Part shown: positions 1-64,000 of the stretch, one piece after another
Layout: the number at the start of each line of letters is the position of its first letter
Position numbering within the stretch: the first letter of the stretch is position 1
Source of the DNA: Haloferax sp. Q22
GTDB taxonomy: Archaea; Halobacteriota; Halobacteria; Halobacteriales; Haloferacaceae
Direction of reading: 5' to 3'
Length of the DNA: 64,000 nt
NCBI RefSeq assembly: GCF_001482285.1
Contig: NZ_LOEP01000037.1
Span: 62,001-126,000 of the forward strand
Program-made: the position numbers and the translations under genes
The notes under the pieces: model-generated
Told to the model about the DNA's origin: nothing
Database searches by the model: none
Seen by the model: only the letters and a program-made list of their open reading frames with translations

Positions 1-29
1 TGAAATACACCGCGGTACTCTACGTAGGC

Positions 30-251
30 ATGCCCGAAACGAGTCTCGCCGACGTGCTCCGCGACTACGAGACCCGGATGAAGTTCGTCCTCGTCATCTC
101 GCTGGCCTCTATCGTCCTGTTACTCATCTCGCTTCCGTCTATCGAACCGGGGACGACGACCCACGCGCTCGTCTACCTCCAACTGACGACGTTCGGCGGG
201 TTGGCGGTCGCGATGCTCGGCCTGCTCTTGTGGACGGCCAGAAGCGCGTGA
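30..251 (+). CDS. small two-helix membrane protein
   Basis: A 73-residue protein of unknown function. A charged N-terminus (residues 1-17) is followed by two hydrophobic segments, about residues 18-38 and 50-70, so it should be a hairpin membrane protein with short cytoplasmic ends. The start at the window edge leaves its upstream context unseen. It is separated by about 120 bp from the ABC transporter operon and shows no obvious functional link to it. Small two-helix proteins like this are common in haloarchaea. I recognise no family; the gene call rests on the acidic/charged N-terminus and coherent membrane topology. Confidence 0.7.
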   Translation: MPETSLADVLRDYETRMKFVLVISLASIVLLLISLPSIEPGTTTHALVYLQLTTFGGLAVAMLGLLLWTARSA

Positions 252-374
252 GAGATGTTCATCAAACCCTGACAGTCAGGAATTACAACGAGGATAGTGA
301 TTTTCTCTGGCACGGCCAGTATGGACAAATCCAGTATCTATATTAACCGGGAGTATCATGATAGATGATACCGC
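252..374 (+). promoter_or_regulatory. promoter region of first ABC importer operon, with inverted repeat
   Basis: A TATA-like stretch (tatctatatta, about 336-345) lies some 30-35 bp before the start codon at 375. Between it and the start is a perfect 7-bp inverted repeat, GTATCAT-5-ATGATAC (353-371), ending 3 bp before the ATG. That is a good position for a repressor operator overlapping the transcription start. A second perfect palindrome, CTGACAGTCAG, lies at 269-279. Regulator identity is unknown. Confidence 0.5.
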
Positions 375-2231
375 ATGGCTGGAAAACGTTCAACCAACTG
401 GAAGAGACGAGACCTTATCAAATACGGGGCGGTCGCTGGCACAGCGGGACTGGCTGGCTGTTTCGATAGCTCGGGGCAGACGACCGAAGACGGCAGCACC
501 GAAGACGGCACGGACAGCGGTACGAGCACTGAGGGCGGCGCGACCATCGCCGACGACACTCTCGACTACCCCGCGGGCCGACCCGCGACGGACGTGCAGT
601 TCAACCGCTACAGCCTCGGCAACTACGCGCACACCCTGCAGGACCAACTGTTCGAGGAAGTCGCGCGCGGCTACGCCGACGGGACGGTCCGACCCGACCT
701 GCTCGAAGACATGAGCGTCGACGGGCGGACGCTCACGCTGACGTTCCCCGAGGGGTTCAAGTGGTGGAACGGCGACGACCTGACGGCCGAAGACTACTAC
801 ATCGGCCTCGAAATCGACCGCCTGCAGTCGCCTGAACAGTCGCCCATCGAGAGCAACACGCTCGTGGACGACTACACCATCGAGCGGACGTTCAAGACGG
901 CCGTCTCGCCCAACCTCATGAAGGCGAACGTCGCCGAGACGTTCGTCAACACCCCGCGGTCGGTCTACCGCGAATACCTCACGCGCTACGAGGAAGCATC
1001 GAGTGACAGCGAGCGCGAGAGCGTGACGAGCGACCTCCTCGACATGAGCATCACCACCCAACAGCTCATCGACGAGGGGCTCGGCAACGCGCTGTACCGC
1101 GTCACCGGCTTCAACTCCTCGGAGACCATCCTCGAGAAGTTCGAAGACCACCCGTACGCGAGCCGCACGGACATTCCGAACGTCCGCATCATCCCCGAAA
1201 CGACCTCCGACGTGGAGTCGCTGTCGGTGAACGACCAACTCGACATGAACCCCGACGTGCTCATGTCGGAGTCCCAGCAGTCCCGGTACCCGGACAACAT
1301 CGAGAACGTCTACCGGCTCAACTGGTTCCGTACCCAGAAGTTCACGTTCAACTTCAAGAACGAGCACATCGCGAGGCTCCCCGTCCGACGCGCCATCGTC
1401 AACGCGGTGGACTTCGAGTCGATGGTCGCTGCGATGCGACAGGCCGGAACCGTCGGCGCGCCCGCCGAGAACCAGACGGCCCTGCGCTCGACGATTCACG
1501 AGGAGTACCTCGGCTCCGACTTCGTCGACCAGCTCATCGACTACCCGGTCGGCAAGGACCTCGAAACCGCGACGCAACTGCTCGAAGACGCCGGCTACAC
1601 CAAGGAGAACGGCACGTGGGTCGACCCCGACGGCGAGTCCTTCACGTTCACCGTCCTCACGCAGAACAACAACACCCAGGTGCAGGCCACGAAGGTCTTC
1701 AACGACCAGCTCAACGCGTTCGGCATCCAGACGAAGATTAGCACGGTCAGCTCGACCGACTACTACCAGCGCCTCCAAACGTACGAGGCGGACATCTTCT
1801 GGATATGGCACGTCGCGAAGGCGCTGTGGCACCCGACGGCGTACTTCTCGAACAACTTCTACGGCATCGAGGTCGGCGACCCCTCCAGCGGGAACGAGAC
1901 CGGCCCGACGGGCAAGCCCTTTACGACGACCATCCCGAGCGAGGTCGGCGCGACCGAGATTTCGGGCAGCGGCAAGGAGATTCAGCCCGCACAGCTGATG
2001 AACGACCTGCCGAACTCCGAGTCCGCAGAGCAGGTCAAAGAGCGGACCCGCGACCTCGTCCAGTGGTTCAACTACGCGCTTCCCGACTTCGTCTTCGTCG
2101 AGGAAGACTCCGGCTACTGGGGCGACACGCAGGACTTCTCCATGCCGACGGGCGACGACTACGAACTCAACACGAACCGACCGGGCGAGTTCTCGTTCAA
2201 GAACGGATGGATTAGCTCGAACTCGGAGTAA
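375..2231 (+). CDS. ABC importer solute-binding lipoprotein, family 5 (dipeptide/oligosaccharide type)
   Basis: A 618-residue extracellular solute-binding protein of SBP family 5. The N-terminus carries a Tat motif (RRDLIK, residues 11-16), a hydrophobic stretch and a lipobox ending LAGC with Cys29 as the lipid-anchored residue. It is followed by an acidic Ser/Thr/Gly linker typical of haloarchaeal lipoproteins. The mature part has the family-5 layout (entry near YPAGRPATDVQ, central FKWWNGDDLTAEDYY-like segment, C-terminal domain). Two permeases and two ATPases follow, so this is the receptor of a complete importer. Family 5 binds peptides but also oligosaccharides. The neighbouring GH28, sulfatase and lactonase genes favour a carbohydrate ligand here, which is inference. 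Confidence 0.88.
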   Translation: MAGKRSTNWKRRDLIKYGAVAGTAGLAGCFDSSGQTTEDGSTEDGTDSGTSTEGGATIADDTLDYPAGRPATDVQFNRYSLGNYAHTLQDQLFEEVARGYADGTVRPDLLEDMSVDGRTLTLTFPEGFKWWNGDDLTAEDYYIGLEIDRLQSPEQSPIESNTLVDDYTIERTFKTAVSPNLMKANVAETFVNTPRSVYREYLTRYEEASSDSERESVTSDLLDMSITTQQLIDEGLGNALYRVTGFNSSETILEKFEDHPYASRTDIPNVRIIPETTSDVESLSVNDQLDMNPDVLMSESQQSRYPDNIENVYRLNWFRTQKFTFNFKNEHIARLPVRRAIVNAVDFESMVAAMRQAGTVGAPAENQTALRSTIHEEYLGSDFVDQLIDYPVGKDLETATQLLEDAGYTKENGTWVDPDGESFTFTVLTQNNNTQVQATKVFNDQLNAFGIQTKISTVSSTDYYQRLQTYEADIFWIWHVAKALWHPTAYFSNNFYGIEVGDPSSGNETGPTGKPFTTTIPSEVGATEISGSGKEIQPAQLMNDLPNSESAEQVKERTRDLVQWFNYALPDFVFVEEDSGYWGDTQDFSMPTGDDYELNTNRPGEFSFKNGWISSNSE

Positions 2232-2283
2232 CGTGAGACGGCACCCCCAACGGGCTTAACCACCACAATTAAGCCCTCTCACG
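2232..2283 (+). terminator. composite stem-loop between binding protein and permease genes
   Basis: The intercistronic gap contains two nested perfect stems: an outer CGTGAGA (2232-2238) pairing with TCTCACG (2277-2283), and an inner GGGCTTAA (2252-2259) pairing with TTAAGCCC (2269-2276) around a 9-nt loop. On the 3' side the two arms are contiguous; on the 5' side they are separated by 13 nt. Such structures often stabilise or partly terminate the message so that the binding protein is made in excess of the permease. There is no long T-run after it, so partial attenuation or mRNA protection is more likely than full termination. Confidence 0.5.
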
Positions 2284-2304
2284 CTAGAAGCCAAACTATT
2301 AATA

Positions 2305-3309
2305 ATGACACCAAAGTATTTGTTGAAACGTCTCGGGCAAGCGATACTGACGTTTCTCGTCACGATGACGGTCTCGTTTCTGCTGTACCAAGCCATGCCG
2401 GGTGGTCCGACGGAGGCGATGCGGAGCGTGATTCTCTCGCAGAGCGGCGGGAGCGTCGACATCGATCGACTGAACAGGATGATACAGCTCTACACGAACG
2501 TGAATCCGGACCAGCCGATGCACGTACAGTATTTCAACTACGCGTCTGACGTGATTCTCCGGCAGGACCTGGGCACTTCGTTCTTCAAAAACGAGAAGGT
2601 CACGACGCTCATCATGCAGCGCATCCCGTGGTCGATGTTCATCAGCGTCTACGCACTCGCGCTGGGCTACTCGCTGAGTATCTTCCTCGGCGTGATGACG
2701 GCCTACCGCGAGAAGTCGCGGTTCGACTCCACGGTGTCATCTCTCATCATCGGACTCAACTCGATTCCGTACTACATCGTCGGCGTCGTGCTCATCTACT
2801 TCCTCGCCATCCAGAACAACTACTTCCCGACGGGCGGCCGCATCGGCTCGGGAATCGCGGCGGGGTACAACCCCGAGTTCATGCTCAGCCTCGTGAAGCA
2901 CGCGGCGCTCCCGGCGATTTCGATGGGCGCGCTCGCGACCTCCGGGGCGCTCGCCATGCGCGGCAACGCGATTCGCGTCCTCGGTGAGGACTACATCCGC
3001 GTGGCACAGCTCCGCGGGCTCCGCGAGACCCGCATCGCCACGCAGTACCTCGGGCACAACTCCATCCTCCCGATGTACACGCAGTTCATGATCGGCATCG
3101 CCGGCGTCTTCAGCAGCGCCGTCATCGTCGAAGAGGTCTTCGCGTACCCGGGCATGGGCCTCCTGATGTTCGAGGCGGTCAAGACGCAAGACTACCCGCT
3201 GTTGATGGGCACGCTCATCGTGTTCACGGCGATTTCGCTGACCGCCATCTTCATCGCCGACCTCACGTACACGCTCATCGACCCGCGCATCTCGGTGGGT
3301 GAGGAGTAA
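2305..3309 (+). CDS. ABC importer permease, DppB type
   Basis: A 334-residue inner permease of the DppB/OppB family with the expected N-terminal helix (residues about 10-30), a long extracellular loop and five further membrane segments in the C-terminal binding-protein-dependent transport domain. The EAA-like loop (AQLRGLRETRIATQYLGHNS, about 230-250) contacts the ATPases. The ATG at 2305 lies 73 bp after the binding-protein stop, beyond the stem-loop. The next permease begins 2 bp after this stop, so the two are co-translated and form the heterodimeric channel. Confidence 0.9.
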   Translation: MTPKYLLKRLGQAILTFLVTMTVSFLLYQAMPGGPTEAMRSVILSQSGGSVDIDRLNRMIQLYTNVNPDQPMHVQYFNYASDVILRQDLGTSFFKNEKVTTLIMQRIPWSMFISVYALALGYSLSIFLGVMTAYREKSRFDSTVSSLIIGLNSIPYYIVGVVLIYFLAIQNNYFPTGGRIGSGIAAGYNPEFMLSLVKHAALPAISMGALATSGALAMRGNAIRVLGEDYIRVAQLRGLRETRIATQYLGHNSILPMYTQFMIGIAGVFSSAVIVEEVFAYPGMGLLMFEAVKTQDYPLLMGTLIVFTAISLTAIFIADLTYTLIDPRISVGEE

Positions 3310-3311
3310 CT

Positions 3312-4337
3312 ATGAGCGAAGCACATTCCGACTCGTTCGACCTGAAGGATCTCTACGACGAAGACATCGACCCGGACCCGGAATCGCGGGCCGACCGCGC
3401 AAAGCGATTCCTCGAGATGAACGTCGTCGCTCCCGCGCGCATCGCGGTCGACGACTGGCGCGCGCTCGTCGGCGGCGCGATTCTCGCGTTCTTCCTCCTC
3501 ATGGGAACCGTCGGCGTCTGGCTCGTCGAGCGGCCGACGAGCGGTGACGCTCCCGTTCTCGCCGCGCCGTTCGAATCGCTCGCGTACCCGCTCGGCACCG
3601 ACGTGTTCGGCCAGCCGATTCACGCCCAGCTCATCCACGCGACGCCGGGCATGTTCAAGATGATCTTCGCGGGCGCGGTCGTGAGCGTCGGTTTCGCCGC
3701 CCTCGTGGGCGTCGTCGCCGGCTTCGAACACGGCACGCGCATCGACTCGTTCCTGATGACCATCACCGACGTTGTCATCACGATTCCGGGCCTGCCGCTC
3801 ATCATCGTCATCACGGCCATCTTCCAGCCCGAGAACCCCTACATCGTCGGTGTGTTCCTCGGTATCGACAACTGGCCGGGACTGGCGCGGACCGTCCGCT
3901 CGCAGGTGCTGAGCATCCGCGAGGAGTCCTACGTCGAGGCGTCCGAAATCATGGGCATCCCGCTGTCGTCGATTCTCCGGCGGGACATCCTCTCGCAGCT
4001 CATGCCGTACGTGATGATTAACGGGGCGCTCACCTCCCGGCGCATCATCTTCGAATCAGTGGGGCTGTACTTCCTCGGCATCCTGCCGTTCACCACGTTC
4101 AACTGGGGCGTGATGATGAACCTCGCGTACGAGGGCAACGCGCTCACCCGACCGGACATGCTCCCGTGGATGGTCGCGCCCATGGTCTGTATCTTCCTGC
4201 TGTCGTTCGGGCTCGTCCTCCTGTCGCAGGGGCTCGACAGCCTGTTCAACGTCCGCCTCCGGGCACGCCACGCGAAAACCTCGAAGAAGAAAGGCACCTC
4301 GAAGAACAACCAATCGCAGGCGACCGGCGGGGACTGA
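3312..4337 (+). CDS. ABC importer permease, DppC type
   Basis: A 341-residue permease of the DppC/OppC family. It has a cytoplasmic N-terminus of about 50 residues, a first membrane helix near 55-75, then the periplasm-facing loop with the family-typical segment ending in PLGTDVFGQ, and the transport domain with the EAA-type loop around ASEIMGIPLSSILRRDIL. The C-terminus is Lys/Ser-rich (KTSKKKGTSKNN), unusual in an acidic proteome. It is the second half of the translocation channel with the preceding gene. The start is 2 bp after the DppB-like stop. Confidence 0.9.
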   Translation: MSEAHSDSFDLKDLYDEDIDPDPESRADRAKRFLEMNVVAPARIAVDDWRALVGGAILAFFLLMGTVGVWLVERPTSGDAPVLAAPFESLAYPLGTDVFGQPIHAQLIHATPGMFKMIFAGAVVSVGFAALVGVVAGFEHGTRIDSFLMTITDVVITIPGLPLIIVITAIFQPENPYIVGVFLGIDNWPGLARTVRSQVLSIREESYVEASEIMGIPLSSILRRDILSQLMPYVMINGALTSRRIIFESVGLYFLGILPFTTFNWGVMMNLAYEGNALTRPDMLPWMVAPMVCIFLLSFGLVLLSQGLDSLFNVRLRARHAKTSKKKGTSKNNQSQATGGD

Positions 4338-4364
4338 CCCCGTGCCAACACCTATTACCAGACG

Positions 4365-5453
4365 ATGACTACCAACCAAACAATGCGAACGTCGAATCAG
4401 AACGACTCGGACCCGGATCAAGACGTCGTGTTCGAAGTCCGCGACCTGGAGGTTACCTTCGGGACCAACCGAGGCGAATCGAGAGTCGTCCGCAACGTCG
4501 ACTTCGACATCTACCGCAACGAGACGCTCGGTATGGTCGGCGAAAGCGGCAGCGGGAAGTCGATGACGTCCTCTGCGTTGATGAACGCGGTCGTCAGCCC
4601 GGGCGAGACCTCCGGCGAGGTCACGTACTACCCGCCCGGTGGCGGCGAGCCGATTTCCGTGCTCGACCTCGACGAAGAGGAGCTTCGGAAGTTCCGCTGG
4701 GGCGAAGTCGCCATGGTGTTCCAGGGCGCGATGAGCTCGTTCAACCCCGTCAAGAAGGTCCGCGGCCACTTCAAGGAGACCCTCGAAGACCACAACCGCG
4801 ACGTGGAAGCGGGGCTCGAGCGCGCCCACCAGATTCTGGGTGACCTCTACTTAGACCCCGACCGCGTCCTCGACTCGTACCCCTACGAGCTCTCGGGCGG
4901 GATGAAACAGCGCGCGCTCGTCGCGCTCGCGCTCATCCTCGAACCGGAGGTGCTCGTGATGGACGAGCCGACCGCCGCGCTCGACCTCCTGATGCAGCGC
5001 TCTATCGTGTCGCTGCTCAAGGACCTCAAAGAGGAGTACGACCTGACGATTATCTTCATCACGCACGACCTGCCGCTTCTCACCAAGCTCGCCGACCGGC
5101 TCGTCGTGATGTACGCGTTCGACATCGTCGAGGTCGGCTCGACCGAGGAGCTTCTCTACGACGCGGCGCACCCGTACACGCGGTCGCTCCTCAACGCGAC
5201 GCCGGACCTGAACGCGCCCATCGAGGAGATGCAGTCGATTTCGGGCTCGAAGCCCGACCCGGTGACCAACATCCCCGGCTGTTCGTACCGGCCGCGGTGC
5301 CCGATGGCCGACGAGTCCTGCGCGGAGGCGGAACCGCCGATGGCGGACCGCGGCAACGGCCACCGAACCGCGTGTTTCTACCACGACGACGTGGCCGACG
5401 AGATTCCGATTCCCGCGATGGAAGCGGCCGAAGAGGGCGGTGAAGGCGAATGA
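4365..5453 (+). CDS. ABC importer ATPase, DppD/OppD type
   Basis: A 362-residue nucleotide-binding subunit of the oligopeptide class. Walker A is GESGSGKS (residues 59-66), the signature is LSGGMKQR, Walker B is VLVMDEPTAALD, and the H-loop is in IFITHDLPLL. The C-terminal oligopeptide-type domain holds a Cys-containing motif (CSYRPRCPMADESC) that in this subclass commonly binds a 4Fe-4S cluster. A second ATG lies six codons in, so the exact start is uncertain. It overlaps the next ATPase by 4 bp, and the two should work as a heterodimer that powers the importer. Confidence 0.9.
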   Translation: MTTNQTMRTSNQNDSDPDQDVVFEVRDLEVTFGTNRGESRVVRNVDFDIYRNETLGMVGESGSGKSMTSSALMNAVVSPGETSGEVTYYPPGGGEPISVLDLDEEELRKFRWGEVAMVFQGAMSSFNPVKKVRGHFKETLEDHNRDVEAGLERAHQILGDLYLDPDRVLDSYPYELSGGMKQRALVALALILEPEVLVMDEPTAALDLLMQRSIVSLLKDLKEEYDLTIIFITHDLPLLTKLADRLVVMYAFDIVEVGSTEELLYDAAHPYTRSLLNATPDLNAPIEEMQSISGSKPDPVTNIPGCSYRPRCPMADESCAEAEPPMADRGNGHRTACFYHDDVADEIPIPAMEAAEEGGEGE

Positions 5454-6511
5454 GCGTCGATAACTCCATCCTCTCGGTGGACGACGTGTCGGTGCACTTC
5501 ACCGACAGCAGCGGCTTCCTCGGCCTGTTCGGCGAGCGGCAGACGGTCCGCGCCGTCGACGGCATCTCGCTCGACATCGGCGAGAACGACGTGGTCACGC
5601 TCATCGGCGAGTCCGGCTGCGGCAAGTCGACGCTCGGAAAGACCATCATCGGCGCACAAGAGCCGACCCACGGCTCGGTCACCTTCCGCGGACAGGACAT
5701 CTGGGAGGCGAAAAACAACCGCAATCCGGACATTCCGTTCTCGGAGATTCGGCGGTCGCTCCAGATAATCCACCAGGACCCCGGCAGCGCGCTGAACCCG
5801 AACCAGCGCATCCTCACCTCGCTGATGCTCCCGCTGAAGAAGTGGAACCCGAGCCTCGGCGAGGAAGAGCGCCGAAAGCGCATCTACGCGCTCCTCGAAC
5901 GTGTCGGGCTCACGCCCGCCGAGGACTTCGTCGAGCGGTTCCCCCACCAACTTTCGGGCGGCGAGAAACAGCGCGTCGTACTCGTTCGGTCGCTGTTGTT
6001 GAACCCGGACGTCATCCTCGCCGACGAGGCCATCAGCGCCCTCGACGTGAGCCTCCGGGTGGAGATGATGGACCTGATGCTCGAACTGCAGGACCTGTTC
6101 AACACCTCCTACGTCTTCATCAGCCACGACCTCTCGAACGCCCGGTACATCGCCGAGAAGTCCGGCGGCCGCATCGCCGTCATGTACCTCGGCCGCATCG
6201 TCGAAGTCGGACCGATAGAGCAGGTCATCGGCGACCCACAGCACCCCTACACGCAGGCGCTAAAGTGGGCGACGCCGAACCTCTACGAGGGCGACGAGGA
6301 CGACGACCTCCCGATTCGGAAAATCGACATCCCCGACCCGACGAACAGGCCCAGCGGCTGTCACTTCCACCCGCGCTGTCCGAAGGCGCGCGAGGTCTGT
6401 GAGACGAACGACCCGGGCGCGTTCGAAGACGAGAACGGCCACGCCGCGCGGTGCTTCCGCGCCGACGACACCCACGAGTACTGGGACAGTCCGAGCATCG
6501 TCGACGACTGA
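5450..6511 (+). CDS. ABC importer ATPase, DppF/OppF type
   Basis: A 353-residue nucleotide-binding subunit, last gene of the first importer operon. Walker A is GESGCGKS, the signature is LSGGEKQR, and Walker B reads VILADEAISALD, with Ala in place of the usual Pro after DE. The C-terminal oligopeptide-type domain has the Cys motif CHFHPRCPKAREVC. It starts within the stop of the preceding ATPase (ATGA overlap). It pairs with the DppD-like subunit; substrate as for the binding protein. Confidence 0.9.
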   Translation: MSVDNSILSVDDVSVHFTDSSGFLGLFGERQTVRAVDGISLDIGENDVVTLIGESGCGKSTLGKTIIGAQEPTHGSVTFRGQDIWEAKNNRNPDIPFSEIRRSLQIIHQDPGSALNPNQRILTSLMLPLKKWNPSLGEEERRKRIYALLERVGLTPAEDFVERFPHQLSGGEKQRVVLVRSLLLNPDVILADEAISALDVSLRVEMMDLMLELQDLFNTSYVFISHDLSNARYIAEKSGGRIAVMYLGRIVEVGPIEQVIGDPQHPYTQALKWATPNLYEGDEDDDLPIRKIDIPDPTNRPSGCHFHPRCPKAREVCETNDPGAFEDENGHAARCFRADDTHEYWDSPSIVDD

Positions 6512-6594
6512 CTCACCGTTCGCGGACGCCGCGACCCGGTTTTCAACGCTCCGTTTTCGCCCCGCAGAGCCGTTCGAGCCGGTCGAACGACGCC

Positions 6595-6619
6595 CACACG
6601 AACAGTATCTATTTGTGTG
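6595..6619 (+). promoter_or_regulatory. imperfect inverted repeat around a TATA-like box
   Basis: CACACGAA (6595-6602) and TTTGTGTG (6612-6619) form an 8-bp inverted repeat with one G-T mismatch. They flank a TATA-like tatcta segment about 35 bp upstream of the start at 6644. It is likely the promoter and possible operator of the small membrane protein gene. Confidence 0.4.
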
Positions 6620-6643
6620 CGGAGAGCTACCGTGTGAGTACGT

Positions 6644-6862
6644 ATGTCAGTCAACGCATCGCGCGTGCCTTCGCTCCGGAAGGTCGCGTCGTCGAACCGG
6701 AACTTCATCATAACCGTGCTCTCCGGCGTCTTCATGGTTCTCCTCGCGCGGTTCGTCCTCGACGGGACGCTCGCGGGGATGTTCGGCGTCTGGGGCATCT
6801 CGCTCGTCGGCGTCGGCATCGGCGGCTTCCTGTTGCTCCGACTCTGGGGCTCGTACAATTGA
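6644..6862 (+). CDS. small two-helix membrane protein
   Basis: A 72-residue protein with a basic N-terminus (residues 1-20) and two hydrophobic segments, about 22-42 and 47-68. No family is recognised. It stands alone, 132 bp after the importer operon with its own TATA-like box, and is followed by convergent genes. Function unknown; likely a structural or accessory membrane peptide. Confidence 0.6.
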   Translation: MSVNASRVPSLRKVASSNRNFIITVLSGVFMVLLARFVLDGTLAGMFGVWGISLVGVGIGGFLLLRLWGSYN

Positions 6863-7014
6863 CCGCGGAGGTCCGTCACCAGCACCGAACGTCGAACTGA
6901 ATCACCGACCCGAAAAACAGCGTGCAGCGTTCCGCGAGCGACTGCCGTCGATTCTGTTTCGTAGCGGCCCTCGTCGGTTGTTCCGTACTCGTTTCGCCGC
7001 GCGTTCTCGCGCGG

Positions 7015-8145
7015 TTACTCGACGCGGTTGGCGTCGATGTAGTCCCAGTCGAACGCGTAGCCGAGGCCGGGCGTCTGCGGCAGTTTGACCACGCCGTTCT
7101 CGTCGATTTCGTCCGGCGGATGTTCGAGGCCGGGGAAGTACGTCTCGTAGTCGTGTTTCGGGTGCAGGAGGCCGCGCTCGTAGTACCGGCCGGGGAACGC
7201 CATCGTCCCGAGCAGTTGGAGATTGGGCGCGTCGCGGCCGTGAATCTCGCACTCGATGTTGAACGACTCACAGAGGCCGACCGCCTTCAGCGCGGGCGTG
7301 ATGCCGCCCACGTCGTAGACGCCGACGCGGATGATGTCGGCGATGTCCCGCTTTATCCACTCGGCGCGGGTGTGCATCCGACCCTCGGCGGTCTCGGGGC
7401 CGACGACGGCGATATCGAGTTCGTTCGAGAGCCACTCGTAGGAGGACATCGAGTGTTCGTCCATCGGCTCCTCGATCCAGCGGAAATCGAGGTCTTCGAG
7501 CGCCTTCCCGATTTTCTTGGCCTCGCTTCGGCTGTAGAAGTGGTGGGCGTCGAGCATGAGGTCGATGTCGTCGCCGACGCGCTCGCGGACCGCCCGGCAG
7601 GCGGCGATGTCCTGTTCGGGGTCGTCGCCGAACGGCGGCATCCACGTGTGGAGCTTGACGGCCTGATACCCCTCCTCGACGAGTTCCTCGGCGAAGTCGG
7701 CGTACGCCTCCGGGGAGCCGAGTCCGTCGGGGTCGTCGTCGCCGACCATCGTACTGCCGTAGGCCGGGACCGAGTCCCGCGCCGCGCCGATGAGTTGGTA
7801 GACCGGGAGGCCGGCGTCTTTGCCGGCGATGTCCCAGAGCGCGCAGTCGATGGGCGCGACGCGCTTGTCGGTGAGCGTCCCCTTGTTCAGTCGCTCGGCC
7901 CGGCAGAGCAGTTGCCAGAGCTTCTCGCGGTACATCGGATTCTCGCCGACGAGGTGCTTCTTGGCGAACTCGTTGGCCGCCTCGTGGCCGCCGCGGCAGT
8001 AGCCGTCGGGGCCGCCGTCGACGACGACGTGTGTGATGGTCCGCGTCGACTCCCTCGGCTCGCCGGGATGGCCGTGGCCCTTCTCGTCGGGGTCGATGTG
8101 GGATTCACAGCTGAACCGGATGGTACGGATGTCGCTGATCTCCAT
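7015..8145 (-). CDS. enolase-superfamily (mandelate racemase/muconate lactonizing) protein, sugar-acid dehydratase candidate
   Basis: A 376-residue enolase-superfamily protein. The barrel shows a Lys-x-His motif at the end of strand 2 (AVKLHTW), the three metal ligands in order (Asp in LMLDAHH, Glu in RWIEEP, Glu in VVGPET) and a candidate catalytic His in CEIHGRD. This pattern fits acid-sugar dehydratases such as those acting on aldonates or aldarates. The exact substrate cannot be read from the sequence. I chose the ATG at 8145 because a TATA-like TTTTAT lies at 8174-8179. A further in-frame ATG at 8175 would sit inside that promoter. The neighbouring lactonase would supply an aldonate, which supports the role. 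Confidence 0.8.
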   Translation of the reverse strand: MEISDIRTIRFSCESHIDPDEKGHGHPGEPRESTRTITHVVVDGGPDGYCRGGHEAANEFAKKHLVGENPMYREKLWQLLCRAERLNKGTLTDKRVAPIDCALWDIAGKDAGLPVYQLIGAARDSVPAYGSTMVGDDDPDGLGSPEAYADFAEELVEEGYQAVKLHTWMPPFGDDPEQDIAACRAVRERVGDDIDLMLDAHHFYSRSEAKKIGKALEDLDFRWIEEPMDEHSMSSYEWLSNELDIAVVGPETAEGRMHTRAEWIKRDIADIIRVGVYDVGGITPALKAVGLCESFNIECEIHGRDAPNLQLLGTMAFPGRYYERGLLHPKHDYETYFPGLEHPPDEIDENGVVKLPQTPGLGYAFDWDYIDANRVE

Positions 8146-8173
8146 TCGTGGTAGTCGGTTACGCGGAACGCTC

Positions 8174-8179
8174 ATAAAA
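8174..8179 (-). promoter_or_regulatory. TATA-like box of the enolase-superfamily gene
   Basis: TTTTAT on the minus strand, centred about 31 bp before the ATG at 8145. This fits a leaderless or near-leaderless haloarchaeal transcript and decides the start. Confidence 0.5.
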
Positions 8180-8253
8180 GTACGGCGGGACCGGCGATTT
8201 CGGGGGCCGGGCGACGGGGAGAGCGTGGGAGAGAACCCGGCGACGCCGGTCCG

Positions 8254-9681
8254 TCAGTCCAGCACGTCGGCCGGCTCCTCGGGGTACGGCTCGCGGACGA
8301 GCCGACCCATGTCGATTTCCTGGTACGGGGCACGCCGGAGCGTCCCGTTCTCGACGAACTCGTCCGCCCCCGCGTCGGTCAGCTTTGCCGCCAGCGCGTC
8401 GCGGAGTTCGGCGACGACCTCGGGGTTATCGGCGGCGCACTCGTCGAGTTCGTTCGGGTCGGCCGCGAGGTCGAACAGCTGTTCGCAGCCGCCGTTGCGC
8501 ATGAACACGTACTTCCAGCGGCCCTCGCGGACCATCCCGGTGAAGTTCGGCGGGAGCCTCGGCGTCCGGTGGTAGCCGAACAGTCGCTCCCTCGGCTCCG
8601 CGTCGCCCCGAATCGTCCCGAGCACGTCGACGCCGTCGCGGAGTTCCTGGTCGCCCGCGGCGGTCGTCGCGATGCCGAACAGGTCGGTCAGCGCCACGAG
8701 GTCGTCGCGGCGCTCGCCGGCCGGTAGTTCCGCGGGCCAACTCACGAGGAACGGGACGCGACACGACGACTCGAAGAACGACGACTTCTCCCAGCCGCGG
8801 TGGTCGCCGAGGAGTTCGCCGTGGTCCGAGAAGAAACAGATGAGCGTGTTGTCCGCGTCGTCGCGGGCTTCGACCGCGTCGAGCAGGCGACCGATTCGGC
8901 GGTCGACCTCCGAAATCATGCCGTAGTAGTACGCCTTGATGACCCGGACGGTGGTGTCGTCGATGCCGCCCTCGCGGGTCGTCCAGAAGTGGTGGTTCTG
9001 GGCGGGTATCTTCTCGTCCATGTGGTCAGTGTCGATGTCGCCTTTCACCGGGTTGCCGAGCCGTTCGGGGTCGTACATCCGGTCGAAGGGGGGCGACGGC
9101 GCGAACGGCGGGTGCGGCGGTTCGTACGAGACGAGGCCGAAAAACGGCTCGTCGGTGTCGCGACCGATGAGATCGACCGCGCGGTCGGTCATCCACGCCT
9201 CGTAGTTGTCGTCCGGTGGGAGCCGGTTCTGTTGGGGGAGGTGGACCATCGCCCCCTGTCGAGCGGTCGTCTTGACCTCGTGGCCGGTCTCCTCGCGGAA
9301 CGCCTCGAAACTCAGGTGGTGGTCGTAGCCGAGGTCGATGTCGCGCGGGTGGGCGTGGTACTTCCCGACGAGGAAGGTTCGGTAGCCCCGCTCGCGCATG
9401 CTTCGGGCGAGGAAGGGGCCGCACCGCTCTTCGAGGTGACGTGCGTCGCGCTTTTCGTTCCCGAGATATCCCGTCGTGATGGCCTCACAGCCGGTCCGAA
9501 TCGTGTGTCGCGCCGGGATGCAGATCGGGTCCGGCGAGTAGGCGTTGGTGAAGGAGACGCCGCGGTCGACGAGTCGGTCGATGTTCGGGGTGTGGATTCG
9601 ACTGTTTCCGAGCGCCTGAATCGTGTCCGACCGTTGCTGGTCAGTCATCACGAACAGGACGTTTGGGCGAGCATCATTCAC
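8254..9681 (-). CDS. formylglycine-dependent sulfatase
   Basis: A 475-residue sulfatase of the alkaline-phosphatase superfamily. From the GTG start, the first metal site is TDQQ (residues 13-16). The active-site motif CIPAR begins at Cys54 and matches CxPxR, the sequence whose Cys is oxidised to formylglycine. The second metal region is FFSDHGELLGDH. No signal peptide is seen, so it should act in the cytoplasm on imported sulfated substrate. The GTG at 9681 is preferred over an in-frame upstream codon at 9744, which overlaps the divergent gene and the shared promoter. No formylglycine-generating enzyme is in the window. Confidence 0.85.
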   Translation of the reverse strand: MNDARPNVLFVMTDQQRSDTIQALGNSRIHTPNIDRLVDRGVSFTNAYSPDPICIPARHTIRTGCEAITTGYLGNEKRDARHLEERCGPFLARSMRERGYRTFLVGKYHAHPRDIDLGYDHHLSFEAFREETGHEVKTTARQGAMVHLPQQNRLPPDDNYEAWMTDRAVDLIGRDTDEPFFGLVSYEPPHPPFAPSPPFDRMYDPERLGNPVKGDIDTDHMDEKIPAQNHHFWTTREGGIDDTTVRVIKAYYYGMISEVDRRIGRLLDAVEARDDADNTLICFFSDHGELLGDHRGWEKSSFFESSCRVPFLVSWPAELPAGERRDDLVALTDLFGIATTAAGDQELRDGVDVLGTIRGDAEPRERLFGYHRTPRLPPNFTGMVREGRWKYVFMRNGGCEQLFDLAADPNELDECAADNPEVVAELRDALAAKLTDAGADEFVENGTLRRAPYQEIDMGRLVREPYPEEPADVLD

Positions 9682-9737
9682 GGCCGAACTCCGACCACCA
9701 GTAGTATAAAGATAGGCCACCGCGAGGGTACGCGTAC
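9682..9737. promoter_or_regulatory. 56-bp divergent promoter with a single shared TATA-like element
   Basis: The only AT-rich element between the sulfatase and the GH28 gene is tataaa at 9705-9710. Its centre is about 30 bp from the GH28 ATG (9738) and about 27 bp from the sulfatase GTG (9681). One element could therefore serve leaderless transcription in both directions and tie the two genes together. Confidence 0.5.
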
Positions 9738-11354
9738 ATGCCACCCGCAGCGAGTGCCTTCGACGTGACAGCCTACGCCGACGAGACCGACGACCTCCAG
9801 ACCGAGGCGTTCCAGACGGCCATCGACGACTGCTCGGAGTCCGGCGGCGGAACCGTCACCGTCCCCAGCGGGACGTACACCGTCGGAACCGTCCATCTCC
9901 GAAGTAACGTGACGCTCTATCTGGAAGCTGGCGCGGTCGTCAGCCCCGCGAAAGACGAGTCCGAGTACACGGACAAGTTCATCGGCCCCGACAACGAGCG
10001 CATCTTCTTCCTCGCCGAGGACGTGGAGAACGTCACCATCGCCGGCGAGGGCGAGTTCGACGGCCTCGGGACCGAGTTCATGCGGATGGACACGCCCATT
10101 CAGGGCCACTCCAACGAGAGCGCGTCGCACCCGCTCATCTCGAACGGCCCCCACGAGGCGCGGCAGGGCGACGCCTACCTCTCGCGGACGAAGGGAACAG
10201 ACGGCTGGCCGGTCGCGAAACCCGACTTCCGCCCCGGCCCGATGTTCCGGTTCAACAACTGTACGAACGTCCGCATCCGCGACGTGACCATCCGCGACAT
10301 GCCCGCGTGGACGCTGTCGTTCCACGGGACCGAAGAGGTCGACATCCGCGGCGTCGACATCCTCAACCACCTGCTCATCCCGAACTGCGACGGCATCGCG
10401 CTCGGCGACACGAAGAACGTCCACATCTCCGACTGCACCATCCAGTCGTGTGACGACAGCATCACCTTCGGCGCGCGACCCGACGAGCCGGTGACCTGCG
10501 AGGGCATCGTCGTGACGAACTGCACGCTCCGGTCGAGCGCCTGCGCCATCAAGTTCGGCTCGGGCACCGACGACACGATTCGCGACTGCCTGTTCCAGAA
10601 CATCGTCGTGCAGGAGTCGAACCGCGGCCTCGGCATCCAGCACCGCGATTCGGGCGTCGTCGAGAACGTGCTCTTCACCGACATCGTCGTCAATTCCAAC
10701 ATGCTCCCCGGCCCGTGGTGGGGCAAAGGCGAGCCCATCTACGTCACGTCGGTCCCGCGGGACGACGACACCGACCTCGGCGGGATTCGGAACGTGCGCT
10801 TCTCGAACATCGTCGCACGCAGCGAGAACGGCGCGCTCGTCTACGGCTCCGAGGACTCCGACATCGAGACAATCGAGTTCGACAACGTCCGAATCGAACT
10901 CACCGGAAGCGAACACGCCGACGAGGTGGGCGGTAACTTCGACCTCCAGCCGAGTTCGGTCGTCACGCCCATCTTCGCCAACGACATCGCCGGCGTCCAC
11001 GTCGAGAACGCCCGCGACGTGACGATGCGCGACGTGACCGTCGAGTGGGACGAAGACGGCGACCTCCCCGACTACTACCGGAGCGGACTGGCCTGCGAGG
11101 ACGTGGACGGCCTGCTCGTCGACGGGTTCGTCGGTCGACAGGCCCACCGCGACGACGACGCGGCGGCGATTTCGCTCGCCGACACGACGGACATCACGGT
11201 TCGGAACTCGCGGGCGACCGAGGGGACGGGGACGTTCCTCTCGCTGTCGAACACGGACAGCGAGCGACTGTTCGTGAACAACGACCTCATCGACGCCGCC
11301 GACGCCGGCGACGTGGAGTCGTTCGAGCGGTCGGGGAACGCCCTCCCGCGATAA
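9738..11354 (+). CDS. glycoside hydrolase family 28 (polygalacturonase-like)
   Basis: A 538-residue right-handed beta-helix protein of the GH28 type. The N-terminal segment (FDVTAYAD...DLQTEAFQTAIDDC) is the family's usual start. The catalytic region shows N-x-D (NCDG), the paired acid motif (CDDSITFG) and a later conserved Lys (CAIKFGSG), spread over repeated beta-coils. The classical Gly-His-Gly step is not obvious, so it may be a rhamnogalacturonan or exo-acting variant. There is no signal peptide, pointing to intracellular cleavage of oligosaccharides that contain uronic acid. It diverges from the sulfatase over a shared promoter. Confidence 0.85.
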   Translation: MPPAASAFDVTAYADETDDLQTEAFQTAIDDCSESGGGTVTVPSGTYTVGTVHLRSNVTLYLEAGAVVSPAKDESEYTDKFIGPDNERIFFLAEDVENVTIAGEGEFDGLGTEFMRMDTPIQGHSNESASHPLISNGPHEARQGDAYLSRTKGTDGWPVAKPDFRPGPMFRFNNCTNVRIRDVTIRDMPAWTLSFHGTEEVDIRGVDILNHLLIPNCDGIALGDTKNVHISDCTIQSCDDSITFGARPDEPVTCEGIVVTNCTLRSSACAIKFGSGTDDTIRDCLFQNIVVQESNRGLGIQHRDSGVVENVLFTDIVVNSNMLPGPWWGKGEPIYVTSVPRDDDTDLGGIRNVRFSNIVARSENGALVYGSEDSDIETIEFDNVRIELTGSEHADEVGGNFDLQPSSVVTPIFANDIAGVHVENARDVTMRDVTVEWDEDGDLPDYYRSGLACEDVDGLLVDGFVGRQAHRDDDAAAISLADTTDITVRNSRATEGTGTFLSLSNTDSERLFVNNDLIDAADAGDVESFERSGNALPR

Positions 11355-11523
11355 CCCGTACGTTCAAGCCGACGCGACCACGACGGACGAACGCGAAAAC
11401 ACGCAGTCGAGCCCGCGACGTTCGATTCGGTTCGGATAGCCGTATCGCCGTCTGTGGCCGTTCCAGCGGCGTTTCTCCCCGTGAACGGTGGGTTTTTGCT
11501 CCGAGCCGCCGACGGTCGAATCG

Positions 11524-11940
11524 ATGGTACAAGAGCTGACGCTAGCCGAAGCCAAGACGATTCTCGACGCGATGGAGGAGAAAGCCGAGGAACTCGGCGT
11601 GCCGCTGAACCTCGCGGTGACGAACAGCGAGGGCAACCTTCTCGGCTTCCGCCGGATGGACGGCGCGAAGCTCGTTGCGAGCAACATCGCACAGAACAAG
11701 GCCTACACCGCCGCCGCGGTGAAGAAACCCACCCACGAACTGAAGGAAGGAGCCGAACCCGGCGGCGACGTGTATGGTCTCCACACGACCGACAACGGTC
11801 GTGTCGTCGTCTTCGGCGGCGGGTTCCCGGTCGAACACGACGGCGTCGTCGTCGGCGCGGTCGGCGCGAGCGGCGGTGCGGTGTCCGAAGACATGGAAGC
11901 GTCCCAAGCGGGACTCGAAGCGTTCGAACCGCTCCGCTGA
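11524..11940 (+). CDS. GlcG/HbpS-family protein
   Basis: A 138-residue protein of the GlcG/HbpS (PduO C-terminal-like) family. The landmarks are LTLAEAKTILDAMEEKAEELGVP at the N-terminus, a central Ala/Lys segment (NKAYTAAAVKKPTHEL) and the Gly-rich FGGGFPVEHDG...GAVGASGG toward the end. Members bind haem or small acids and are often encoded beside catabolic genes; the true role is generally unclear. It is single-domain, with a start at 11524 chosen because the homologous region begins there. It lies between the GH28 and lactonase genes, so a part in the same catabolic set is likely but unproven. Confidence 0.7.
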   Translation: MVQELTLAEAKTILDAMEEKAEELGVPLNLAVTNSEGNLLGFRRMDGAKLVASNIAQNKAYTAAAVKKPTHELKEGAEPGGDVYGLHTTDNGRVVVFGGGFPVEHDGVVVGAVGASGGAVSEDMEASQAGLEAFEPLR

Positions 11941-12030
11941 GACGCCCGCGTCGGAGTCGCCGAGTCCGGTTTCAGTTTCGGTTCCGGCGACACCCAATCC
12001 AGCGTATCTGTCCTCGCGGTCCCTTTTCGG

Positions 12031-12900
12031 TCAGAATCGAACGTACGCCGAGCGGTCGGTCTCGGCCGCGTAGAGGCACCCCGTCATGTCCGCGACGTAG
12101 AGCGTCGAGCCGTCCGGCCCGCCGAGCGTGCAGTTCGTCGGGCGGTTCTCGGGGAACGGGTGACGTTCGAGCACCTCGCCCGACGGGGAGAAGACGTAAA
12201 TCGACGGCCCCGGACCGCTTTTTTCCCAGCCGGCGCAGGCGACGATCTCGCCCGACTGCGTGAGCGTCATGCCGTCGATGCCGCGGTGGTCGCCGAAGTC
12301 GTGCAGTATCTCGCGGGGGCCGAGCGACCCGTCGTCCCGAATCGGGTAGGCTCGCAGGTCGGTCTCTTGGTCCGGGCCGTAGGTACATTCTGCGACGTAC
12401 AGTCGCGTCTCGTCCGGCGAGAGGAGGATGCCGTTCGGGCGGTCCATCTCGTCGGTGAGGTGGACGAGTCGCCAGTCGTCGCCCGCGTCCGCATCCACCC
12501 GCTCGGCGCGGAAGACGGAGGTGTGGCCGAGCAACCCCCGGTCCTTGTCGTCGGGGTCGGTGAACCAGACGTCGCCGTCGCGGTCGATTTCGAGGTCGTT
12601 CGGCCCGTTGAGCGGCGTGCCCTCGAACTCGTCGACGACGACCGCCGCGGGTTCGCCCGGGGCCAGCGCGGCGATGCGGTGGCCCTCGGCCTCGCAGGCG
12701 TACAACTCCCCGCCGAGGCCCTCGTGGAGGCCGACCGCGCCGGCGGTCGAGTCTATGTAGACGCCTGTCTCCCCCGTCTCGAGGTCGTATTCGAGGACTT
12801 GATGCTCCTTTATTTCCGTGAATCGAACCGCGTCGCCGGTCCAAATTGGCCCTTCGGTCGCCCGGAACGGACCCGCGACTCGTTCGAACTCCCATGCCAT
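12031..12900 (-). CDS. SMP-30/gluconolactonase-family lactonase
   Basis: A 289-residue six-bladed beta-propeller of the SMP-30/gluconolaconase/LRE family. Likely metal ligands are the Glu in TEGPIWT (near residue 17), the Asn in NGPNDLEIDRDG, the Asn in PNGILLSPDE and the Asp in IDGMTLTQ. Members hydrolyse aldono-lactones to aldonic acids. With the enolase-superfamily dehydratase nearby, this fits an oxidative sugar pathway (sugar to lactone to aldonate to 2-keto-3-deoxy acid). The sugar dehydrogenase for the first step is not in the window. A TATA-like GTTTAAG (12926-12932) sits about 29 bp upstream, consistent with a leaderless start at 12900. Confidence 0.85.
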   Translation of the reverse strand: MAWEFERVAGPFRATEGPIWTGDAVRFTEIKEHQVLEYDLETGETGVYIDSTAGAVGLHEGLGGELYACEAEGHRIAALAPGEPAAVVVDEFEGTPLNGPNDLEIDRDGDVWFTDPDDKDRGLLGHTSVFRAERVDADAGDDWRLVHLTDEMDRPNGILLSPDETRLYVAECTYGPDQETDLRAYPIRDDGSLGPREILHDFGDHRGIDGMTLTQSGEIVACAGWEKSGPGPSIYVFSPSGEVLERHPFPENRPTNCTLGGPDGSTLYVADMTGCLYAAETDRSAYVRF

Positions 12901-12932
12901 CGAGTGGTCGTTCTTTCCACGGGGACTTAAAC

Positions 12933-13536
12933 GTCGTCCGACGGGCTCGAAGTCGGTCGCTCGGTCATGGGTTCCGTTTTGTCAATTCCAATTCCAATAT
13001 TAGAAACAAGTAGAGGGCAGACTGTCGTCCAACGGAAGCGACGCAGCACTGTCCGGATGCCGAACCCTGCACAGAACAGAACCTTCGATTTAGCATAAGA
13101 ATCTTTATGTTTTATATGTAATATTCGAAATTAGATATGTTGTTCTTCTTATTTGAATATATGTTAGAAAATTTTGTCCGGATATATACCACAATTGAAG
13201 AATATTACACATACTAGAGGCAGATATGGGTTCAAAATACTAGTTTCTCAAAAATCTGTTCTGGTTTAGACACATTTCGTTCAAAAATGTCAATTGGGAT
13301 TTTAACATAGTATTTTGATAAATATCCGTGAGGTACCAACCGATAACGGTATCCTCGGGAATCGCCACTCTTCGCGGAGACGAGAGACGAACGCGGACTC
13401 GCGCGAGAGAGAAAGCAGTCGACGCCCGAGAAACTGAACCGTCGCCCGTAGAGTCGACGTCTTCCTGTAGGGATGGGTGGTGTCGGTCGATTACCACCGC
13501 AAATCGAGTGGTGTGATAGAAGACACAGCCACGTTG
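12933..13536. other. non-coding, markedly AT-rich island
   Basis: No convincing gene lies here. About 13,000-13,330 is strongly AT-rich, unlike everything around it, with many TATA-like tracts. About 13,331-13,530 returns to mixed composition. Two overlapping minus-strand reading frames between 13,232 and 13,620 are rich in Asn, Arg and aromatic residues and lack the acidic bias of the neighbouring proteins; I do not consider them genes. The island may be a remnant of transferred DNA or a regulatory/scaffold region; no replication-initiator gene or transposase is nearby. Confidence 0.6.
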
Positions 13537-13567
13537 TTCCATATTGTTCATAGAGCATTCCATATTG
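13537..13567 (+). repeat. two 10-bp direct repeats spaced by two helical turns, upstream of second importer operon
   Basis: TTCCATATTG occurs at 13537-13546 and again at 13558-13567, exactly 21 bp apart, so both copies face the same side of the helix. They lie 75-105 bp before the start at 13642 and upstream of TATA-like sequence near 13,592-13,611. The arrangement is typical of a binding site for a dimeric activator or repressor. The regulator is unknown; the Lrp at 24520 is a candidate. Confidence 0.45.
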
Positions 13568-13641
13568 AACCGAGAATATTGTTTTAGGTTACTATACGGT
13601 ACCTTTATGTTCCATTGCACCTCTGTGAGAATGAGTAACGT

Positions 13642-15387
13642 ATGTCGAGAAAGGACATCACACAGACGCGGTCGCAGGTGGGGTCGAAATCGGAGTCAAT
13701 CCGCGCTCGGTTCGGAGACGCGGCGAGTCGTCGAAACTTCCTCAAGGCCCTCGGGACGGCCGGCATCGCAGGTCTCGCCGGCTGTTCCGGCGGCGGTGAG
13801 AGCTACAACGGCGAAGAACAGACCACGGCCACGGGCGGCGACGGCGAGAGCACGGAGACGGAGACGTCGTCCGGCGGCGACTCGGGCAGTTCGACGCTCC
13901 GCATGAGTGCGACCCAGCGCTTCGGGACCGTCGACCCCGCGAAGGGGACGGACTACACGCAGGTGCTCGCGTTGGTCAACCTCTACGACCCGCTCGTGTT
14001 CCCCGACACGGAGGGGAACCTACAGGGGCACCTCGCCGAGGACTGGACCGTCTCGGACGACAACCGGACCTACACGTTCACGCTCCGCGAGGGCGCGACG
14101 TTCCACAGCGGCAACCCCGTCACGGCGGAGGACGTGCAGTTTTCGGCCGAGCGGTTCCTCGATATCAACCAGGGGTACTCGTCGCTGCTCGGGAACGTGC
14201 TCTCGAAGGAAAACGTGACCGTCGAGGACGAGCGGACCGTGTCGTTCACACTCGACCGCGTCCACTCGCCGTTCCTCGCGACGCTCGTGTTACTGTTCGT
14301 CGTCGACAAGCAGTTGGTCCTCGACAACGCCGAGGACGGCGACTTCGGCGACCGCGGCGACTACGGCCAGTCGTTCCTCAACGACAACGACGCCGGCTCC
14401 GGCCCGTACGAACTCGCCGGCTTCGAGCGGCAGGCCCAGATTTCGTTCAGCCGCTACGCGGACTACTGGGGCTCGTTCAAAGACGGCGCGTACGACAACG
14501 TCGTCGTCCAGATAATCACCAACGACCCGACGGTTCGCTCGCTGATGAAGACGGGCGAACTCGACATGTCGAGCCAGTACCAGAGCGAGGAGACCTACGA
14601 GGCCCTCGCGGCCGAAGACGACATTCGCGTCGAGTCGGTCCCGACGGTGACGACGTTCTACTTCAAAATCAACACCCAGAAGTCCCCGACAGACGACCCC
14701 GCCGTCCGCGAGGCGATGGCCTACGGCTTCGACTACGAGACGGCGCGCAACGAAATCGCGCCGGGGTCGCTCCCCGCGCAGGGACCGCTCCCCACCTCGT
14801 TCGGCGTCCACAACGACGACATCGTCCAGCCGACCTACGACCCAGAGAAGGCGCGGCAGATTCTCGCCGACGCCGGCTACGAGGAGGGCGACATCACCGT
14901 CCAGAACACCTACGTGAAGGACTACGGCCTCGAAGAGAAGATGGGCCTACTGTTCCAGCAGAACATGGACGAAATCGGCATCAACGTCGAGTTGAACCCC
15001 CAGACGTGGGGGACGATGACCGAACTCGCGACGAGCGTCGAGGGGACGCCGCACATCAATCAGGTGTTCTACGGGCCGGTGTATCCCTCGCCCGACACGG
15101 TGTTCTACAACCAGTACCACTCTGAAGCCGCGTCGACGTGGATGAGCATGGAACACCTCGAAGACGAGAACGTCGACGACCTCATCGACGAGGCGCGCTC
15201 GACGGTCGACGCCGACACCCGCGCCGAACTGTACGCCGAGGTCCAAGAGCGCATCGCGAACCAGTACCCCGACCTGTTCATCTTCGTCCAGTCGAAGAAA
15301 CACGCCTTCGCCGAGGACGTGAAGGGCTACACCTTCCGGCCGTCGATGAGTTTCGACTACTGGTTCCCCGACTTCTATCAAGAATGA
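13642..15387 (+). CDS. ABC importer solute-binding lipoprotein, family 5
   Basis: A 581-residue family-5 solute-binding lipoprotein. The Tat motif is RRNFLK (residues 30-35), unusually far from the start, followed by a hydrophobic stretch and a lipobox with Cys48. A Ser/Thr/Gly/Glu linker leads to the mature domain, which starts around STLRMSATQRFGTVDPAKGTD. It contains the family motifs (GNLQGHLAEDWTVSDDNRTYTFTLREG; VREAMAYGFDY). It overlaps the next permease by 4 bp. The ligand is unknown; because DUF917 and HyuA-like genes share the operon, a hydantoin-like or other cyclic amide, or a peptide, is a reasonable guess. Confidence 0.88.
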   Translation: MSRKDITQTRSQVGSKSESIRARFGDAASRRNFLKALGTAGIAGLAGCSGGGESYNGEEQTTATGGDGESTETETSSGGDSGSSTLRMSATQRFGTVDPAKGTDYTQVLALVNLYDPLVFPDTEGNLQGHLAEDWTVSDDNRTYTFTLREGATFHSGNPVTAEDVQFSAERFLDINQGYSSLLGNVLSKENVTVEDERTVSFTLDRVHSPFLATLVLLFVVDKQLVLDNAEDGDFGDRGDYGQSFLNDNDAGSGPYELAGFERQAQISFSRYADYWGSFKDGAYDNVVVQIITNDPTVRSLMKTGELDMSSQYQSEETYEALAAEDDIRVESVPTVTTFYFKINTQKSPTDDPAVREAMAYGFDYETARNEIAPGSLPAQGPLPTSFGVHNDDIVQPTYDPEKARQILADAGYEEGDITVQNTYVKDYGLEEKMGLLFQQNMDEIGINVELNPQTWGTMTELATSVEGTPHINQVFYGPVYPSPDTVFYNQYHSEAASTWMSMEHLEDENVDDLIDEARSTVDADTRAELYAEVQERIANQYPDLFIFVQSKKHAFAEDVKGYTFRPSMSFDYWFPDFYQE

Positions 15388-16415
15388 AGTACTGGCAGTA
15401 CCTCGTGCGCCGGCTCGCGGGCATCCTCGTGAGTCTCATCGGCCTGTCGATAATCATCTTCACCACGTCACGAGTGCTTCCCGGGAACCCCGCGCGGATG
15501 GCCCTCGGCGCGCTCGCGTCGGAAGAACAGGTGCAGGCGCTCGCCGCCGAGATGGGGCTGAACAAGCCGATTCCACTGCAGTACCTCGACTACATGCGGG
15601 GACTGCTCGTCGGCGACCTCGGGACGAGCCTCGAGACGAAGCGCGCGGTCAGCACCGACATCGTCTACTACCTGCCGGCGACGCTCGAACTCATCACGGT
15701 GTCGATGTTCCTCACCGTCGTCATCGGGATTCCGCTCGGCGTCGTCGCCGCACAGAACAAAGACGGGCTCACCGACAACGCGACGCGGCTCGTCGCGTTC
15801 TTCAGCGTGAGCGTGCCCGGGTTCTTCATCGCAATCATGTTCCAACTGCTGTTCGGCTACCTGCTCGAATGGCTCCCCATCACGGGGCGGCTCGGCTCGG
15901 AGTTTGGCTCGGGCGTCTCGCGGTTCACGGGCTTCCTGCTCGTGGACACCCTACTGTCGGGGAACCTCGCGGCTCACGTCGACGCGTGGGCGCACATCAT
16001 CCTCCCGGCGCTCGCGCTCTCGCTCGCCGGCATCGGACAGGTGATGCGCATCACTCGGTCGAGCATGATTGACGTGAAAGACCAGGACTACGTCGAGGCC
16101 GAACGCGGCTTCGGCCTCCCCTCGTGGCTCGTCACGTACAAGTACACGCTCAAGAACGCGTTCATCCCGACGCTCACGATTCTGGGGCTGCTGTACGCCT
16201 CGCTGCTTGGGAACGCGTTCCTCATCGAACTCGTCTACTCGTGGCCCGGCCTCGCGTCCTACGGCGTCACCGCGGTGCTGAACAACGACTTCAACGCCGT
16301 CGTCGGCGTCACGATGACCATCGGCGTCGCGTTCGTGAGCATCAACTTCCTCGTCGACGTGCTGCTGGGTCGCGTTGACCCCCGCATCAGACTGGCGATG
16401 GAGGAGGCGACATGA
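15384..16415 (+). CDS. ABC importer permease, DppB type
   Basis: A 343-residue DppB-family permease. The start ATG overlaps the binding-protein stop (ATGA at 15384-15387), which decides between this and in-frame upstream codons. The N-terminal helix (YLVRRLAGILVSLIGLSIII) is followed by the NPARMALG motif typical of the family, a large loop, then the transport domain with the EAA-like loop (AERGFGLPSWLVTYKYTLKN). It forms the channel with the following DppC-type gene. Confidence 0.9.
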   Translation: MKYWQYLVRRLAGILVSLIGLSIIIFTTSRVLPGNPARMALGALASEEQVQALAAEMGLNKPIPLQYLDYMRGLLVGDLGTSLETKRAVSTDIVYYLPATLELITVSMFLTVVIGIPLGVVAAQNKDGLTDNATRLVAFFSVSVPGFFIAIMFQLLFGYLLEWLPITGRLGSEFGSGVSRFTGFLLVDTLLSGNLAAHVDAWAHIILPALALSLAGIGQVMRITRSSMIDVKDQDYVEAERGFGLPSWLVTYKYTLKNAFIPTLTILGLLYASLLGNAFLIELVYSWPGLASYGVTAVLNNDFNAVVGVTMTIGVAFVSINFLVDVLLGRVDPRIRLAMEEAT

Positions 16416-17311
16416 GCGCCGAGTCAGCGGGCGTCCTCGACCGGTTCGTCTCGGCCGAGCGCCGCGAACTCTGGCAGCGGTCGTGGAAGCGCTTTACGAG
16501 CAGGCCGATGAGCGTCATCGGTCTCGGAATCATCATCGCCATTATCTTGCTCGCCGTCTTCGCACCCGTCGTCGCGCCGTACCCCGAACACGCCGGGAAA
16601 TTCACCGACTTCTCGAACACGCTCCAGCCGCCGAGCCTCGACCACCCGCTGGGGACCGACCACGTCGGCCGCGACGTGCTCTCGCGCATCCTCTTCGGCT
16701 ACCGGCTGTCGCTCATGCTCGTGGGTGTCGTCCTCGGCTTCGGCGTCCCCGTGGGCGTGCTGCTCGGCCTCGTCGCCGGCTACTACGGCGGCTGGGTCGA
16801 GACGATTATCATGCGGGCGACCGACACGGCGCTCGCCTTACCGCCGCTCGTGATGGCGTTGGCAATCACCTCGGCCTTAGAGCCGACGCTGACGAACGCG
16901 ATGATAGCCATCGCGGCGCTGTGGTGGACGTGGCACGCACGCCTCGTCCAGAGCATCGTCGCCAGCGAGCGCGGCGAGGAGTACGTGCAGGCCGCGAAGC
17001 TCGCCGGCGCGAGCACGCCGCACATCCTCTTCCGGGAGATTCTCCCGAACACGCTGTCGCCGATTCTGGTCAAGGTGACCCTCGACGCTGGCTTCGTCAT
17101 CCTCATCGGCGCTGGCCTGTCGTTCATCGGCGTCGGCGTCCAGCCGCCCCAGCCCGGCCTCGGGACGATGGTCAGCCAAGGAACGTCTTACCTGCCCGAC
17201 TCGTGGTGGGTGAGCGTCTTCGCCGGGCTCGCCATCTTCGTCCTCGTGATGGGGTTCAACATGCTCGGCGACGGGCTTCGTGACCTCTTCGACGTGGAGG
17301 TGAACCGATGA
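16412..17311 (+). CDS. ABC importer permease, DppC type
   Basis: A 299-residue DppC-family permease. There is a first helix near residues 35-55, a loop ending in the family motif HPLGTDHVGRDVLSRILFG (about 78-96), then the transport domain with the EAA-type loop AAKLAGASTPHILFREILPN. It starts inside the stop of the previous gene and its own stop overlaps the next ATPase start by 4 bp, indicating tight translational coupling. Confidence 0.9.
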   Translation: MSAESAGVLDRFVSAERRELWQRSWKRFTSRPMSVIGLGIIIAIILLAVFAPVVAPYPEHAGKFTDFSNTLQPPSLDHPLGTDHVGRDVLSRILFGYRLSLMLVGVVLGFGVPVGVLLGLVAGYYGGWVETIIMRATDTALALPPLVMALAITSALEPTLTNAMIAIAALWWTWHARLVQSIVASERGEEYVQAAKLAGASTPHILFREILPNTLSPILVKVTLDAGFVILIGAGLSFIGVGVQPPQPGLGTMVSQGTSYLPDSWWVSVFAGLAIFVLVMGFNMLGDGLRDLFDVEVNR

Positions 17312-18420
17312 AACTCGACGAGCCGGTCGCCGAGAACCCGCTTTTGACCGTCGAAGACCTCGAAGTCGGCTTCGAGTCGTTCGACGGCTTCGCGGAGGTC
17401 ATCGACGGCGTCAACCTCTCTATCGGCAAAGGCGAGGTTGTCACCATCGCCGGCGAGACCGGCTGCGGCAAGTCGGTGACGATGAAGTCCATCCTCCGCC
17501 TGCTCAACCAGCCGCCCGCCCGCGTGAACGGTGAAATTACGTTCGACGGAACGGAACTGCTCTCGCTCTCGGACCGCGAGTTCGAGCGCGTCAAGGGCCA
17601 GCGGATGAGCCTCGTCTTCCAGGACCCGATGTCGAGTCTGAACCCGACGTTCACCATCGGCGAACAGCTCACCGACACCGCACAGTTCGGCGGTGACAGC
17701 GACACGGGCGTCGTGGAGTTCTTCCGCCGCCGCTTCAGCGGCGAACGCGACGAGGCGCGCGAGCGCGTCTTGGAGATGCTCCGCGAGGTCCAGATGCCGG
17801 ACCCCGAAAACATCATGGACTCGTACCCGTCGCAGCTGTCCGGCGGGATGCGCCAGCGCGCCCTCATCGCGCAGGCCCTGCTGAACGAGCCGGACCTGCT
17901 CATCGCCGACGAAATCGGCACCGCGCTGGACGTGACGATTCACGACCAGATTCTCGACCTGCTGAAGGACCTCATCGAGAACCACGACCTGAGCGTCCTG
18001 ATGATTACCCACAACCTCGGCGTCGCTCGACAGGTGAGCGACCGCGTGTACGTCATGTACGGCGGCCGCATCGTCGAGACCGCGCCGACAGACGAGCTGT
18101 TCGAGAACCCGAAACACCCCTACACGCAGGGGCTCATCGCGTCGATCCCGCGCCTGACGGGCGACGAAATGGCGACCGGTATCGACGGCTCGATTCCCGA
18201 GTACCTCGACCCACCGCCGGGGTGTCGGTTCGCGCCGCGGTGTCCCTACGCCACCGCCGAGTGCGAGCAGGCCCGCCCGGAGATGTACGAACGCGGTCCG
18301 CAGACCGGCGTCGAGTGCGTCCTCTACGACGAGGCCGTGCCAGCGTCCGAGCGGCCGACCGTCGAGGAGACCCGGAGTCACATGACCCGGCGACCGGGCA
18401 AGCAGACGGGGGATGACTGA
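17308..18420 (+). CDS. ABC importer ATPase, DppD/OppD type
   Basis: A 370-residue nucleotide-binding subunit. Walker A is GETGCGKS, the signature is LSGGMRQR, and Walker B is LLIADEIGTALD, with Ile-Gly replacing the usual Pro-Thr after DE. The C-terminal oligopeptide-type domain carries CRFAPRCPYATAEC. An insertion between the Q-loop and signature (GDSDTGVVEFFRRRFSG) lengthens it slightly. It shares 8 bp with the following ATPase, its likely partner. Confidence 0.9.
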   Translation: MKLDEPVAENPLLTVEDLEVGFESFDGFAEVIDGVNLSIGKGEVVTIAGETGCGKSVTMKSILRLLNQPPARVNGEITFDGTELLSLSDREFERVKGQRMSLVFQDPMSSLNPTFTIGEQLTDTAQFGGDSDTGVVEFFRRRFSGERDEARERVLEMLREVQMPDPENIMDSYPSQLSGGMRQRALIAQALLNEPDLLIADEIGTALDVTIHDQILDLLKDLIENHDLSVLMITHNLGVARQVSDRVYVMYGGRIVETAPTDELFENPKHPYTQGLIASIPRLTGDEMATGIDGSIPEYLDPPPGCRFAPRCPYATAECEQARPEMYERGPQTGVECVLYDEAVPASERPTVEETRSHMTRRPGKQTGDD

Positions 18421-19486
18421 CGTGTCCGAACCCCTGCTCGAAGTCGACGACCTCGAGAAGTACTTCCCCGTCAAGAGCGGCATCATCAAGCGCACGTCCG
18501 ACTACGTGAAAGCGGTCGACGGCGTCTCGTTCGACATCGAGCGCGGGGAGACCCTCGCGCTCATCGGCGAATCCGGGTCCGGAAAGAGCACCGTCGCCCG
18601 GACGATTATCGGCCTGACCGGCGCGACCGGCGGGACCGTCAGGTTCGACGGCGAGGACATCACGAACGCGACCGACGAGCAACTGGCTCGCCTCCGGTCG
18701 CGCGTCCAGATGGTGTTTCAGGACCCCACGTCGAGTCTGAACCCCCGGCGGACCATCGGCAAGTCGCTCGCGGTCCCGCTGAAGGCCCGCGGCGTCCCGA
18801 AGTCCGACCTCCGGTCGCGCGTGGTCGACCTGCTCGAACGCGTCGAGTTGAACGACGAGTACTGGAACAAGTACCCCCACGAACTCTCCGGCGGGCAGAA
18901 ACAGCGGGTGAACATCGCCCGCGCGCTCGCGGTCGAGCCGGAACTGCTCTTGCTCGACGAGCCGACGAGCGCCCTCGACGTGAGCGTGCAGGCGAAGATT
19001 ATCGCGCTCCTCGAAGACTTACAGGAGGAGTTCGGACTCACCTACCTCTTTATCACCCACGACCTCTCTCTGGTCCGTAACTTCGCCGACGAGACGGCCG
19101 TGATGTACCTCGGCGAGATTCAGGAACGCGGCCCCACGGAGGAGGTCTTCCAGCGGCCGCGACACCCCTACTCCCGGGCGCTTCTCTCCGCGATTCCCGT
19201 CACGACCGACGAGGAAGAGGCGTACAAGCCGCGGCACGAACCGCTCCGGGGCGAGATTCCCAGCCCGCGGGACGTGCCCTCGGGCTGTCGGTTCCACACG
19301 CGGTGTCCCTACGCGACCGACGCGTGTTCGGCCGACGAACCGCAGTTCGTCGCGGTCGACGCCGGCCCCAGCGTCCGGTGTCACATCTACGACGAGGCGT
19401 ACGCCGACGCGTTCGACGACGTGCCCGAGGTGGCCGTCGCGGCGGTCGCCGACGAGACAGTCGCATCGAACACAAACGAACCATGA
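18413..19486 (+). CDS. ABC importer ATPase, DppF/OppF type
   Basis: A 357-residue nucleotide-binding subunit. Walker A is GESGSGKS, the signature is LSGGQKQR, Walker B is LLLDEPTSALD, and the H-loop is in YLFITHDLSLV. The C-terminal Cys motif is CRFHTRCPYATDAC. It closes the second importer and its stop overlaps the start of the first DUF917 gene (ATGA at 19483-19486). Uptake and downstream chemistry are therefore on the same message. Confidence 0.9.
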   Translation: MTDVSEPLLEVDDLEKYFPVKSGIIKRTSDYVKAVDGVSFDIERGETLALIGESGSGKSTVARTIIGLTGATGGTVRFDGEDITNATDEQLARLRSRVQMVFQDPTSSLNPRRTIGKSLAVPLKARGVPKSDLRSRVVDLLERVELNDEYWNKYPHELSGGQKQRVNIARALAVEPELLLLDEPTSALDVSVQAKIIALLEDLQEEFGLTYLFITHDLSLVRNFADETAVMYLGEIQERGPTEEVFQRPRHPYSRALLSAIPVTTDEEEAYKPRHEPLRGEIPSPRDVPSGCRFHTRCPYATDACSADEPQFVAVDAGPSVRCHIYDEAYADAFDDVPEVAVAAVADETVASNTNEP

Positions 19487-20574
19487 AGATAACCACAGAC
19501 AACATCGACGATTTCGCAACCGGCGCGACTGTCCTCGGGACGGGCGGCGGGGGCGACCCCTACATCGGGAAGCTGATGGCACAGCAGGCGATCGAAGAGC
19601 ACGGACCCGTCGACCTCATCGACCCGCGAGACGTGCCCGACGACGCGCTCGTCATCCCGAGCGCGATGCTCGGCGCACCGACCGTGATGGTCGAGAAGAT
19701 GCCGAAGGGGACTGAGGCGCTGTCCGCCTTCGAGGCGCTCGAAACGCACCTCGGACAGGAGGCCTACGCGACGATGAGTATCGAGGCGGGCGGGCTGAAC
19801 AGCACCGTCCCCATCGCCGTCGCCGCTGCGCTCGGACTCCCCCTCGTCGACGCCGACGGCATGGGCCGGGCGTTCCCCGAGGTGCAGATGGTGACGCTCA
19901 CGATGGGCGGCGTCAGCGCGACCCCGATGAGCATCGCCGACGAGAAGGGCAACTCGCTTCTCGTGAACACCGTCAGCAACGAGTACGCCGAGGCGTTCGC
20001 CCGCGTGACGAGCATCGAGATGGGCGGCGCGTGCATGATAGGCACCTACGCGCTGTCCGGCGCAGAAGTCCGCGAGCACGCGATTCTCGACTCGATGTCA
20101 CTCGCCCACGATATCGGCGAGGCGATTCGCACCGCCAAGCACCGCTCGCGGGACCCCGTCGACGCGGTCCTCGAACTCACGGACGGCTACGAGCTGTTCG
20201 CGGGGAAGATAACCGACGTGGAGCGCCGGACCGAAGGCGGCTTCGCGGTCGGCGAGGCGACCCTCGACGGCATCGACGACTGCGAGGGCCGGACGTTCAC
20301 CCTCGACTTCCAGAACGAGAACCTCGTCGCCCGCGACTCCGAGCGCGGCGTCGTGGCGAGCACCCCCGACCTGATTACGGTCCTCGACGCCGAGACGGGC
20401 GACCCCGTCACCACCGAGCGACTCGCCTACGGCCACCGGGTGCGGGTCATCGGAATGCCGTGTTCGCCGAAGTGGCGAACCGACGAGGGACTCGACCTCG
20501 TCGGGCCGGGGTACTTCGACTACAGCATCGACTACGAACCAATCGAAACTCTCCAGCAACCCAAACATGACTGA
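19483..20574 (+). CDS. DUF917 (S-methyl-thiohydantoin desulfurase-like) protein, copy 1
   Basis: A 363-residue DUF917 protein. It shows the N-terminal Gly-rich motif GTGGGGDP (near residues 18-25), the core VDADGMGRAFPE, and C-terminal motifs LFAGKITDVERR and LDFQNENLVARD. The family is linked to hydantoin and thiohydantoin chemistry and is often adjacent or fused to hydantoinase/oxoprolinase A proteins, as here. The two other copies in this operon share all these motifs but differ elsewhere. Reaction and substrate are unknown. It starts within the stop of the transporter ATPase and overlaps the HyuA-like gene by 8 bp. Confidence 0.85.
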   Translation: MKITTDNIDDFATGATVLGTGGGGDPYIGKLMAQQAIEEHGPVDLIDPRDVPDDALVIPSAMLGAPTVMVEKMPKGTEALSAFEALETHLGQEAYATMSIEAGGLNSTVPIAVAAALGLPLVDADGMGRAFPEVQMVTLTMGGVSATPMSIADEKGNSLLVNTVSNEYAEAFARVTSIEMGGACMIGTYALSGAEVREHAILDSMSLAHDIGEAIRTAKHRSRDPVDAVLELTDGYELFAGKITDVERRTEGGFAVGEATLDGIDDCEGRTFTLDFQNENLVARDSERGVVASTPDLITVLDAETGDPVTTERLAYGHRVRVIGMPCSPKWRTDEGLDLVGPGYFDYSIDYEPIETLQQPKHD

Positions 20575-22111
20575 CTACCGAATCGGAATCGACGTCGGCG
20601 GCACCAACACGGACGCCGTCGTCATGGACGGCGACGACAACCTCCTCGCGAAGACGAAGACCCCCACGACCGAAGACATCACGTCGGGCATCCTCAACGC
20701 CCTCGACGTGGTCCTCGACGACAGCGGCGTCTCCGAGGACGAACTCGACTACGTGATGCTCGGCACGACCCACGCGACGAACGCCATCACGGAGCGCCGC
20801 GGCCTCAACGAGGTCGGCGTCATCCGCATCGGCGCGCCCGCGACCCAGAGCATCCGCCCGCTCCTCGAGTGGCCCGACGACCTCGCCGAGGCAATCGGCA
20901 ACAACGTCGCCATCCTCGACGGCGGTCACGAGTTCGACGGCCGCCTCCTCAACGACCTCGACGAGGAGCAGGTCAGAGCGCAGATTCGCGAGTTCGCCGA
21001 CGTGGACGCCTTCGCCGTGACGAGCGTCTTCTCGCCCGTCCGCGACGACCACGAGACGCGGGTCGCGGAACTCATCCGCGATGAGGTGGGCGACGACGTG
21101 CCCATCTCGGTCTCGAACGAAATCGGGAGCGTCGGCCTGCTCGAACGCGAGAACGCGACGGCGCTCAACGCCGCGCTCACCAGCGTCGCCTCGGAGGCCG
21201 CGAACGCCTTCGTGGACGCGATGAACGAACGCGGCATCGACGCGAACCTCTACTTCGGTCAGAACGACGGGACGCTGATGAGCGTCGACTACGCCATCCG
21301 CTATCCCATCTTCACGGTCGCCAGCGGACCCTCGAACTCGGTTCGCGGCGCGGCGTACCTCTCTGCGGTCGAAAACGGCATCATCGTCGACGTCGGCGGC
21401 ACGACGACCGACGTGGGCGCGGTCACCGAAGGTTTCCCCCGCGAGAGCAGCGTCGCCGTCGAAATCGGCGAGGTGAAGACCAACTTCCGCATGCCCGACA
21501 TCATCGCCATCGGCATCGGCGGCGGCTCCATCGTCTCGACCGACGGCGGCGTCACCGTCGGCCCCCAGAGCGTCGGCTACAAGCTGACCGAGGAAGCGAA
21601 GTGTTTCGGCGGGGACACGCTGACCGCGACCGACCTCGAAGTCGCCGCGGGCACCATCGACATCGGCTCCGAGACGCCGGACGTGGACGCGGAAATCGTC
21701 GAGGCCGCCCGCGAGTACGTCAGAGAGCGCGTCGAGCGCGAGGTCGACCGCATGAAGACGAGCGCCGAGCCGGTCCCCGTGGTCATCGTCGGCGGCGGGA
21801 GCATCCTCGTCCCCGACGACATCGCGGGCGCGAGCGAGGTCCACAAGCCCGACCACTACGAGGTCGCGAACGCCGTCGGTGTCGCCATCGCGCAGGTCTC
21901 CGGCGAGGTCGACCGCATCTACAGCCTCGACGAGATGGACCGCGAGGAGGCCATCCAACACGCGAAAGACGAGGCCACCGACAACGCGCTCGCCGCCGGG
22001 GCGGACGCCGACAGCGTGGACATCGTCGACGTCGAGGAGGTTCCGCTTTCGTACCTGCCGGGGAACGCGGTGCGAATCAAGGTGAAGGCCGCCGGGGCGC
22101 TCGACCACTGA
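20567..22111 (+). CDS. hydantoinase/oxoprolinase A-type (HyuA-like) protein
   Basis: A 514-residue actin-fold (ASKHA) ATPase of the HyuA/oxoprolinase family. Phosphate-binding motifs are seen at the N-terminus (GIDVGGTNTDAVVMDG, about residues 6-21) and mid-protein (IIVDVGGTTTDVG), with a Gly-rich adenosine-type motif GIGGGSIVSTDGG. Family members use ATP to open hydantoin or 5-oxoproline rings, usually with a HyuB partner. No HyuB is present; three DUF917 proteins flank it instead. At 514 residues it is short compared with large oxoprolinases and consists of the A module only. It is co-translated with both neighbours. Confidence 0.82.
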   Translation: MTDYRIGIDVGGTNTDAVVMDGDDNLLAKTKTPTTEDITSGILNALDVVLDDSGVSEDELDYVMLGTTHATNAITERRGLNEVGVIRIGAPATQSIRPLLEWPDDLAEAIGNNVAILDGGHEFDGRLLNDLDEEQVRAQIREFADVDAFAVTSVFSPVRDDHETRVAELIRDEVGDDVPISVSNEIGSVGLLERENATALNAALTSVASEAANAFVDAMNERGIDANLYFGQNDGTLMSVDYAIRYPIFTVASGPSNSVRGAAYLSAVENGIIVDVGGTTTDVGAVTEGFPRESSVAVEIGEVKTNFRMPDIIAIGIGGGSIVSTDGGVTVGPQSVGYKLTEEAKCFGGDTLTATDLEVAAGTIDIGSETPDVDAEIVEAAREYVRERVEREVDRMKTSAEPVPVVIVGGGSILVPDDIAGASEVHKPDHYEVANAVGVAIAQVSGEVDRIYSLDEMDREEAIQHAKDEATDNALAAGADADSVDIVDVEEVPLSYLPGNAVRIKVKAAGALDH

Positions 22112-23199
22112 TGACGGTCGAAATCGGCGTCGAGGAGATAGAGGACATCGCGCTCGGCGCGACCGTCCTCGGCACCGGCGGCGGGGGCGACCCCCATGTC
22201 GGCAAGCTCGTCGCGAAGCAGGCCATCGAGGAGTTCGGCCCCGTCGAACTCCTCCCCCCGAACGAACTAGACGCGGACGACTTCGTCATCCCGACCGCCC
22301 AGATGGGCGCGCCGACCGTCTCGGTCGAGAAGCTCCCCAGCGGGCGGGAGGCCGTCACCTCGATGGAGCGCATCGAGCGCGAACTTGGCAAGACCGCCGA
22401 CGCGACGATGCCGATCGAGTGCGGCGGCATCAACTCGACGTTCCCCTTCGCCGTCGCGGCCCGCCGCGGGCTTCCCGTGGTCGATGCCGACGGCATGGGC
22501 CGAGCGTTCCCCGAACTCCAACACGAGACGTTCAACATCTACGGCGTCAGCGGGACGCCCGCGGCCGTCAGCGACGAGCAGGGGAGCACCTGCCTCATCG
22601 AGACGGAGGACAACGACCAGTTGGAGTGGCTGGCCCGCGGCGTCACCGTCAGAATGGGCGGCGTCGCCTACGTCTCGGACTACCCGATGACTGGGACGCA
22701 GGTCAAAGAGACGGCCATCCCCGGCACGATGTCGCTCGCCCGCGACCTCGGCCGCGCGCTCCGACTCGCCGAGGACGACGCGATGGACGCCATTCGCGAA
22801 GTGACCCGCGAGTCGATTTACGGCGAGGCGCGGTCGCTGTTCGAGGGGAAAATCGTGGACGTGCAGCGCCGCACCGAGCGCGGGTTCGTCTTCGGTCACG
22901 TCGATATCGACGGCCTCGACTCCGACGAGGGATCGGCGATGCGCATCGAGTTCCAAAACGAGAACCTCGGCGCGGCCGTGGACGGACGCTACGTGGCGAC
23001 CGTCCCGGACCTCATCACCGTCCTCGACCGCGAGACAGGCGGCCCGATTCCGACCGAAAGCCTCCGGTACGGGGCGCGGGTCCGCGTGCTCGGCATCCGA
23101 ACGCCCGAGATAATGCGGACGCCCGCCGCGCTCGACGTGTGGGGTCCGGGGTCGTTCGGCCTCGACGCGACCTACGAACCACTCGCGGACCACCCATGA
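22111..23199 (+). CDS. DUF917 protein, copy 2
   Basis: A 362-residue DUF917 protein, closest in layout to copy 1: GTGGGGDPHVGK near the N-terminus, AQMGAPTVSVEKLP, VDADGMGRAFPE, LFEGKIVDVQRR, EFQNENLGA. It starts on the last base of the HyuA-like stop (TGATG arrangement at 22109-22113), so translation should be coupled. It shares 4 bp with copy 3. Whether the copies form a hetero-oligomer or act on different substrates cannot be told. Confidence 0.85.
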   Translation: MTVEIGVEEIEDIALGATVLGTGGGGDPHVGKLVAKQAIEEFGPVELLPPNELDADDFVIPTAQMGAPTVSVEKLPSGREAVTSMERIERELGKTADATMPIECGGINSTFPFAVAARRGLPVVDADGMGRAFPELQHETFNIYGVSGTPAAVSDEQGSTCLIETEDNDQLEWLARGVTVRMGGVAYVSDYPMTGTQVKETAIPGTMSLARDLGRALRLAEDDAMDAIREVTRESIYGEARSLFEGKIVDVQRRTERGFVFGHVDIDGLDSDEGSAMRIEFQNENLGAAVDGRYVATVPDLITVLDRETGGPIPTESLRYGARVRVLGIRTPEIMRTPAALDVWGPGSFGLDATYEPLADHP

Positions 23200-24311
23200 G
23201 TTTCGACATCCCACACCTGACGGAGGTAACGCTCGACGACCTCGAAGCGCTCGGCATCGGCGCGGGCATCCTCGGAACCGGCGGCGGCGGCAACCCCCGC
23301 CTCGGCCGACTGCGCCTACAGACGCTCCTCGAAGACGACGCCTACCCCGACGCGGTCGAACTGGTCGACCCGCGGGACCTGCCGGCCGACGCCACCGTGG
23401 CGAGCGTCGGCGGGATGGGCGCGCCCACCATCAGCGTCGAGAAGTTCGCCGGTGGCGACGAGGAGGTGCAGTCGCTTCGGGCCATCGAAGACCTCTCCGG
23501 CGAGACGGTCGACGCGCTCATCCCCGGCGAAATCGGCGGCGCGAACAGCATGGCCCCGCTGTGCGTGGCGGCGATGACCGACCTCCCCGTGGTCGACGCC
23601 GACGGCATGGGCCGGGCGTTCCCCGAACTCCAGATGGACACGTTCTTCATCTACGGGACGCCCGTGAACTACGCGGCGACGACCGACGAGCGCGGCAACC
23701 AGGTCGTCTACCGGGACATCGACTCGGCCAAGCGCCTCGAGGACCTCGCGCGGGCCATCACCGTCCAGATGGGCGGCCGCTCGGGCTACGCCTTCCCGCT
23801 CATGACCGGGGAGTTCGTCTCGGAGTACGCGGTTCCCCACACCGTCTCGCTCGCCACCGAACTCGGTCGGGCGGTCGAACGCGCCCGCGACGCCGGCACC
23901 GACCCCGTCGACGCCGGCCGCGAACTCCTCGGCGGCGAGGAACTGTTCGCCGGGAAAATCGTGGACGTGCACCGCCGCAACCGCGACGGCTTCGCGCTCG
24001 GGAGCGTCACGCTCTCCGGGTTGGACGAGGACGCGACCCTCGAAATCGAGTTCCAAAACGAGTTTCTCGTCGCGCGGGACGACGACGGCGAGCTGCTCAC
24101 GACCGTCCCCGACCTCATCTGCCTCGTCGACACCGACACCGGCGCGCCGGTCATGACCGACGCCCTGCGATACGGCCAGCGCGTCCGCGTCCTCGGCGTG
24201 CCCGCACCCGAACTGCTCACGACGCCCGAAGCGCTCGACGTCATCGGCCCCGAAGCGTTCGGCTACGACATCCCCTACGACCCGCTTCCGCGGGACGAGA
24301 CGGGTTGGTGA
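23196..24311 (+). CDS. DUF917 protein, copy 3
   Basis: A 371-residue DUF917 protein with an N-terminal extension of about ten residues. The Gly-rich motif is GTGGGGNP (Asn instead of Asp in copies 1 and 2), followed by the shared VDADGMGRAFPE, LFAGKIVDVHRR and EFQNEFLVARD. The Asp-to-Asn change in an otherwise invariant motif may mark a different activity. It is the last gene of the operon; the following 200 bp lead to an independent regulator gene. Confidence 0.85.
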   Translation: MSFDIPHLTEVTLDDLEALGIGAGILGTGGGGNPRLGRLRLQTLLEDDAYPDAVELVDPRDLPADATVASVGGMGAPTISVEKFAGGDEEVQSLRAIEDLSGETVDALIPGEIGGANSMAPLCVAAMTDLPVVDADGMGRAFPELQMDTFFIYGTPVNYAATTDERGNQVVYRDIDSAKRLEDLARAITVQMGGRSGYAFPLMTGEFVSEYAVPHTVSLATELGRAVERARDAGTDPVDAGRELLGGEELFAGKIVDVHRRNRDGFALGSVTLSGLDEDATLEIEFQNEFLVARDDDGELLTTVPDLICLVDTDTGAPVMTDALRYGQRVRVLGVPAPELLTTPEALDVIGPEAFGYDIPYDPLPRDETGW

Positions 24312-24519
24312 CGCCGCAGTCACCGCAGTCCCACCGCCGGCCTAACCGCAGAATCGCCCTCGAAGCCGCGTTTCGCGCGGCGTCCCGCGACCGAACCAAC
24401 TCGTACCACCACCTAGTCCCCCGACGCGTGAACTAGCCAATTCGACACAACTTGCGTGTCGTTTTGATTCGTTTGCGCCACCAGCAGTTTCAAATCGAAC
24501 CCCGCTGATACATCCGACC
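24312..24519 (+). promoter_or_regulatory. promoter of the Lrp/AsnC regulator, with inverted repeat
   Basis: A perfect 6-bp inverted repeat with 7-bp spacer, CGACAC-7-GTGTCG, lies at 24443-24461, about 60-75 bp before the ATG at 24520. Weak TATA-like sequence (tttcaaat) follows near 24,488. Lrp-family proteins commonly bind such repeats in their own promoters, so autoregulation is likely. Nothing else was recognised in this gap. Confidence 0.4.
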
Positions 24520-25050
24520 ATGGAAAACCCCGACCTCACGTCCGCCGACGCCCCGTCCGATCCGAACACGCCGGAGGCGGTCCTCGAAAACTACCTCGAC
24601 GAGCACGACTACGAGATATTCCGCGCGCTCAACGAGAATGGCCGCATCTCAGACACGGAACTCGCCGAGCGGGTCGGCCTCTCTCGGACCGCGGTCCGTC
24701 GCCGGCGCGAGAAACTTCAAGAGAGCGACGTGCTCGAAATTCTCGCGGTCATCGTCCTCCAGGAGGCCGACCTCGCCGACGCGCAGGTACTCGTCTCGTT
24801 CAACCAGCACGTCTCTTCGGACGTTCGGACCGAGTTCATCACGATGCTCATCGACGAGGGACTCGTCTACAACACGAGTTCCTGTCTCGGCGAGTACGAC
24901 CTCGTCTTCAGCGCGTGGCACACCGACCTGAACGCGCTGAAAGAGTACGTCTGGGACCTCTTCGACGGCGAGGAAATCGTCGACGACTACACCATTATCC
25001 CGCTTCTGAAGACGTGGAAGGCGTGGGACAAAGAGCTGGACCGCCCCTGA
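24520..25050 (+). CDS. Lrp/AsnC-family transcriptional regulator
   Basis: A 176-residue regulator. A disordered N-terminus of about 25 residues precedes the helix-turn-helix (EIFRALNENGRISDTELAERVGLSRTAVRRRREKL, about 37-71). A ligand-sensing domain similar to RAM follows (GEYDLVFSAWHTDLNALKEYVWDLF near 125-150). It lies just downstream of the DUF917/HyuA/ABC operon and convergent with the aminotransferase gene. It could control either; adjacency favours the former. Ligand unknown. Confidence 0.82.
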   Translation: MENPDLTSADAPSDPNTPEAVLENYLDEHDYEIFRALNENGRISDTELAERVGLSRTAVRRRREKLQESDVLEILAVIVLQEADLADAQVLVSFNQHVSSDVRTEFITMLIDEGLVYNTSSCLGEYDLVFSAWHTDLNALKEYVWDLFDGEEIVDDYTIIPLLKTWKAWDKELDRP

Positions 25051-25083
25051 ATCGGTCGGTAGCGCGGTACGGAGGGCTCTTGT

Positions 25084-26394
25084 TCAGGCCAGGTCGTCCA
25101 ACGCGGCGCGGAGCGCGTCGACGGCCTCGCCGAGTTGCGCCTGCGAAATCGTCAGCGGCGGCTGGAAGCGCATGACGTTCTTGTAGTAGCCGCCGACGCC
25201 CATGACGACGTTGGACTCCTCACGGAGGTGTTCGCCGACGGCGGCGGCGAGTTCCTTGTCCGGTGCGGGCGCGACGTGTTGTGGGCCCGACTTTTCCGGG
25301 TCAACGAGTTCGATGCCCTGCATCAGTCCGAGGCCGCGGGCCTCGCCGACCGCGTCGTAGTCGGATTCGAGCGTGGCGAGTTCGTCGGAGAGCCATTCGC
25401 CGTTCTCGTGGGCGTTGTCGATGATACCGTTCTGCAGTTCCTCGATGGTCGCCAGCGCGGCCGCGCAGGCGACGGGGTTGCCGCCGAACGTCGAGAGGTG
25501 GTCGCCGGAGCCGAACGCGTCCGCGATGTCCGCGGGGGCCGTGAACGCGCCGAGGGGCAGGCCGTTGGCGATGCCCTTCGCCTGCGTCAGGATGTCGGGT
25601 TCGACACCGAAGTGCTCGCTGGCGAACAGTTCGCCGGTGCGACCGTAGCCGGTCTGGACCTCGTCGGCGATGAGGAGCGCGCCGTGGTCGTGGGCGATGT
25701 CCCGAACGCGCTTGAGCCACGCCTCCGAGGGGACGACGATGCCGGCCTCGCCCATGACGGGTTCGACGACGACCGCCGCGAGGTCGCCGCTGGTGTGCGA
25801 GCCGATGACCCGTTCGAGCGCGTCGGCGCAGTCCGCGCCGCAGATGTCGCCGTCACAGCGGGGACAGCGGTAGGCGTACGGCGGCGCGGTGTGAGCCACG
25901 TCGTTAATCGTCGGGGCCATATCCTGCTTGTAGGCCCTGTTGCCGGTAAGCGCGAGGCTACCGAGGGTGCGGCCGTGGAAGCCCATCTCCAGCGAGATGA
26001 CCTCCTTGGAGCCGGTGTACTTCCGGGCGAGCTTGATGGCACCCTCGACGGCTTCGGTGCCGGAGTTACAGAAGAACGTCTTCTGGAGGTCGCCGGGCGT
26101 CACCTCGGCGATGGTCTCCGCGAGGTCGGCCACCGGCCGGTTGGGGTGGACGTACGAACAGCCGTGGACGAACTCCTCTAACTGCTCGGTCGCGGCCTCG
26201 ACGACGGCCTCGTTGTTGTGCCCGACGTTCGTCACCGAGATGCCGGAGAACACGTCGAGGTACTCGTTGCCGTCGAAATCCTCGAGGGTGCAGCCGGATG
26301 CCCGCTCGACCGGGACGTTCAGCGATTTCCAAATCGGCATGAGGTAGTCGTCGTACGCCGCCTCGACCGACGAATTCGTCGTCCGTTCTCTCAT
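25084..26394 (-). CDS. class III aminotransferase (4-aminobutyrate/omega-amine type)
   Basis: A 436-residue PLP enzyme of the class III group. It shows the PLP-phosphate region NSGTEAVEGAIKLAR, the GFHGRTLGSLALTG segment, the Asp of IADEVQTGYGRTG, and the Schiff-base Lys in LTQAKGIANGLPLG. A Cys-rich segment (YRCPRCDGDICGADC) in mid-protein is a richer version of a Cys-containing loop seen in relatives. The adjacent succinate-semialdehyde-type dehydrogenase suggests it acts on 4-aminobutyrate or a related omega-amine. A GTG six bases upstream is possible, but the ATG at 26394 fits the TATA-like TATAATTTATT about 30 bp away. Confidence 0.83.
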   Translation of the reverse strand: MRERTTNSSVEAAYDDYLMPIWKSLNVPVERASGCTLEDFDGNEYLDVFSGISVTNVGHNNEAVVEAATEQLEEFVHGCSYVHPNRPVADLAETIAEVTPGDLQKTFFCNSGTEAVEGAIKLARKYTGSKEVISLEMGFHGRTLGSLALTGNRAYKQDMAPTINDVAHTAPPYAYRCPRCDGDICGADCADALERVIGSHTSGDLAAVVVEPVMGEAGIVVPSEAWLKRVRDIAHDHGALLIADEVQTGYGRTGELFASEHFGVEPDILTQAKGIANGLPLGAFTAPADIADAFGSGDHLSTFGGNPVACAAALATIEELQNGIIDNAHENGEWLSDELATLESDYDAVGEARGLGLMQGIELVDPEKSGPQHVAPAPDKELAAAVGEHLREESNVVMGVGGYYKNVMRFQPPLTISQAQLGEAVDALRAALDDLA

Positions 26395-26429
26395 GAACAC
26401 AACTTCTAAACTGAATCCTAATAAATTAT

Positions 26430-26438
26430 ACTGTGTGG
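26430..26438 (-). promoter_or_regulatory. candidate amine-module operator at the aminotransferase promoter
   Basis: On the minus strand CCACACAGT directly precedes the TATA-like TATAATTTATT of the aminotransferase gene. It matches GAACACAGT, found at the same place in the dehydrogenase and permease promoters, at 7 of 9 positions. A separate TTGAAC lies slightly upstream (about 26,445). Confidence 0.4.
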
Positions 26439-26546
26439 GACAAAGTTCAAATCATCTCGTCGGTTTCGGTCACGAAACGGTCGCACCGAATTCGAGTGTG
26501 GCTGGAGACTCTGTTCTCGACACCGTTCGCCGCTATGGGAAGTGTT

Positions 26547-26555
26547 GAACACAGT
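26547..26555 (+). promoter_or_regulatory. candidate amine-module operator at the aldehyde dehydrogenase promoter
   Basis: TTGAACACAGT (core GAACACAGT at 26547-26555) precedes the TATA-like taatatac (26561-26568). The overlapping GTGTTGAACAC (26542-26552) is itself an 11-bp palindrome. The core is identical to the site in front of the permease gene. Confidence 0.5.
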
Positions 26556-26654
26556 CCGAATAATATACATTCACTGGAACATTTATCAACGTCTGTGGCG
26601 AAAATCGGGGCAAGCGGGAGCCGCGAGCGACCGCCGCGCTCCCGAGAGCCGACC

Positions 26655-28031
26655 ATGAAATCCATCAACCCCGCAACCGAGGAAGTCATCGAGACGCACG
26701 AGGAACACGACGAGGCGACGGTCGACGCGCGCTTGGACGCCGCGTGGGACCGGTTCGAATCGTGGCGCGAGACGCCGATTTCGCGGCGTGAGAAACTGCT
26801 CGCGGCCGCGGCCGACGTGCTGCGCGAGAACAGCGAGGAGTACGCGAGCCTGATGACGGAGGAGATGGGCAAGCCCATAGAGCAGGCAGTCTCCGAGGTC
26901 GAAAAGTGCGCGTGGGTCTGCGACTACTACGCCGAGCACGCGTCGGAGTTCCTGCAGGACGAGCACATCGGCACCGTGCCGGGGTCGAAGACCTACGTCT
27001 CCTACGAACCCATCGGCCCGGTGCTCGCGGTGATGCCGTGGAACTTCCCGTTCTGGCAGGTGTTCCGGTTCGCGGCCCCGCACATCACCGCCGGCAACGT
27101 CGCGGTGCTCAAACACGCGCCGAACGTCTTCGGCTGCGCCGACGCCATCGCCTCCGTCTTCGAGCGGGCGGGCTATCCCGACGACGTGTTCACCTCGCTG
27201 CAGGTCCCCGCCGAGCGCGTCGCCGGCGTCATCGAAGACGACCGGATTCGCGGCGTCAGCCTGACGGGGAGCACCCGCGCGGGGCGGGCCGTCGCGGGGA
27301 CGAGCGGCCGCGAACTCAAGCCGACGGTGCTCGAACTCGGCGGGAGCGACCCGTTCATCGTCCTCGACGACGCGCCGCTCGAAGCGACCGCGAAACAGGC
27401 CGCACGGGCGCGGACCCAGAACAACGGCCAATCCTGTATCGCCGCGAAGCGCTTCCTCGTCCACGAGAGTGTCTACGACGAGTTCGTCGAGCGCTTCACC
27501 GAGGAGATGCGGTCGCTGACCGTCGGCGACCCCACGGACCCCGAGACCGACGTGGGGCCGCAGGCGCGGGCGGACCTCATGGAGACGCTCCACGAGCAGG
27601 TCACGGCGTCCGTCGAGGCCGGCGCAACGCTCCGCCTCGGCGGCGAACCGCTCGACCAACCCGGCCACTACTACCCACCGACGGTGCTGACCGACGTGCC
27701 CGACGACGCGCCCGCGAGGACCGAGGAACTGTTCGGCCCCGTCGCCACCGTCATCAGGGTCGAAGACGAGACGGAGGCAGTCCGCGTGGCGAATGACACT
27801 CCTTACGGCCTCGGCGCGAGCGTCTGGACGGCCGACGCCGAACGCGGCGAGGCGCTCACGACGAAGCTCACCGCGGGTAACGTCGCCGTCAACCACATCG
27901 TCGCGTCGGACCCGCGGGTTCCGTTCAGCGGGACGAAGGACTCGGGCTACGGGACCGAACTCTCCCGGCACGGGATTCGGGAGTTCGTCAACACGAAGAC
28001 GGTCTGGGTCGAGGACGCGCCAGACGAGTAA
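26655..28031 (+). CDS. aldehyde dehydrogenase, succinate-semialdehyde type
   Basis: A 458-residue NAD(P)-dependent aldehyde dehydrogenase. It has the cofactor-domain motifs (PWNFPFWQVFRFAAP; SLTGSTRAGRAV), the general-base Glu in LELGGSDPF and the nucleophile Cys in NNGQSCIAAKR. Its short, compact form resembles the Sad/YneI group of succinate-semialdehyde dehydrogenases. The reading frame is open well upstream, but the family homology and acidic composition begin at ATG 26655. The upstream part holds the promoter. With the divergent aminotransferase it would convert the semialdehyde product to the acid. Confidence 0.83.
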   Translation: MKSINPATEEVIETHEEHDEATVDARLDAAWDRFESWRETPISRREKLLAAAADVLRENSEEYASLMTEEMGKPIEQAVSEVEKCAWVCDYYAEHASEFLQDEHIGTVPGSKTYVSYEPIGPVLAVMPWNFPFWQVFRFAAPHITAGNVAVLKHAPNVFGCADAIASVFERAGYPDDVFTSLQVPAERVAGVIEDDRIRGVSLTGSTRAGRAVAGTSGRELKPTVLELGGSDPFIVLDDAPLEATAKQAARARTQNNGQSCIAAKRFLVHESVYDEFVERFTEEMRSLTVGDPTDPETDVGPQARADLMETLHEQVTASVEAGATLRLGGEPLDQPGHYYPPTVLTDVPDDAPARTEELFGPVATVIRVEDETEAVRVANDTPYGLGASVWTADAERGEALTTKLTAGNVAVNHIVASDPRVPFSGTKDSGYGTELSRHGIREFVNTKTVWVEDAPDE

Positions 28032-28201
28032 TCGCTCCGACACCGGCGCGACGCCCGCGGCGACCGCCGGAGGACGTATCGGGCGTTCCCGTCTTTTCTT
28101 TCCGCTCGACGAGTTGACTACCATTCGAACCGCCGCCCGTTTGGCGATTTTCAGGTGAATCGTCGCCCGGTTTGTCGTCCCAGACGACGCGTTACTATTG
28201 A

Positions 28202-28249
28202 ACTGTGTTCCTAATTCTATCTAAAAATTGAACACAGTAAGATATATAG
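28202..28249 (+). promoter_or_regulatory. inverted pair of operators and TATA box of the permease gene
   Basis: ACTGTGTTC (28202-28210) and GAACACAGT (28230-28238) are exact inverted copies separated by 19 bp. The second lies 3 bp upstream of the TATA-like atatatag (28242-28249), about 25 bp before the start at 28271. The same core occurs before the dehydrogenase gene, and variants before the aminotransferase and Lrp genes. Confidence 0.55.
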
Positions 28250-28270
28250 TGGGTAAGTTAGAATGTGGTG

Positions 28271-29683
28271 ATGTCACTCACAACCATGACAGGAGAACTC
28301 TCACGCGTCCTCTCGAAGCGCGACGTGTTCGTGCTCGCGCTTGGGGCAATGATCGGATGGGGTTGGATCGTGCAGACAGGGTACTTTATCGACCAGAGCG
28401 GCGTCACCGGCGCTATCTCGGCGTTCGTCCTCGGCGGGTTCATGGTGTTCGTCGTCTCGCTCATCTACGGCGAACTCGCCTCGGCGATGCCCTTCGTCGG
28501 CGGCGAACACGTCTACAGCATGCGGGCGTTGGGGCCGGCCGGCTCGTTCGTCTGTACGTGGGCGATAATCTTCGGCTACATCAGCGTCGTCGCGTTCGAG
28601 GCGGTGGCGCTCCCGAGCGCCCTCGCGTACATCGTCCCCGGCTTCAACGTGTTCGAACTCTGGACGGTCGCCGGCCAGCCGGTCTACGGCACGTGGGTGG
28701 CGACGGGCGTCATCGGCTCCGTGGTTATCACGTACCTCAATTACCGGGGGGTCCGCCCGGCCGCGCAGTTCCAGGCGATTCTCGCGCTCGTCATCACGCT
28801 GGCCGGCTTGACGCTCCTCCTCGGCGCGCTGTTCAACGGCACCTCGCCGTCCTCGCCGCCGCTCGCGGGAGCCGGCATCGGCGGCGTGTTTACGGTCGCC
28901 ATCATGACGCCGTTCATGTTCGTCGGCTTCGACGTGATTCCGCAGGCCGCGGGTGAGGCCGACGTGTCGCCGAAGCTCCTCGGCGGGCTCATCGGCCTCT
29001 CGGTCGCCTGCGCCGCCGCGTTCTACATCGCCGTCATCTGGGCCGCCGGACAGGTCGCCACGGGCGCGACGCTCGTCGAGAGTTCGCTCCCCGCGGCGAC
29101 GGCGATGGAAATCGCGTTCGACAGCGTGACCATCGGCCGCATCATGGCGCTGGCGGGCCTCGCGGGCATCCTCACGAGTTGGAACGGCTTCGTCCTCGGT
29201 GCCAGTCGCGCCATCTACGCGATGGCCGACTCGAACATGCTCCCCGAGCGGCTCGCGACGATTCACGACGACCACGACACGCCTTCGACCGCAATCGTGC
29301 TCGTCGGCGGCCTCGCGGCGCTCGCGCCCCTGTTCGGCGAGCAGATGCTCGTGTGGGTCGTCAACGCCGGCGGTCTCGGCATGGTGACGGCGTGGCTCCT
29401 CGTCGTCGTCTCGTTCCTCGTACTCCGGTACCGCAACCCCGACTTCGACCGGCCGTTCAAGCTCCCCGCGGGATACGCGGTCGGCGCGCTCGGCCTGCTG
29501 CTGACGGTGTTCTTCGTCGGCCTGTACCTTCCCGGCTCGCCCTCGGCGCTGGCGTGGCCCTACGAGTGGGCGATGGTCGGCGGCTGGTGTCTGCTCGGCG
29601 TCGTCCTACTCGCCGTTGCCGGCGGGCTCCCGACCCGGACGGAGGCCAAAGCGCACCTGAGCGCCCAACAACTCGAAGACTAA
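28271..29683 (+). CDS. APC-family amino acid/amine permease
   Basis: A 470-residue integral membrane protein of the amino acid-polyamine-organocation superfamily, with about twelve hydrophobic segments. The first helix contains the unwound Gly-rich motif (GAMIGWGWIVQTG). The context (aminotransferase, semialdehyde dehydrogenase, Lrp regulator, shared operator) suggests uptake of 4-aminobutyrate or a related amine; specificity is inferred only. The ATG at 28271 fits the TATA-like box. A further ATG at 28286 is possible. Confidence 0.83.
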   Translation: MSLTTMTGELSRVLSKRDVFVLALGAMIGWGWIVQTGYFIDQSGVTGAISAFVLGGFMVFVVSLIYGELASAMPFVGGEHVYSMRALGPAGSFVCTWAIIFGYISVVAFEAVALPSALAYIVPGFNVFELWTVAGQPVYGTWVATGVIGSVVITYLNYRGVRPAAQFQAILALVITLAGLTLLLGALFNGTSPSSPPLAGAGIGGVFTVAIMTPFMFVGFDVIPQAAGEADVSPKLLGGLIGLSVACAAAFYIAVIWAAGQVATGATLVESSLPAATAMEIAFDSVTIGRIMALAGLAGILTSWNGFVLGASRAIYAMADSNMLPERLATIHDDHDTPSTAIVLVGGLAALAPLFGEQMLVWVVNAGGLGMVTAWLLVVVSFLVLRYRNPDFDRPFKLPAGYAVGALGLLLTVFFVGLYLPGSPSALAWPYEWAMVGGWCLLGVVLLAVAGGLPTRTEAKAHLSAQQLED

Positions 29684-29779
29684 TCCGCTTCCGGCGGTCG
29701 AAGCGCGGTTCGGTTTCGGTAGCGTTCGGGTGCGGCACGGGTGCGAGTCGTCGCGCTCGCGGAGTCGACACGGACCGCG

Positions 29780-30274
29780 TTACGCCACGTCCGGGAGGAG
29801 GGCGTCTTTCAGTTCTTCGAGTTCGTAGTCGTTCAGCGGGTTCGGCTCGTCTTTGATGGTCGTGATGACGAACGTCGAACTCGTCCGCGAAATCTCGTCT
29901 ATCTCCTCGAACTCGGAGATGAGGTCCTCGACCATCGCGCGCGAGGCGAGGTGCGAAATCAGGACGAAGTCGGTGTCACCGAGCGTGAAGTACACCTGAT
30001 TGACGCCGGGCACCTCGCCGAGTTTGTCGCCGACCTCTTTGTGGTACTCCGAACCGTACTCCGCCCAGACTTCGGTGATGAGCGTGAGGTTCAGCCCGGC
30101 CTTCTCGAAGTTGATATCGAAGATGTCGTTCTTGATGATGCCCTGTTCTTGGAGCCGTTCGAGGCGGTAGTGAACGGTCGACTTCGGGATGCCGGTCTCC
30201 TCGGTTATCCGGTCGGGGCTCCCCGATTCGAGCGTCCCGATGGCTTTGAGAATTCGAAGGTCCTTCTCGTCCAT
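29780..30274 (-). CDS. Lrp/AsnC-family transcriptional regulator of the amine module
   Basis: A 164-residue regulator with helix-turn-helix at residues 2-50 (LRILKAIGTLESGSPDRITEETGIPKSTVHYRLERL) and a RAM-type sensing domain (VYFTLGDTDFVLISHLAS). It is convergent with the permease gene. Its own promoter holds TTGAACGCAG, a variant of the sequence found upstream of the permease and dehydrogenase genes. It is therefore the best candidate for the regulator of the whole module, including itself. Confidence 0.83.
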   Translation of the reverse strand: MDEKDLRILKAIGTLESGSPDRITEETGIPKSTVHYRLERLQEQGIIKNDIFDINFEKAGLNLTLITEVWAEYGSEYHKEVGDKLGEVPGVNQVYFTLGDTDFVLISHLASRAMVEDLISEFEEIDEISRTSSTFVITTIKDEPNPLNDYELEELKDALLPDVA

Positions 30275-30307
30275 GAACCGTAATCAGGAGTGCACCGATA
30301 TTATTGT

Positions 30308-30316
30308 TCTGCGTTC
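30308..30316 (-). promoter_or_regulatory. candidate amine-module operator at the Lrp regulator promoter
   Basis: The minus strand reads TTGAACGCAGAACAATAATAT: a TTGAACRCAG core followed after 4-6 bp by TATA-like sequence, 25 bp before the ATG at 30274. Layout and bases parallel the permease and dehydrogenase promoters. Confidence 0.45.
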
Positions 30317-30406
30317 AACCCCAGTTTCGCCGAGGGATAACGGCGAGCCGAGAATGGGAAGGAGGGTGAAGCAGTCGCTGGAGGTCGTCGACCCCGCACT
30401 CCGCGA

Positions 30407-30748
30407 TCAGCGAGTGGGCTGAACGCCGAGGTTCGACGCGTCTGGACCGAACTCCTCGGCCAACAACGACGGCACGTCGTCGGGGCGAACGTCCGAGTAC
30501 CACCGGTTCCGCGGGTGGATGGCGACCGCGGCCCCATCGGCGCTACAGAGGCCGAGACAGCTCGTTTCGGCGACCTGAACCCGCGACCAGAAGACGCCAC
30601 GGTCGCGCAACCACGAGGTCACCGCGTCGTACACCGCGGTGCCGTCGGCCTCGGCGCAGTCGGCGTACTCGGACTCTCGGCTGTTCGTACAGACCAACAC
30701 GTGGTCCGTGAAGCCGTGCTCGCGGATTTCGTCGGTTCGGTCGCGCAT
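30407..30748 (-). CDS. thioredoxin-like 2Fe-2S ferredoxin
   Basis: A 113-residue protein of the thioredoxin-like 2Fe-2S ferredoxin type. Four Cys in the expected pattern are seen: VCTNSRESEYADC near residues 19-31 and SCLGLC near 64-69. The segment after them (VAIHPRNRWYSDVRPDDVPSLL) closely resembles the C-terminal domain of the CbiX fusion in the same cluster (VAVYPDSVWYGGVTPDDTDRIV). It is translated from a start overlapping the cbtA stop, so it is made with the cobalt transporter. A redox role in corrin synthesis or cobalt handling is likely but the partner is unknown. Confidence 0.8.
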   Translation of the reverse strand: MRDRTDEIREHGFTDHVLVCTNSRESEYADCAEADGTAVYDAVTSWLRDRGVFWSRVQVAETSCLGLCSADGAAVAIHPRNRWYSDVRPDDVPSLLAEEFGPDASNLGVQPTR

Positions 30749-31608
30749 CAGTCGGCCGCAGGAGCCGAGTCCCGGCCTGCGGTCGGAATCGCCGATTCGG
30801 ACTCGGACTCACTCGACAGCCGGAACCACGCGTGCGCCGCCGCGAGGACGAGCCACAGGAGGACCTGCCCGAACGCGAACAGTCCGGTGAGTCCGGTTTC
30901 AAGCGTCGGCGACAGCGCCCCGTGAACCGCGTTTTCGGGGGCGACGACGGCGAGGGCCGCGAGCAGACTGAACGGAACGACCGCGCCGACGATGGCCGCA
31001 GGGAGGCCGCTCGACTCGCGCAAGCGGGTGTAGGCGTAACCCGCCGAGAGGCAAGCGAGCGCGCCGGCGAGCATCATCCCGGCGTAGAGCGGGAGCCGCG
31101 TCGCCACCGAAAGCGACTGCTCCGCGCCCGGCGCGGCCGGCGGGAGGACCAGCCACGGCGCGCCCGAGACGGTGATGAACCCCGCGAGGCCCATCAGGTA
31201 GCTCTTCGCGGCGTCGGGACCCGGAATCGCCGGTTCGAGGAAGAAGAACGCGACCCCGAAGAACGCGCCGCCGAGCACGACGCCCCACAGCCCGCCGGCC
31301 GCGACGCTCACGGCCTTCGTGACCGCCATCGACACCGCGGTGTCGTGATGGCCGCCGCCTTCGCCGGCGTGAGAGTCACCGGACCCGTGGCTGTGAGTTC
31401 CTTCGGACTCGTGGCTGTGAGTTCCTTCGGACTCGTGGCTGTGGGCGCTCTCCGCCTCGTGGCTGTGACCGCTCTCCTCAACCGTGGCGTGGTTCAGTTC
31501 GTCCGCGTAGGCGACGAGAGGGTTGGCGACGACGGCCATGAACAGGCCGAACACCAGTCCGGCGACCAACCCCGCCTTCACCCCCCGCGTCAGGTACTGG
31601 GCGAACAT
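30748..31608 (-). CDS. cbtA: CbtA-type cobalt transporter subunit
   Basis: A 286-residue membrane protein of the CbtA family, predicted cobalt transporters tied to B12 genes. There is a first helix (residues 12-32), then a long His-rich loop with repeats of the type SHESEGTH between about 42 and 85, then several more membrane segments. The His-rich loop should bind the metal; its DNA contains a perfect 24-bp tandem repeat. It lies 2 bp after cbtB and shares a base with the ferredoxin start. Facing the corrin genes, it would supply cobalt to CbiX and CobN. Confidence 0.83.
   Translation of the reverse strand: MFAQYLTRGVKAGLVAGLVFGLFMAVVANPLVAYADELNHATVEESGHSHEAESAHSHESEGTHSHESEGTHSHGSGDSHAGEGGGHHDTAVSMAVTKAVSVAAGGLWGVVLGGAFFGVAFFFLEPAIPGPDAAKSYLMGLAGFITVSGAPWLVLPPAAPGAEQSLSVATRLPLYAGMMLAGALACLSAGYAYTRLRESSGLPAAIVGAVVPFSLLAALAVVAPENAVHGALSPTLETGLTGLFAFGQVLLWLVLAAAHAWFRLSSESESESAIPTAGRDSAPAAD
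31387..31434 (-). repeat. 24-bp perfect tandem repeat coding His-rich octapeptides in cbtA
   Basis: Two identical adjacent 24-bp units (31387-31410 and 31411-31434) are followed by a partial third. They keep the reading frame and encode eight-residue units containing HSH and acidic residues. Copy-number change by slippage would alter the length of the metal-binding loop. Confidence 0.8.
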
Positions 31609-31610
31609 GG

Positions 31611-31796
31611 TTAGTGACAGGCGATACCGGCCGCGTGGCGGAAGTTGTGCAGCGAGTCGTGGACGAGCGGGTCCTGCACGAACAGGAGCGTAAAGCCCAG
31701 CGCGGCGATAAAGAGGGCTCCTGCAGCCATCTGCGTGGGGGATAGCTCGGTACGAGCGCGTTCGATTCGACCGTTGACGGTGTTCGCCGTAGCCAT
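31611..31796 (-). CDS. cbtB: CbtB-type cobalt transporter small subunit
   Basis: A 61-residue protein with one membrane segment (about residues 22-40) followed by a His-containing tail (DPLVHDSLHNFRHAAGIACH). This is the hallmark of CbtB, whose His residues are thought to bind cobalt. The start at 31796 is where the family homology begins. It is immediately upstream of cbtA and divergent from cbiT across a 170-bp promoter region. Confidence 0.8.
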   Translation of the reverse strand: MATANTVNGRIERARTELSPTQMAAGALFIAALGFTLLFVQDPLVHDSLHNFRHAAGIACH

Positions 31797-31966
31797 GGTA
31801 AACTCAGATTGATGAAAACCAAGTCTGCTTGTAAAACTTTCGAAGACAACCAAGATTGCAATTCAACAACTTAGATTTAATAACTCATCGGGGCAGTTTT
31901 ATGAAAGTTCATTTGCTGTACTCCAAGCACAATTGTTTTCAAACCGCGCCCGGATTGTCGAGTCGA
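31797..31966. promoter_or_regulatory. divergent promoter of cbtBA-ferredoxin and the cbi operon, with direct repeats
   Basis: Two 15-bp direct repeats that match at 12 positions, GAAAACCAAGTCTGC (31814-31828) and GACAACCAAGATTGC (31845-31859), lie 31 bp apart, three helical turns. They are on the cbtB side. TATA-like sequences are ttttatga near 31,900 and ttttcaaa near 31,937 for cbiT, and ttttac on the minus strand near 31,833. The region probably responds to cobalt or cobalamin; regulator unknown. Confidence 0.45.
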
Positions 31967-32521
31967 ATGTCACAGGTAACGCTCCCGCACGACGCCAAGG
32001 CGGGACCCACGAAACCGGAGGTGAGAGCGGTCACGCTCGACAAACTCGGCTTGCGGCCGACGGACCACTTCGTCGACGTCGGCTCCTGTACCGGCTCGGT
32101 CACCATCGAGGCGGCCCGCCGGGTCGAGCGCGTGACCGCCGTCGAACGGAAACCGAAGCGACTGGACGTGACGCGAAAGAACCTCGCGGCGAACGAGTAC
32201 GACGCCGACGTGACGCTCCGCGAGGCGGAGGCTCCCGACGGCCTCCCGGACGACGCCGACGCGATGTTCGTCGGCGGCAGTCGGAACTTCGAGGCCGTGT
32301 TGGACCACGCCGTCGAAACCGGCGTTGACCGAATTGTCATGAACGTCTCGCGGGTCGAACCCGCTGGCGACGCCATCGAGGCGTTCCGCGAGCGCGACCT
32401 GCTCTCGGAGGTCGTCCAGATGCAGGTGAGCCACGGCTACGAACTCGCCGGCGCGACGAGTTTCCGGTCGAACAACCCGGTGTACGTCGTCGTCGGTCGA
32501 CGCGACGCGGAGGGACTATGA
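31967..32521 (+). CDS. cbiT: cobalt-precorrin-6B/8 C15-methyltransferase and decarboxylase
   Basis: A 184-residue class I SAM-dependent methyltransferase of the CbiT family, which methylates C15 and removes the acetate carboxyl at C12 during corrin synthesis. Typical features are the N-terminal TKPEVRAVTLDKLGLRPTDHFVDVG with SAM loop VDVGSCTGSVTIEAAR (about residues 36-51) and the ERKPKRLDVTRKNL segment. It is the first gene of the plus-strand cobalamin operon and overlaps cbiL by 4 bp. CbiE, often fused to it in other organisms, is separate here at 47454. Confidence 0.88.
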   Translation: MSQVTLPHDAKAGPTKPEVRAVTLDKLGLRPTDHFVDVGSCTGSVTIEAARRVERVTAVERKPKRLDVTRKNLAANEYDADVTLREAEAPDGLPDDADAMFVGGSRNFEAVLDHAVETGVDRIVMNVSRVEPAGDAIEAFRERDLLSEVVQMQVSHGYELAGATSFRSNNPVYVVVGRRDAEGL

Positions 32522-33225
32522 CCGTCTACGGCATCGGCCTCGGCCCCGGCGACGCCGACCTCGTGACCGTCAAGGGGAAACGCCTGCTCGAATCGGCGGC
32601 GGTGGTCTACTCGCCCGGCCGACTCTCGCGGACGGTCGCGCTGAACCACGTCCCCGAGGAGCGCATCGGCGATCTCGATTTCCCGATGACGCGCGACCCC
32701 GACGAACTCCGCCGCGCGTGGAAGGAGGCCGCCGCCGAGGTGGCCACCCGCGCCGAGTCCGAGGACGTGGCGTTCGTGACGCTCGGCGACCCCAACGTCT
32801 ACTCGACGTTCGGACACCTCCGCCGCACCCTCGCCGCGTTCCACCCCGAGGTCGACCTCGAAGTCGTCCCCGGCGTGAGCGCGATGACGGCCTTCACGAC
32901 CGCGCTCGGCGTCGAAATCGAGTCCGGAACCGGACTCGCGCTCCGCGAGGCTGCCAACGGCTCCGCGCCGACCGGTCCCGACCGCATGGTACTGTTCAAG
33001 GTCACCGATGCGCCGGCGACCCACGAGAAGCTGACCGAGGCGGGCTACGACGTTCGGTTCGGCCGCCGGCTGTTCATGGAACAAGGCGAGACGGTCGTCA
33101 CCGACGACCCCGACGAACTCGCGGAGCGCGACTACTACACGCTGGCCTACGCGGAGCGCGAGGGTGTCGAGCGCGACGTGGCGACTGCCGCGTTCGACGG
33201 TGTCGAGTCGGGGGGGTCGGCGTGA
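32518..33225 (+). CDS. cbiL: cobalt-factor II C20-methyltransferase
   Basis: A 235-residue tetrapyrrole methylase of the CbiL type. The N-terminal SAM-binding motif is GIGLGPGDADLVTVKG (residues 5-20), the second loop is TLGDPNVYSTFGHL, and the middle has VPGVSAMTAFTTALG. It adds the C20 methyl to cobalt-factor II, one of the first steps of ring contraction. The length is normal for the family. It overlaps both neighbours by 4 bp. Confidence 0.88.
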   Translation: MTVYGIGLGPGDADLVTVKGKRLLESAAVVYSPGRLSRTVALNHVPEERIGDLDFPMTRDPDELRRAWKEAAAEVATRAESEDVAFVTLGDPNVYSTFGHLRRTLAAFHPEVDLEVVPGVSAMTAFTTALGVEIESGTGLALREAANGSAPTGPDRMVLFKVTDAPATHEKLTEAGYDVRFGRRLFMEQGETVVTDDPDELAERDYYTLAYAEREGVERDVATAAFDGVESGGSA

Positions 33226-34067
33226 GCGTCGACGGCGAAGCAGACACCGGCTTCACCGACGACGAGGGAATCCCCTTCGTCGGCGCGGGACCGGGCGACC
33301 CGGACCTGCTCACCGTCGCCGGGAGAAAACTCGTCGAGGACGCCGACCTCGTGGTTCACGCGGGGTCGCTCGTCAACAGCGAACTCTTAGACGAGTTCTG
33401 CGCCGACGCGGAGCAGGTCAACAGCGTCGGCAAGGACCTCGAAGAGCTGATTCCGCTGATGGCGGACGCCTACGAGTCGGGGCGAACCGTCGTCCGACTC
33501 CACAGCGGCGACCCAGCGATTTACGGGGCCGCCTTAGAGCAGATGGACGCGCTGGCCGAGGCGGGCGTTCCGAGCTACCTCGTCCCCGGCGTCACCTCGG
33601 CGTTCGCCGCGAGCGCGACGCTCCGAACCCAGTTGACGCTGAACGAGGTCTCGAACCACGTCGTCTTCACCCGGCCGCAGGGCCGGACGCTCTCGGCCGA
33701 GGAAGACCACATCAGCGACTTCGTCGGCTTCGGCGACACCACGGTCTGCATCTACCTCGGCACCCACGCCGTCGCCGAGACGATGGACCGGCTGCTGGAC
33801 GAGGGCCACGACCCCGACACGCCCGTCGCGGTCGTCTACCACGCCTCCTGGCCGGACGAAGACGTCATCGAGGGCACCATCGAGACCATCGGCGAGCGGG
33901 TCGAAGACGCGGGCTACCGCGCCTCGGCGCTCGTCATCATCGGCGAGGCGGTGAACGGCTCTGACTACGAGCGGTCGTTCCTCTACGGCGACTGGGCCCG
34001 CGGCGGCGACGCACCGAACGACGAACCCGATGGTGATTCCGAACCGCAGGAGCGTGATGCGCAATGA
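33222..34067 (+). CDS. cbiF: cobalt-precorrin-4 C11-methyltransferase
   Basis: A 281-residue tetrapyrrole methylase. The GTG start at 33222 overlaps the cbiL stop. Motifs: VGAGPGDPDLLTVAGRKL (SAM), HSGDPAIYGAALEQ, VPGVTSAFAASATL, and TRPQGRTLSAEEDH, characteristic of CbiF/CobM. It methylates C11. The acidic C-terminal tail (about 30 residues) is a haloarchaeal embellishment. It is followed by cbiG with a 4-bp overlap. Confidence 0.88.
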   Translation: MSVDGEADTGFTDDEGIPFVGAGPGDPDLLTVAGRKLVEDADLVVHAGSLVNSELLDEFCADAEQVNSVGKDLEELIPLMADAYESGRTVVRLHSGDPAIYGAALEQMDALAEAGVPSYLVPGVTSAFAASATLRTQLTLNEVSNHVVFTRPQGRTLSAEEDHISDFVGFGDTTVCIYLGTHAVAETMDRLLDEGHDPDTPVAVVYHASWPDEDVIEGTIETIGERVEDAGYRASALVIIGEAVNGSDYERSFLYGDWARGGDAPNDEPDGDSEPQERDAQ

Positions 34068-35044
34068 GCGACGCAGACTCTAACTCCGACACCGACTCCG
34101 GAAGCGGCCACTGTAGCACTCCCGACAGCGACGGCGAGGTAGCCGACGAAATCGCCATCGTCAGCTTCGAACGAAAACTCGACACGGCGGAGGAAATCAA
34201 ACGCGACCTCGCGGACGACTACGACCAGATAGACATACTCACCTACCACGGCGACGTGTTCGCCGACCACTGGGGCGAGTACGATTGCTTTGTCGGCCTC
34301 ATGGCCAGCGGCATCGCCATGCGGAAAACCGCCGACCTCCTCGACGACAAGTGGGAGGACCCGGCGGTCGTCGTCGTCGACGAGGAACTGACGTGGGCGA
34401 TACCGCTCACCGGCGGCCACCACGGCGCGAATCAGGTCGCCCACGACCTCTCGAAACTCGGGGCCGTCCCGGCGATGACGACCGCCTCGGAGGCCGCGGG
34501 CAAGCAGGGCGTCGAGAGCAAGGCGAAGGCGCTCGACTCCCACGTCGTCAACGGCGATTCGACCGTGGCGACGAACCTCGCCGTCCTCAACGACGAACTC
34601 GGTCCCGTCGCCCGACTCGACGGTCCGAAGGCGGTCCTCGTCGGCGACGACGTGACCGTCCTGAAGCGCAACGGCGACGACGGCGTCGTCCTCGGGACGG
34701 GCAGCGTCTCCGGCGCGAAGAAAGCGCAGTTCCTGACGGCGTGGGAGCGCGCGCTCGACGACGCCGACTGCGACTGGGACGACGTGGAGTTCGTCGCCAC
34801 CGGCACGCGAAAGGCGGACGAACCCGGCATGCTCGACGCCGCCGAGGAAATCGGCGCGGGCGTCGTCTACTTCGAAAAAGAGACCCTCACCGAGTTCGAG
34901 GGGCCGACGCCCTCGCGGTCGAAGGAACTCATCGGCTGGCCCGGCATCGCCGAGGCGAGCGCCATCGCCGGCGGCCGCGACCACGAACTGGTCGTCAAAA
35001 AGCGGCGCTACGACGACGCCGTGACCGTGGCGGTGGGACGATGA
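34064..35044 (+). CDS. cbiG: cobalt-precorrin-5A hydrolase
   Basis: A 326-residue CbiG protein, which opens the delta-lactone of cobalt-precorrin-5A and releases acetaldehyde. After an acidic leader (about 25 residues) come the N-terminal domain (VGLMASGIAMRKTADLL, PLTGGHHGANQVAHDL) and the C-terminal domain (VATGTRKADEPGMLDAAEEIG; FEGPTPSRSKELIGWPGIAEASAIAGG), both typical. It overlaps cbiF and the next gene by 4 bp each. Confidence 0.88.
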   Translation: MSDADSNSDTDSGSGHCSTPDSDGEVADEIAIVSFERKLDTAEEIKRDLADDYDQIDILTYHGDVFADHWGEYDCFVGLMASGIAMRKTADLLDDKWEDPAVVVVDEELTWAIPLTGGHHGANQVAHDLSKLGAVPAMTTASEAAGKQGVESKAKALDSHVVNGDSTVATNLAVLNDELGPVARLDGPKAVLVGDDVTVLKRNGDDGVVLGTGSVSGAKKAQFLTAWERALDDADCDWDDVEFVATGTRKADEPGMLDAAEEIGAGVVYFEKETLTEFEGPTPSRSKELIGWPGIAEASAIAGGRDHELVVKKRRYDDAVTVAVGR

Positions 35045-35919
35045 GTGACGGCGACGAGCCGACCGAACCGGCGTCCGACTCCAGCGACCGCAACCGCAGC
35101 CGTGACGAGGACCCAGACGACTACGGAACCCTCTATGTCGTCGGCATCGGTCCCGGCCTCCCCGACCACATGACGAAGCGAGCGAAGGAACTCGTCTCGA
35201 CCTCGGACTGCGTGGTCGCTTCGAACCTCTATCAGGAGTTCCTCCGAGACGACGGAACCCTCCCACCCGAAGAAAGCGACGAGGGGCCGGAGGTCGTCCG
35301 CTCGTCGATGGGAAAGCAGGTCGAACTGACCCGCGAGGCGTTCGAGCGCGTCCGGAACGGCGAGGACGTAGTCCACGTCTCCGGCGGCGACCCGAACGTC
35401 TACGGGAAGTCCGACCTCGTGTTCACGATGGCGGAGACGGACGCGGCGACCGACGTGCCCATCGAAATCGTCCCCGGCGTCACCGCGGCGCTCGGCGGCG
35501 CGGCCATGATGGGCGCGCCGCTGTCGAACGACTTCTGTACGGTCTCGCTGTCCGACAAGTGGCGCGGCTGGGACGAAATCGAGGAGAAACTCCGCGCGGC
35601 CGCCATCAGCGGCTTCGTCATCGTCCTGTACAACTGCTGGCGGAACTACGAACGCGCCATCGACGTGGTCCGCGAGGAGCGGGCCGACGACGTGCCGGTC
35701 GGCATCTTCAACGACGCCGGTCGGGGCGATGCCGGGCGAAATCTGGACGACGAGACGTTCTCGATTACGACCCTCGGCGACGCGAAGGCCCACGACGACG
35801 ACGTGGGCGGGATGGGGACCTCGATTCTCATCGGCACCCACGAGACCGAACCCTGGAGCAACGACTACGAAACGTACCTCGTCACGCCCCGCGGCGGGCG
35901 CGACGTCGACGACTTCTAA
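35041..35919 (+). CDS. divergent CbiH-like tetrapyrrole methyltransferase, copy 1
   Basis: A 292-residue tetrapyrrole methylase with an acidic leader of about 30 residues. The SAM motif is GIGPGLPDHMTKRAKEL and the second loop is SGGDPNVYGKSDLVFTM; VPGVTAALGGAAMMGAPL and DFCTVSLSDKW follow as in CbiH. However the usual YNPxSxxR loop is replaced by YNCWRNYERA. The classical CbiH adjacent at 35923 keeps that loop. This copy is commonly labelled CbiH too, but the change suggests a different position or substrate (C17 versus, for instance, C1; inference). Confidence 0.75.
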   Translation: MSDGDEPTEPASDSSDRNRSRDEDPDDYGTLYVVGIGPGLPDHMTKRAKELVSTSDCVVASNLYQEFLRDDGTLPPEESDEGPEVVRSSMGKQVELTREAFERVRNGEDVVHVSGGDPNVYGKSDLVFTMAETDAATDVPIEIVPGVTAALGGAAMMGAPLSNDFCTVSLSDKWRGWDEIEEKLRAAAISGFVIVLYNCWRNYERAIDVVREERADDVPVGIFNDAGRGDAGRNLDDETFSITTLGDAKAHDDDVGGMGTSILIGTHETEPWSNDYETYLVTPRGGRDVDDF

Positions 35920-35922
35920 TCC

Positions 35923-36903
35923 ATGAGCGAATCAGACACGACAACCGAATCGAAGTGCGGCGGAGCGACTGCGGAATCGACCGACTCGGCCGACGCAGAA
36001 TCGAAGTGTGGCGCGTCGTCCTCGAAGTCCGACGACGAGTCATCCTCGAAGTGCGGCGGCAGTTCGGGCGGGTCGAAGAAAGAACAGACCGCGGAGAAGG
36101 TCGAAGCGACCGTCGAGGACTTCGACGGCGAACCGGGGCAACTCGTCGCCGTCGGCCTCGGTCCCGGTCGCGCGAGCGAGATGACTACGCTGGCGAAAGA
36201 CACGCTCCGCGAGGCCGATCACATCGTCGGCTACACGACCTACATCGAACTCCTCCCCGACGACATCGTCGAGGACGCCGAGGACATCTACTCGACGCCG
36301 ATGTGCGGCGAGGTCTCCCGGACCGAGGAGGCGGTCGACCGAACGCTCGCTGGCAACGACGTGGCAATCGTCGGCAGCGGCGACCCCAACGTGTACGCGC
36401 TGGCCGGCCTCGCGCTCGAAATCCTCGAATCGAAGGGCGCGACCGCGAGCATGGTCGACTTCGACGTGGTCGCGGGCGTCCCGGCGGCGCAGTCCTGCGC
36501 GGCCCGACTTGGCGCGCCGCTCGTCAACGACACCGTGACCATCAGCCTCTCGGACCACCTGACCTCGATGCCGACCATCGAATCGCGCCTCCACGCGGCC
36601 GCCAAGGAGGGCTTCACTATCGCTATCTACAACCCGTGGAGCCGCAAGCGCCGGTCGAACTACGAGAAGTGCTGCGAGATTCTCCTCGAACACCGCGCGC
36701 CCGACACGCCGGTCGGTATCGTCCACGGCGCGGGCCGCGACGACGAGGAAGTCGAAATCGTCGAACTCGGCGAACTCCCTGACCTCGGCGAGACCGACCT
36801 CGTGGACATGACGACGACGCTGCTGGTCGGCAACGAGGAGACGTACGTCTGGGACGACCGGATGGTGACGCCGCGGGGCTACGAGCAGAAGTACGAGTAC
36901 TGA
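35923..36903 (+). CDS. cbiH: cobalt-factor III C17-methyltransferase, copy 2, with Cys-repeat N-terminus
   Basis: A 326-residue CbiH enzyme (C17 methylation and ring contraction). The methylase core starts near residue 65: VGLGPGRASEMTTLAKDTL, GSGDPNVYALAGLALEI, VAGVPAAQSCAARLGAPL, IYNPWSRKRRSNYEK, all canonical. The first 60 residues are a low-complexity Ser/Glu/Asp segment carrying three SKCG units (Cys near 12, 29 and 44). These could bind cobalt, iron or an Fe-S cluster, or be lipid-free thiol donors; nothing in the core needs them. It starts 3 bp after copy 1. Confidence 0.85.
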   Translation: MSESDTTTESKCGGATAESTDSADAESKCGASSSKSDDESSSKCGGSSGGSKKEQTAEKVEATVEDFDGEPGQLVAVGLGPGRASEMTTLAKDTLREADHIVGYTTYIELLPDDIVEDAEDIYSTPMCGEVSRTEEAVDRTLAGNDVAIVGSGDPNVYALAGLALEILESKGATASMVDFDVVAGVPAAQSCAARLGAPLVNDTVTISLSDHLTSMPTIESRLHAAAKEGFTIAIYNPWSRKRRSNYEKCCEILLEHRAPDTPVGIVHGAGRDDEEVEIVELGELPDLGETDLVDMTTTLLVGNEETYVWDDRMVTPRGYEQKYEY

Positions 36904-36904
36904 G

Positions 36905-37162
36905 ATGTTCGAAATCGAAATCGACCGAGACGCCTGCGACGGCATCTTCGCCTGTCTCGCCCGCGACGGCCGGTTCGTCGAGGACGACGACGGACTCGCC
37001 ACAATCGACCCCGACGCGGCCGGCGTCGTGCGCGTCGAGCAGACGGACGAGCGCGTCGTCGCTCTCCTCGAAGGTGATGCCGAAGCCGACGACGACGACG
37101 CGACGCTCGCGGCGCGAGCCTGTCCGCCGGGTGCGATTTCGGTCCGGGAGGTGGACGCGTGA
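36905..37162 (+). CDS. small 3Fe-4S/4Fe-4S-type ferredoxin
   Basis: An 85-residue acidic ferredoxin-like protein. Cys11 and Cys17 (ACDGIFACLA) and Cys73 followed by Pro (ACPPGAIS) give the three-Cys pattern C-x5-C...C-P of 3Fe-4S ferredoxins. The loop DDGLATIDPDA between them is as expected. It lies between cbiH and an uncharacterised gene with a 4-bp overlap to the latter. It could donate electrons in the corrin pathway (for example to an unidentified precorrin-6A reductase or to cobalt reduction), which is inference. Confidence 0.78.
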   Translation: MFEIEIDRDACDGIFACLARDGRFVEDDDGLATIDPDAAGVVRVEQTDERVVALLEGDAEADDDDATLAARACPPGAISVREVDA

Positions 37163-37881
37163 GCGACGCGAACGCCGACGGCTCGGCCGCGGACGCCGAC
37201 TCGGACGCGAGCGTGGACTCCGGCGTCGCCCCCGCGGACGACCTCCTGAAAAGTGCGCCCGAGACGGCCTATCTCTGGGGCCACGTCGCCGGCGGCGGAA
37301 CGGTCGAGCCGGGACAGTTCACGGCGCTGACGAACGACGAGACCTGCGCGAACCGCCTCGCAGTCATCGCCGGCGGCGGCGAAATCGACCGCCGGGAGAC
37401 GGAGCGAGAGTACGCCCACAACACCGCCGTCACCCGCGTCAAAGACGAGTACCACGTCATGGTCGAAGGCGACGTGGTCAGAAGCGCGAGCGCCGCGTTC
37501 GGCCTCCCCGTCGGCGACGACGACGGCGGCTACCGCTTCGACGTGTTCGAAGCCCGGCGAAAACAACTCCTTCGGGGACTCCTCGAATCCTGCGGGACGG
37601 TCTGTTTCAAATCCTCGTCGGGGACGGTCGGCATCTCGTTTGTCCACGACGACCGGGCGCTCCTCGACACCGTGGACCGACTGCTCGACGCCTGCCCCGT
37701 TGACGCGCCGACCGGCGAGATTCAAGAGACCTCGTCGGGCGGCTACTGGTTCGGCATCGACGACGACGCGGCCGCCGGCTTCGGCGAGTGGGTTTACGAG
37801 GGGAGCGACGAGACGAGCCTGTTCGCACCGACGCGGCGTCGAAAGCTCGTCCGCAGCCTCGAAGAGGCCGAGAACGCATGA
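37159..37881 (+). CDS. cobalamin-operon protein of unknown function, possible degenerate LAGLIDADG-like fold
   Basis: A 240-residue protein from a GTG start overlapping the ferredoxin stop. After an acidic 30-residue leader I see two similar halves. Each begins with a helix of the form L-x-G-(H/L)-x-x-x-x-G-T-V (LWGHVAGGGTV near 40-50, LRGLLESCGTV near 138-148). Each continues with alternating strands and helices. The C-terminus ends GEWVYEG...RRRKL, recalling the wLY...RK ending of LAGLIDADG-family proteins. The catalytic acidic residue of that motif is absent, so a non-cutting nucleic-acid-binding or ligand-sensing role is possible. The fold assignment is by eye only; the conserved operon position is solid. 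Confidence 0.6.
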   Translation: MSDANADGSAADADSDASVDSGVAPADDLLKSAPETAYLWGHVAGGGTVEPGQFTALTNDETCANRLAVIAGGGEIDRRETEREYAHNTAVTRVKDEYHVMVEGDVVRSASAAFGLPVGDDDGGYRFDVFEARRKQLLRGLLESCGTVCFKSSSGTVGISFVHDDRALLDTVDRLLDACPVDAPTGEIQETSSGGYWFGIDDDAAAGFGEWVYEGSDETSLFAPTRRRKLVRSLEEAENA

Positions 37882-39098
37882 GCCTCGAACGACCGGACCC
37901 GGCGCTCGACGACGATGCGGTGCTCCTCGTCGGCCACGGCTCGCGCCGCGAGGAGTCCAACGAGCAGGTTCGGACGCTCGCCGCGAAGTTGGAGTCCCGG
38001 CTGTCGATCCCGGTTGACGCGGCGTACATCGAACTCGCCGAACCCTCGATAGACGACGCAATCGGGTCGATGGCACCGACCTGCCGGACGATGACCGTCG
38101 TCCCCCTCTCGCTGTTTGCTGCGAGCCACGTCAAAAACGACGTGCCGCTTGCGGTCCAGCGGGCCCGCGCGACCCACGACGACACCGAGTTCCGGTTCGG
38201 CTCGCACCTCGGCATCCACCCCTCGCTCGTGGACCTGTTAGACGAGCGAGTGCAGGCGGTCGAGTCCGACCTCGGCGTCGACCGCGAGGACGACGACGTG
38301 GCGGTCGTGCTCTGCGCCCGCGGGTCGAGCGACCCAGACTCGAACGGTGACGTGCACAAACTGGCGCGCCTGCTGTACGAGGGTCGGGGGTTCACCCGCG
38401 TCGAATCGGCGTTCATCGGCGTCACCACGCCCCGGTTGGAGGAGACGCTTCACACCGTCGCCAAGGACCGCCCGGACGCGGTCGTCGTCCTCCCGTACAT
38501 GCTCGGCGACGGCGTGCTGACGGGGCGAATCGTGGACAAAGCCGAGACGTTCGACAAGGAGTACCCCTACGTCGACGCCGGCGCGTCGGGGCCGCTCGGC
38601 ACAGACGACCGGGTGGTCGAGACGCTCGCCGACCGCTACCGAGAAGCGCGCTCGGGGAGCGTCGAGATGTCCTGCGACACCTGCAAGTACAAGGTCGAAC
38701 TCGCCGGCTACGAGGACGACGAGGGCGGCGCTCGCGCGATGCTCCGCTCGCTCGTCCATCAGGCCGAACACGCCGACCGAAGCGACGTGGACGACGACCC
38801 GCACGCCCACGACGCCCCCGAGAAACACGTCGCGGTGTGCACGAACCAGACCTGCGCCGCGAGCGGCGCGGCGACCGTCCTCGAACAACTTAGACAGGGC
38901 GTTCGCGACGCCGACGACTGCGATGTCCACGTCTCGCGGAGTTCGTGTCTCGGCCAGTGCGGCGACGGTCCAATCGTCGCCGTCTACCCCGACAGCGTCT
39001 GGTACGGCGGCGTGACGCCCGACGACACCGACCGCATCGTCTCGTCCCATCTCGAACGGGACCGCATCGTCTCGAACCTCGTCCACCAATCACTCTAA
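37878..39098 (+). CDS. cbiX: sirohydrochlorin cobaltochelatase CbiX fused to a 2Fe-2S ferredoxin domain
   Basis: A 406-residue fusion. The N-terminal two-fold CbiX chelatase (about residues 10-265) has the metal-binding HGSRREESNEQ motif and a second half beginning VVLCARGSSDPDSN. It inserts cobalt into sirohydrochlorin, the first committed step of the early-cobalt route. A linker with CDTCKYK and a His/Asp-rich segment (HQAEHADRS...HAHDAPEKH) follows. The last 95 residues form a thioredoxin-like 2Fe-2S domain (CTNQTC...SCLGQC) similar to the free ferredoxin at 30407. The fused cluster may sense or supply electrons for cobalt. Confidence 0.87.
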   Translation: MSLERPDPALDDDAVLLVGHGSRREESNEQVRTLAAKLESRLSIPVDAAYIELAEPSIDDAIGSMAPTCRTMTVVPLSLFAASHVKNDVPLAVQRARATHDDTEFRFGSHLGIHPSLVDLLDERVQAVESDLGVDREDDDVAVVLCARGSSDPDSNGDVHKLARLLYEGRGFTRVESAFIGVTTPRLEETLHTVAKDRPDAVVVLPYMLGDGVLTGRIVDKAETFDKEYPYVDAGASGPLGTDDRVVETLADRYREARSGSVEMSCDTCKYKVELAGYEDDEGGARAMLRSLVHQAEHADRSDVDDDPHAHDAPEKHVAVCTNQTCAASGAATVLEQLRQGVRDADDCDVHVSRSSCLGQCGDGPIVAVYPDSVWYGGVTPDDTDRIVSSHLERDRIVSNLVHQSL

Positions 39099-39100
39099 TC

Positions 39101-39484
39101 ATGGCCTGTGCAGAACTCGAAGCGCTCCGACTGGCGCTCCTGAACATCACCGGAACGACCGACGAACACGCGAAGCGACACGCCGAAGCCGAACTCGAAG
39201 ACTACCTCGGCGACGCCGACCCCGGCCCGATTCAGGCGCTCGCGAACGCGACCACGCTCGACGAGGCCCAGCGACATCTCGACGCCGCGCTCGTCGACCT
39301 CGAAGCGGAGGCGACGCGAATCGACGACGACGACCCACAATCGGGCTACCTTCGGGGACGACTCGTCGCCGTCCGCGACGCCGAGCGGTCGCTGCGCCGC
39401 ATCCGCGAGGGAGCCGATGCGTTCCTCGACGACCTCGGGGAGGCGCACCACACGCTCCACGACGCCTTCCCCGTCGAGGACTGA
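39101..39484 (+). CDS. DUF3209 protein of the cobalamin operon
   Basis: A 127-residue all-helical acidic protein. It begins MACAELEALRLALLNITG and has long amphipathic helices (EHAKRHAEAELEDYLGD; TTLDEAQRHLDAALVDLEAEA; AVRDAERSLRRIREGADAFL). This matches DUF3209, found in haloarchaeal cobalamin operons, with no known function. It starts 2 bp after cbiX and ends 6 bp before the beta-propeller gene, so it is part of the same operon. A structural or chaperone-like helper for the chelatase is a guess. Confidence 0.75.
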   Translation: MACAELEALRLALLNITGTTDEHAKRHAEAELEDYLGDADPGPIQALANATTLDEAQRHLDAALVDLEAEATRIDDDDPQSGYLRGRLVAVRDAERSLRRIREGADAFLDDLGEAHHTLHDAFPVED

Positions 39485-39490
39485 CTCCCG

Positions 39491-40729
39491 ATGGCACCGT
39501 CCCCACTCACGGCCCGCCGCGATCTCGGGGAAGTCGAGCCCGCGAGCAGCCGCCACAACTGGGCTCGCTCCGCGGTCGAAGCGACCGACGACGCCGTCTT
39601 CGTCGGGACCGCGGACAGTCGCGTCATCGCGCTGGAGGCTGCTGCCGATTCCGCACCCCACGCCGGCGAACGTTGGCAGGCGCGCGGCGAGCACTCCGTG
39701 GTGTCGATGACCGCCACCGACGACTTCCTCGTCGTCGGCGAGCGCGGCGGCGACGGGCTGGTTCGCGTCCTCGACGCCGAGACAGGCGTCGCCCGCTGGA
39801 CGTACGCGACGGCCGACGACGTGGGCACGGCAACGAAGGACTCGCTGTTCTTCCGGCCGTACGTCGTCGACCTCGCGGTGACGGGCGACAGAGTGGTCGT
39901 CGCCGCCCGGCGCTACGAGCGGGACGGCGAGGAGCGATGCTGGCGGAGCGTCGTCCTCGGGTTCGACCGGGATGGCCGACTCGCGTGGCGCAGACGCGTC
40001 CACGCGTCGCCCATCGCGGTCGCCGCCGAAGGGGACCGCGTCGCCGTCGCGTACAACCGCTGTCCGAATCCCGAACAGGACGGCCTCGTTCTCCTCGACG
40101 CTCACTCCGGAGCGCGGGTCGCGTCGTGGGACCCCGACACCGACGGGGACCGACGCGTCGGCGACGTGGCCTTCGCGGGCGACGCGCTGGCCGTCGCCAG
40201 CCACGGCGACAAACGCGGCTATCTCCTCGATTTCGACGGGGAGACGCGGTGGCAACTCGACCTCGCGACCGAGCGCCGCGTCGGCGACGAGACCGTCTAC
40301 GCCTATCCGAACCACGTCTGCGTCGCCGACGGGACCGCCGTCTTCGTCACGGGGAACACGTTCGCCGAGTCGACCCGCGACCCGAACGCGCGACACCCCG
40401 ACGAACACACCGCGGTCGGCGTCTCGGTCGACGGGGGTGACCGCCTGTGGACCCGCGATACCGGCGGATTCGCACGGGCGGCTGTCACTACCGACTCGCG
40501 GGTGTTCGTGCCGTCCGCCCAGCACTTCCGGGACCGAGAGGCCGAGCGCCACGGCGTCCACGTTTTCGCCCCCGACGCGGGGCACGTCGAAACGATGGGA
40601 CTCCCCGGCATCCCGACCGCCATCGCCGCGGGTGGAGGCATCCTCACGGTGGTCGAAGAACCAGTCGAGTACCACGACGAGGGCGTCACTCGCGGGGCGT
40701 ACCGACTCCACACGCGACCGATTCGATAG
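39491..40729 (+). CDS. beta-propeller (PQQ/WD40-like) protein in the cobalamin operon
   Basis: A 412-residue cytoplasmic protein with repeated blades of the PQQ-like type. Examples are DDAVFVGTADSRVIALEA, DFLVVGERGGDGLVRVLDAETGVARWTY, DRVVVAARR...VLGFDRDGRLAWRR, DRVAVAYNR...LVLLDAHSGARVASW and DALAVASHGDKRGYLLDFDGETRWQL. No signal peptide. It is the last gene of the cbiT-led operon, 6 bp after DUF3209, and convergent with the ChlID-like gene. It has no known role in B12 synthesis; a scaffold for the chelatase complex or a cobalt/corrinoid sensor are possibilities. Confidence 0.75.
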   Translation: MAPSPLTARRDLGEVEPASSRHNWARSAVEATDDAVFVGTADSRVIALEAAADSAPHAGERWQARGEHSVVSMTATDDFLVVGERGGDGLVRVLDAETGVARWTYATADDVGTATKDSLFFRPYVVDLAVTGDRVVVAARRYERDGEERCWRSVVLGFDRDGRLAWRRRVHASPIAVAAEGDRVAVAYNRCPNPEQDGLVLLDAHSGARVASWDPDTDGDRRVGDVAFAGDALAVASHGDKRGYLLDFDGETRWQLDLATERRVGDETVYAYPNHVCVADGTAVFVTGNTFAESTRDPNARHPDEHTAVGVSVDGGDRLWTRDTGGFARAAVTTDSRVFVPSAQHFRDREAERHGVHVFAPDAGHVETMGLPGIPTAIAAGGGILTVVEEPVEYHDEGVTRGAYRLHTRPIR

Positions 40730-40765
40730 GAGCACACCATGCGAAAAGAGACGACCGACCCCCGA

Positions 40766-42883
40766 CTACTGCCCGTCCACGGAGCGCGCGGCTTCGGCGA
40801 CACGCTCGGCCGACAGGTCGGACAGCGGGATGCGCCGCGCGCCCGTCTCGGAGACGAGGATGTCGGTCACGCCGATACCGTCGTCGCCGGCGTCGACGAC
40901 GACGACCGAGGTGTCTGTGGTGGCGAGATTCCGCGCCGCCGACCGAGTCTGTCCGGTCGGGCTGCCGTCCGCGACGTTGGCCCGGCCGTCGGTCACGACG
41001 ACGACGAGCGTGGCGTCGGCATCCGAGCGGTCGATGACCCGACTGGCGGCGTCAAGTCCCGAGGGAAGCGGCGTCCTGTCGCCCGTCGGGAGTTCCTTCA
41101 GGTGCCGCGCCGCCAGCGTCACGCTGTCGGTCGGCGGGAGCAACACCTCGGCGTCGTCGCCCGCGACCGCGACGAAGGCGACCTCGTCGCGCTGTTCGTA
41201 GGCGTCTTCGAGGAGCGACAGCACGGTTCCCTTTGCCCGCCGCATGGCGGCGCGCATCGACGCGCTCGCGTCCACGACGAACACGACGAGCGTCTCGGCC
41301 GATCCGCGGGCGACTGCGGTTCTAAGGTCCGACCGGGTGACGTGGGAGCGCCCGGCCGAGGCCGCGGCCCGGACCGAGGCGGGAACGTCGATGTCGTCGG
41401 TCTCGGTCGCCGGTTCGGTCCGCACCCGCGAGCCTCGTCCCTGCCGCGACTCCCGAACTGCGGCACGGCTCCCGTCACCGGGCGTCTCCGCGTCGAGGGA
41501 CGAGTCCTCGACCGGCGGTCGCTCGGCGTCGCCGATGGCGGCCCGATTCTGTCCGGGCAGGAGCGGCGTTGCTTCGTCGGGGTCGTCGCCTCCGGAGTCG
41601 TCGGGGGCATCCGAATCGTCGGTATCGCCATCTTCGGGAGTGCTGTCTTCCGAATCACCGTCTTCGGTTCCGCTCCCGTCGGCTCCGCCGACTTCTCCAC
41701 CTCGGTCGTCGCCGTCGGTATCGTCATCCCCGGTATCGGCGTCGGGGGCCTCTCCCGCGGCGTCGTCGTCCTCGTCGGCGTCGGAACCGGCTTCCTCGCC
41801 GCGTTCTTCGCCGTCTTCACCGTTTCCGCCATCTCCACCTTGACCGTCGCCGTCGTCGTCCCGGTCCGCCTCCTCGTCGAAGTGGTCGTCGAGCACGTCG
41901 TCGACGTCCGGGTCGTCGTCGAACGGGCGACTCTGCAGTCGGTGGGGGAGCGCGAGCGCGGCCGCCTCGCGCACGTCGCCTTCGAGGACTTTCGTCCGGC
42001 CGTCGAGCGCCGCGAGGGTGCGGGCCGCGCGGGCGATGGCGATGTCGGCACGGTGGCCCTCGACGCCGGCGTCGACGCAGAGTTCGGCGATGTCGCGCTT
42101 GAACTCGACCGGGAGCGCGACCGAGTCGAGGCGGTCAGTCGCCTCGCGAAGCACGGTTTCGAGTGCCGCGGTCTCCTCGCGGTGGGCGTCGTCGACCGTC
42201 TCCGGGTCGTCGCTACCCGCCAGCGCCCGGTCGATAATCTCCACGCGGTCGTCGATGTCGCGGCTCCCGACGACGGTCGCCTGGAGGGCGAAGCGGTCGC
42301 GGAGTTGGGGGCGGAGGTCGCCCTCCTCGGGATTCATCGTCCCGACGAGGGTGAACTCGGCGGGGTGTTCGACGCTCACCCCGTCGCGCTCGACGCGGTT
42401 GACGCCGCTCGCGGCCGCGTCCAAAAGCAGGTCGACGAGGTGGTCGTCGAGGAGGTTCACCTCGTCCACGTAGAGGATGCCGCGGTTCGCGCGGGCCAAG
42501 AGCCCGGGGTCGAACGACGCCTCACCGTCGAGCGCGTCGGCGACCGAGAGCGTGCCCGCGACCCGGTCGCGAGTCGCGCCGAGCGGGAGCGTCACGAGCG
42601 GGACCGACCGGCGCTCGACCGCGGGGTCCTCGCGGGTGCGACACGAGTCGCACTGGCGGGCCGGGTCGTCCGGGTCCGGCGGACAGCCGTACGGACAGCC
42701 AGCGACGACTTCCTGTTCGGGCAGGAGATTGGCGAGGGCGCGGACCGCGGTCGACTTCGCGGTTCCCTTCTCGCCGCGAACGAGGAGTCCGTCGAGGTCG
42801 TCGTTGGCTCCGACGGCCAACAACGCCCGTTTCAGTTCGTCTTGCCCGACGATAGCCGAGAACGGAAGCGTCTGAGTCGTCAT
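40766..42883 (-). CDS. ChlI/ChlD-like (BchI-BchD fusion) metal-chelatase ATPase with VWA domain
   Basis: A 705-residue protein. The AAA domain (residues 1-about 340) has Walker A GEKGTAKS near 35-42, a Cys-bearing insert (GCPYGCPP...CDSC), and LYVDEVNLLDDHLVDLLLD as Walker B. An approximately 140-residue Asp/Gly/Glu-rich linker follows. The C-terminal VWA domain shows the MIDAS DASAS, with later VTDGRAN. Such proteins power insertion of Mg by BchH or Co by CobN. It is divergent from cobN by 44 bp, so it most likely replaces CobS/CobT as the motor subunit of the CobN chelatase. The ATG at 42883 begins the AAA homology (MTTQTLPFSAIVGQDEL). Confidence 0.85.
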   Translation of the reverse strand: MTTQTLPFSAIVGQDELKRALLAVGANDDLDGLLVRGEKGTAKSTAVRALANLLPEQEVVAGCPYGCPPDPDDPARQCDSCRTREDPAVERRSVPLVTLPLGATRDRVAGTLSVADALDGEASFDPGLLARANRGILYVDEVNLLDDHLVDLLLDAAASGVNRVERDGVSVEHPAEFTLVGTMNPEEGDLRPQLRDRFALQATVVGSRDIDDRVEIIDRALAGSDDPETVDDAHREETAALETVLREATDRLDSVALPVEFKRDIAELCVDAGVEGHRADIAIARAARTLAALDGRTKVLEGDVREAAALALPHRLQSRPFDDDPDVDDVLDDHFDEEADRDDDGDGQGGDGGNGEDGEERGEEAGSDADEDDDAAGEAPDADTGDDDTDGDDRGGEVGGADGSGTEDGDSEDSTPEDGDTDDSDAPDDSGGDDPDEATPLLPGQNRAAIGDAERPPVEDSSLDAETPGDGSRAAVRESRQGRGSRVRTEPATETDDIDVPASVRAAASAGRSHVTRSDLRTAVARGSAETLVVFVVDASASMRAAMRRAKGTVLSLLEDAYEQRDEVAFVAVAGDDAEVLLPPTDSVTLAARHLKELPTGDRTPLPSGLDAASRVIDRSDADATLVVVVTDGRANVADGSPTGQTRSAARNLATTDTSVVVVDAGDDGIGVTDILVSETGARRIPLSDLSAERVAEAARSVDGQ

Positions 42884-42927
42884 CGAATACGAAATCGTAG
42901 TTGCAGTAAGACAATAACACTTTATCA
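42884..42927. promoter_or_regulatory. 44-bp divergent promoter of the chelatase motor and cobN
   Basis: Only 44 bp separate the two start codons, so both transcripts must be nearly leaderless and their promoters overlap. AT-rich elements (acaataacactttatca) lie on the cobN side; no strong TATA box is seen for either direction. Joint expression of the two chelatase subunits is implied. Confidence 0.45.
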
Positions 42928-45900
42928 ATGACACCGACAATCGGACTGTACACAGCGACCGAAAACGAGTTGGGCGCGGTCCAGCGGGCCGCGCGCCGAC
43001 TCGACGGAATCGACCTCGTCGTTCGCTCCGCGAGCGACTTGGACGACGTGACCGACGCGGACGCCTTCGTCGACGAGTTGGAGTCGGCGACGGCGGCCGT
43101 TTTCTGGCTCCACGGGGCCGAAGACAGCATGCCCGGCTACGACCACGCGGTCGAGCGACTCGAAGCGGCCGGCGTGCCGCTCGTCGTCAAAGCCACCGGC
43201 GACGCCTTCGCGCGGCGGGACACGACCGTCGCCGACGCGGACCGCGGGCGCGTCTGCGAGTACCTCGACCGCGGCGGCGCGGTGAACGTCGAGAACCTCT
43301 GTCGGTTCCTCGCCGCCGAGTACGCCGGCGTCGAGACCGAGGTCGACGACCCGGTCGAACTCCCGACCGAGGGCGTCTACCACCCCGACTACCCCGGCGT
43401 CGAGTACGACGAACTGCTCGATACGCACGACCCCGACAAGCCGACCATCGGCGTCTGGTTCTACGAGTCCCACTGGACACACGCGAACACCCGGTACGTG
43501 GACGCGCTCGTGGAGCGACTGGAATCGGTCGGCGCGAACGTCCTGCCGGCGTTCTGCAACCCCGCGACCGACGAGGAGGGACAGGAGAACGCCGAATGGG
43601 TCGCGCGGAACTGGTTCTCCGACGACGACGGTCCCGTCGTAGACGCCGTCGTCAGCTCCTTCATGTTCTCGCTGTCGATGAGCGAGCGCGGCCGCGACGC
43701 CGACGACGAGGGCGCGGACGCAGAAGACGTGTTCCTCAGCGAACTCGGCGTTCCCGTGTTGCAGGCAATCACGACCATGCGCTCTCGAAGCCGATACGAA
43801 TCGAGCGACACGGGCGTGATGGGCTTCGAACTCGCGCTGTCGGTCGCACTCCCGGAGTTCGACGGCAACGTCATCACCCATCCCATAAGCGGGAAAGAGC
43901 GGATGGAAGACGAAGCCGGCGTCGGGAGCGCCCCGAAGCAGCACTTCCCCATCGATGACCGCGTCGACCACGTCGCCCGGCTCGCGGTCAACTGGGCGCG
44001 GCTTCGCCACCTGCCGAACGACGAGAAGAACGTCGCAGTCGTCCTCCATAACTACCCGCCGAGCGACGACGGCATCGGGACGGCCTTCGGGATGGACAGC
44101 CCAGAGAGCACGGTTAACCTCCTCTCCGAACTCCGGAGTCGGGGCTACGCCGTCGGCGACCTCCCCGCGGACGGACAGGCGCTCATCGACGACCTCACCT
44201 CGCAGTTGACCCTCGACGACCGCTGGGTCGCCCCCGAGGACGTGCGGGACCTGAGCGTCGACGTGGTGTCTCCCGACCAGTACGCCGACTGGTTCGCCGA
44301 CGCCGACGACCGCTTCCGCGACAACATCGTCGAGGAGTGGGGCGACCCGCCCGAGCGACCCTTTGCGATTCCGGGCGTCGAGTTCGAGAACGTCCTCGTG
44401 ACCGTCCAGCCCCCGCGCGGGTTCGGGATGGACCCCTCGAAGGTGTACCACGATTCGGACCTCCAACCGCCGCACGACTACGTGGCGTTCTACGCGTGGC
44501 TCCGCGAGGCGTTCGAAGCCGACGCCGTGGTCCACCTCGGCACCCACGGCAGCCTCGAATGGCTCCCTGGCAAGACCGTCGGCCTGAACGGCGAGAGCGC
44601 GCCGGACCAACTAGTCTCTGACCTCCCGAACGTCTACCCGTACATCATCAACAACCCCGGCGAGGGGACGCAGGCCAAGCGCCGGTCGTACGCGGCCATC
44701 GTGGACTACCTCACGCCGGTCATGCGCACCGCGGGGACGTACGACGACCTCGCGGACCTCGAAGAACTCGCCCGCGAATACCGCGAGGCGGGCATGGACG
44801 AGGCCCGTCCCGAACGCGGCGACCAGCTCCGCGAACTCCTCGTTGACGCAATCGACGACCTCGACCTCGCGGTCGAACTCGGATTCGAAGACACCGACGC
44901 AATCGGCGACGCAACCGGTGACGCGGATGCCGATGGCGGCACCGAAGCCGTCGAGTTCGACGAACTCGTCGAGCGCGTCCACGAGTACCTGACCGACGTG
45001 AAGACGACGCAGATTCGGATGGGCCTCCACACGATGGGCGAACCGCCCGAAAGCGACCGGCTCGTGGAGTACCTCGTCGCGCTCACCCGCCTCCCGAACG
45101 CCGACACGCCGAGCCTCCGCGAGAGCGTCGCGGGCGTCATGGGCGTCGACTACGACCGGATGCGAGACGAGCCGGGGACGTACGACGACGACCTCGGGAT
45201 GTACCTCTCGGAGGCCGCAGACCGTGTCTACGACCAGTGCGTCGAACTTGTGTCGGCACTCGCCGAACACGATTTCGACGTGCCCGAGTCAGAGGTCGAC
45301 GCCGGCCCCGACGACGAGGTGAACATGAACCTGCTCGTCGTCGATATCGACCAACTCGGCGACGCGCGAGCCAAACGCGGCGCGCACGACGACCTCCGTG
45401 AAGTGCTCGCGTTCATCTGCGACGAGGCGGCCCCGCGAATTGCGGCCGCCGAAGACGAGATTCCGCAGACCGCCGACGCCCTCGACGGCGAGTACGTCCG
45501 CCCCGGCGGCTCCGGCGCACCGACCCGCGGCGGGGTGGACCTGCTTCCGACCGGACGGAACTTCTACACGCTCGACCCGCGGAAAGTCCCGGCCAAGCCG
45601 GCGTGGAGCGTCGGCGAGCGTGTCGCTGAAGGCGTCCTTGACCGCCACTACGACGACCACGGCGAGTACCCCGAGGAGTTCGGGGTCGTCGCGTGGGGGA
45701 CGCCGACGGTCCGGACCCGCGGCGAGACCATCGCGCAGGTGCTCGCGTTCATGGGCGTCGAACCGGTGTGGACCGACGCGGGCCGCGCCGACGACGTGGA
45801 GCCGATTCCACTAGAGGAACTCGATCGTCCCCGAATCGACGTGACAACCCGCGTCTCGGGGCTGTTCCGCGACGCGTTCCCGCAGGCCGCGAGCGTCGTC

Positions 45901-46788
45901 AACGACGCCGTCGACGCGGTCGTCGAACTCGACGAACCCCACGAGCTGAACTACGTGAAAAAGCACGTCGAGGAGGACGCCGCCGAGTTCGAATCGGAGG
46001 GCGTCGATGCCGACGAGGCGGAGAAACTGGCCAAACACCGCGTGTTCACGACGACGCCCGGCGGCTACGGCGCGGGGACGAACAAGGCCGTCGACGAGGG
46101 CGAGTGGGACGACCGAAGCGACCTCGCGGACGTGTTCGTCCAGTGGGGCGGCTACGCCCTCGGGAGTCGCGGCAAGGTGACCGAAGCTCACGACGCCTTC
46201 GAGCGCCGCTTGAGCGGGGTCGAAGCCACGGTGAAAATCGAGGACACCGCCGAACAGGACGAGTTCGACTCCTCCGACTGGTACGCCTTCCACGGCGGGT
46301 TCGTCTCCGCCGTCGGCGAGATTTCGGGGAGCGACCCGGCCTCGTACGTCGGCGACTCCAGCGACCCAGACAACGTCAACGTCTACACGAACGAGGAGAA
46401 GGTCCGCAAGGCGATGCGAGCACGCGTCCTCAACCCCGACTGGCTCGACAGCATGGAGGAACACGGCTACAAGGGCGCGGGCGACCTCTCGACCACGGTC
46501 GATGTCGCGCTCGGCTGGGACGCGACGACGGGCGTCGTCAGCGACACCCTCTGGGAGAGTCTTGCCGACGCCTACGCCTTCGACGAGGACCGACAGGAAT
46601 GGATGCGCGACGTGAACCCGTGGGCGCTCGAAAGTATCACCGCGACGTTCCTCGAAGCCATCGACCGCGACCTGTGGGACGCCGACGGCGACGTGCGAGA
46701 GCGACTGCAGGACATCAACCTCTCCGTCGAAGGCGACCTCGAAGCGAACACGACGAACGCGATGACGCAGACCCAATCCGATGACTGA
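42928..46788 (+). CDS. cobN: cobaltochelatase large subunit CobN
   Basis: A 1286-residue CobN/BchH-family protein. It contains the family motifs HLGTHGSLEWLPGKTVGLN (about residue 535) and PTGRNFYTLDPRKVPAKPAW (about 870), near-invariant in CobN. The order of the domains is normal, with an acidic inserted stretch near 650-670 (DATGDADADGGT). In the late-insertion route CobN puts cobalt into hydrogenobyrinate a,c-diamide. Here it sits in a cluster of early-insertion (Cbi) genes, so its true substrate is unclear. It overlaps cbiC by 8 bp. Confidence 0.88.
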   Translation: MTPTIGLYTATENELGAVQRAARRLDGIDLVVRSASDLDDVTDADAFVDELESATAAVFWLHGAEDSMPGYDHAVERLEAAGVPLVVKATGDAFARRDTTVADADRGRVCEYLDRGGAVNVENLCRFLAAEYAGVETEVDDPVELPTEGVYHPDYPGVEYDELLDTHDPDKPTIGVWFYESHWTHANTRYVDALVERLESVGANVLPAFCNPATDEEGQENAEWVARNWFSDDDGPVVDAVVSSFMFSLSMSERGRDADDEGADAEDVFLSELGVPVLQAITTMRSRSRYESSDTGVMGFELALSVALPEFDGNVITHPISGKERMEDEAGVGSAPKQHFPIDDRVDHVARLAVNWARLRHLPNDEKNVAVVLHNYPPSDDGIGTAFGMDSPESTVNLLSELRSRGYAVGDLPADGQALIDDLTSQLTLDDRWVAPEDVRDLSVDVVSPDQYADWFADADDRFRDNIVEEWGDPPERPFAIPGVEFENVLVTVQPPRGFGMDPSKVYHDSDLQPPHDYVAFYAWLREAFEADAVVHLGTHGSLEWLPGKTVGLNGESAPDQLVSDLPNVYPYIINNPGEGTQAKRRSYAAIVDYLTPVMRTAGTYDDLADLEELAREYREAGMDEARPERGDQLRELLVDAIDDLDLAVELGFEDTDAIGDATGDADADGGTEAVEFDELVERVHEYLTDVKTTQIRMGLHTMGEPPESDRLVEYLVALTRLPNADTPSLRESVAGVMGVDYDRMRDEPGTYDDDLGMYLSEAADRVYDQCVELVSALAEHDFDVPESEVDAGPDDEVNMNLLVVDIDQLGDARAKRGAHDDLREVLAFICDEAAPRIAAAEDEIPQTADALDGEYVRPGGSGAPTRGGVDLLPTGRNFYTLDPRKVPAKPAWSVGERVAEGVLDRHYDDHGEYPEEFGVVAWGTPTVRTRGETIAQVLAFMGVEPVWTDAGRADDVEPIPLEELDRPRIDVTTRVSGLFRDAFPQAASVVNDAVDAVVELDEPHELNYVKKHVEEDAAEFESEGVDADEAEKLAKHRVFTTTPGGYGAGTNKAVDEGEWDDRSDLADVFVQWGGYALGSRGKVTEAHDAFERRLSGVEATVKIEDTAEQDEFDSSDWYAFHGGFVSAVGEISGSDPASYVGDSSDPDNVNVYTNEEKVRKAMRARVLNPDWLDSMEEHGYKGAGDLSTTVDVALGWDATTGVVSDTLWESLADAYAFDEDRQEWMRDVNPWALESITATFLEAIDRDLWDADGDVRERLQDINLSVEGDLEANTTNAMTQTQSDD

Positions 46789-47461
46789 ACGAGACGCCTA
46801 CGCCGACCTCGGCGCGACGACCCGGGACGCGATGGACATCGCGGAGACGAGCATGGACATCGTCCGGACGTTCGTCCCCGACGAGACGCTGAACGACCGA
46901 CTCCGACAGAAGGCGGTCCACTCGACCGGCGATATCGAGTTCCAGCACCTCCTTCGCTGTCAGAACGACCCGGTCGTCGCGGGCGCGAGGGCCGTCCTCG
47001 ACGAGCGGCCCATCGTGACCGACATCACGATGGCGAAAGCCGGCATCACCGGCCGCGGCCACGACTGCCCGGTGCGGAAGGCAATCGGCAACGGAGCCGA
47101 ACTCGCCGCCGAGACGGGCATGACCCGGACCGCGGCCGCGGTACTCGAACTCGACAAGGAGAGCGTCTACGACGGCGCAATCGCGGTCGTCGGCAACGCG
47201 CCGACCGCCGCGTTGGCGCTCTGCGACTGCATCGAAAACGGGACCCGACCGGCCGCCGTCGTCGCGACGCCCGTCGGCTTCGTCAAGGCAGAAGAGAGCC
47301 GAAAACGCGTCCGTGAAATCGCCGACGAGTACGACGTGCCCGCGGTGACGAACGTCGGAAAGCGGGGTGGGAGCGGTCTCGCGGCCGCGCTCACGAACGA
47401 GTTGATTCACGTCGCGAGCGACGTTCGCAACGGCGACGAGGACCTCGCGGACCATGAGTGA
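46781..47461 (+). CDS. cbiC: cobalt-precorrin-8 methylmutase
   Basis: A 226-residue CbiC/CobH protein that migrates the C11 methyl to C12, forming cobyrinate. The catalytic His is in RQKAVHSTGDIEF (near residue 47). Other family motifs are DITMAKAGITGRG, VVGNAPTAALALCD and ATPVGFVKAEESRKRV. It starts 8 bp inside cobN and overlaps cbiE by 8 bp, so the three form one translation-coupled unit. Confidence 0.9.
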   Translation: MTERDAYADLGATTRDAMDIAETSMDIVRTFVPDETLNDRLRQKAVHSTGDIEFQHLLRCQNDPVVAGARAVLDERPIVTDITMAKAGITGRGHDCPVRKAIGNGAELAAETGMTRTAAAVLELDKESVYDGAIAVVGNAPTAALALCDCIENGTRPAAVVATPVGFVKAEESRKRVREIADEYDVPAVTNVGKRGGSGLAAALTNELIHVASDVRNGDEDLADHE

Positions 47462-48278
47462 GGACGACCCGTACGACCTCGATTCGGGGCCGGACCCGGC
47501 GACGTTCGCCGCGGCCGCGCCCGAACCGAGCATCGACGGAATCGACGGGGGCACTGGGGCCGCCGACGGTACCGAGGCCACCGACGCACCGGTCTACGCA
47601 GTTGGTGTCGGCCCCGGCAACCCGGAGTACCTGACACCTCGCGGACGGCGGGCGATTCGGGAGGCCGACGTAGTCGTCGGCTTCGAGACGGTCGTCGACT
47701 TCGTGGCCGACGAGACCGACGCCGACCTGTTCACCTGCGGCTACGCCGACGAGGCTGACGCGCTGGCCGAGTTCGGGCGGCGCGTCGCGGCCGGCGAGCG
47801 TGGGACGGCGGTCCTCATGGGCGACCCGAACCACTCGGGCTACCAGTTCCTCGGGAAGGTCCAGCGGGCCGTCGAGCGACCGGTACGAGTGATTCCGGGC
47901 ATCTCGTCGCTCCAGATAGCCGCGAGTCGCGCCCGGACGCCAATGGAGGACACGCGGTTCGTCACGCTCCACAAAAGCGGGTCGCTCGACGCCGACCTCG
48001 ACCGACTGGCCGAGGCGGTCGGCGAGCGCCACCTGCTCGTCCTACCGCGACCGTTCGACTGGATGCCGGGCGACATCGCCGAGTTCCTCCTCGACTCGGG
48101 TGCGGACGAGTCGCTGGACGCCCTCGTGCTCGAACGCCTGACCCACGACGACGAGCGAATCACCCGAACGACGCTCGGTGACCTGCGCGACTCGGCCGGC
48201 GGGAGCGGCCCCGATTCGACGCCGTACTCGGACCTCTCGGTCCTCGCCGTCAGAGCGCCCGTCGAGGTGACCGACTGA
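47454..48278 (+). CDS. cbiE: cobalt-precorrin-7 C5-methyltransferase
   Basis: A 274-residue tetrapyrrole methylase with a 45-residue acidic leader. The SAM motif is VGVGPGNPEYLTPRGRRAI, followed by LMGDPNHSGYQFLGKV and VIPGISSLQIAASRARTPMED, matching CbiE. It methylates C5, with CbiT acting at C15 next. It ends the cobalamin cluster; the next gene starts 75 bp later under an iron box. Confidence 0.87.
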   Translation: MSEDDPYDLDSGPDPATFAAAAPEPSIDGIDGGTGAADGTEATDAPVYAVGVGPGNPEYLTPRGRRAIREADVVVGFETVVDFVADETDADLFTCGYADEADALAEFGRRVAAGERGTAVLMGDPNHSGYQFLGKVQRAVERPVRVIPGISSLQIAASRARTPMEDTRFVTLHKSGSLDADLDRLAEAVGERHLLVLPRPFDWMPGDIAEFLLDSGADESLDALVLERLTHDDERITRTTLGDLRDSAGGSGPDSTPYSDLSVLAVRAPVEVTD

Positions 48279-48298
48279 GCCACCTCGCACGGCGGTAG

Positions 48299-48312
48299 TT
48301 AGGCTCGCCTAA
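48299..48312. promoter_or_regulatory. DtxR-type iron box 1
   Basis: TTAGGCTCGCCTAA, a 14-bp palindrome differing at one central base from the perfect boxes at 49635 and 51691. It lies about 55 bp before the start at 48354, upstream of a TATA-like ttttaa (48325-48330). Sequence and spacing match boxes bound by DtxR-family metalloregulators (in haloarchaea, Idr/SirR-type), which repress iron uptake genes when iron is sufficient. Confidence 0.7.
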
Positions 48313-48334
48313 ATTTCGAAGGCGTTTTAACTGT

Positions 48335-48348
48335 TTAGGTAAGCCTAA
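48335..48348. promoter_or_regulatory. DtxR-type iron box 2
   Basis: TTAGGTAAGCCTAA, an imperfect 14-bp palindrome ending 5 bp before the ATG at 48354. It therefore covers the probable leaderless transcription start. With box 1 it brackets the TATA-like element, the expected layout for tight repression. Confidence 0.68.
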
Positions 48349-48353
48349 AAGAC

Positions 48354-49553
48354 ATGGCAAACGACGGACACAGCGGTCGAGAATCGACGCGGCGTGAGTA
48401 CCTGCAGTACGGCGGCGCGGTCGTCGCGGGCGGGCTGCTCGCGGGTTGTACCGGCAGCGGCGGGTCGGAGACGACGACAGAGTCCGAGGCCGAGACGACC
48501 ACGGCGACGGCGACCGAGACGGCGGCAGAGACGGAAACCGAGACGACGACCGAGGCGTCGGAGTCCTACTCGGTGTCGATAGAGCCGGTCGGCGAGGTCA
48601 CGTTCGACTCGGTCCCGGAGACGTGGATCGCGAACAACGGCAGTTGGGCCGACATGGGCATCGCGCTCGGCCTCGACGCGCCGATAGGCGTCTGGCTCCC
48701 CGGCCGGTACCACACGCAGTACTACGACGAGATTCCTGACGTGAGCGTCGACAAGTCGTCCATCCGTCAGCTGTGGGGCGACAGCGGCGTCGGCAAAGAG
48801 CAGTTCTACGACATGAACGTGGACGTGCACGTCGCCGACCCGAACTTCCTCCTGAACCGCGGCCAGTGGAGCGAGGGCGATATCGAAGAGATCAGTACGC
48901 AAATCGGCCCGTTCTTCGGTAACAGCAGCTTCTCGCGCGGCTACGAGTGGCACGAGGACTACCGCTACTACACCCTCTACGAGGCGTTCGAGAAGCTCGC
49001 ACAGGTGTTCCAGCGCGAGGACCGCTTCGAGGCGTTCGAACAGGTCCACGAGGAGTTCCAGGCGAACCTCGCGCCGGTCGTCCCCGCGCAGGGCGAACGG
49101 CCCTCGGCCGCCGTCGTCTGGGGCGGCGGCGACGAGCCCGAGGAGTTCTACCCCTACATCATCGACGAGGGGACGAGCTTCAAGCACCTCAACGACCTGA
49201 AGGTCAACGACGCGCTCGCGACAACCGACGTGAAGGACTTCTACAGCAACCGCGGCGCGGTCGACTTCGAGACGCTCCTCGAGGTCGATCCCGAAGTGCT
49301 CCTCCTGCGCGGACAGGAAGCCAAAAACCGCGAGGAGTTCCAGAACACGGTCATCTCGTTCATGGAGAACCACGAAGTGGCGAGCGAACTCACCGCCGTC
49401 CAGAACGACGACGTCTACCGCGCCGGCGCGCTCTACCAGGGCCCCATCACGAACCTTGTCGTGACGGACCGCCTCGCACAGACCCTGTACGACGCCGACG
49501 AGCGCCTGTTCGACGCCCAGCGCGTCAGCGACATCGTCAACGGCAACCTGTAG
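48354..49553 (+). CDS. iron(III)-siderophore-type ABC binding lipoprotein
   Basis: A 399-residue class III (FecB/BtuF-like) solute-binding lipoprotein. Tat motif RREYLQ (residues 13-18), a hydrophobic stretch and lipobox with Cys32, then a Thr/Glu-rich linker (about 33-65). The mature domain has a long helix linking the two lobes (YTLYEAFEKLAQVFQREDRFEAFEQVHEEF) and a C-terminal lobe ending DVYRAGALYQGPITNLVVTDRLAQTLY. Two iron boxes in the promoter and the siderophore genes downstream indicate ferric-siderophore capture. The cognate permease and ATPase are not in the window, so it must pair with a distant system. Confidence 0.83.
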   Translation: MANDGHSGRESTRREYLQYGGAVVAGGLLAGCTGSGGSETTTESEAETTTATATETAAETETETTTEASESYSVSIEPVGEVTFDSVPETWIANNGSWADMGIALGLDAPIGVWLPGRYHTQYYDEIPDVSVDKSSIRQLWGDSGVGKEQFYDMNVDVHVADPNFLLNRGQWSEGDIEEISTQIGPFFGNSSFSRGYEWHEDYRYYTLYEAFEKLAQVFQREDRFEAFEQVHEEFQANLAPVVPAQGERPSAAVVWGGGDEPEEFYPYIIDEGTSFKHLNDLKVNDALATTDVKDFYSNRGAVDFETLLEVDPEVLLLRGQEAKNREEFQNTVISFMENHEVASELTAVQNDDVYRAGALYQGPITNLVVTDRLAQTLYDADERLFDAQRVSDIVNGNL

Positions 49554-49634
49554 TTCGGTCCCGCTTCGCGGCCCCGCTTTTCCCGTTTCGCCCCACCGTC
49601 GAGCGGCACGTTCCGCCAGAATTCTTATATATTT

Positions 49635-49648
49635 TTAGGCTAGCCTAA
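49635..49648. promoter_or_regulatory. DtxR-type iron box 3
   Basis: TTAGGCTAGCCTAA, a perfect palindrome extending to 18 bp (49633-49650). A TATA-like ttatatat (49625-49632) adjoins it, and the start codon at 49653 follows 2 bp after the extended palindrome. Binding of a repressor would cover the start point of a leaderless transcript. Confidence 0.75.
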
Positions 49649-49652
49649 AACC

Positions 49653-51479
49653 ATGGCAACCAGCCGAGATACCGGACGGACACCGGCGGCCGACGCGGCC
49701 CCGGATGACCGCGCCGCGTCAGCGACGTTGCACAGTTTCCTCAACTGCTACCTCCACGAAATCGGCGGTCACGAGGTCGTCGACGCGGCCGAGACACCGC
49801 TTGAAACGGACTGTGGGAAGGGATTTCGACTCTCCCTTCCGGAGCAGAGTATCGAGGTGTTCGTGCCGCTTTCGTACTATTCCGCCGGGGACCGACACCT
49901 GTTCGGCGGGCCCGGCGTCTCCGTCCTCCCGGACGGTCGGGTCCTCGGCCTCGACTACCTCCGGCTTGCGCGATTGCTCCTCGAAGAGCTATCGCTCGCT
50001 CGCGACGCACCGGGCGCGGTGGACGAACTGCTCCTCCGGGTCGTCGAGAGTTGTCGGAACACCGCCCGCGCGGTCGAGGCCCGCCGCGGCGACGAAGCGC
50101 GGCTGTACGGCTTCGAGACGACGTTCCGCGACGCCGAGCAGTCGCTCGTCTTCGGCCACCACAGACACCCGACACCCAAGAGCAGGCAGGGCATCGCGCC
50201 GCACGACGAACCGCGGTTCGCCCCGGAGCTACGCGGGTCGTTCCAGCTCCACTACTTCCGGGTCGAACCCGGCCTCCTCGACCACGACTCGACGCTCGAC
50301 CGGAGCGCCCCGGCGTGGATAGCCGACGCGCTCAGGGCGGACGAGTCGGTCCCCGAGTCGTTCGTCGCCGAACACCTCGATGACAATACCGACGACGGAC
50401 TCGTCCCGGTCCACCCGTGGCAGGCTGACTACCTCCTCGAACAGCCGGCGGTTCGAGCGCGCCTCGGCGACGGCATCGAATCCCTCGGCGAGGTCGGCCG
50501 GGAGTTCTACCCGACCTCCTCGGTGCGGACGCTGTACTCACCGGACGCGCCGTTCATGGTCAAGGGCTCCCTGAACGTCAAAATCACCAATTCGGCGCGG
50601 GTCAACAAGCGCCACGAACTGGTCCGCGGCGTCGCCGTCAGCGAACTGCTCGACGCCGGCCTTCGCGACGTTATCGACGCCGAGTTCCCCGAGTTCGGTC
50701 TCGTGGACGACCCGGCCTACGTCACCGTCGATCTCGGCGACGGCGAGTCCGGCTTCGAGACCGTCCTCCGCGAGAACCCCTTCCGCGGCGACGCGGCGAC
50801 GAACGCGACGCCCGTGGTCGCACTCTGTCAGAACCCCATCGGCGAGGGTCGCTCCCGACTCGGGACTATCGTCGAGACGCTCGCGGAGCGCGAGGGGCGG
50901 TCGCCGGGCGCGGTCGCCGAGTCGTGGTTTCGGCGGTACCTCTCGGTCGGGCTCCGACCGGTGCTGTGGCTCTACCTCCGGTACGGCTTCGGCGTCGAGG
51001 CCCACCAGCAGAACAGCGTCGTCCTGCTGGAAGATGGCTACCCAGCAGGGTTCCGCTACCGCGACAATCAGGGCTACTACTTCCCCGAATCGCGGTACGC
51101 CCGACTCGACGAGTTCCTCCCCGGCGTCGGCGAGCGGACGGACACCGTCTGCGGCGACGACATCGGGGACCAGCGCATGATATACTGGACGATTCTCAAC
51201 AACGCGCTCGGCGTCGTCAGCGCACTCGGCCGGAGCGGACTGGTCGATGAACGGCGACTGCTCGCGGCGCTCCGCGAGGAACTCGAATCGCTCCGCGAGA
51301 TCGACGCGCCGGGGTCGTCGCTCCTCGACCGGCTGCTCTTCGAGCCGACGCTGACGCGCCAGTCGAACCTCCTGACGCGGTTCCACGACATCGACGAACT
51401 GGACGACTCCCTCGACGACGCGCCGCTCTTCGTCGAGGTCGACAATCCGCTGGTGACGGAGTTCGACGGGGAGCGGTGA
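49653..51479 (+). CDS. IucA/IucC-family (NIS) siderophore synthetase, extra copy
   Basis: A 608-residue NRPS-independent siderophore synthetase, joining citrate or a citrate derivative to an amine via an acyl-adenylate. Core motifs: FGHHRHPTPKSRQG, HPWQADYLLEQ, SSVRTLYSPDAPFMVKGSLN followed by VKITNSARVNK, and GVEAHQQNSVVLL. It has its own iron box and lies ahead of the six-gene operon. It is strikingly similar to the synthetase at 54687 (same N-terminal SFLNCYL, same core), pointing to duplication. Its role as a third synthetase is not explained by the known rhizobactin/schizokinen pathways. Confidence 0.85.
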   Translation: MATSRDTGRTPAADAAPDDRAASATLHSFLNCYLHEIGGHEVVDAAETPLETDCGKGFRLSLPEQSIEVFVPLSYYSAGDRHLFGGPGVSVLPDGRVLGLDYLRLARLLLEELSLARDAPGAVDELLLRVVESCRNTARAVEARRGDEARLYGFETTFRDAEQSLVFGHHRHPTPKSRQGIAPHDEPRFAPELRGSFQLHYFRVEPGLLDHDSTLDRSAPAWIADALRADESVPESFVAEHLDDNTDDGLVPVHPWQADYLLEQPAVRARLGDGIESLGEVGREFYPTSSVRTLYSPDAPFMVKGSLNVKITNSARVNKRHELVRGVAVSELLDAGLRDVIDAEFPEFGLVDDPAYVTVDLGDGESGFETVLRENPFRGDAATNATPVVALCQNPIGEGRSRLGTIVETLAEREGRSPGAVAESWFRRYLSVGLRPVLWLYLRYGFGVEAHQQNSVVLLEDGYPAGFRYRDNQGYYFPESRYARLDEFLPGVGERTDTVCGDDIGDQRMIYWTILNNALGVVSALGRSGLVDERRLLAALREELESLREIDAPGSSLLDRLLFEPTLTRQSNLLTRFHDIDELDDSLDDAPLFVEVDNPLVTEFDGER

Positions 51480-51575
51480 GCTGACGCGGCGGCGACGCGA
51501 GCGGCCGACGCGAAGCCCAAAACTCGACTCGACCCAACGCGGCCGGCGCGTGGGTGGGCGTTCGGGCGGAGAAAA

Positions 51576-51667
51576 CCGCCGAAAGCGGCGGAAGGCGGGT
51601 CGTCGCGGACGCTCCGCGGCGACCGAGTAGCGGCCGCGCTGCCGATTTATTATTCACACAAGGTGTG
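51576..51667 (+). terminator. stem-loops between the two siderophore transcription units
   Basis: Downstream of the synthetase are CCGCCG-AAAG-CGGCGG (51576-51591) and the near-perfect hairpin GTCGTCGCGG-5-CCGCGGCGAC (51599-51623, one G-T wobble). A small CACAC-3-GTGTG repeat follows at 51655-51667. The first two could end or slow the upstream transcript. The T-rich atttattatt (51645-51654) follows and may serve as archaeal termination signal. The remaining 51480-51575 holds nothing recognisable. Confidence 0.45.
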
Positions 51668-51690
51668 CCTGCAGTAAACTTTTTGTATTT

Positions 51691-51704
51691 TTAGGCTAGC
51701 CTAA
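51691..51704. promoter_or_regulatory. DtxR-type iron box 4
   Basis: TTAGGCTAGCCTAA, identical to box 3, perfect over the 18 bp 51689-51706. T-rich, TATA-like ttttgtattt (51681-51690) adjoins it on the left and an ATG occurs at 51711, with nearly the same spacing as box 3 to its gene. It should control the dat-ddc siderophore operon. Confidence 0.75.
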
Positions 51705-51710
51705 AACTGT

Positions 51711-51761
51711 ATGCTCGACAGCGACAGACCGACGACGAATCGGCGGAGGACAGCGCGATGA
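51711..51761 (+). CDS. 16-codon leaderless upstream ORF coupled to dat
   Basis: ATG at 51711 begins a reading frame of 16 codons (MLDSDRPTTNRRRTAR) whose TGA at 51759-51761 overlaps the dat start codon (ATGA at 51758-51761). The ATG sits 4 bp after the extended iron box. This is where the other iron-regulated gene (49653) has its start codon, so a leaderless transcript would begin with this ORF. It may be needed for ribosomes to reach dat, or act as a leader peptide rich in Arg/Thr. Expression is inferred from position only. Confidence 0.5.
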   Translation: MLDSDRPTTNRRRTAR

Positions 51762-53137
51762 CCGACCCGACGACCGGCAACGAGGCGTTGCTCGAACAGC
51801 AGGCCGCCCGCGAGTCGAGCGCGCGGACCTACCCCCGACACCTCCCGCACGCGATACGGGAGGCCTCGGGTGTCACCGTCACCGACATGGACGGCGAGGA
51901 GTACTACGACTGCCTCGCGGGGGCCGGCACGCTCGCACTCGGACACAACCACCCGAAGGTGGTCGAGGCGATGGAGCGCGTCCTCGCCGAGGACCGCCCG
52001 CTCCACACCCTCGACATCACGACGCCCGTCAAAGAGCGGTTCGTCGACACGCTGTTCGACAGCCTCCCCGACGAGCTCGCCGACAACGCGCGGGTGCAGT
52101 TCTGTAGCCCCGCCGGGACCGACGCCGTCGAGGCCGCGCTCAAGCTCGTCAAGACGGCGACAGGCAACCGGAGCGTCCTCGGGTTTCAGGGCGGCTACCA
52201 CGGCATGACCAACGGCGCGCTGAGCCTGATGGGCGACACCGACCCGAAGGAGGACGTGCCGGGACTGATGCCCGACGTACACCACCTCCCGTATCCGTAC
52301 GAGTATCGGTGTCCGTTCGGCGTCGGCGGCGAGGAGTGCCACGAACTCGCCGCCCGGTACGTCGAGCGCACCCTCGACGACCCCGAAAGCGGCATCACGG
52401 ACCCCGCCGGGATGGTGGTCGAACTCGTCCAAGGCGAGGGCGGCGCGATTCCCGCGCCCGACGACTGGACCCGCGAGATTCGGCGGGTGACCCGCGAGCG
52501 CGACATCCCGCTCGTCGTAGACGAGATTCAGACCGGACTCGGCCGGACCGGCGAGCTGTACGCCTTCGAACACGCCGACATCGTCCCCGACGCAGTCACG
52601 CTCTCGAAGGCAATCGGTGGGTCGCTCCCGCTTTCGGTCGTCGTCTACGACGAGTCGCTCGACGTCTGGGAGCCGGGCGCACACGCCGGGACCTTCCGCG
52701 GGAACCAACTCGCGATGGCCGCCGGCATCGCCACCATCGAACACGTGCTCGAACACGACCTCGACGGCCACGCCGCGCGCATGGGCGACCGACTCCGCGG
52801 CCACCTCGACGCGGCGAAGCGCGCTCACGACGCCGTCGGTGACGTGCGCGGTCGCGGGCTGATGCTCGGCGTCGAACTCGTCGACCCAGCGGGGGAGCCC
52901 GACGCCTGCGGGCGCTTCCCGGCGCATCCGGACCTCGCCGACGCCGTCCGCGCGGCGTGTTTCGACCGCGGGCTCATCGTCGAACTCGGCGGCCGCCACG
53001 GGAGCGTCGTCCGGTTCCTCCCGCCGCTCGTCGTCACTCCGAACGACGTGGACGCCATCGGGAGCATCTTCGCGGACGCCGTGGAGGCCGCAATCGAGGA
53101 GGTCGACGCTGACGGCCGCCGGGAGGTCGCCGCATGA
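51758..53137 (+). CDS. dat: L-2,4-diaminobutyrate:2-oxoglutarate aminotransferase
   Basis: A 459-residue class III PLP aminotransferase of the Dat type. It has the characteristic ARTYPRHLPHAIREASGVTV start, PAGTDAVEAALKLVKTATG, VLGFQGGYHGMTNGALSLMG, the Asp in VVDEIQTGLGRTG, and the Schiff-base Lys in LSKAIGGSLPL. It makes 2,4-diaminobutyrate from aspartate semialdehyde. The next gene decarboxylates that product to 1,3-diaminopropane, so the two supply the amine for a citrate-hydroxamate siderophore. It is first in the operon after the upstream ORF and overlaps ddc by 4 bp. Confidence 0.88.
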   Translation: MTDPTTGNEALLEQQAARESSARTYPRHLPHAIREASGVTVTDMDGEEYYDCLAGAGTLALGHNHPKVVEAMERVLAEDRPLHTLDITTPVKERFVDTLFDSLPDELADNARVQFCSPAGTDAVEAALKLVKTATGNRSVLGFQGGYHGMTNGALSLMGDTDPKEDVPGLMPDVHHLPYPYEYRCPFGVGGEECHELAARYVERTLDDPESGITDPAGMVVELVQGEGGAIPAPDDWTREIRRVTRERDIPLVVDEIQTGLGRTGELYAFEHADIVPDAVTLSKAIGGSLPLSVVVYDESLDVWEPGAHAGTFRGNQLAMAAGIATIEHVLEHDLDGHAARMGDRLRGHLDAAKRAHDAVGDVRGRGLMLGVELVDPAGEPDACGRFPAHPDLADAVRAACFDRGLIVELGGRHGSVVRFLPPLVVTPNDVDAIGSIFADAVEAAIEEVDADGRREVAA

Positions 53138-54690
53138 ACGGCGTCGGCGGCGTCGAGGCCGACGGCGAGCGCCACGACCCGCGACCGGACGCCGCGAAGT
53201 GGTTTCTGAGCGGCGACGACGACGACCGAGCGCGCTACCGGGACGCGATTCGGCGGGCGTGCGATCTCGTTCTCGACGAGTTCGCCGACGAGGCGACGCC
53301 GTACTCGGGGGCGAAACCCGAGGAACTCGACGACGCGCTCGCCCGGTTCGAGATGCTTCCCCACGAGGGCGACGGCCTGGTCGCGGCGCTCGGCCGTACC
53401 GAGCCGGTTCTGCGGAACTCGGTCGGCGTGTCGGACCCGACCTGCGTCGCACACCTCCAGTGTCCGCCGACGATTCCCGCGCTCGCGGCCGAGGTGCTCC
53501 TGACGGCGACGAACCAGTCGATGGACTCGTGGGACCAGAGCCCCGCCGCGACACAACTCGAACGGCAATTCGTCGACGAGTTGTGCGACCTGTTCGGCTA
53601 CGAAAACGGCGACGGCGTGTTCACAAGCGGCGGCACGCAGTCGAACTTCGTCGGCCTGCTCCTCGCGCGCAACAGGGTCCTCCTGGAGGAGTACGGCGTC
53701 GACGTACAACAGGCCGGCCTCCCACCGGAGGCGAGAGACCTGCGCATCCTCTGTTCGGCTGACGCCCATTTCACCGCCAAACAGGCCGCGTCGCACCTCG
53801 GTCTCGGCGAGAACGCCGTCGTCACCGTCTCGACCGACGACGACCGCTGCCTGTCGATGGAAGCGTTCGACGAGGCGGTCTCGGACCTCCGGGAGCGCGG
53901 AAAACGCCCGTTCGCAATCGTCGCGACCGCCGGGACGACGGACTTCGGGAGCATCGACCCGCTCGGCCCGCTGGCCGACCGCGCGGCCGAACTCGACTGC
54001 TGGTACCACGTCGATGCCGCGTGGGGCGGCGCGCTCGCCCTGAGCGACGACCACGCCGACAAACTCGCCGGTATCGAGGCCGCGGACTCCGTCGCGGTCG
54101 ACTTCCACAAACTGTTCTACCAGCCGATTAGCTGCGGCGCGGTGCTCGTCCGCGACGAGTCGGCGTACGACCTCATCGACCGCAACGCGGCCTACCTGAA
54201 CCCGGAACGCGACGACGACGCGGGCGTTCCGAACCTCGTCTCGAAGTCCGTCCAGACGACCCGGCGGTTCGACGCGCTCAAACCCTTCGTCACGATGCAG
54301 GCGCTCGGCCGCGAGGGACTGGCGTCGATGGTCGAGTACACCATCGACCTCGCCGACGACGCCGCGAGGCTCGTCGAGGCCGACCCCGACCTCCGACTCG
54401 TCCACGACTCCGACCTGAACGTCGTCGTCTTTCGGTACGTCCCTGAGACCGGGCGGACCGGCGACACGGCAGGCGAACGGCGCGTCGCCGACCTGAACGA
54501 GGCCATCCGCGACTCCCTCCTCGACGACGGCGAGGCCGTGGTGGCCCGGACCACCGTCGACGGCGAGACGTGCCTGAAGCTAACGCTCCTGAACCCCCGA
54601 ACGACGCGCGAGGACCTCCGAGAACTCCTGCGCGAGATTTCGACCCGCGGCACCGCACTCGAAACGACGACCGACGACCGATACGCATGA
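53134..54690 (+). CDS. ddc: L-2,4-diaminobutyrate decarboxylase
   Basis: A 518-residue group II PLP decarboxylase. Motifs: MDSWDQSPAATQLERQFVDEL, GVFTSGGTQSNFVGLLLARN, YHVDAAWGGALALSDDH and the PLP-Lys in VDFHKLFYQPISCGA. It turns 2,4-diaminobutyrate into 1,3-diaminopropane. Adjacency to dat is the usual arrangement. The N-terminus has an acidic leader, and the start codon overlaps the dat stop. It overlaps the following synthetase by 4 bp. Confidence 0.88.
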   Translation: MNGVGGVEADGERHDPRPDAAKWFLSGDDDDRARYRDAIRRACDLVLDEFADEATPYSGAKPEELDDALARFEMLPHEGDGLVAALGRTEPVLRNSVGVSDPTCVAHLQCPPTIPALAAEVLLTATNQSMDSWDQSPAATQLERQFVDELCDLFGYENGDGVFTSGGTQSNFVGLLLARNRVLLEEYGVDVQQAGLPPEARDLRILCSADAHFTAKQAASHLGLGENAVVTVSTDDDRCLSMEAFDEAVSDLRERGKRPFAIVATAGTTDFGSIDPLGPLADRAAELDCWYHVDAAWGGALALSDDHADKLAGIEAADSVAVDFHKLFYQPISCGAVLVRDESAYDLIDRNAAYLNPERDDDAGVPNLVSKSVQTTRRFDALKPFVTMQALGREGLASMVEYTIDLADDAARLVEADPDLRLVHDSDLNVVVFRYVPETGRTGDTAGERRVADLNEAIRDSLLDDGEAVVARTTVDGETCLKLTLLNPRTTREDLRELLREISTRGTALETTTDDRYA

Positions 54691-56468
54691 ATCCGAACAA
54701 CACAGCCGAGTCAGCGACGATACACAGCTTCCTGAACTGCTACCTCCGGGAGACCGGCGACTACACCGTCGTCCCCGCCGGGGACGCACCGGTCGAGACG
54801 GACGCCGGCGAAGTCGTCCACGCGCCGCTGTTCCATCAGGGCGTGGACCTCTACGTCCCGCTTTCGTACCGGTCGCCGACGGACCGACACCTGTTCGACC
54901 TGCCCGGCGTCTACCGACTTCCCCGGGGCGAGACGCTCCCGCTCGAGTACACGATGCTCGTGACGCTCGTCACGACCGAACTCAGACTCGACCGCGACGA
55001 CACCGGCGCGGCCGACGAACTGCTCCTTCGCGTCGTCAAGAGCTGTCAGAATATCGAACGGTTCGTCGAGGGGCGCCGCGGCGACGAGGAGCGACTGTAC
55101 GGCTTCGACACCACCTTCCGCGACGCGGAGCAGTCGCTCGTCTTCGGCCACCCGCTCCACCCGACGCCCAAAAGCAGGCAGGGCATCCCCGACCACGAGT
55201 CGCGGACCTACGCGCCCGAACTCCGCGGGTCGTTCCCGCTGGCGTACTTCAGCGCCGACCCCTCGCTCGTCTCGCAGGACTCCGCGCGCGACGACTCGGC
55301 GGCCGAGTGGGTCGCGTCGGCGCTCCGGGCGGACGAGTCGGTCCCCGAGTCGTTCGTCGCCGAACACGTCGATAGCGAGAGGGTGCTGATTCCCGTCCAC
55401 CCGTGGCAAGCGGACTACCTCCGCGCGCAACCCGAAGTGCAGACGCACCTCGGCGACGGCCTCGAATACGTCGGCCAGGTCGGCCGAGAGTTCTACCCGA
55501 CCTCCTCGGTGCGGACGCTGTACTCGCCGGACGCGCCGTTCATGGTCAAGGGGTCGCTGAACGTCAAAATCACCAACTCCGAGCGGACGAACAAACTCCC
55601 CGAACTGGAGCGCGGCGTCGCCATCACCGAACTGCTGAATACCGAACTCGGCGACGACCTCGAAGAGCGGTTCCCGGCGTTCGACATCGTCCGCGACCCG
55701 GCGTACCTGACGGTCGACCTCGACGACGGCGAATCCGGCTTCGAAACCGTCCTCCGCGAGAACCCCTTCCGCGGCAACGCGGCGACGAACGCGACGCCCG
55801 TGGTCGGTCTCTGTCAGGACCACCTCGGCGACGGGTCGTCGCGGCTGGCGACGCTCGTCGAGGGAATCGCCGACCACGAGGGGCGACCGACCGACGCGGT
55901 GGCGGAAGACTGGTTCCGTCAGTACCTCGAACTGTCGGTCCGGCCGGTGCTGTGGCTCTATCTCGAACGCGGGCTGGGCGTCGAAGCCCACCAGCAGAAC
56001 AGCGTCCTGACGCTCGACGGCGGCTATCCCGAGACGTTCCACTACCGCGACAATCAGGGCTACTACCTCCCCGAGTCGATGTACGACGAGGTGGACGCGC
56101 TCCTGCCCGGCATCGGCGAGCGCGCCGACACCGTCTGTCCGGACGCCGTCGCCGACGAACGCATCCGGTACTACGTCATCATCAACAACGCCCTCGGCCT
56201 CGTCAACGCCTTCGGCACGGCCGGGCTGGTCGACGAGCGACGCCTCTTGGGCGTCCTCCGCGAGGAACTCGAATCGCTTCGCCGGTACGACCGACCGTCG
56301 TCGTCGCTCCTCGACGACCTCCTCACGAAAGAGACGATTCCCTGCAAGGCGAACCTGCTCACGCGGTTCCACGACATGGACGAACTGGAGGGCTCGCTGG
56401 CGAACCAGTCGGTGTACGCCGATATCGACAACCCGCTGGTCACGGAACTGGAGGTGCCGACGCCATGA
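54687..56468 (+). CDS. IucA/IucC-family siderophore synthetase (RhbC position)
   Basis: A 593-residue NIS synthetase with FGHPLHPTPKSRQG, HPWQADYLRAQ, SSVRTLYSPDAPFMVKGSLN followed by VKITNSERTNK, and GVEAHQQNSVLTL. It occupies the place of rhbC in the rhizobactin order. It should attach the first N-acetyl-N-hydroxy-diaminopropane arm to citrate. The close paralogue at 49653 shares all motifs and most spacing. It overlaps ddc and the acetyltransferase by 4 bp each. Confidence 0.86.
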   Translation: MNPNNTAESATIHSFLNCYLRETGDYTVVPAGDAPVETDAGEVVHAPLFHQGVDLYVPLSYRSPTDRHLFDLPGVYRLPRGETLPLEYTMLVTLVTTELRLDRDDTGAADELLLRVVKSCQNIERFVEGRRGDEERLYGFDTTFRDAEQSLVFGHPLHPTPKSRQGIPDHESRTYAPELRGSFPLAYFSADPSLVSQDSARDDSAAEWVASALRADESVPESFVAEHVDSERVLIPVHPWQADYLRAQPEVQTHLGDGLEYVGQVGREFYPTSSVRTLYSPDAPFMVKGSLNVKITNSERTNKLPELERGVAITELLNTELGDDLEERFPAFDIVRDPAYLTVDLDDGESGFETVLRENPFRGNAATNATPVVGLCQDHLGDGSSRLATLVEGIADHEGRPTDAVAEDWFRQYLELSVRPVLWLYLERGLGVEAHQQNSVLTLDGGYPETFHYRDNQGYYLPESMYDEVDALLPGIGERADTVCPDAVADERIRYYVIINNALGLVNAFGTAGLVDERRLLGVLREELESLRRYDRPSSSLLDDLLTKETIPCKANLLTRFHDMDELEGSLANQSVYADIDNPLVTELEVPTP

Positions 56469-57103
56469 CCGGTTCGAACGCCGACCCGGCGACTACGACC
56501 GCGACCGCGACGACGCGAGCGGGCGCGGCCCGCGAGTACGCGTATCGGGTTCGAAACGAGCGCATCGACCGGACCGTGGCGTTCGCCGAGGTCGACCCGG
56601 CCCTCGATTTCGACCGGCTCTGCGCGTGGTTCGGCTCCGACCACGTCAAGCCGTACTGGCAACTCGACCTGCCGGAGGCGGCGTTTCGGGCGAAGCTCAA
56701 CGAAAAACTCGACGACGACCATCTCACGCCCTACGTCGGCCTGCTGGACCACACGCCGATGAGCTACTGGGAGACGTACCGCGCGGCCGACGACGTGGTC
56801 GGCGAGCGCTACGGCGCGGAGCCGGAAGACCGCGGCGTCCACCTGCTCATCGGGCCGCCGGAGTACCTCGGGCACGGCTACGCCGCGCCGCTCCTGCGGG
56901 CGATTACCGCGTTTCAGTTCCGCGCAACTGACGCCGAGCGGGTCGTCAGCGAACCGGACGTTCGCAACGAAATCGCTATCCGCGTCTTCGAGCGGTGCGG
57001 TTACGAACCGCAGGAACGAATCGACCTCCCCGACAAGGAAGCGCTGTTGATGCACTGCGAGCGCGAGCGGTTTTTCGGCGGGGAGACGGAGGTGGGCCGA
57101 TGA
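56465..57103 (+). CDS. siderophore GNAT acetyltransferase (IucB/RhbD type)
   Basis: A 212-residue acyltransferase of the GNAT fold in the IucB/AlcB family. Family motifs: KPYWQLDLPEAAFRAKL, PMSYWETYRAADDVVGERY, GVHLLIGPPEYLGHGYAAPLLRAI (acyl-CoA loop) and VVSEPDVRNEIAIRVFERCGYE. It acetylates the N-hydroxylated diaminopropane, giving the hydroxamate. It lies between the synthetase and the monooxygenase in the standard order, with 4-bp overlaps on each side. Confidence 0.86.
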   Translation: MTGSNADPATTTATATTRAGAAREYAYRVRNERIDRTVAFAEVDPALDFDRLCAWFGSDHVKPYWQLDLPEAAFRAKLNEKLDDDHLTPYVGLLDHTPMSYWETYRAADDVVGERYGAEPEDRGVHLLIGPPEYLGHGYAAPLLRAITAFQFRATDAERVVSEPDVRNEIAIRVFERCGYEPQERIDLPDKEALLMHCERERFFGGETEVGR

Positions 57104-58479
57104 GCGAGACGCCCGTCCACGACGTGGTCGGCGTCGGCCTCGGGCCGTTCAACCTCGGACTGGCCGCCATGCTCGACGACGCGCCCGACGACGTGGACGC
57201 GGTGTTCCTCGAACAGGACGCCGAGTTCGCGTGGCACGAGGGGATGCTCATCGAGGGGACGACCCTCGAAGTGCCGTTCCTCGCGGACCTCGTGACGCTG
57301 GCCGACCCGACGAGTCCCCACAGCTACCTCAACTACCTGCGGGAGACCGGCCGCATCTACGAGTTTTACTTCTACGAGACGTTCCAGATTCCCCGGCGGG
57401 AGTACAACGACTACCTGCGCTGGGTCAGCCGGCGACTCGACGCCTGCCGGTTCGAACGCCGGGTGACGAACATCGAGTGGTCCGACGCCGACGCCGGCTA
57501 CTTCGAGGTGACCGCCCGCCACCCCGAAAGCGGCGAGGAGCACCGTTACCGGGGCGAAGACGTGGTGTTCGGCGTCGGAAGCCGACCGCACGTCCCCGAA
57601 AATCTGGGCGGGCACCCCGAGCGGGACGTGTTCCACACCGCGGCGTATCGGAGCCGAAAAGAGCGGTGTCTCGACGCCGACTCGATAACCGTCGTCGGGT
57701 CGGGCCAGAGCGCCGCGGAGGTGTTCTTGGACCTCTTGGAGGCGCAGGCCGACGCGGATTACCGGCTCGACTGGCTCACGCGCTCGGAGGGCTTCTTCCC
57801 GATGGAGTACTCGAAGCTCGGACTCCAGCACTTCACGCCGGAGTACACGTCGTACTTCAACGACCTCCCGCAAGAGACCCGTGACGAGGTGTACCCCGAA
57901 CAGGACCTGCTGTACAAGGGCATCGACGTGAACACCAGCGCCGAGATATACGATGCACTCTACCGTCGCTCCATCGGCGACCGCGACCCCGACGTGGGGC
58001 TGTTCGCCATGACCTCGGTGGAGGGCATCGAGCGGGTGTCCGGTCCCGGCGGGCCGCGCTACCGTCTCGACTGCGAGCAGTGGCAGTCCGAGACGCCGTT
58101 CGCCCACGAGAGCGAGGTCGTCGTCCTCGGGACGGGCTACCACCGTCCGACGCCGAGTTTCCTCTCGTCGCTCGAATCGCGCATCGAGTGGGACGACAGG
58201 GGTCGCTACCGCGTCACCGACGACTACCGACTGCGCCTCGACGACGACGTGACGGGGCGCATCTTCGTCCAGAACGCCGAGCGCCACACCCACGGGGTCG
58301 GCGCGCCCGACCTCGGCCTCGGCTGTTATCGCAACGCGCACATCGTGAACCGACTCTGCGACCGAACGGTCTACCCCGAAGACGAGGACACCGTGTTTCA
58401 GGACTTCGCCGTCGAGCGGTTCCTCGAAACGACCGGCGGCGCGACCGCGGCGGCATCGACGGCGGAGGAAGACGAATGA
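57100..58479 (+). CDS. siderophore N-monooxygenase (IucD/RhbE type, flavin)
   Basis: A 459-residue flavin- and NADPH-dependent amine N-hydroxylase of the IucD family. FAD motif VGVGLGPFNLGLAAML (residues about 10-25), the substrate region SYLNYLRETGRIYEFYFYE, NADPH motif VVGSGQSAAEVFLDLLE, and the LGTGYHRPTPSFL loop near the end of the second half. It hydroxylates one nitrogen of 1,3-diaminopropane. It follows the acetyltransferase with a 4-bp overlap, as in the rhizobactin operon. Confidence 0.87.
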   Translation: MSETPVHDVVGVGLGPFNLGLAAMLDDAPDDVDAVFLEQDAEFAWHEGMLIEGTTLEVPFLADLVTLADPTSPHSYLNYLRETGRIYEFYFYETFQIPRREYNDYLRWVSRRLDACRFERRVTNIEWSDADAGYFEVTARHPESGEEHRYRGEDVVFGVGSRPHVPENLGGHPERDVFHTAAYRSRKERCLDADSITVVGSGQSAAEVFLDLLEAQADADYRLDWLTRSEGFFPMEYSKLGLQHFTPEYTSYFNDLPQETRDEVYPEQDLLYKGIDVNTSAEIYDALYRRSIGDRDPDVGLFAMTSVEGIERVSGPGGPRYRLDCEQWQSETPFAHESEVVVLGTGYHRPTPSFLSSLESRIEWDDRGRYRVTDDYRLRLDDDVTGRIFVQNAERHTHGVGAPDLGLGCYRNAHIVNRLCDRTVYPEDEDTVFQDFAVERFLETTGGATAAASTAEEDE

Positions 58480-60431
58480 ACGGACCAGAACTGCGGACGA
58501 ACGGACGGACAGGACGGATAGACGGACTGGAGACGCTCCGGACCGCGCTCGACGCGGACCGGTGGACGAACGTGAGCCACGACCTGCTCACGAAGCTGTT
58601 CGAGGAGTTCCTGTACGAGGAACTGCTCGACCCCGAAGCGCGCGGTTCCGACGGCGAGTGGATCCGGTACCGCCTCGAGTACGACGGCGTTTCCTACCGG
58701 TTCGCGGCCCAATCGCAACCGTTCGACAGCTATCGTGTCGACCCCGACAGCATCGAGCGACGGGCAGACGGCGATAGTGGCGAGACAGAGAGCGGAGACG
58801 CCGGCGAGAAGTCGGAGAGAGGCGGAGACGCCGATGGCTGGCGGCCCGCGACCGACCCCGTCCAGTTCCTCCTCGACGCGCGGGAGTCGCTCGGCGTGGC
58901 CCCCGAGACGGCGAGTCACCTCGTTCGGGAGTACAACAACACGCTGGTCGCCGACGCCCACATCGACGCCCGAAAGGCGGATTCGGACGAGAGCCTGCTG
59001 GACATGCCGTACGCCGCGGTCGAAGGCGAGATGGAGGGCCACCCGTGGTTCACCATCAGCAAGGGCCGCATCGGCTTTGGCTACGACGACTACCGGGCGT
59101 ACGCGCCCGAACGCAAGACGCCGCAGTCGCTCGTTTGGGTCGCCGCGCGCCGCGATCGCGCCGACTTCCGGAGCGTCGAGGGCCTGCGGTACGAGTCGCT
59201 GATGGCCCAGCAACTCGGCGGGGCCGCGGCGGAGTTCGACGCGACGCTCCGGGCCGGCGGCCACGACCCGGACGACTACTACTACCTCCCGGTCCACGAG
59301 TGGCAGTGGGAAAACACCGTCGCGCAACTGTTCGCCAAGGACATCGCCGCCGGCGACATCGTCCCGCTGGGGACCGGCCCCGACAGCTACCTCCCGCAGC
59401 AGTCGGTGCGGACGCTGACGAACCTCTCGGACCCCGAAAAGCCACACGTCAAGGTCCCGATTCGCGTGCTGAACACCATCGTCTATCGGGGACTGCCCGG
59501 CGAGCAGGCGCGCGCCGCGCCGCGGGTCACGGAGTACGTGCAGTCGATTCGCGACGACGACCCGTTCCTCCGCGACGACTGCGAGTTAGTGCTGCCGGGC
59601 GAGATTGCGAGCCTCAACTACGACCATCCCGAGTTCTCGCAACTGGACGACGCACCGTACCAGTATCACGAACTGCTCGGGGCGGTGTGGCGCGAGAGCG
59701 TCGAGGCCCTCGTCGACGACGACGAGCAGGTGCTCACGCTTTCGGCGCTCATGCACGAGGACGCCGACGGCACGCCCGTCGTCTCCAAGCTCGCCGAGCG
59801 GGCCGGCTGTTCTATCGACGAGTGGCTGGCCGACTGCTTCGACGTGCTGCTACCGCCGCTGTTGCACTACCTCTACCGCTACGGGATGGTGTTCATGCCC
59901 CACGGGACGAACACGATGCTCGTCCTGCGGGACAGTCGGCCGACCCGGCTGGCGGTAAAGGACTACGTGGACGAAATCGCGGTCAGCGAGACGCGCCTCC
60001 CGGAACTCGACAGGCTCCCCGACGACCTGTACGAACACGACGATATCATCCACCGGAAGTCGCCGGAGGGAATGTGTCAGCACATCGTCGGCACGCTGTT
60101 CGTCTGCGTCCTGCGCTACGTGGCCGACCTGCTGGAGCGCCGCGAGGGCTACGACGAGATTCGCCTGTGGCGGCAGGTCCGCGCGAGCATCGAGCGGTAC
60201 CACGAGCGGTTCCCGGAACTGGAAGACCGCTTCGAGCTGTTCGACCTGTTCAAACCGGAGTACGACAAGCTCTGTCTGAACCGGAACCGACTGGTTGAGT
60301 ACGGTTACGACGACGACCACGCGCCGCCGGCGGTGACGGCCCACGGGACCGTCTCGAACGCGCTTTTCGACCTCGAACCGGCGGTGCGAACAGGGGGTGA
60401 CGGGAGCGACCAATCGTACGACGACAACTAA
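58476..60431 (+). CDS. IucA/IucC-family siderophore synthetase (RhbF position)
   Basis: A 651-residue NIS synthetase, last in the operon and of the other subclass than the two above: HPWFTISKGRIGFGYDDYRAYAPE, HEWQWENTVAQLF, QQSVRTLTNLSDPEKPHVKVP, and GMVFMPHGTNTMLVLRDSRPTRLAVKDYVDEI. An acidic insert (RRADGDSGETESGDAGEKS, about 90-115) interrupts the N-terminal region and is probably a halophilic loop. It should add the second hydroxamate arm and finish a schizokinen-like dicitrate-type product. Confidence 0.85.
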   Translation: MNGPELRTNGRTGRIDGLETLRTALDADRWTNVSHDLLTKLFEEFLYEELLDPEARGSDGEWIRYRLEYDGVSYRFAAQSQPFDSYRVDPDSIERRADGDSGETESGDAGEKSERGGDADGWRPATDPVQFLLDARESLGVAPETASHLVREYNNTLVADAHIDARKADSDESLLDMPYAAVEGEMEGHPWFTISKGRIGFGYDDYRAYAPERKTPQSLVWVAARRDRADFRSVEGLRYESLMAQQLGGAAAEFDATLRAGGHDPDDYYYLPVHEWQWENTVAQLFAKDIAAGDIVPLGTGPDSYLPQQSVRTLTNLSDPEKPHVKVPIRVLNTIVYRGLPGEQARAAPRVTEYVQSIRDDDPFLRDDCELVLPGEIASLNYDHPEFSQLDDAPYQYHELLGAVWRESVEALVDDDEQVLTLSALMHEDADGTPVVSKLAERAGCSIDEWLADCFDVLLPPLLHYLYRYGMVFMPHGTNTMLVLRDSRPTRLAVKDYVDEIAVSETRLPELDRLPDDLYEHDDIIHRKSPEGMCQHIVGTLFVCVLRYVADLLERREGYDEIRLWRQVRASIERYHERFPELEDRFELFDLFKPEYDKLCLNRNRLVEYGYDDDHAPPAVTAHGTVSNALFDLEPAVRTGGDGSDQSYDDN

Positions 60432-61152
60432 CCGCTTCGTCGCAGTGTTCCTGTTCGACGTCGCGTCGCTGTGGTTCTACCGGACCGCCCGGCGGCGCTC
60501 ACTCGCTCGAAGCGGTGTGAGGGGGCCGTGGCCGGCGACGACTGACGCCCGCGGGGCGGCCGAGGACTCATCGACGAAATCACAGATTAAGTATATTTTG
60601 GACCGAGATATTTGACACGTTTTCGCAGTAGGGATAGACGAGACTATTGGAAGGATCACTTGTGTCCCAGACATCCAGTAAGACCCGTTTTCAGCGACAA
60701 GAACCATTATTCAGAGATGAGTGAAACGGAATCGAGCTATCGAGATACGTAGGCTATTTTATAGCAACTATGAAAGCATACATACATGAGTTCGGTCGAT
60801 AATCAGGGTGAACGTCGATGCGTGGTCGAGACGGCAAACCGGTCGCGCCGAGGAGACGACCGCCGGGCAAGCTCTACACCCATGCCAAGAACTATCATGC
60901 ACCGGCACGAGGTTACGCGTGGTCGGCGCGAGCGGTCCGACCGTGTGACGTGTCAGTCATACCAGTACGCGCGAGTCGGCGGCGGGCGCCGTGACAAGTC
61001 CAACTCATGAACGCCCACCGCTGACTCTCGCGCTACGCTCAGCATCAACCATCGAAAGCGGTTTTCCGAGTCGAACGGGACGCCCTTCTGCGACTCGGCG
61101 TCACCGTTCTCCGGACCAGAACACTTATTCAGATACTTGACAACGAGTAGCT
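60432..61152. other. intergenic region between siderophore operon and xacR
   Basis: A 721-bp gap without a convincing gene. About 60,580-60,790 is AT-rich with several TATA-like tracts. A plus-strand frame at 60786-61010 (74 codons) codes a strongly basic, Arg-rich product without homology I recognise, and I do not count it. A TATA-like acttattc (61121-61128) sits about 28 bp before the xacR start and is the probable leaderless promoter. Confidence 0.6.
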
Positions 61153-61908
61153 ATGGACGCCAAACATCCGGTGCGAACCACCGAGAAGACACTGGCGCTC
61201 GTCGAGGAGTTGATGCAGAAAGGTCCCTGTGGGGTCACGGAGTTGGCGAGCGACCTCGACATGGGAAAGAGCGCGGTCCACAACCACCTGACGACCCTCC
61301 AGAAACACGGATACGTCCTGAAGGACGGCGACGACTACCGCGTCGGGCTGAAGTTCCTCGAAGTCGGCGGTCACAGTCGGAAGTCGATGGAGGTGTATCA
61401 GGTCGCCGAACCCGAGGTCAAATCGCTCGCCGCCGACACTGGTGAACTCGCCAACCTGCTCGTCGAAGAACAGGGGATGGGCGTCTACCTGATGCGGGCG
61501 AAAGGCGACGACGCCGTCGACCTCGACACCTACGCGGGCCTCCGAACGAACCTGCACACGACCGCCCTCGGGAAAGCGATTCTCGCGAACCTCCCGGAGT
61601 CCCGGGTGGACGAGATAATCGAACGCCACGGTCTCGAACAGAAGACGCCGAAGAGCATCGGCACGCGACAGGAGCTGTTTCAGGTGCTCGAAGCGGTCCG
61701 GGAGCGGGGCTACGCCATCGACGACGGCGAGCGTCTCGAAGGGCTGCGCTGTCTCGCGGCACCCATCAAATCGTCCTCCGGCGAGGTGCTCGGAGCCATC
61801 AGCGTCTCGGCACCCGCCAGCCGGGTCAGCGACGAAGACCTCCACGGGTCGCTCCCCGAACGCGTCCTGAGCGCGGCGAACGTCGTCGAACTCAACATCA
61901 ACTACTGA
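61153..61908 (+). CDS. xacR: IclR-family regulator of xylose/arabinose degradation
   Basis: A 251-residue IclR-family regulator. The N-terminal winged helix-turn-helix spans residues 1-65 ([29 protein letters not shown]) and the effector domain the rest ([48 protein letters not shown]). It is next to an alpha-ketoglutarate-semialdehyde-type dehydrogenase and a dehydratase candidate, the arrangement known for XacR of Haloferax volcanii, which activates xylose and arabinose genes. The identification rests on family plus this context. Confidence 0.78.
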
Positions 61909-62212
61909 CGCCCCGTTTGCTATCTCGGAACAGGCCGCGAGCCCCTCGAATTCTCTATGTGGAACCGTGTTAACACAGCTCTCGGCGTGTGACTACGGCT
62001 TAAGATTACATAGCTATGCGTGTAACTCAGGCTGCGATAACCCGTTGAGTCTCGTTCTGTTATAGAGAATCATGTTGGGGCGGGCTGAGCCGACGGTATC
62101 GGCCGGGTGAGAGTGCAGGTGATGGGAGAGGAAAAGAGAGGAGATGAGAAGAGACGAGAAAAAAAGAACGAGGCGATGGCAGCCGGTCGCATCGACGACC
62201 GCAGGGAGCCGC
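61909..62212. other. convergent intergenic region of xacR and xacF
   Basis: A 304-bp stretch without a gene. It contains a perfect 10-bp palindrome GTGTTAACAC (61967-61976) shortly after xacR. Near-homopurine sequence occupies 62124-62174. The reading frames on either strand are short and unlike haloarchaeal proteins. Confidence 0.55.
62124..62174 (-). terminator. polypyrimidine tract with T-run, probable terminator of xacF
   Basis: About 40-90 nt after the xacF stop the minus strand is nearly all pyrimidine (48 of 51 bases), with a run of seven T (complement of 62159-62165) and several TTTT/TCT tracts. T-rich stretches are the usual archaeal termination signal. The length of the homopurine strand is unusual. 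Confidence 0.5.
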
Positions 62213-63661
62213 TCAGTAGTTGTCGTAGACGGTCTTCTCGATGGTGTAGAAGTCGAGACCCGCGTCGCCCTGCTCGCGCCACGTCTCGGACGAGGAGCGC
62301 TTGAACCCGCCGAAGGGGACGTGGAGTTCGAGGCCGGTCGTCTTGTCGTTGACCTTCACGACGCCGGCTTCGGCCTCGTCGACGAAGCGGTTCGCCTCGG
62401 TGTGGTCGTCGGTGACGACGCTGGCCGACAGGCCGTAGTCGACGTCGTTCGCGACCGCAAGCCCCTCGTCGAAGTCACTCACTTTGATGACGGCGACGAC
62501 CGGACCGAAGACCTCCTCCTGTGCGATACGCATGTCGGGGTCGACGTCGGTGAACACCGTCGGCTCGACGAAGTGACCCGTCTCCACTTCCTCGCCCTCG
62601 GGGACGCCGCCGCCGGCGACGAGGGTCGCGCCCTCGCCCTCGGCGATGTCGATGTATTCCAGCGTCGAGGAGAGTTCGGACTCGCTGACCTGCGGGCCCA
62701 TCTCGTGGTCGGTTCCGGGGCCGACGTCGAGGGACTCCGCGCGGTCGACGAGTTCAGCGACGAAGTCGTCGTACACGTCCTCGTGGACGATAGCGCGGGA
62801 ACAGGCCGTACAGGACTGGCCGGTGGTTCCGAACCCGCCGTTAGCCACGATGTCGGCGGCCTCGGCGGGGTCGGCCGAGTCGGCGACGAGCGTCGGGTTC
62901 TTCCCACCGAGTTCGGTCTGAACGCGCTTGCCGGCGTCTGTGGCCTGCTCGTAGACCATCTCGCCGACCTGACTGCTGCCGGTGAACGAGACGAGGTCCG
63001 TGCCCTCGTTGCCGATGAACTCGCTGCCGACCGAGCTACCGGGCCCGGTGACGACGTTGAGGACGCCGTCTGGAAGGCCGGCCTCGTCGAGTGCGCGGGC
63101 GATTTCGATGACGACGCCGGGCGCGATGGAGGCGGGCTTCAGGACGACGGTGTTGCCGGCGGCGAGCGCCGGGGCGAGCTTCCACGCCGGGATGGCGATG
63201 GGGTAGTTCCACGGCGTGATGAGCGCCGCGACGCCGACGGGCTCTTGGCGCGTGTAGAGGTTCGTGTTCGGTCCGCTCGCACCCTTCTTCGTGCCGCCGA
63301 GGTCGGCGGCCTTCGTCGAGAAGTAGTGGAAGATGTCGATAGCGCGCTGTACCTCGCCCGCCGCTTCGGGCCGCGCCTTCCCCTCCTCGGCGATGAGAAT
63401 CTCCGTCAGTTCGTCCTTCCGCTGGGCGAGGAGCGTGCCCGCCTCGCGGAGGATGCGCCCGCGCTCGGGACCGGGCGTGTTTCGCCACTCGTCTTCGGCC
63501 GCTACGGCGGCGTCGACGGCCGCTGCAGCGTCGTTCTCGTTCGAGTGCTGGTACGTCGCGACTACCTCGCTCGGGTTCGCGGGGTTCGTCACCTCGGCCG
63601 TCTCGCCGGTCTCGGAGGCGACCCACTCACCGTTGACGTAGTTTCTACTGGGTTCCGTCAT
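62213..63661 (-). CDS. xacF: alpha-ketoglutarate-semialdehyde (2,5-dioxopentanoate) dehydrogenase
   Basis: A 482-residue aldehyde dehydrogenase. Cofactor motif FTGSSQVGEMV, general-base Glu in TELGGKNPTLV, nucleophile Cys in TGQSCTACSRA. It oxidises alpha-ketoglutarate semialdehyde to 2-oxoglutarate, the last step of oxidative pentose degradation. The function follows from its place between xacR and xacD; the family alone would only give aldehyde dehydrogenase. The ATG at 63661 (MTEPSRNYVNGEWVAS) is preferred to an in-frame codon at 63712 that would add a non-homologous leader lying within the divergent promoter. Confidence 0.8.
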   Translation of the reverse strand: MTEPSRNYVNGEWVASETGETAEVTNPANPSEVVATYQHSNENDAAAAVDAAVAAEDEWRNTPGPERGRILREAGTLLAQRKDELTEILIAEEGKARPEAAGEVQRAIDIFHYFSTKAADLGGTKKGASGPNTNLYTRQEPVGVAALITPWNYPIAIPAWKLAPALAAGNTVVLKPASIAPGVVIEIARALDEAGLPDGVLNVVTGPGSSVGSEFIGNEGTDLVSFTGSSQVGEMVYEQATDAGKRVQTELGGKNPTLVADSADPAEAADIVANGGFGTTGQSCTACSRAIVHEDVYDDFVAELVDRAESLDVGPGTDHEMGPQVSESELSSTLEYIDIAEGEGATLVAGGGVPEGEEVETGHFVEPTVFTDVDPDMRIAQEEVFGPVVAVIKVSDFDEGLAVANDVDYGLSASVVTDDHTEANRFVDEAEAGVVKVNDKTTGLELHVPFGGFKRSSSETWREQGDAGLDFYTIEKTVYDNY

Positions 63662-63841
63662 CGCTCGTGTGTTCTCTCTTCCGACATACAATTCTTGCGA
63701 AATTGTCACCATTTGTAAGCCGCGAGCGACGGTCGGTGCTCGGAGGACAGCGACGGTTAGTGCTCGGGGCGTACACGTGAACTGAGCGACGAACTACCAA
63801 CCCACACACTTTTGTAGTGGCTTTCGAGATATACGTGCGCA
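63662..63841. promoter_or_regulatory. divergent promoter of xacF and xacD with long direct repeats
   Basis: Two 19-bp direct repeats at 63725-63743 and 63749-63767 match at 17 positions (AGCGACGGTCGGTGCTCGG versus AGCGACGGTTAGTGCTCGG), centred 24 bp apart. They lie midway between the start codons at 63661 and 63842. TATA-like cttttgtag is near 63,811-63,819, about 27 bp before xacD. The repeats are a good candidate for the XacR binding site. Confidence 0.5.
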
Positions 63842-64000
63842 ATGGTTGAGCAAGCGAAGCTTAGCGACCCAAACGCGGAGTACACGATGCGCGACCTGTC
63901 CGCGGAGACGATGGATATCACGAATCCGCGAGGCGGCGTCCGCGACGCCGAAATCACGGACGTACAGACGACGATGGTCGACGGGAACTACCCGTGGATT
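63842..64000 (+). CDS. xacD: xylonate dehydratase, N-terminal part (cut by window end)
   Basis: The first 53 codons are present and the frame is open to the window edge. After an acidic leader, the segment DAEITDVQTTMVDGNYPWI matches the N-terminal capping domain of enolase-superfamily dehydratases (I-x-x-V-x-T-x-x-V-x-GNYPWI). Its position beside xacF and xacR identifies it as the xylonate/arabinonate dehydratase of the pentose pathway. The catalytic residues lie beyond the window, so the assignment leans on context. Confidence 0.7.
   Translation, partial: MVEQAKLSDPNAEYTMRDLSAETMDITNPRGGVRDAEITDVQTTMVDGNYPWI

Follow-up and report, generated by a model that had tools for sequence, protein, structure and literature searches.

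What does the protein do that is encoded between a ferredoxin gene and cbiX in the cobalamin operon of Haloferax? The window analyzed here, a stretch of 64,000 nucleotides from Haloferax sp. Q22 (contig NZ_LOEP01000037.1, positions 62,001 to 126,000), has relatives at 93-95% identity that are Haloferax species, and the counterpart of the gene by order in Haloferax volcanii is HVO_B0055. A 2021 study listed HVO_B0055, along with HVO_B0052, HVO_B0053 and HVO_B0056, among the members of the cobalamin cluster with no assigned function, and suggested that these four genes might fill two pathway gaps (EC 2.1.1.195 and EC 1.3.1.106); LAGLIDADG is not mentioned in its main text (Pfeiffer and Dyall-Smith, 2021; PMC8305020). 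An earlier note on this DNA knew of no described function for the protein, and beyond the listing of HVO_B0055 as function-unassigned we likewise found none. Our computational analysis revealed a LAGLIDADG fold that has lost its nuclease residues, is kept under purifying selection and is tied to the cobalt-early B12 cluster. The protein, hereafter LAG, represents a homing-endonuclease fold that haloarchaea have domesticated and that has become a fixed component of their cobalt-early B12 operon.

Related loci keep the order cbiT-L-F-G-H1-H2-fdx-LAG-cbiX-DUF3209-PQQ (Table 1); of 78 loci, the ferredoxin gene immediately precedes LAG in 76 and cbiX immediately follows it in 77. Translation coupling on both sides, as the earlier note had claimed, is consistent with the reading frames, as the LAG start overlaps the ferredoxin stop by four bases (GTGA, 37159-37162) and the LAG end overlaps the cbiX start by four bases (ATGA, 37878-37881). 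Several features of the neighboring genes were also observed. The DUF3209 protein has five invariant residues (C3, H27, H59, H116 and H120) and matches its solved homolog TTHB059 at an E-value of 6e-10, and is possibly a metal binder. The N-terminus of CbiH2 (35923-36100) is a low-complexity extension with repeated KCGG/CGA motifs, which is present in several genera and absent in genome G007. Divergently oriented genes for a CbtB-CbtA cobalt transporter, with a histidine-rich stretch in CbtA, lie on the minus strand (30410-31853) together with a weak DUF1636-like ferredoxin.

Table 1. Features of the LAG locus and of one related locus (window coordinates, unless a locus is named).
Feature	Position	Strand	Remarks
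Operator-like element CTCCAAGCACAATTGTTTTCAA	31921..31942	+	conserved before cbiT, with and without LAG
cbiT, cbiL, cbiF, cbiG, cbiH1, cbiH2	31967..36903	+	operon genes upstream of ferredoxin
Ferredoxin (Fer4_15)	36905..37162	+	overlaps LAG start
LAG (LAGLIDADG-fold protein)	37159..37881	+	240 aa, GTG start; HVO_B0055 counterpart by gene order
First LAGLIDADG-like motif LWGHVAGGGTV	37273..37305	+	residues 39-49; first catalytic-acid position is G46
H87	37417..37419	+	invariant, 89/89
Second LAGLIDADG-like motif LRGLLESCGTV	37570..37602	+	residues 138-148
C145	37591..37593	+	replaces second catalytic acid; Cys 88/89, Thr 1
C149	37603..37605	+	invariant, 89/89; on strand after second motif helix
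H163	37645..37647	+	nearly invariant, 85/89
CbiX cobaltochelatase	37878..39098	+	MSCDTC motif; C-terminal thioredoxin-like [2Fe-2S] domain; no His-rich tail
DUF3209 protein	39101..39484	+	HVO_B0053 by order; homolog of Thermus TTHB059 (PDB 2ehw)
PQQ-repeat beta-propeller protein	39491..40729	+	HVO_B0052 by order
Second cbiX of G052, with His-rich tail	L087:9712-10640		in LAG slot; about 60% identical to normal CbiX

The kinship of LAG had been suspected in the earlier note from two L-x-G-x5-G-T-V starts and a C-terminal W-x-Y...RRRKL pattern, and all of these were located in the protein (L39-W-G-HVAGG-G47-T-V, L138-R-G-LLESC-G146-T-V, and W211-V-Y213 with RRRKL at residues 226-230). The Pfam family LAGLIDADG_3 matches the window protein below threshold (E 0.07) and 10 of 16 relatives (best E 4.2e-5), so that the resemblance exceeds chance. 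Single-sequence and profile searches of LAG against the sequences of solved structures returned nothing relevant, NCBIfam holds no model for it, and hhalign against one intein of the same genome placed the second repeat in register at a low probability (14.9%); hence the fold assignment rests on structure prediction and Pfam. The AlphaFold model, built with 53 sequences, is confident (mean pLDDT 88.3, pTM 0.85) and shows two helix-strand repeats, and a Foldseek search of the PDB retrieved I-Tsp061I as the best match (E 2.6e-7), along with the TliVMA intein, I-DmoI, PI-SceI, a maturase and the LAGLIDADG domain of WhiA, which bears out the fold that the earlier note had proposed. Beyond a disordered N-terminus, the whole modeled chain consists of this fold, and its two-fold repeated helix-strand-strand-helix-strand-strand-helix arrangement, matching solved members, is that of the LAGLIDADG superfamily. 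The model of the most divergent LAG relative, from genome G021, has the same fold and structural matches.

In active homing endonucleases an acid stands at the end of both motifs, and the gene resides in an intron, an intein or another mobile setting. Comparison with such enzymes (I-DmoI, I-Tsp061I, PI-SceI; LAGLIDADG_3) revealed the same two-repeat fold in LAG, and among 89 distinct LAG sequences the first catalytic-acid position is occupied by serine in 42, by the original aspartate in 28, by glycine in 10 and by asparagine in 7. In contrast to these enzymes, the second catalytic acid is absent from all 89 (cysteine in 88, threonine in one), and LAG lies outside introns and inteins, at a fixed position in a metabolic operon. 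The catalytic acid reported as missing in the window protein is indeed replaced at both positions, by G46 and C145. Judged from its sequence, LAG is no longer expected to cut DNA, because the second acid has been replaced throughout.

The distribution of LAG follows that of cobalt-early B12 synthesis. LAG was found in 145 of 292 sampled Halobacteria genomes and CbiG in 151 (150 above the cut-off); comparison of the two lists showed that every genome with LAG also has CbiG, with LAG in 145 of the 150. CbiG occurs without LAG in G001, G007, G129, G268 and G052, plus G139 with a marginal CbiG match, and no LAG was detected outside Halobacteria in a sample of 393 genomes from the phylum. In G001, G007, G129, G268 and the later-found G318, cbiT-L-F-G-H1-H2-X, chlID and cobN are present, and the cluster lacks the ferredoxin, LAG, DUF3209 and PQQ genes. 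This minimal arrangement (loci L083, L084, L085, L086 and L092), with a His-tailed CbiX, represents a second type of haloarchaeal cbi cluster and occurs in three families. COX1 is missing in only 4 of the 292 genomes (G001, G007, G093 and G129); the three of these with CbiG all lack LAG, and all have the minimal cluster type. The genus Halodesulfurarchaeum has been described as unable to grow with oxygen and cytochrome-oxidase negative (PMC5437934). A link between the LAG-less cluster type and anaerobic life is suggestive only, because G268 lacks LAG yet has COX1.

A difference in the chelatase itself accompanies the presence or absence of LAG. The cluster CbiX of LAG-containing loci is about 400 residues long, with a thioredoxin-like [2Fe-2S] region at its end and 0-3 histidines among its last 80 residues, whereas all six CbiG-containing genomes without LAG have a CbiX with 12-26 histidines in that stretch. 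The CbiX proteins of G001, G007, G129, G268 and G318 carry the His-rich tail and no thioredoxin-like [2Fe-2S] region, and LAG was never seen together with a His-rich CbiX tail in the examined LAG loci. Particularly informative is G052, a genome in one complete contig: a second, His-tailed CbiX is encoded after the ferredoxin and before the normal cbiX, in the very slot where the genus-mates G085 and G166 have LAG, and the ferredoxin, normal CbiX, DUF3209 and PQQ genes are retained. Of the 97 family members in which CbiX was matched, only G052 has two full copies, and in the 42 LAG-containing genomes tested only one such CbiX was found in each. On a tree of CbiL-F-G-H1, the LAG-less state needs two changes, which suggests that LAG and the His-rich tail were exchanged in two independent evolutionary events; as there are only two, the association falls short of significance and is a lead rather than proof. 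According to a review, the His-rich region of the Bacillus megaterium CbiX has been proposed to serve in metal storage and delivery, and deletion of the C-terminal region left cobalt insertion in vitro unaffected (PMC7689651). The His-rich region of CbiX-L may be a functional analog of LAG in cobalt storage and delivery to the chelatase, without homology, the one being a flexible tail and the other a folded protein.

Taken as a whole, these patterns are best explained, tentatively, by a role of LAG as a cobalt-handling partner of CbiX. In this proposal, LAG would bind Co2+ and would buffer it or deliver it to CbiX for insertion into sirohydrochlorin, doing for this CbiX what the His-rich tail is proposed to do in others; the candidate ligands C145, C149, H87 and H163 may represent the old nuclease metal site in reworked form. 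The exchange of LAG with a His-tailed cobaltochelatase favors this reading, as does the context in G021, where the divergent LAG lies outside the B12 cluster, flanked on the same strand by two cation-efflux (CDF) genes and accompanied by a rhodanese gene; this setting supports a tie to metals through a transport partnership or sensing. Further support comes from the position of LAG directly before cbiX in nearly all loci, from its confinement to CbiG genomes, from the conservation of C145 and the invariance of H87, E143 (also 89/89) and C149, and from the storage and delivery role proposed for the His-rich region. On the other side, the CDF context is known from one genome, conservation of H163 is incomplete, one protein has threonine in place of C145, and the B. 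megaterium enzyme chelates in vitro without its C-terminal region. A redox switch would explain the cysteine pair equally well. A more specific version, in which Cys/His ligands turned the homing-endonuclease metal site into the cobalt site of a folded chaperone exchangeable for the His-rich chelatase tail, is on the doubtful side. To our knowledge, use of the LAGLIDADG fold on anything other than nucleic acids would be new.

The alternative that survives best, although unlikely, is that LAG regulates B12 or cobalt-transport genes by binding DNA, possibly while sensing metal or redox state; its LAGLIDADG saddle would hold DNA without cleaving it, as in a WhiA stripped of the helix-turn-helix. 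The fold family binds DNA, and WhiA (DUF199), whose domain is a close structural match, is itself a domesticated LAGLIDADG domain without nuclease role; the ferredoxin neighbor of LAG recalls the WhiA-WhiB pair, and the CDF neighbors in G021 would also fit a metal sensor. However, the C-terminal helix-turn-helix domain that marks WhiA-type regulators is missing from the LAG model, and no helix-turn-helix family was matched. LAG further differs from WhiA in belonging to another domain of life and another gene context, and DNA binding on its part is hypothetical. Its net charge per residue is also more negative than that of two inteins from the same genome (-0.09 vs -0.05 and -0.03), a weak point in halophiles. 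Evidence from a candidate operator of the B12 operon is also unfavorable. This element, an inverted repeat (TAAAACAA-N6-TTGTTTTA) about 35 bases before cbiT, has the consensus TAAAACAAcCAaAATTGTTTTA and was found in some 38 loci, among those that include the cbiT start, both with LAG and in all six without it. Since LAG-less genomes keep the element, which is the only conserved operator-like one found before cbiT, a factor other than LAG must read it there, and a LAG-dependent operator at this position was rejected. The WhiA-like regulation of B12 genes put forward in the earlier note is accordingly weakened, although LAG might act through other sites. In loci with a split operon (L065, L107, L015 and L102) the element also precedes cbiH1, and no second copy with up to three mismatches was found elsewhere in the window, the cobN promoter included.

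Some other role within the operon, for example aiding CbiX or the ferredoxin in assembly or redox reactions, or binding RNA in the manner of LAGLIDADG maturases, has a low probability. Fe-S genes adjoin LAG and a maturase is among its structural matches, but RNA binding leaves the exchange with His-tailed CbiX unexplained.

It is improbable that LAG is a tetrapyrrole-binding protein or enzyme that fills the CbiD or CbiJ gap, or a scaffold that protects oxygen-sensitive intermediates; the earlier note had offered a corrinoid-binding scaffold as a hypothetical role. Both CbiD and CbiJ are absent, four unassigned genes including HVO_B0055 were proposed as gap fillers in the 2021 study (PMC8305020), and the lack of the LAG-containing module in the COX1-less CbiG genomes would suit oxygen protection. 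Nevertheless, CbiD and CbiJ were absent in all 12 genomes tested, with and without LAG, so that the two gaps occur regardless of LAG. Where LAG, ferredoxin, DUF3209 and PQQ are missing, CbiT, L, F, G, H1, H2 and X are retained and CbiD and CbiJ are again absent, and G001, G007, G129, G268 and G052 all have CbiG without LAG, CbiD or CbiJ. This genome comparison weakens the gap filling proposed for HVO_B0055, and G268 shows that the oxygen link is not strict. We know of no LAGLIDADG enzyme of this kind, which we also count against the reading.

Selection on the gene bears on the least probable alternative. Within Haloferax, the dN/dS of LAG is 0.15-0.30, compared with 0.05-0.14 for cbiX, and LAG is under purifying selection without decay; the term degenerate, applied to it in the earlier note, therefore holds for the catalytic residues and not for the gene. 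Kinship to mobile inteins and three LAGLIDADG_3 matches above the cut-off in intein-bearing genes of this genome might recall a homing endonuclease that is in decay or arrived recently and serves no cellular role, but that is very improbable and is refuted by these dN/dS values, the fixed position, conservation in 145 genomes and the coupling of LAG to CbiG.

If the cobalt-handling proposal is true, the fold of selfish DNA-cutting enzymes was recruited into vitamin B12 synthesis, probably in metal supply, and thus found a use outside nucleic acids. Our results argue against simply equating LAG with the missing CbiD or CbiJ, and the annotation question of HVO_B0055 becomes directly testable in a genetically tractable archaeon. 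The finding also bears on how haloarchaea, most of them aerobic, manage to operate the cobalt-early (“anaerobic”) pathway.
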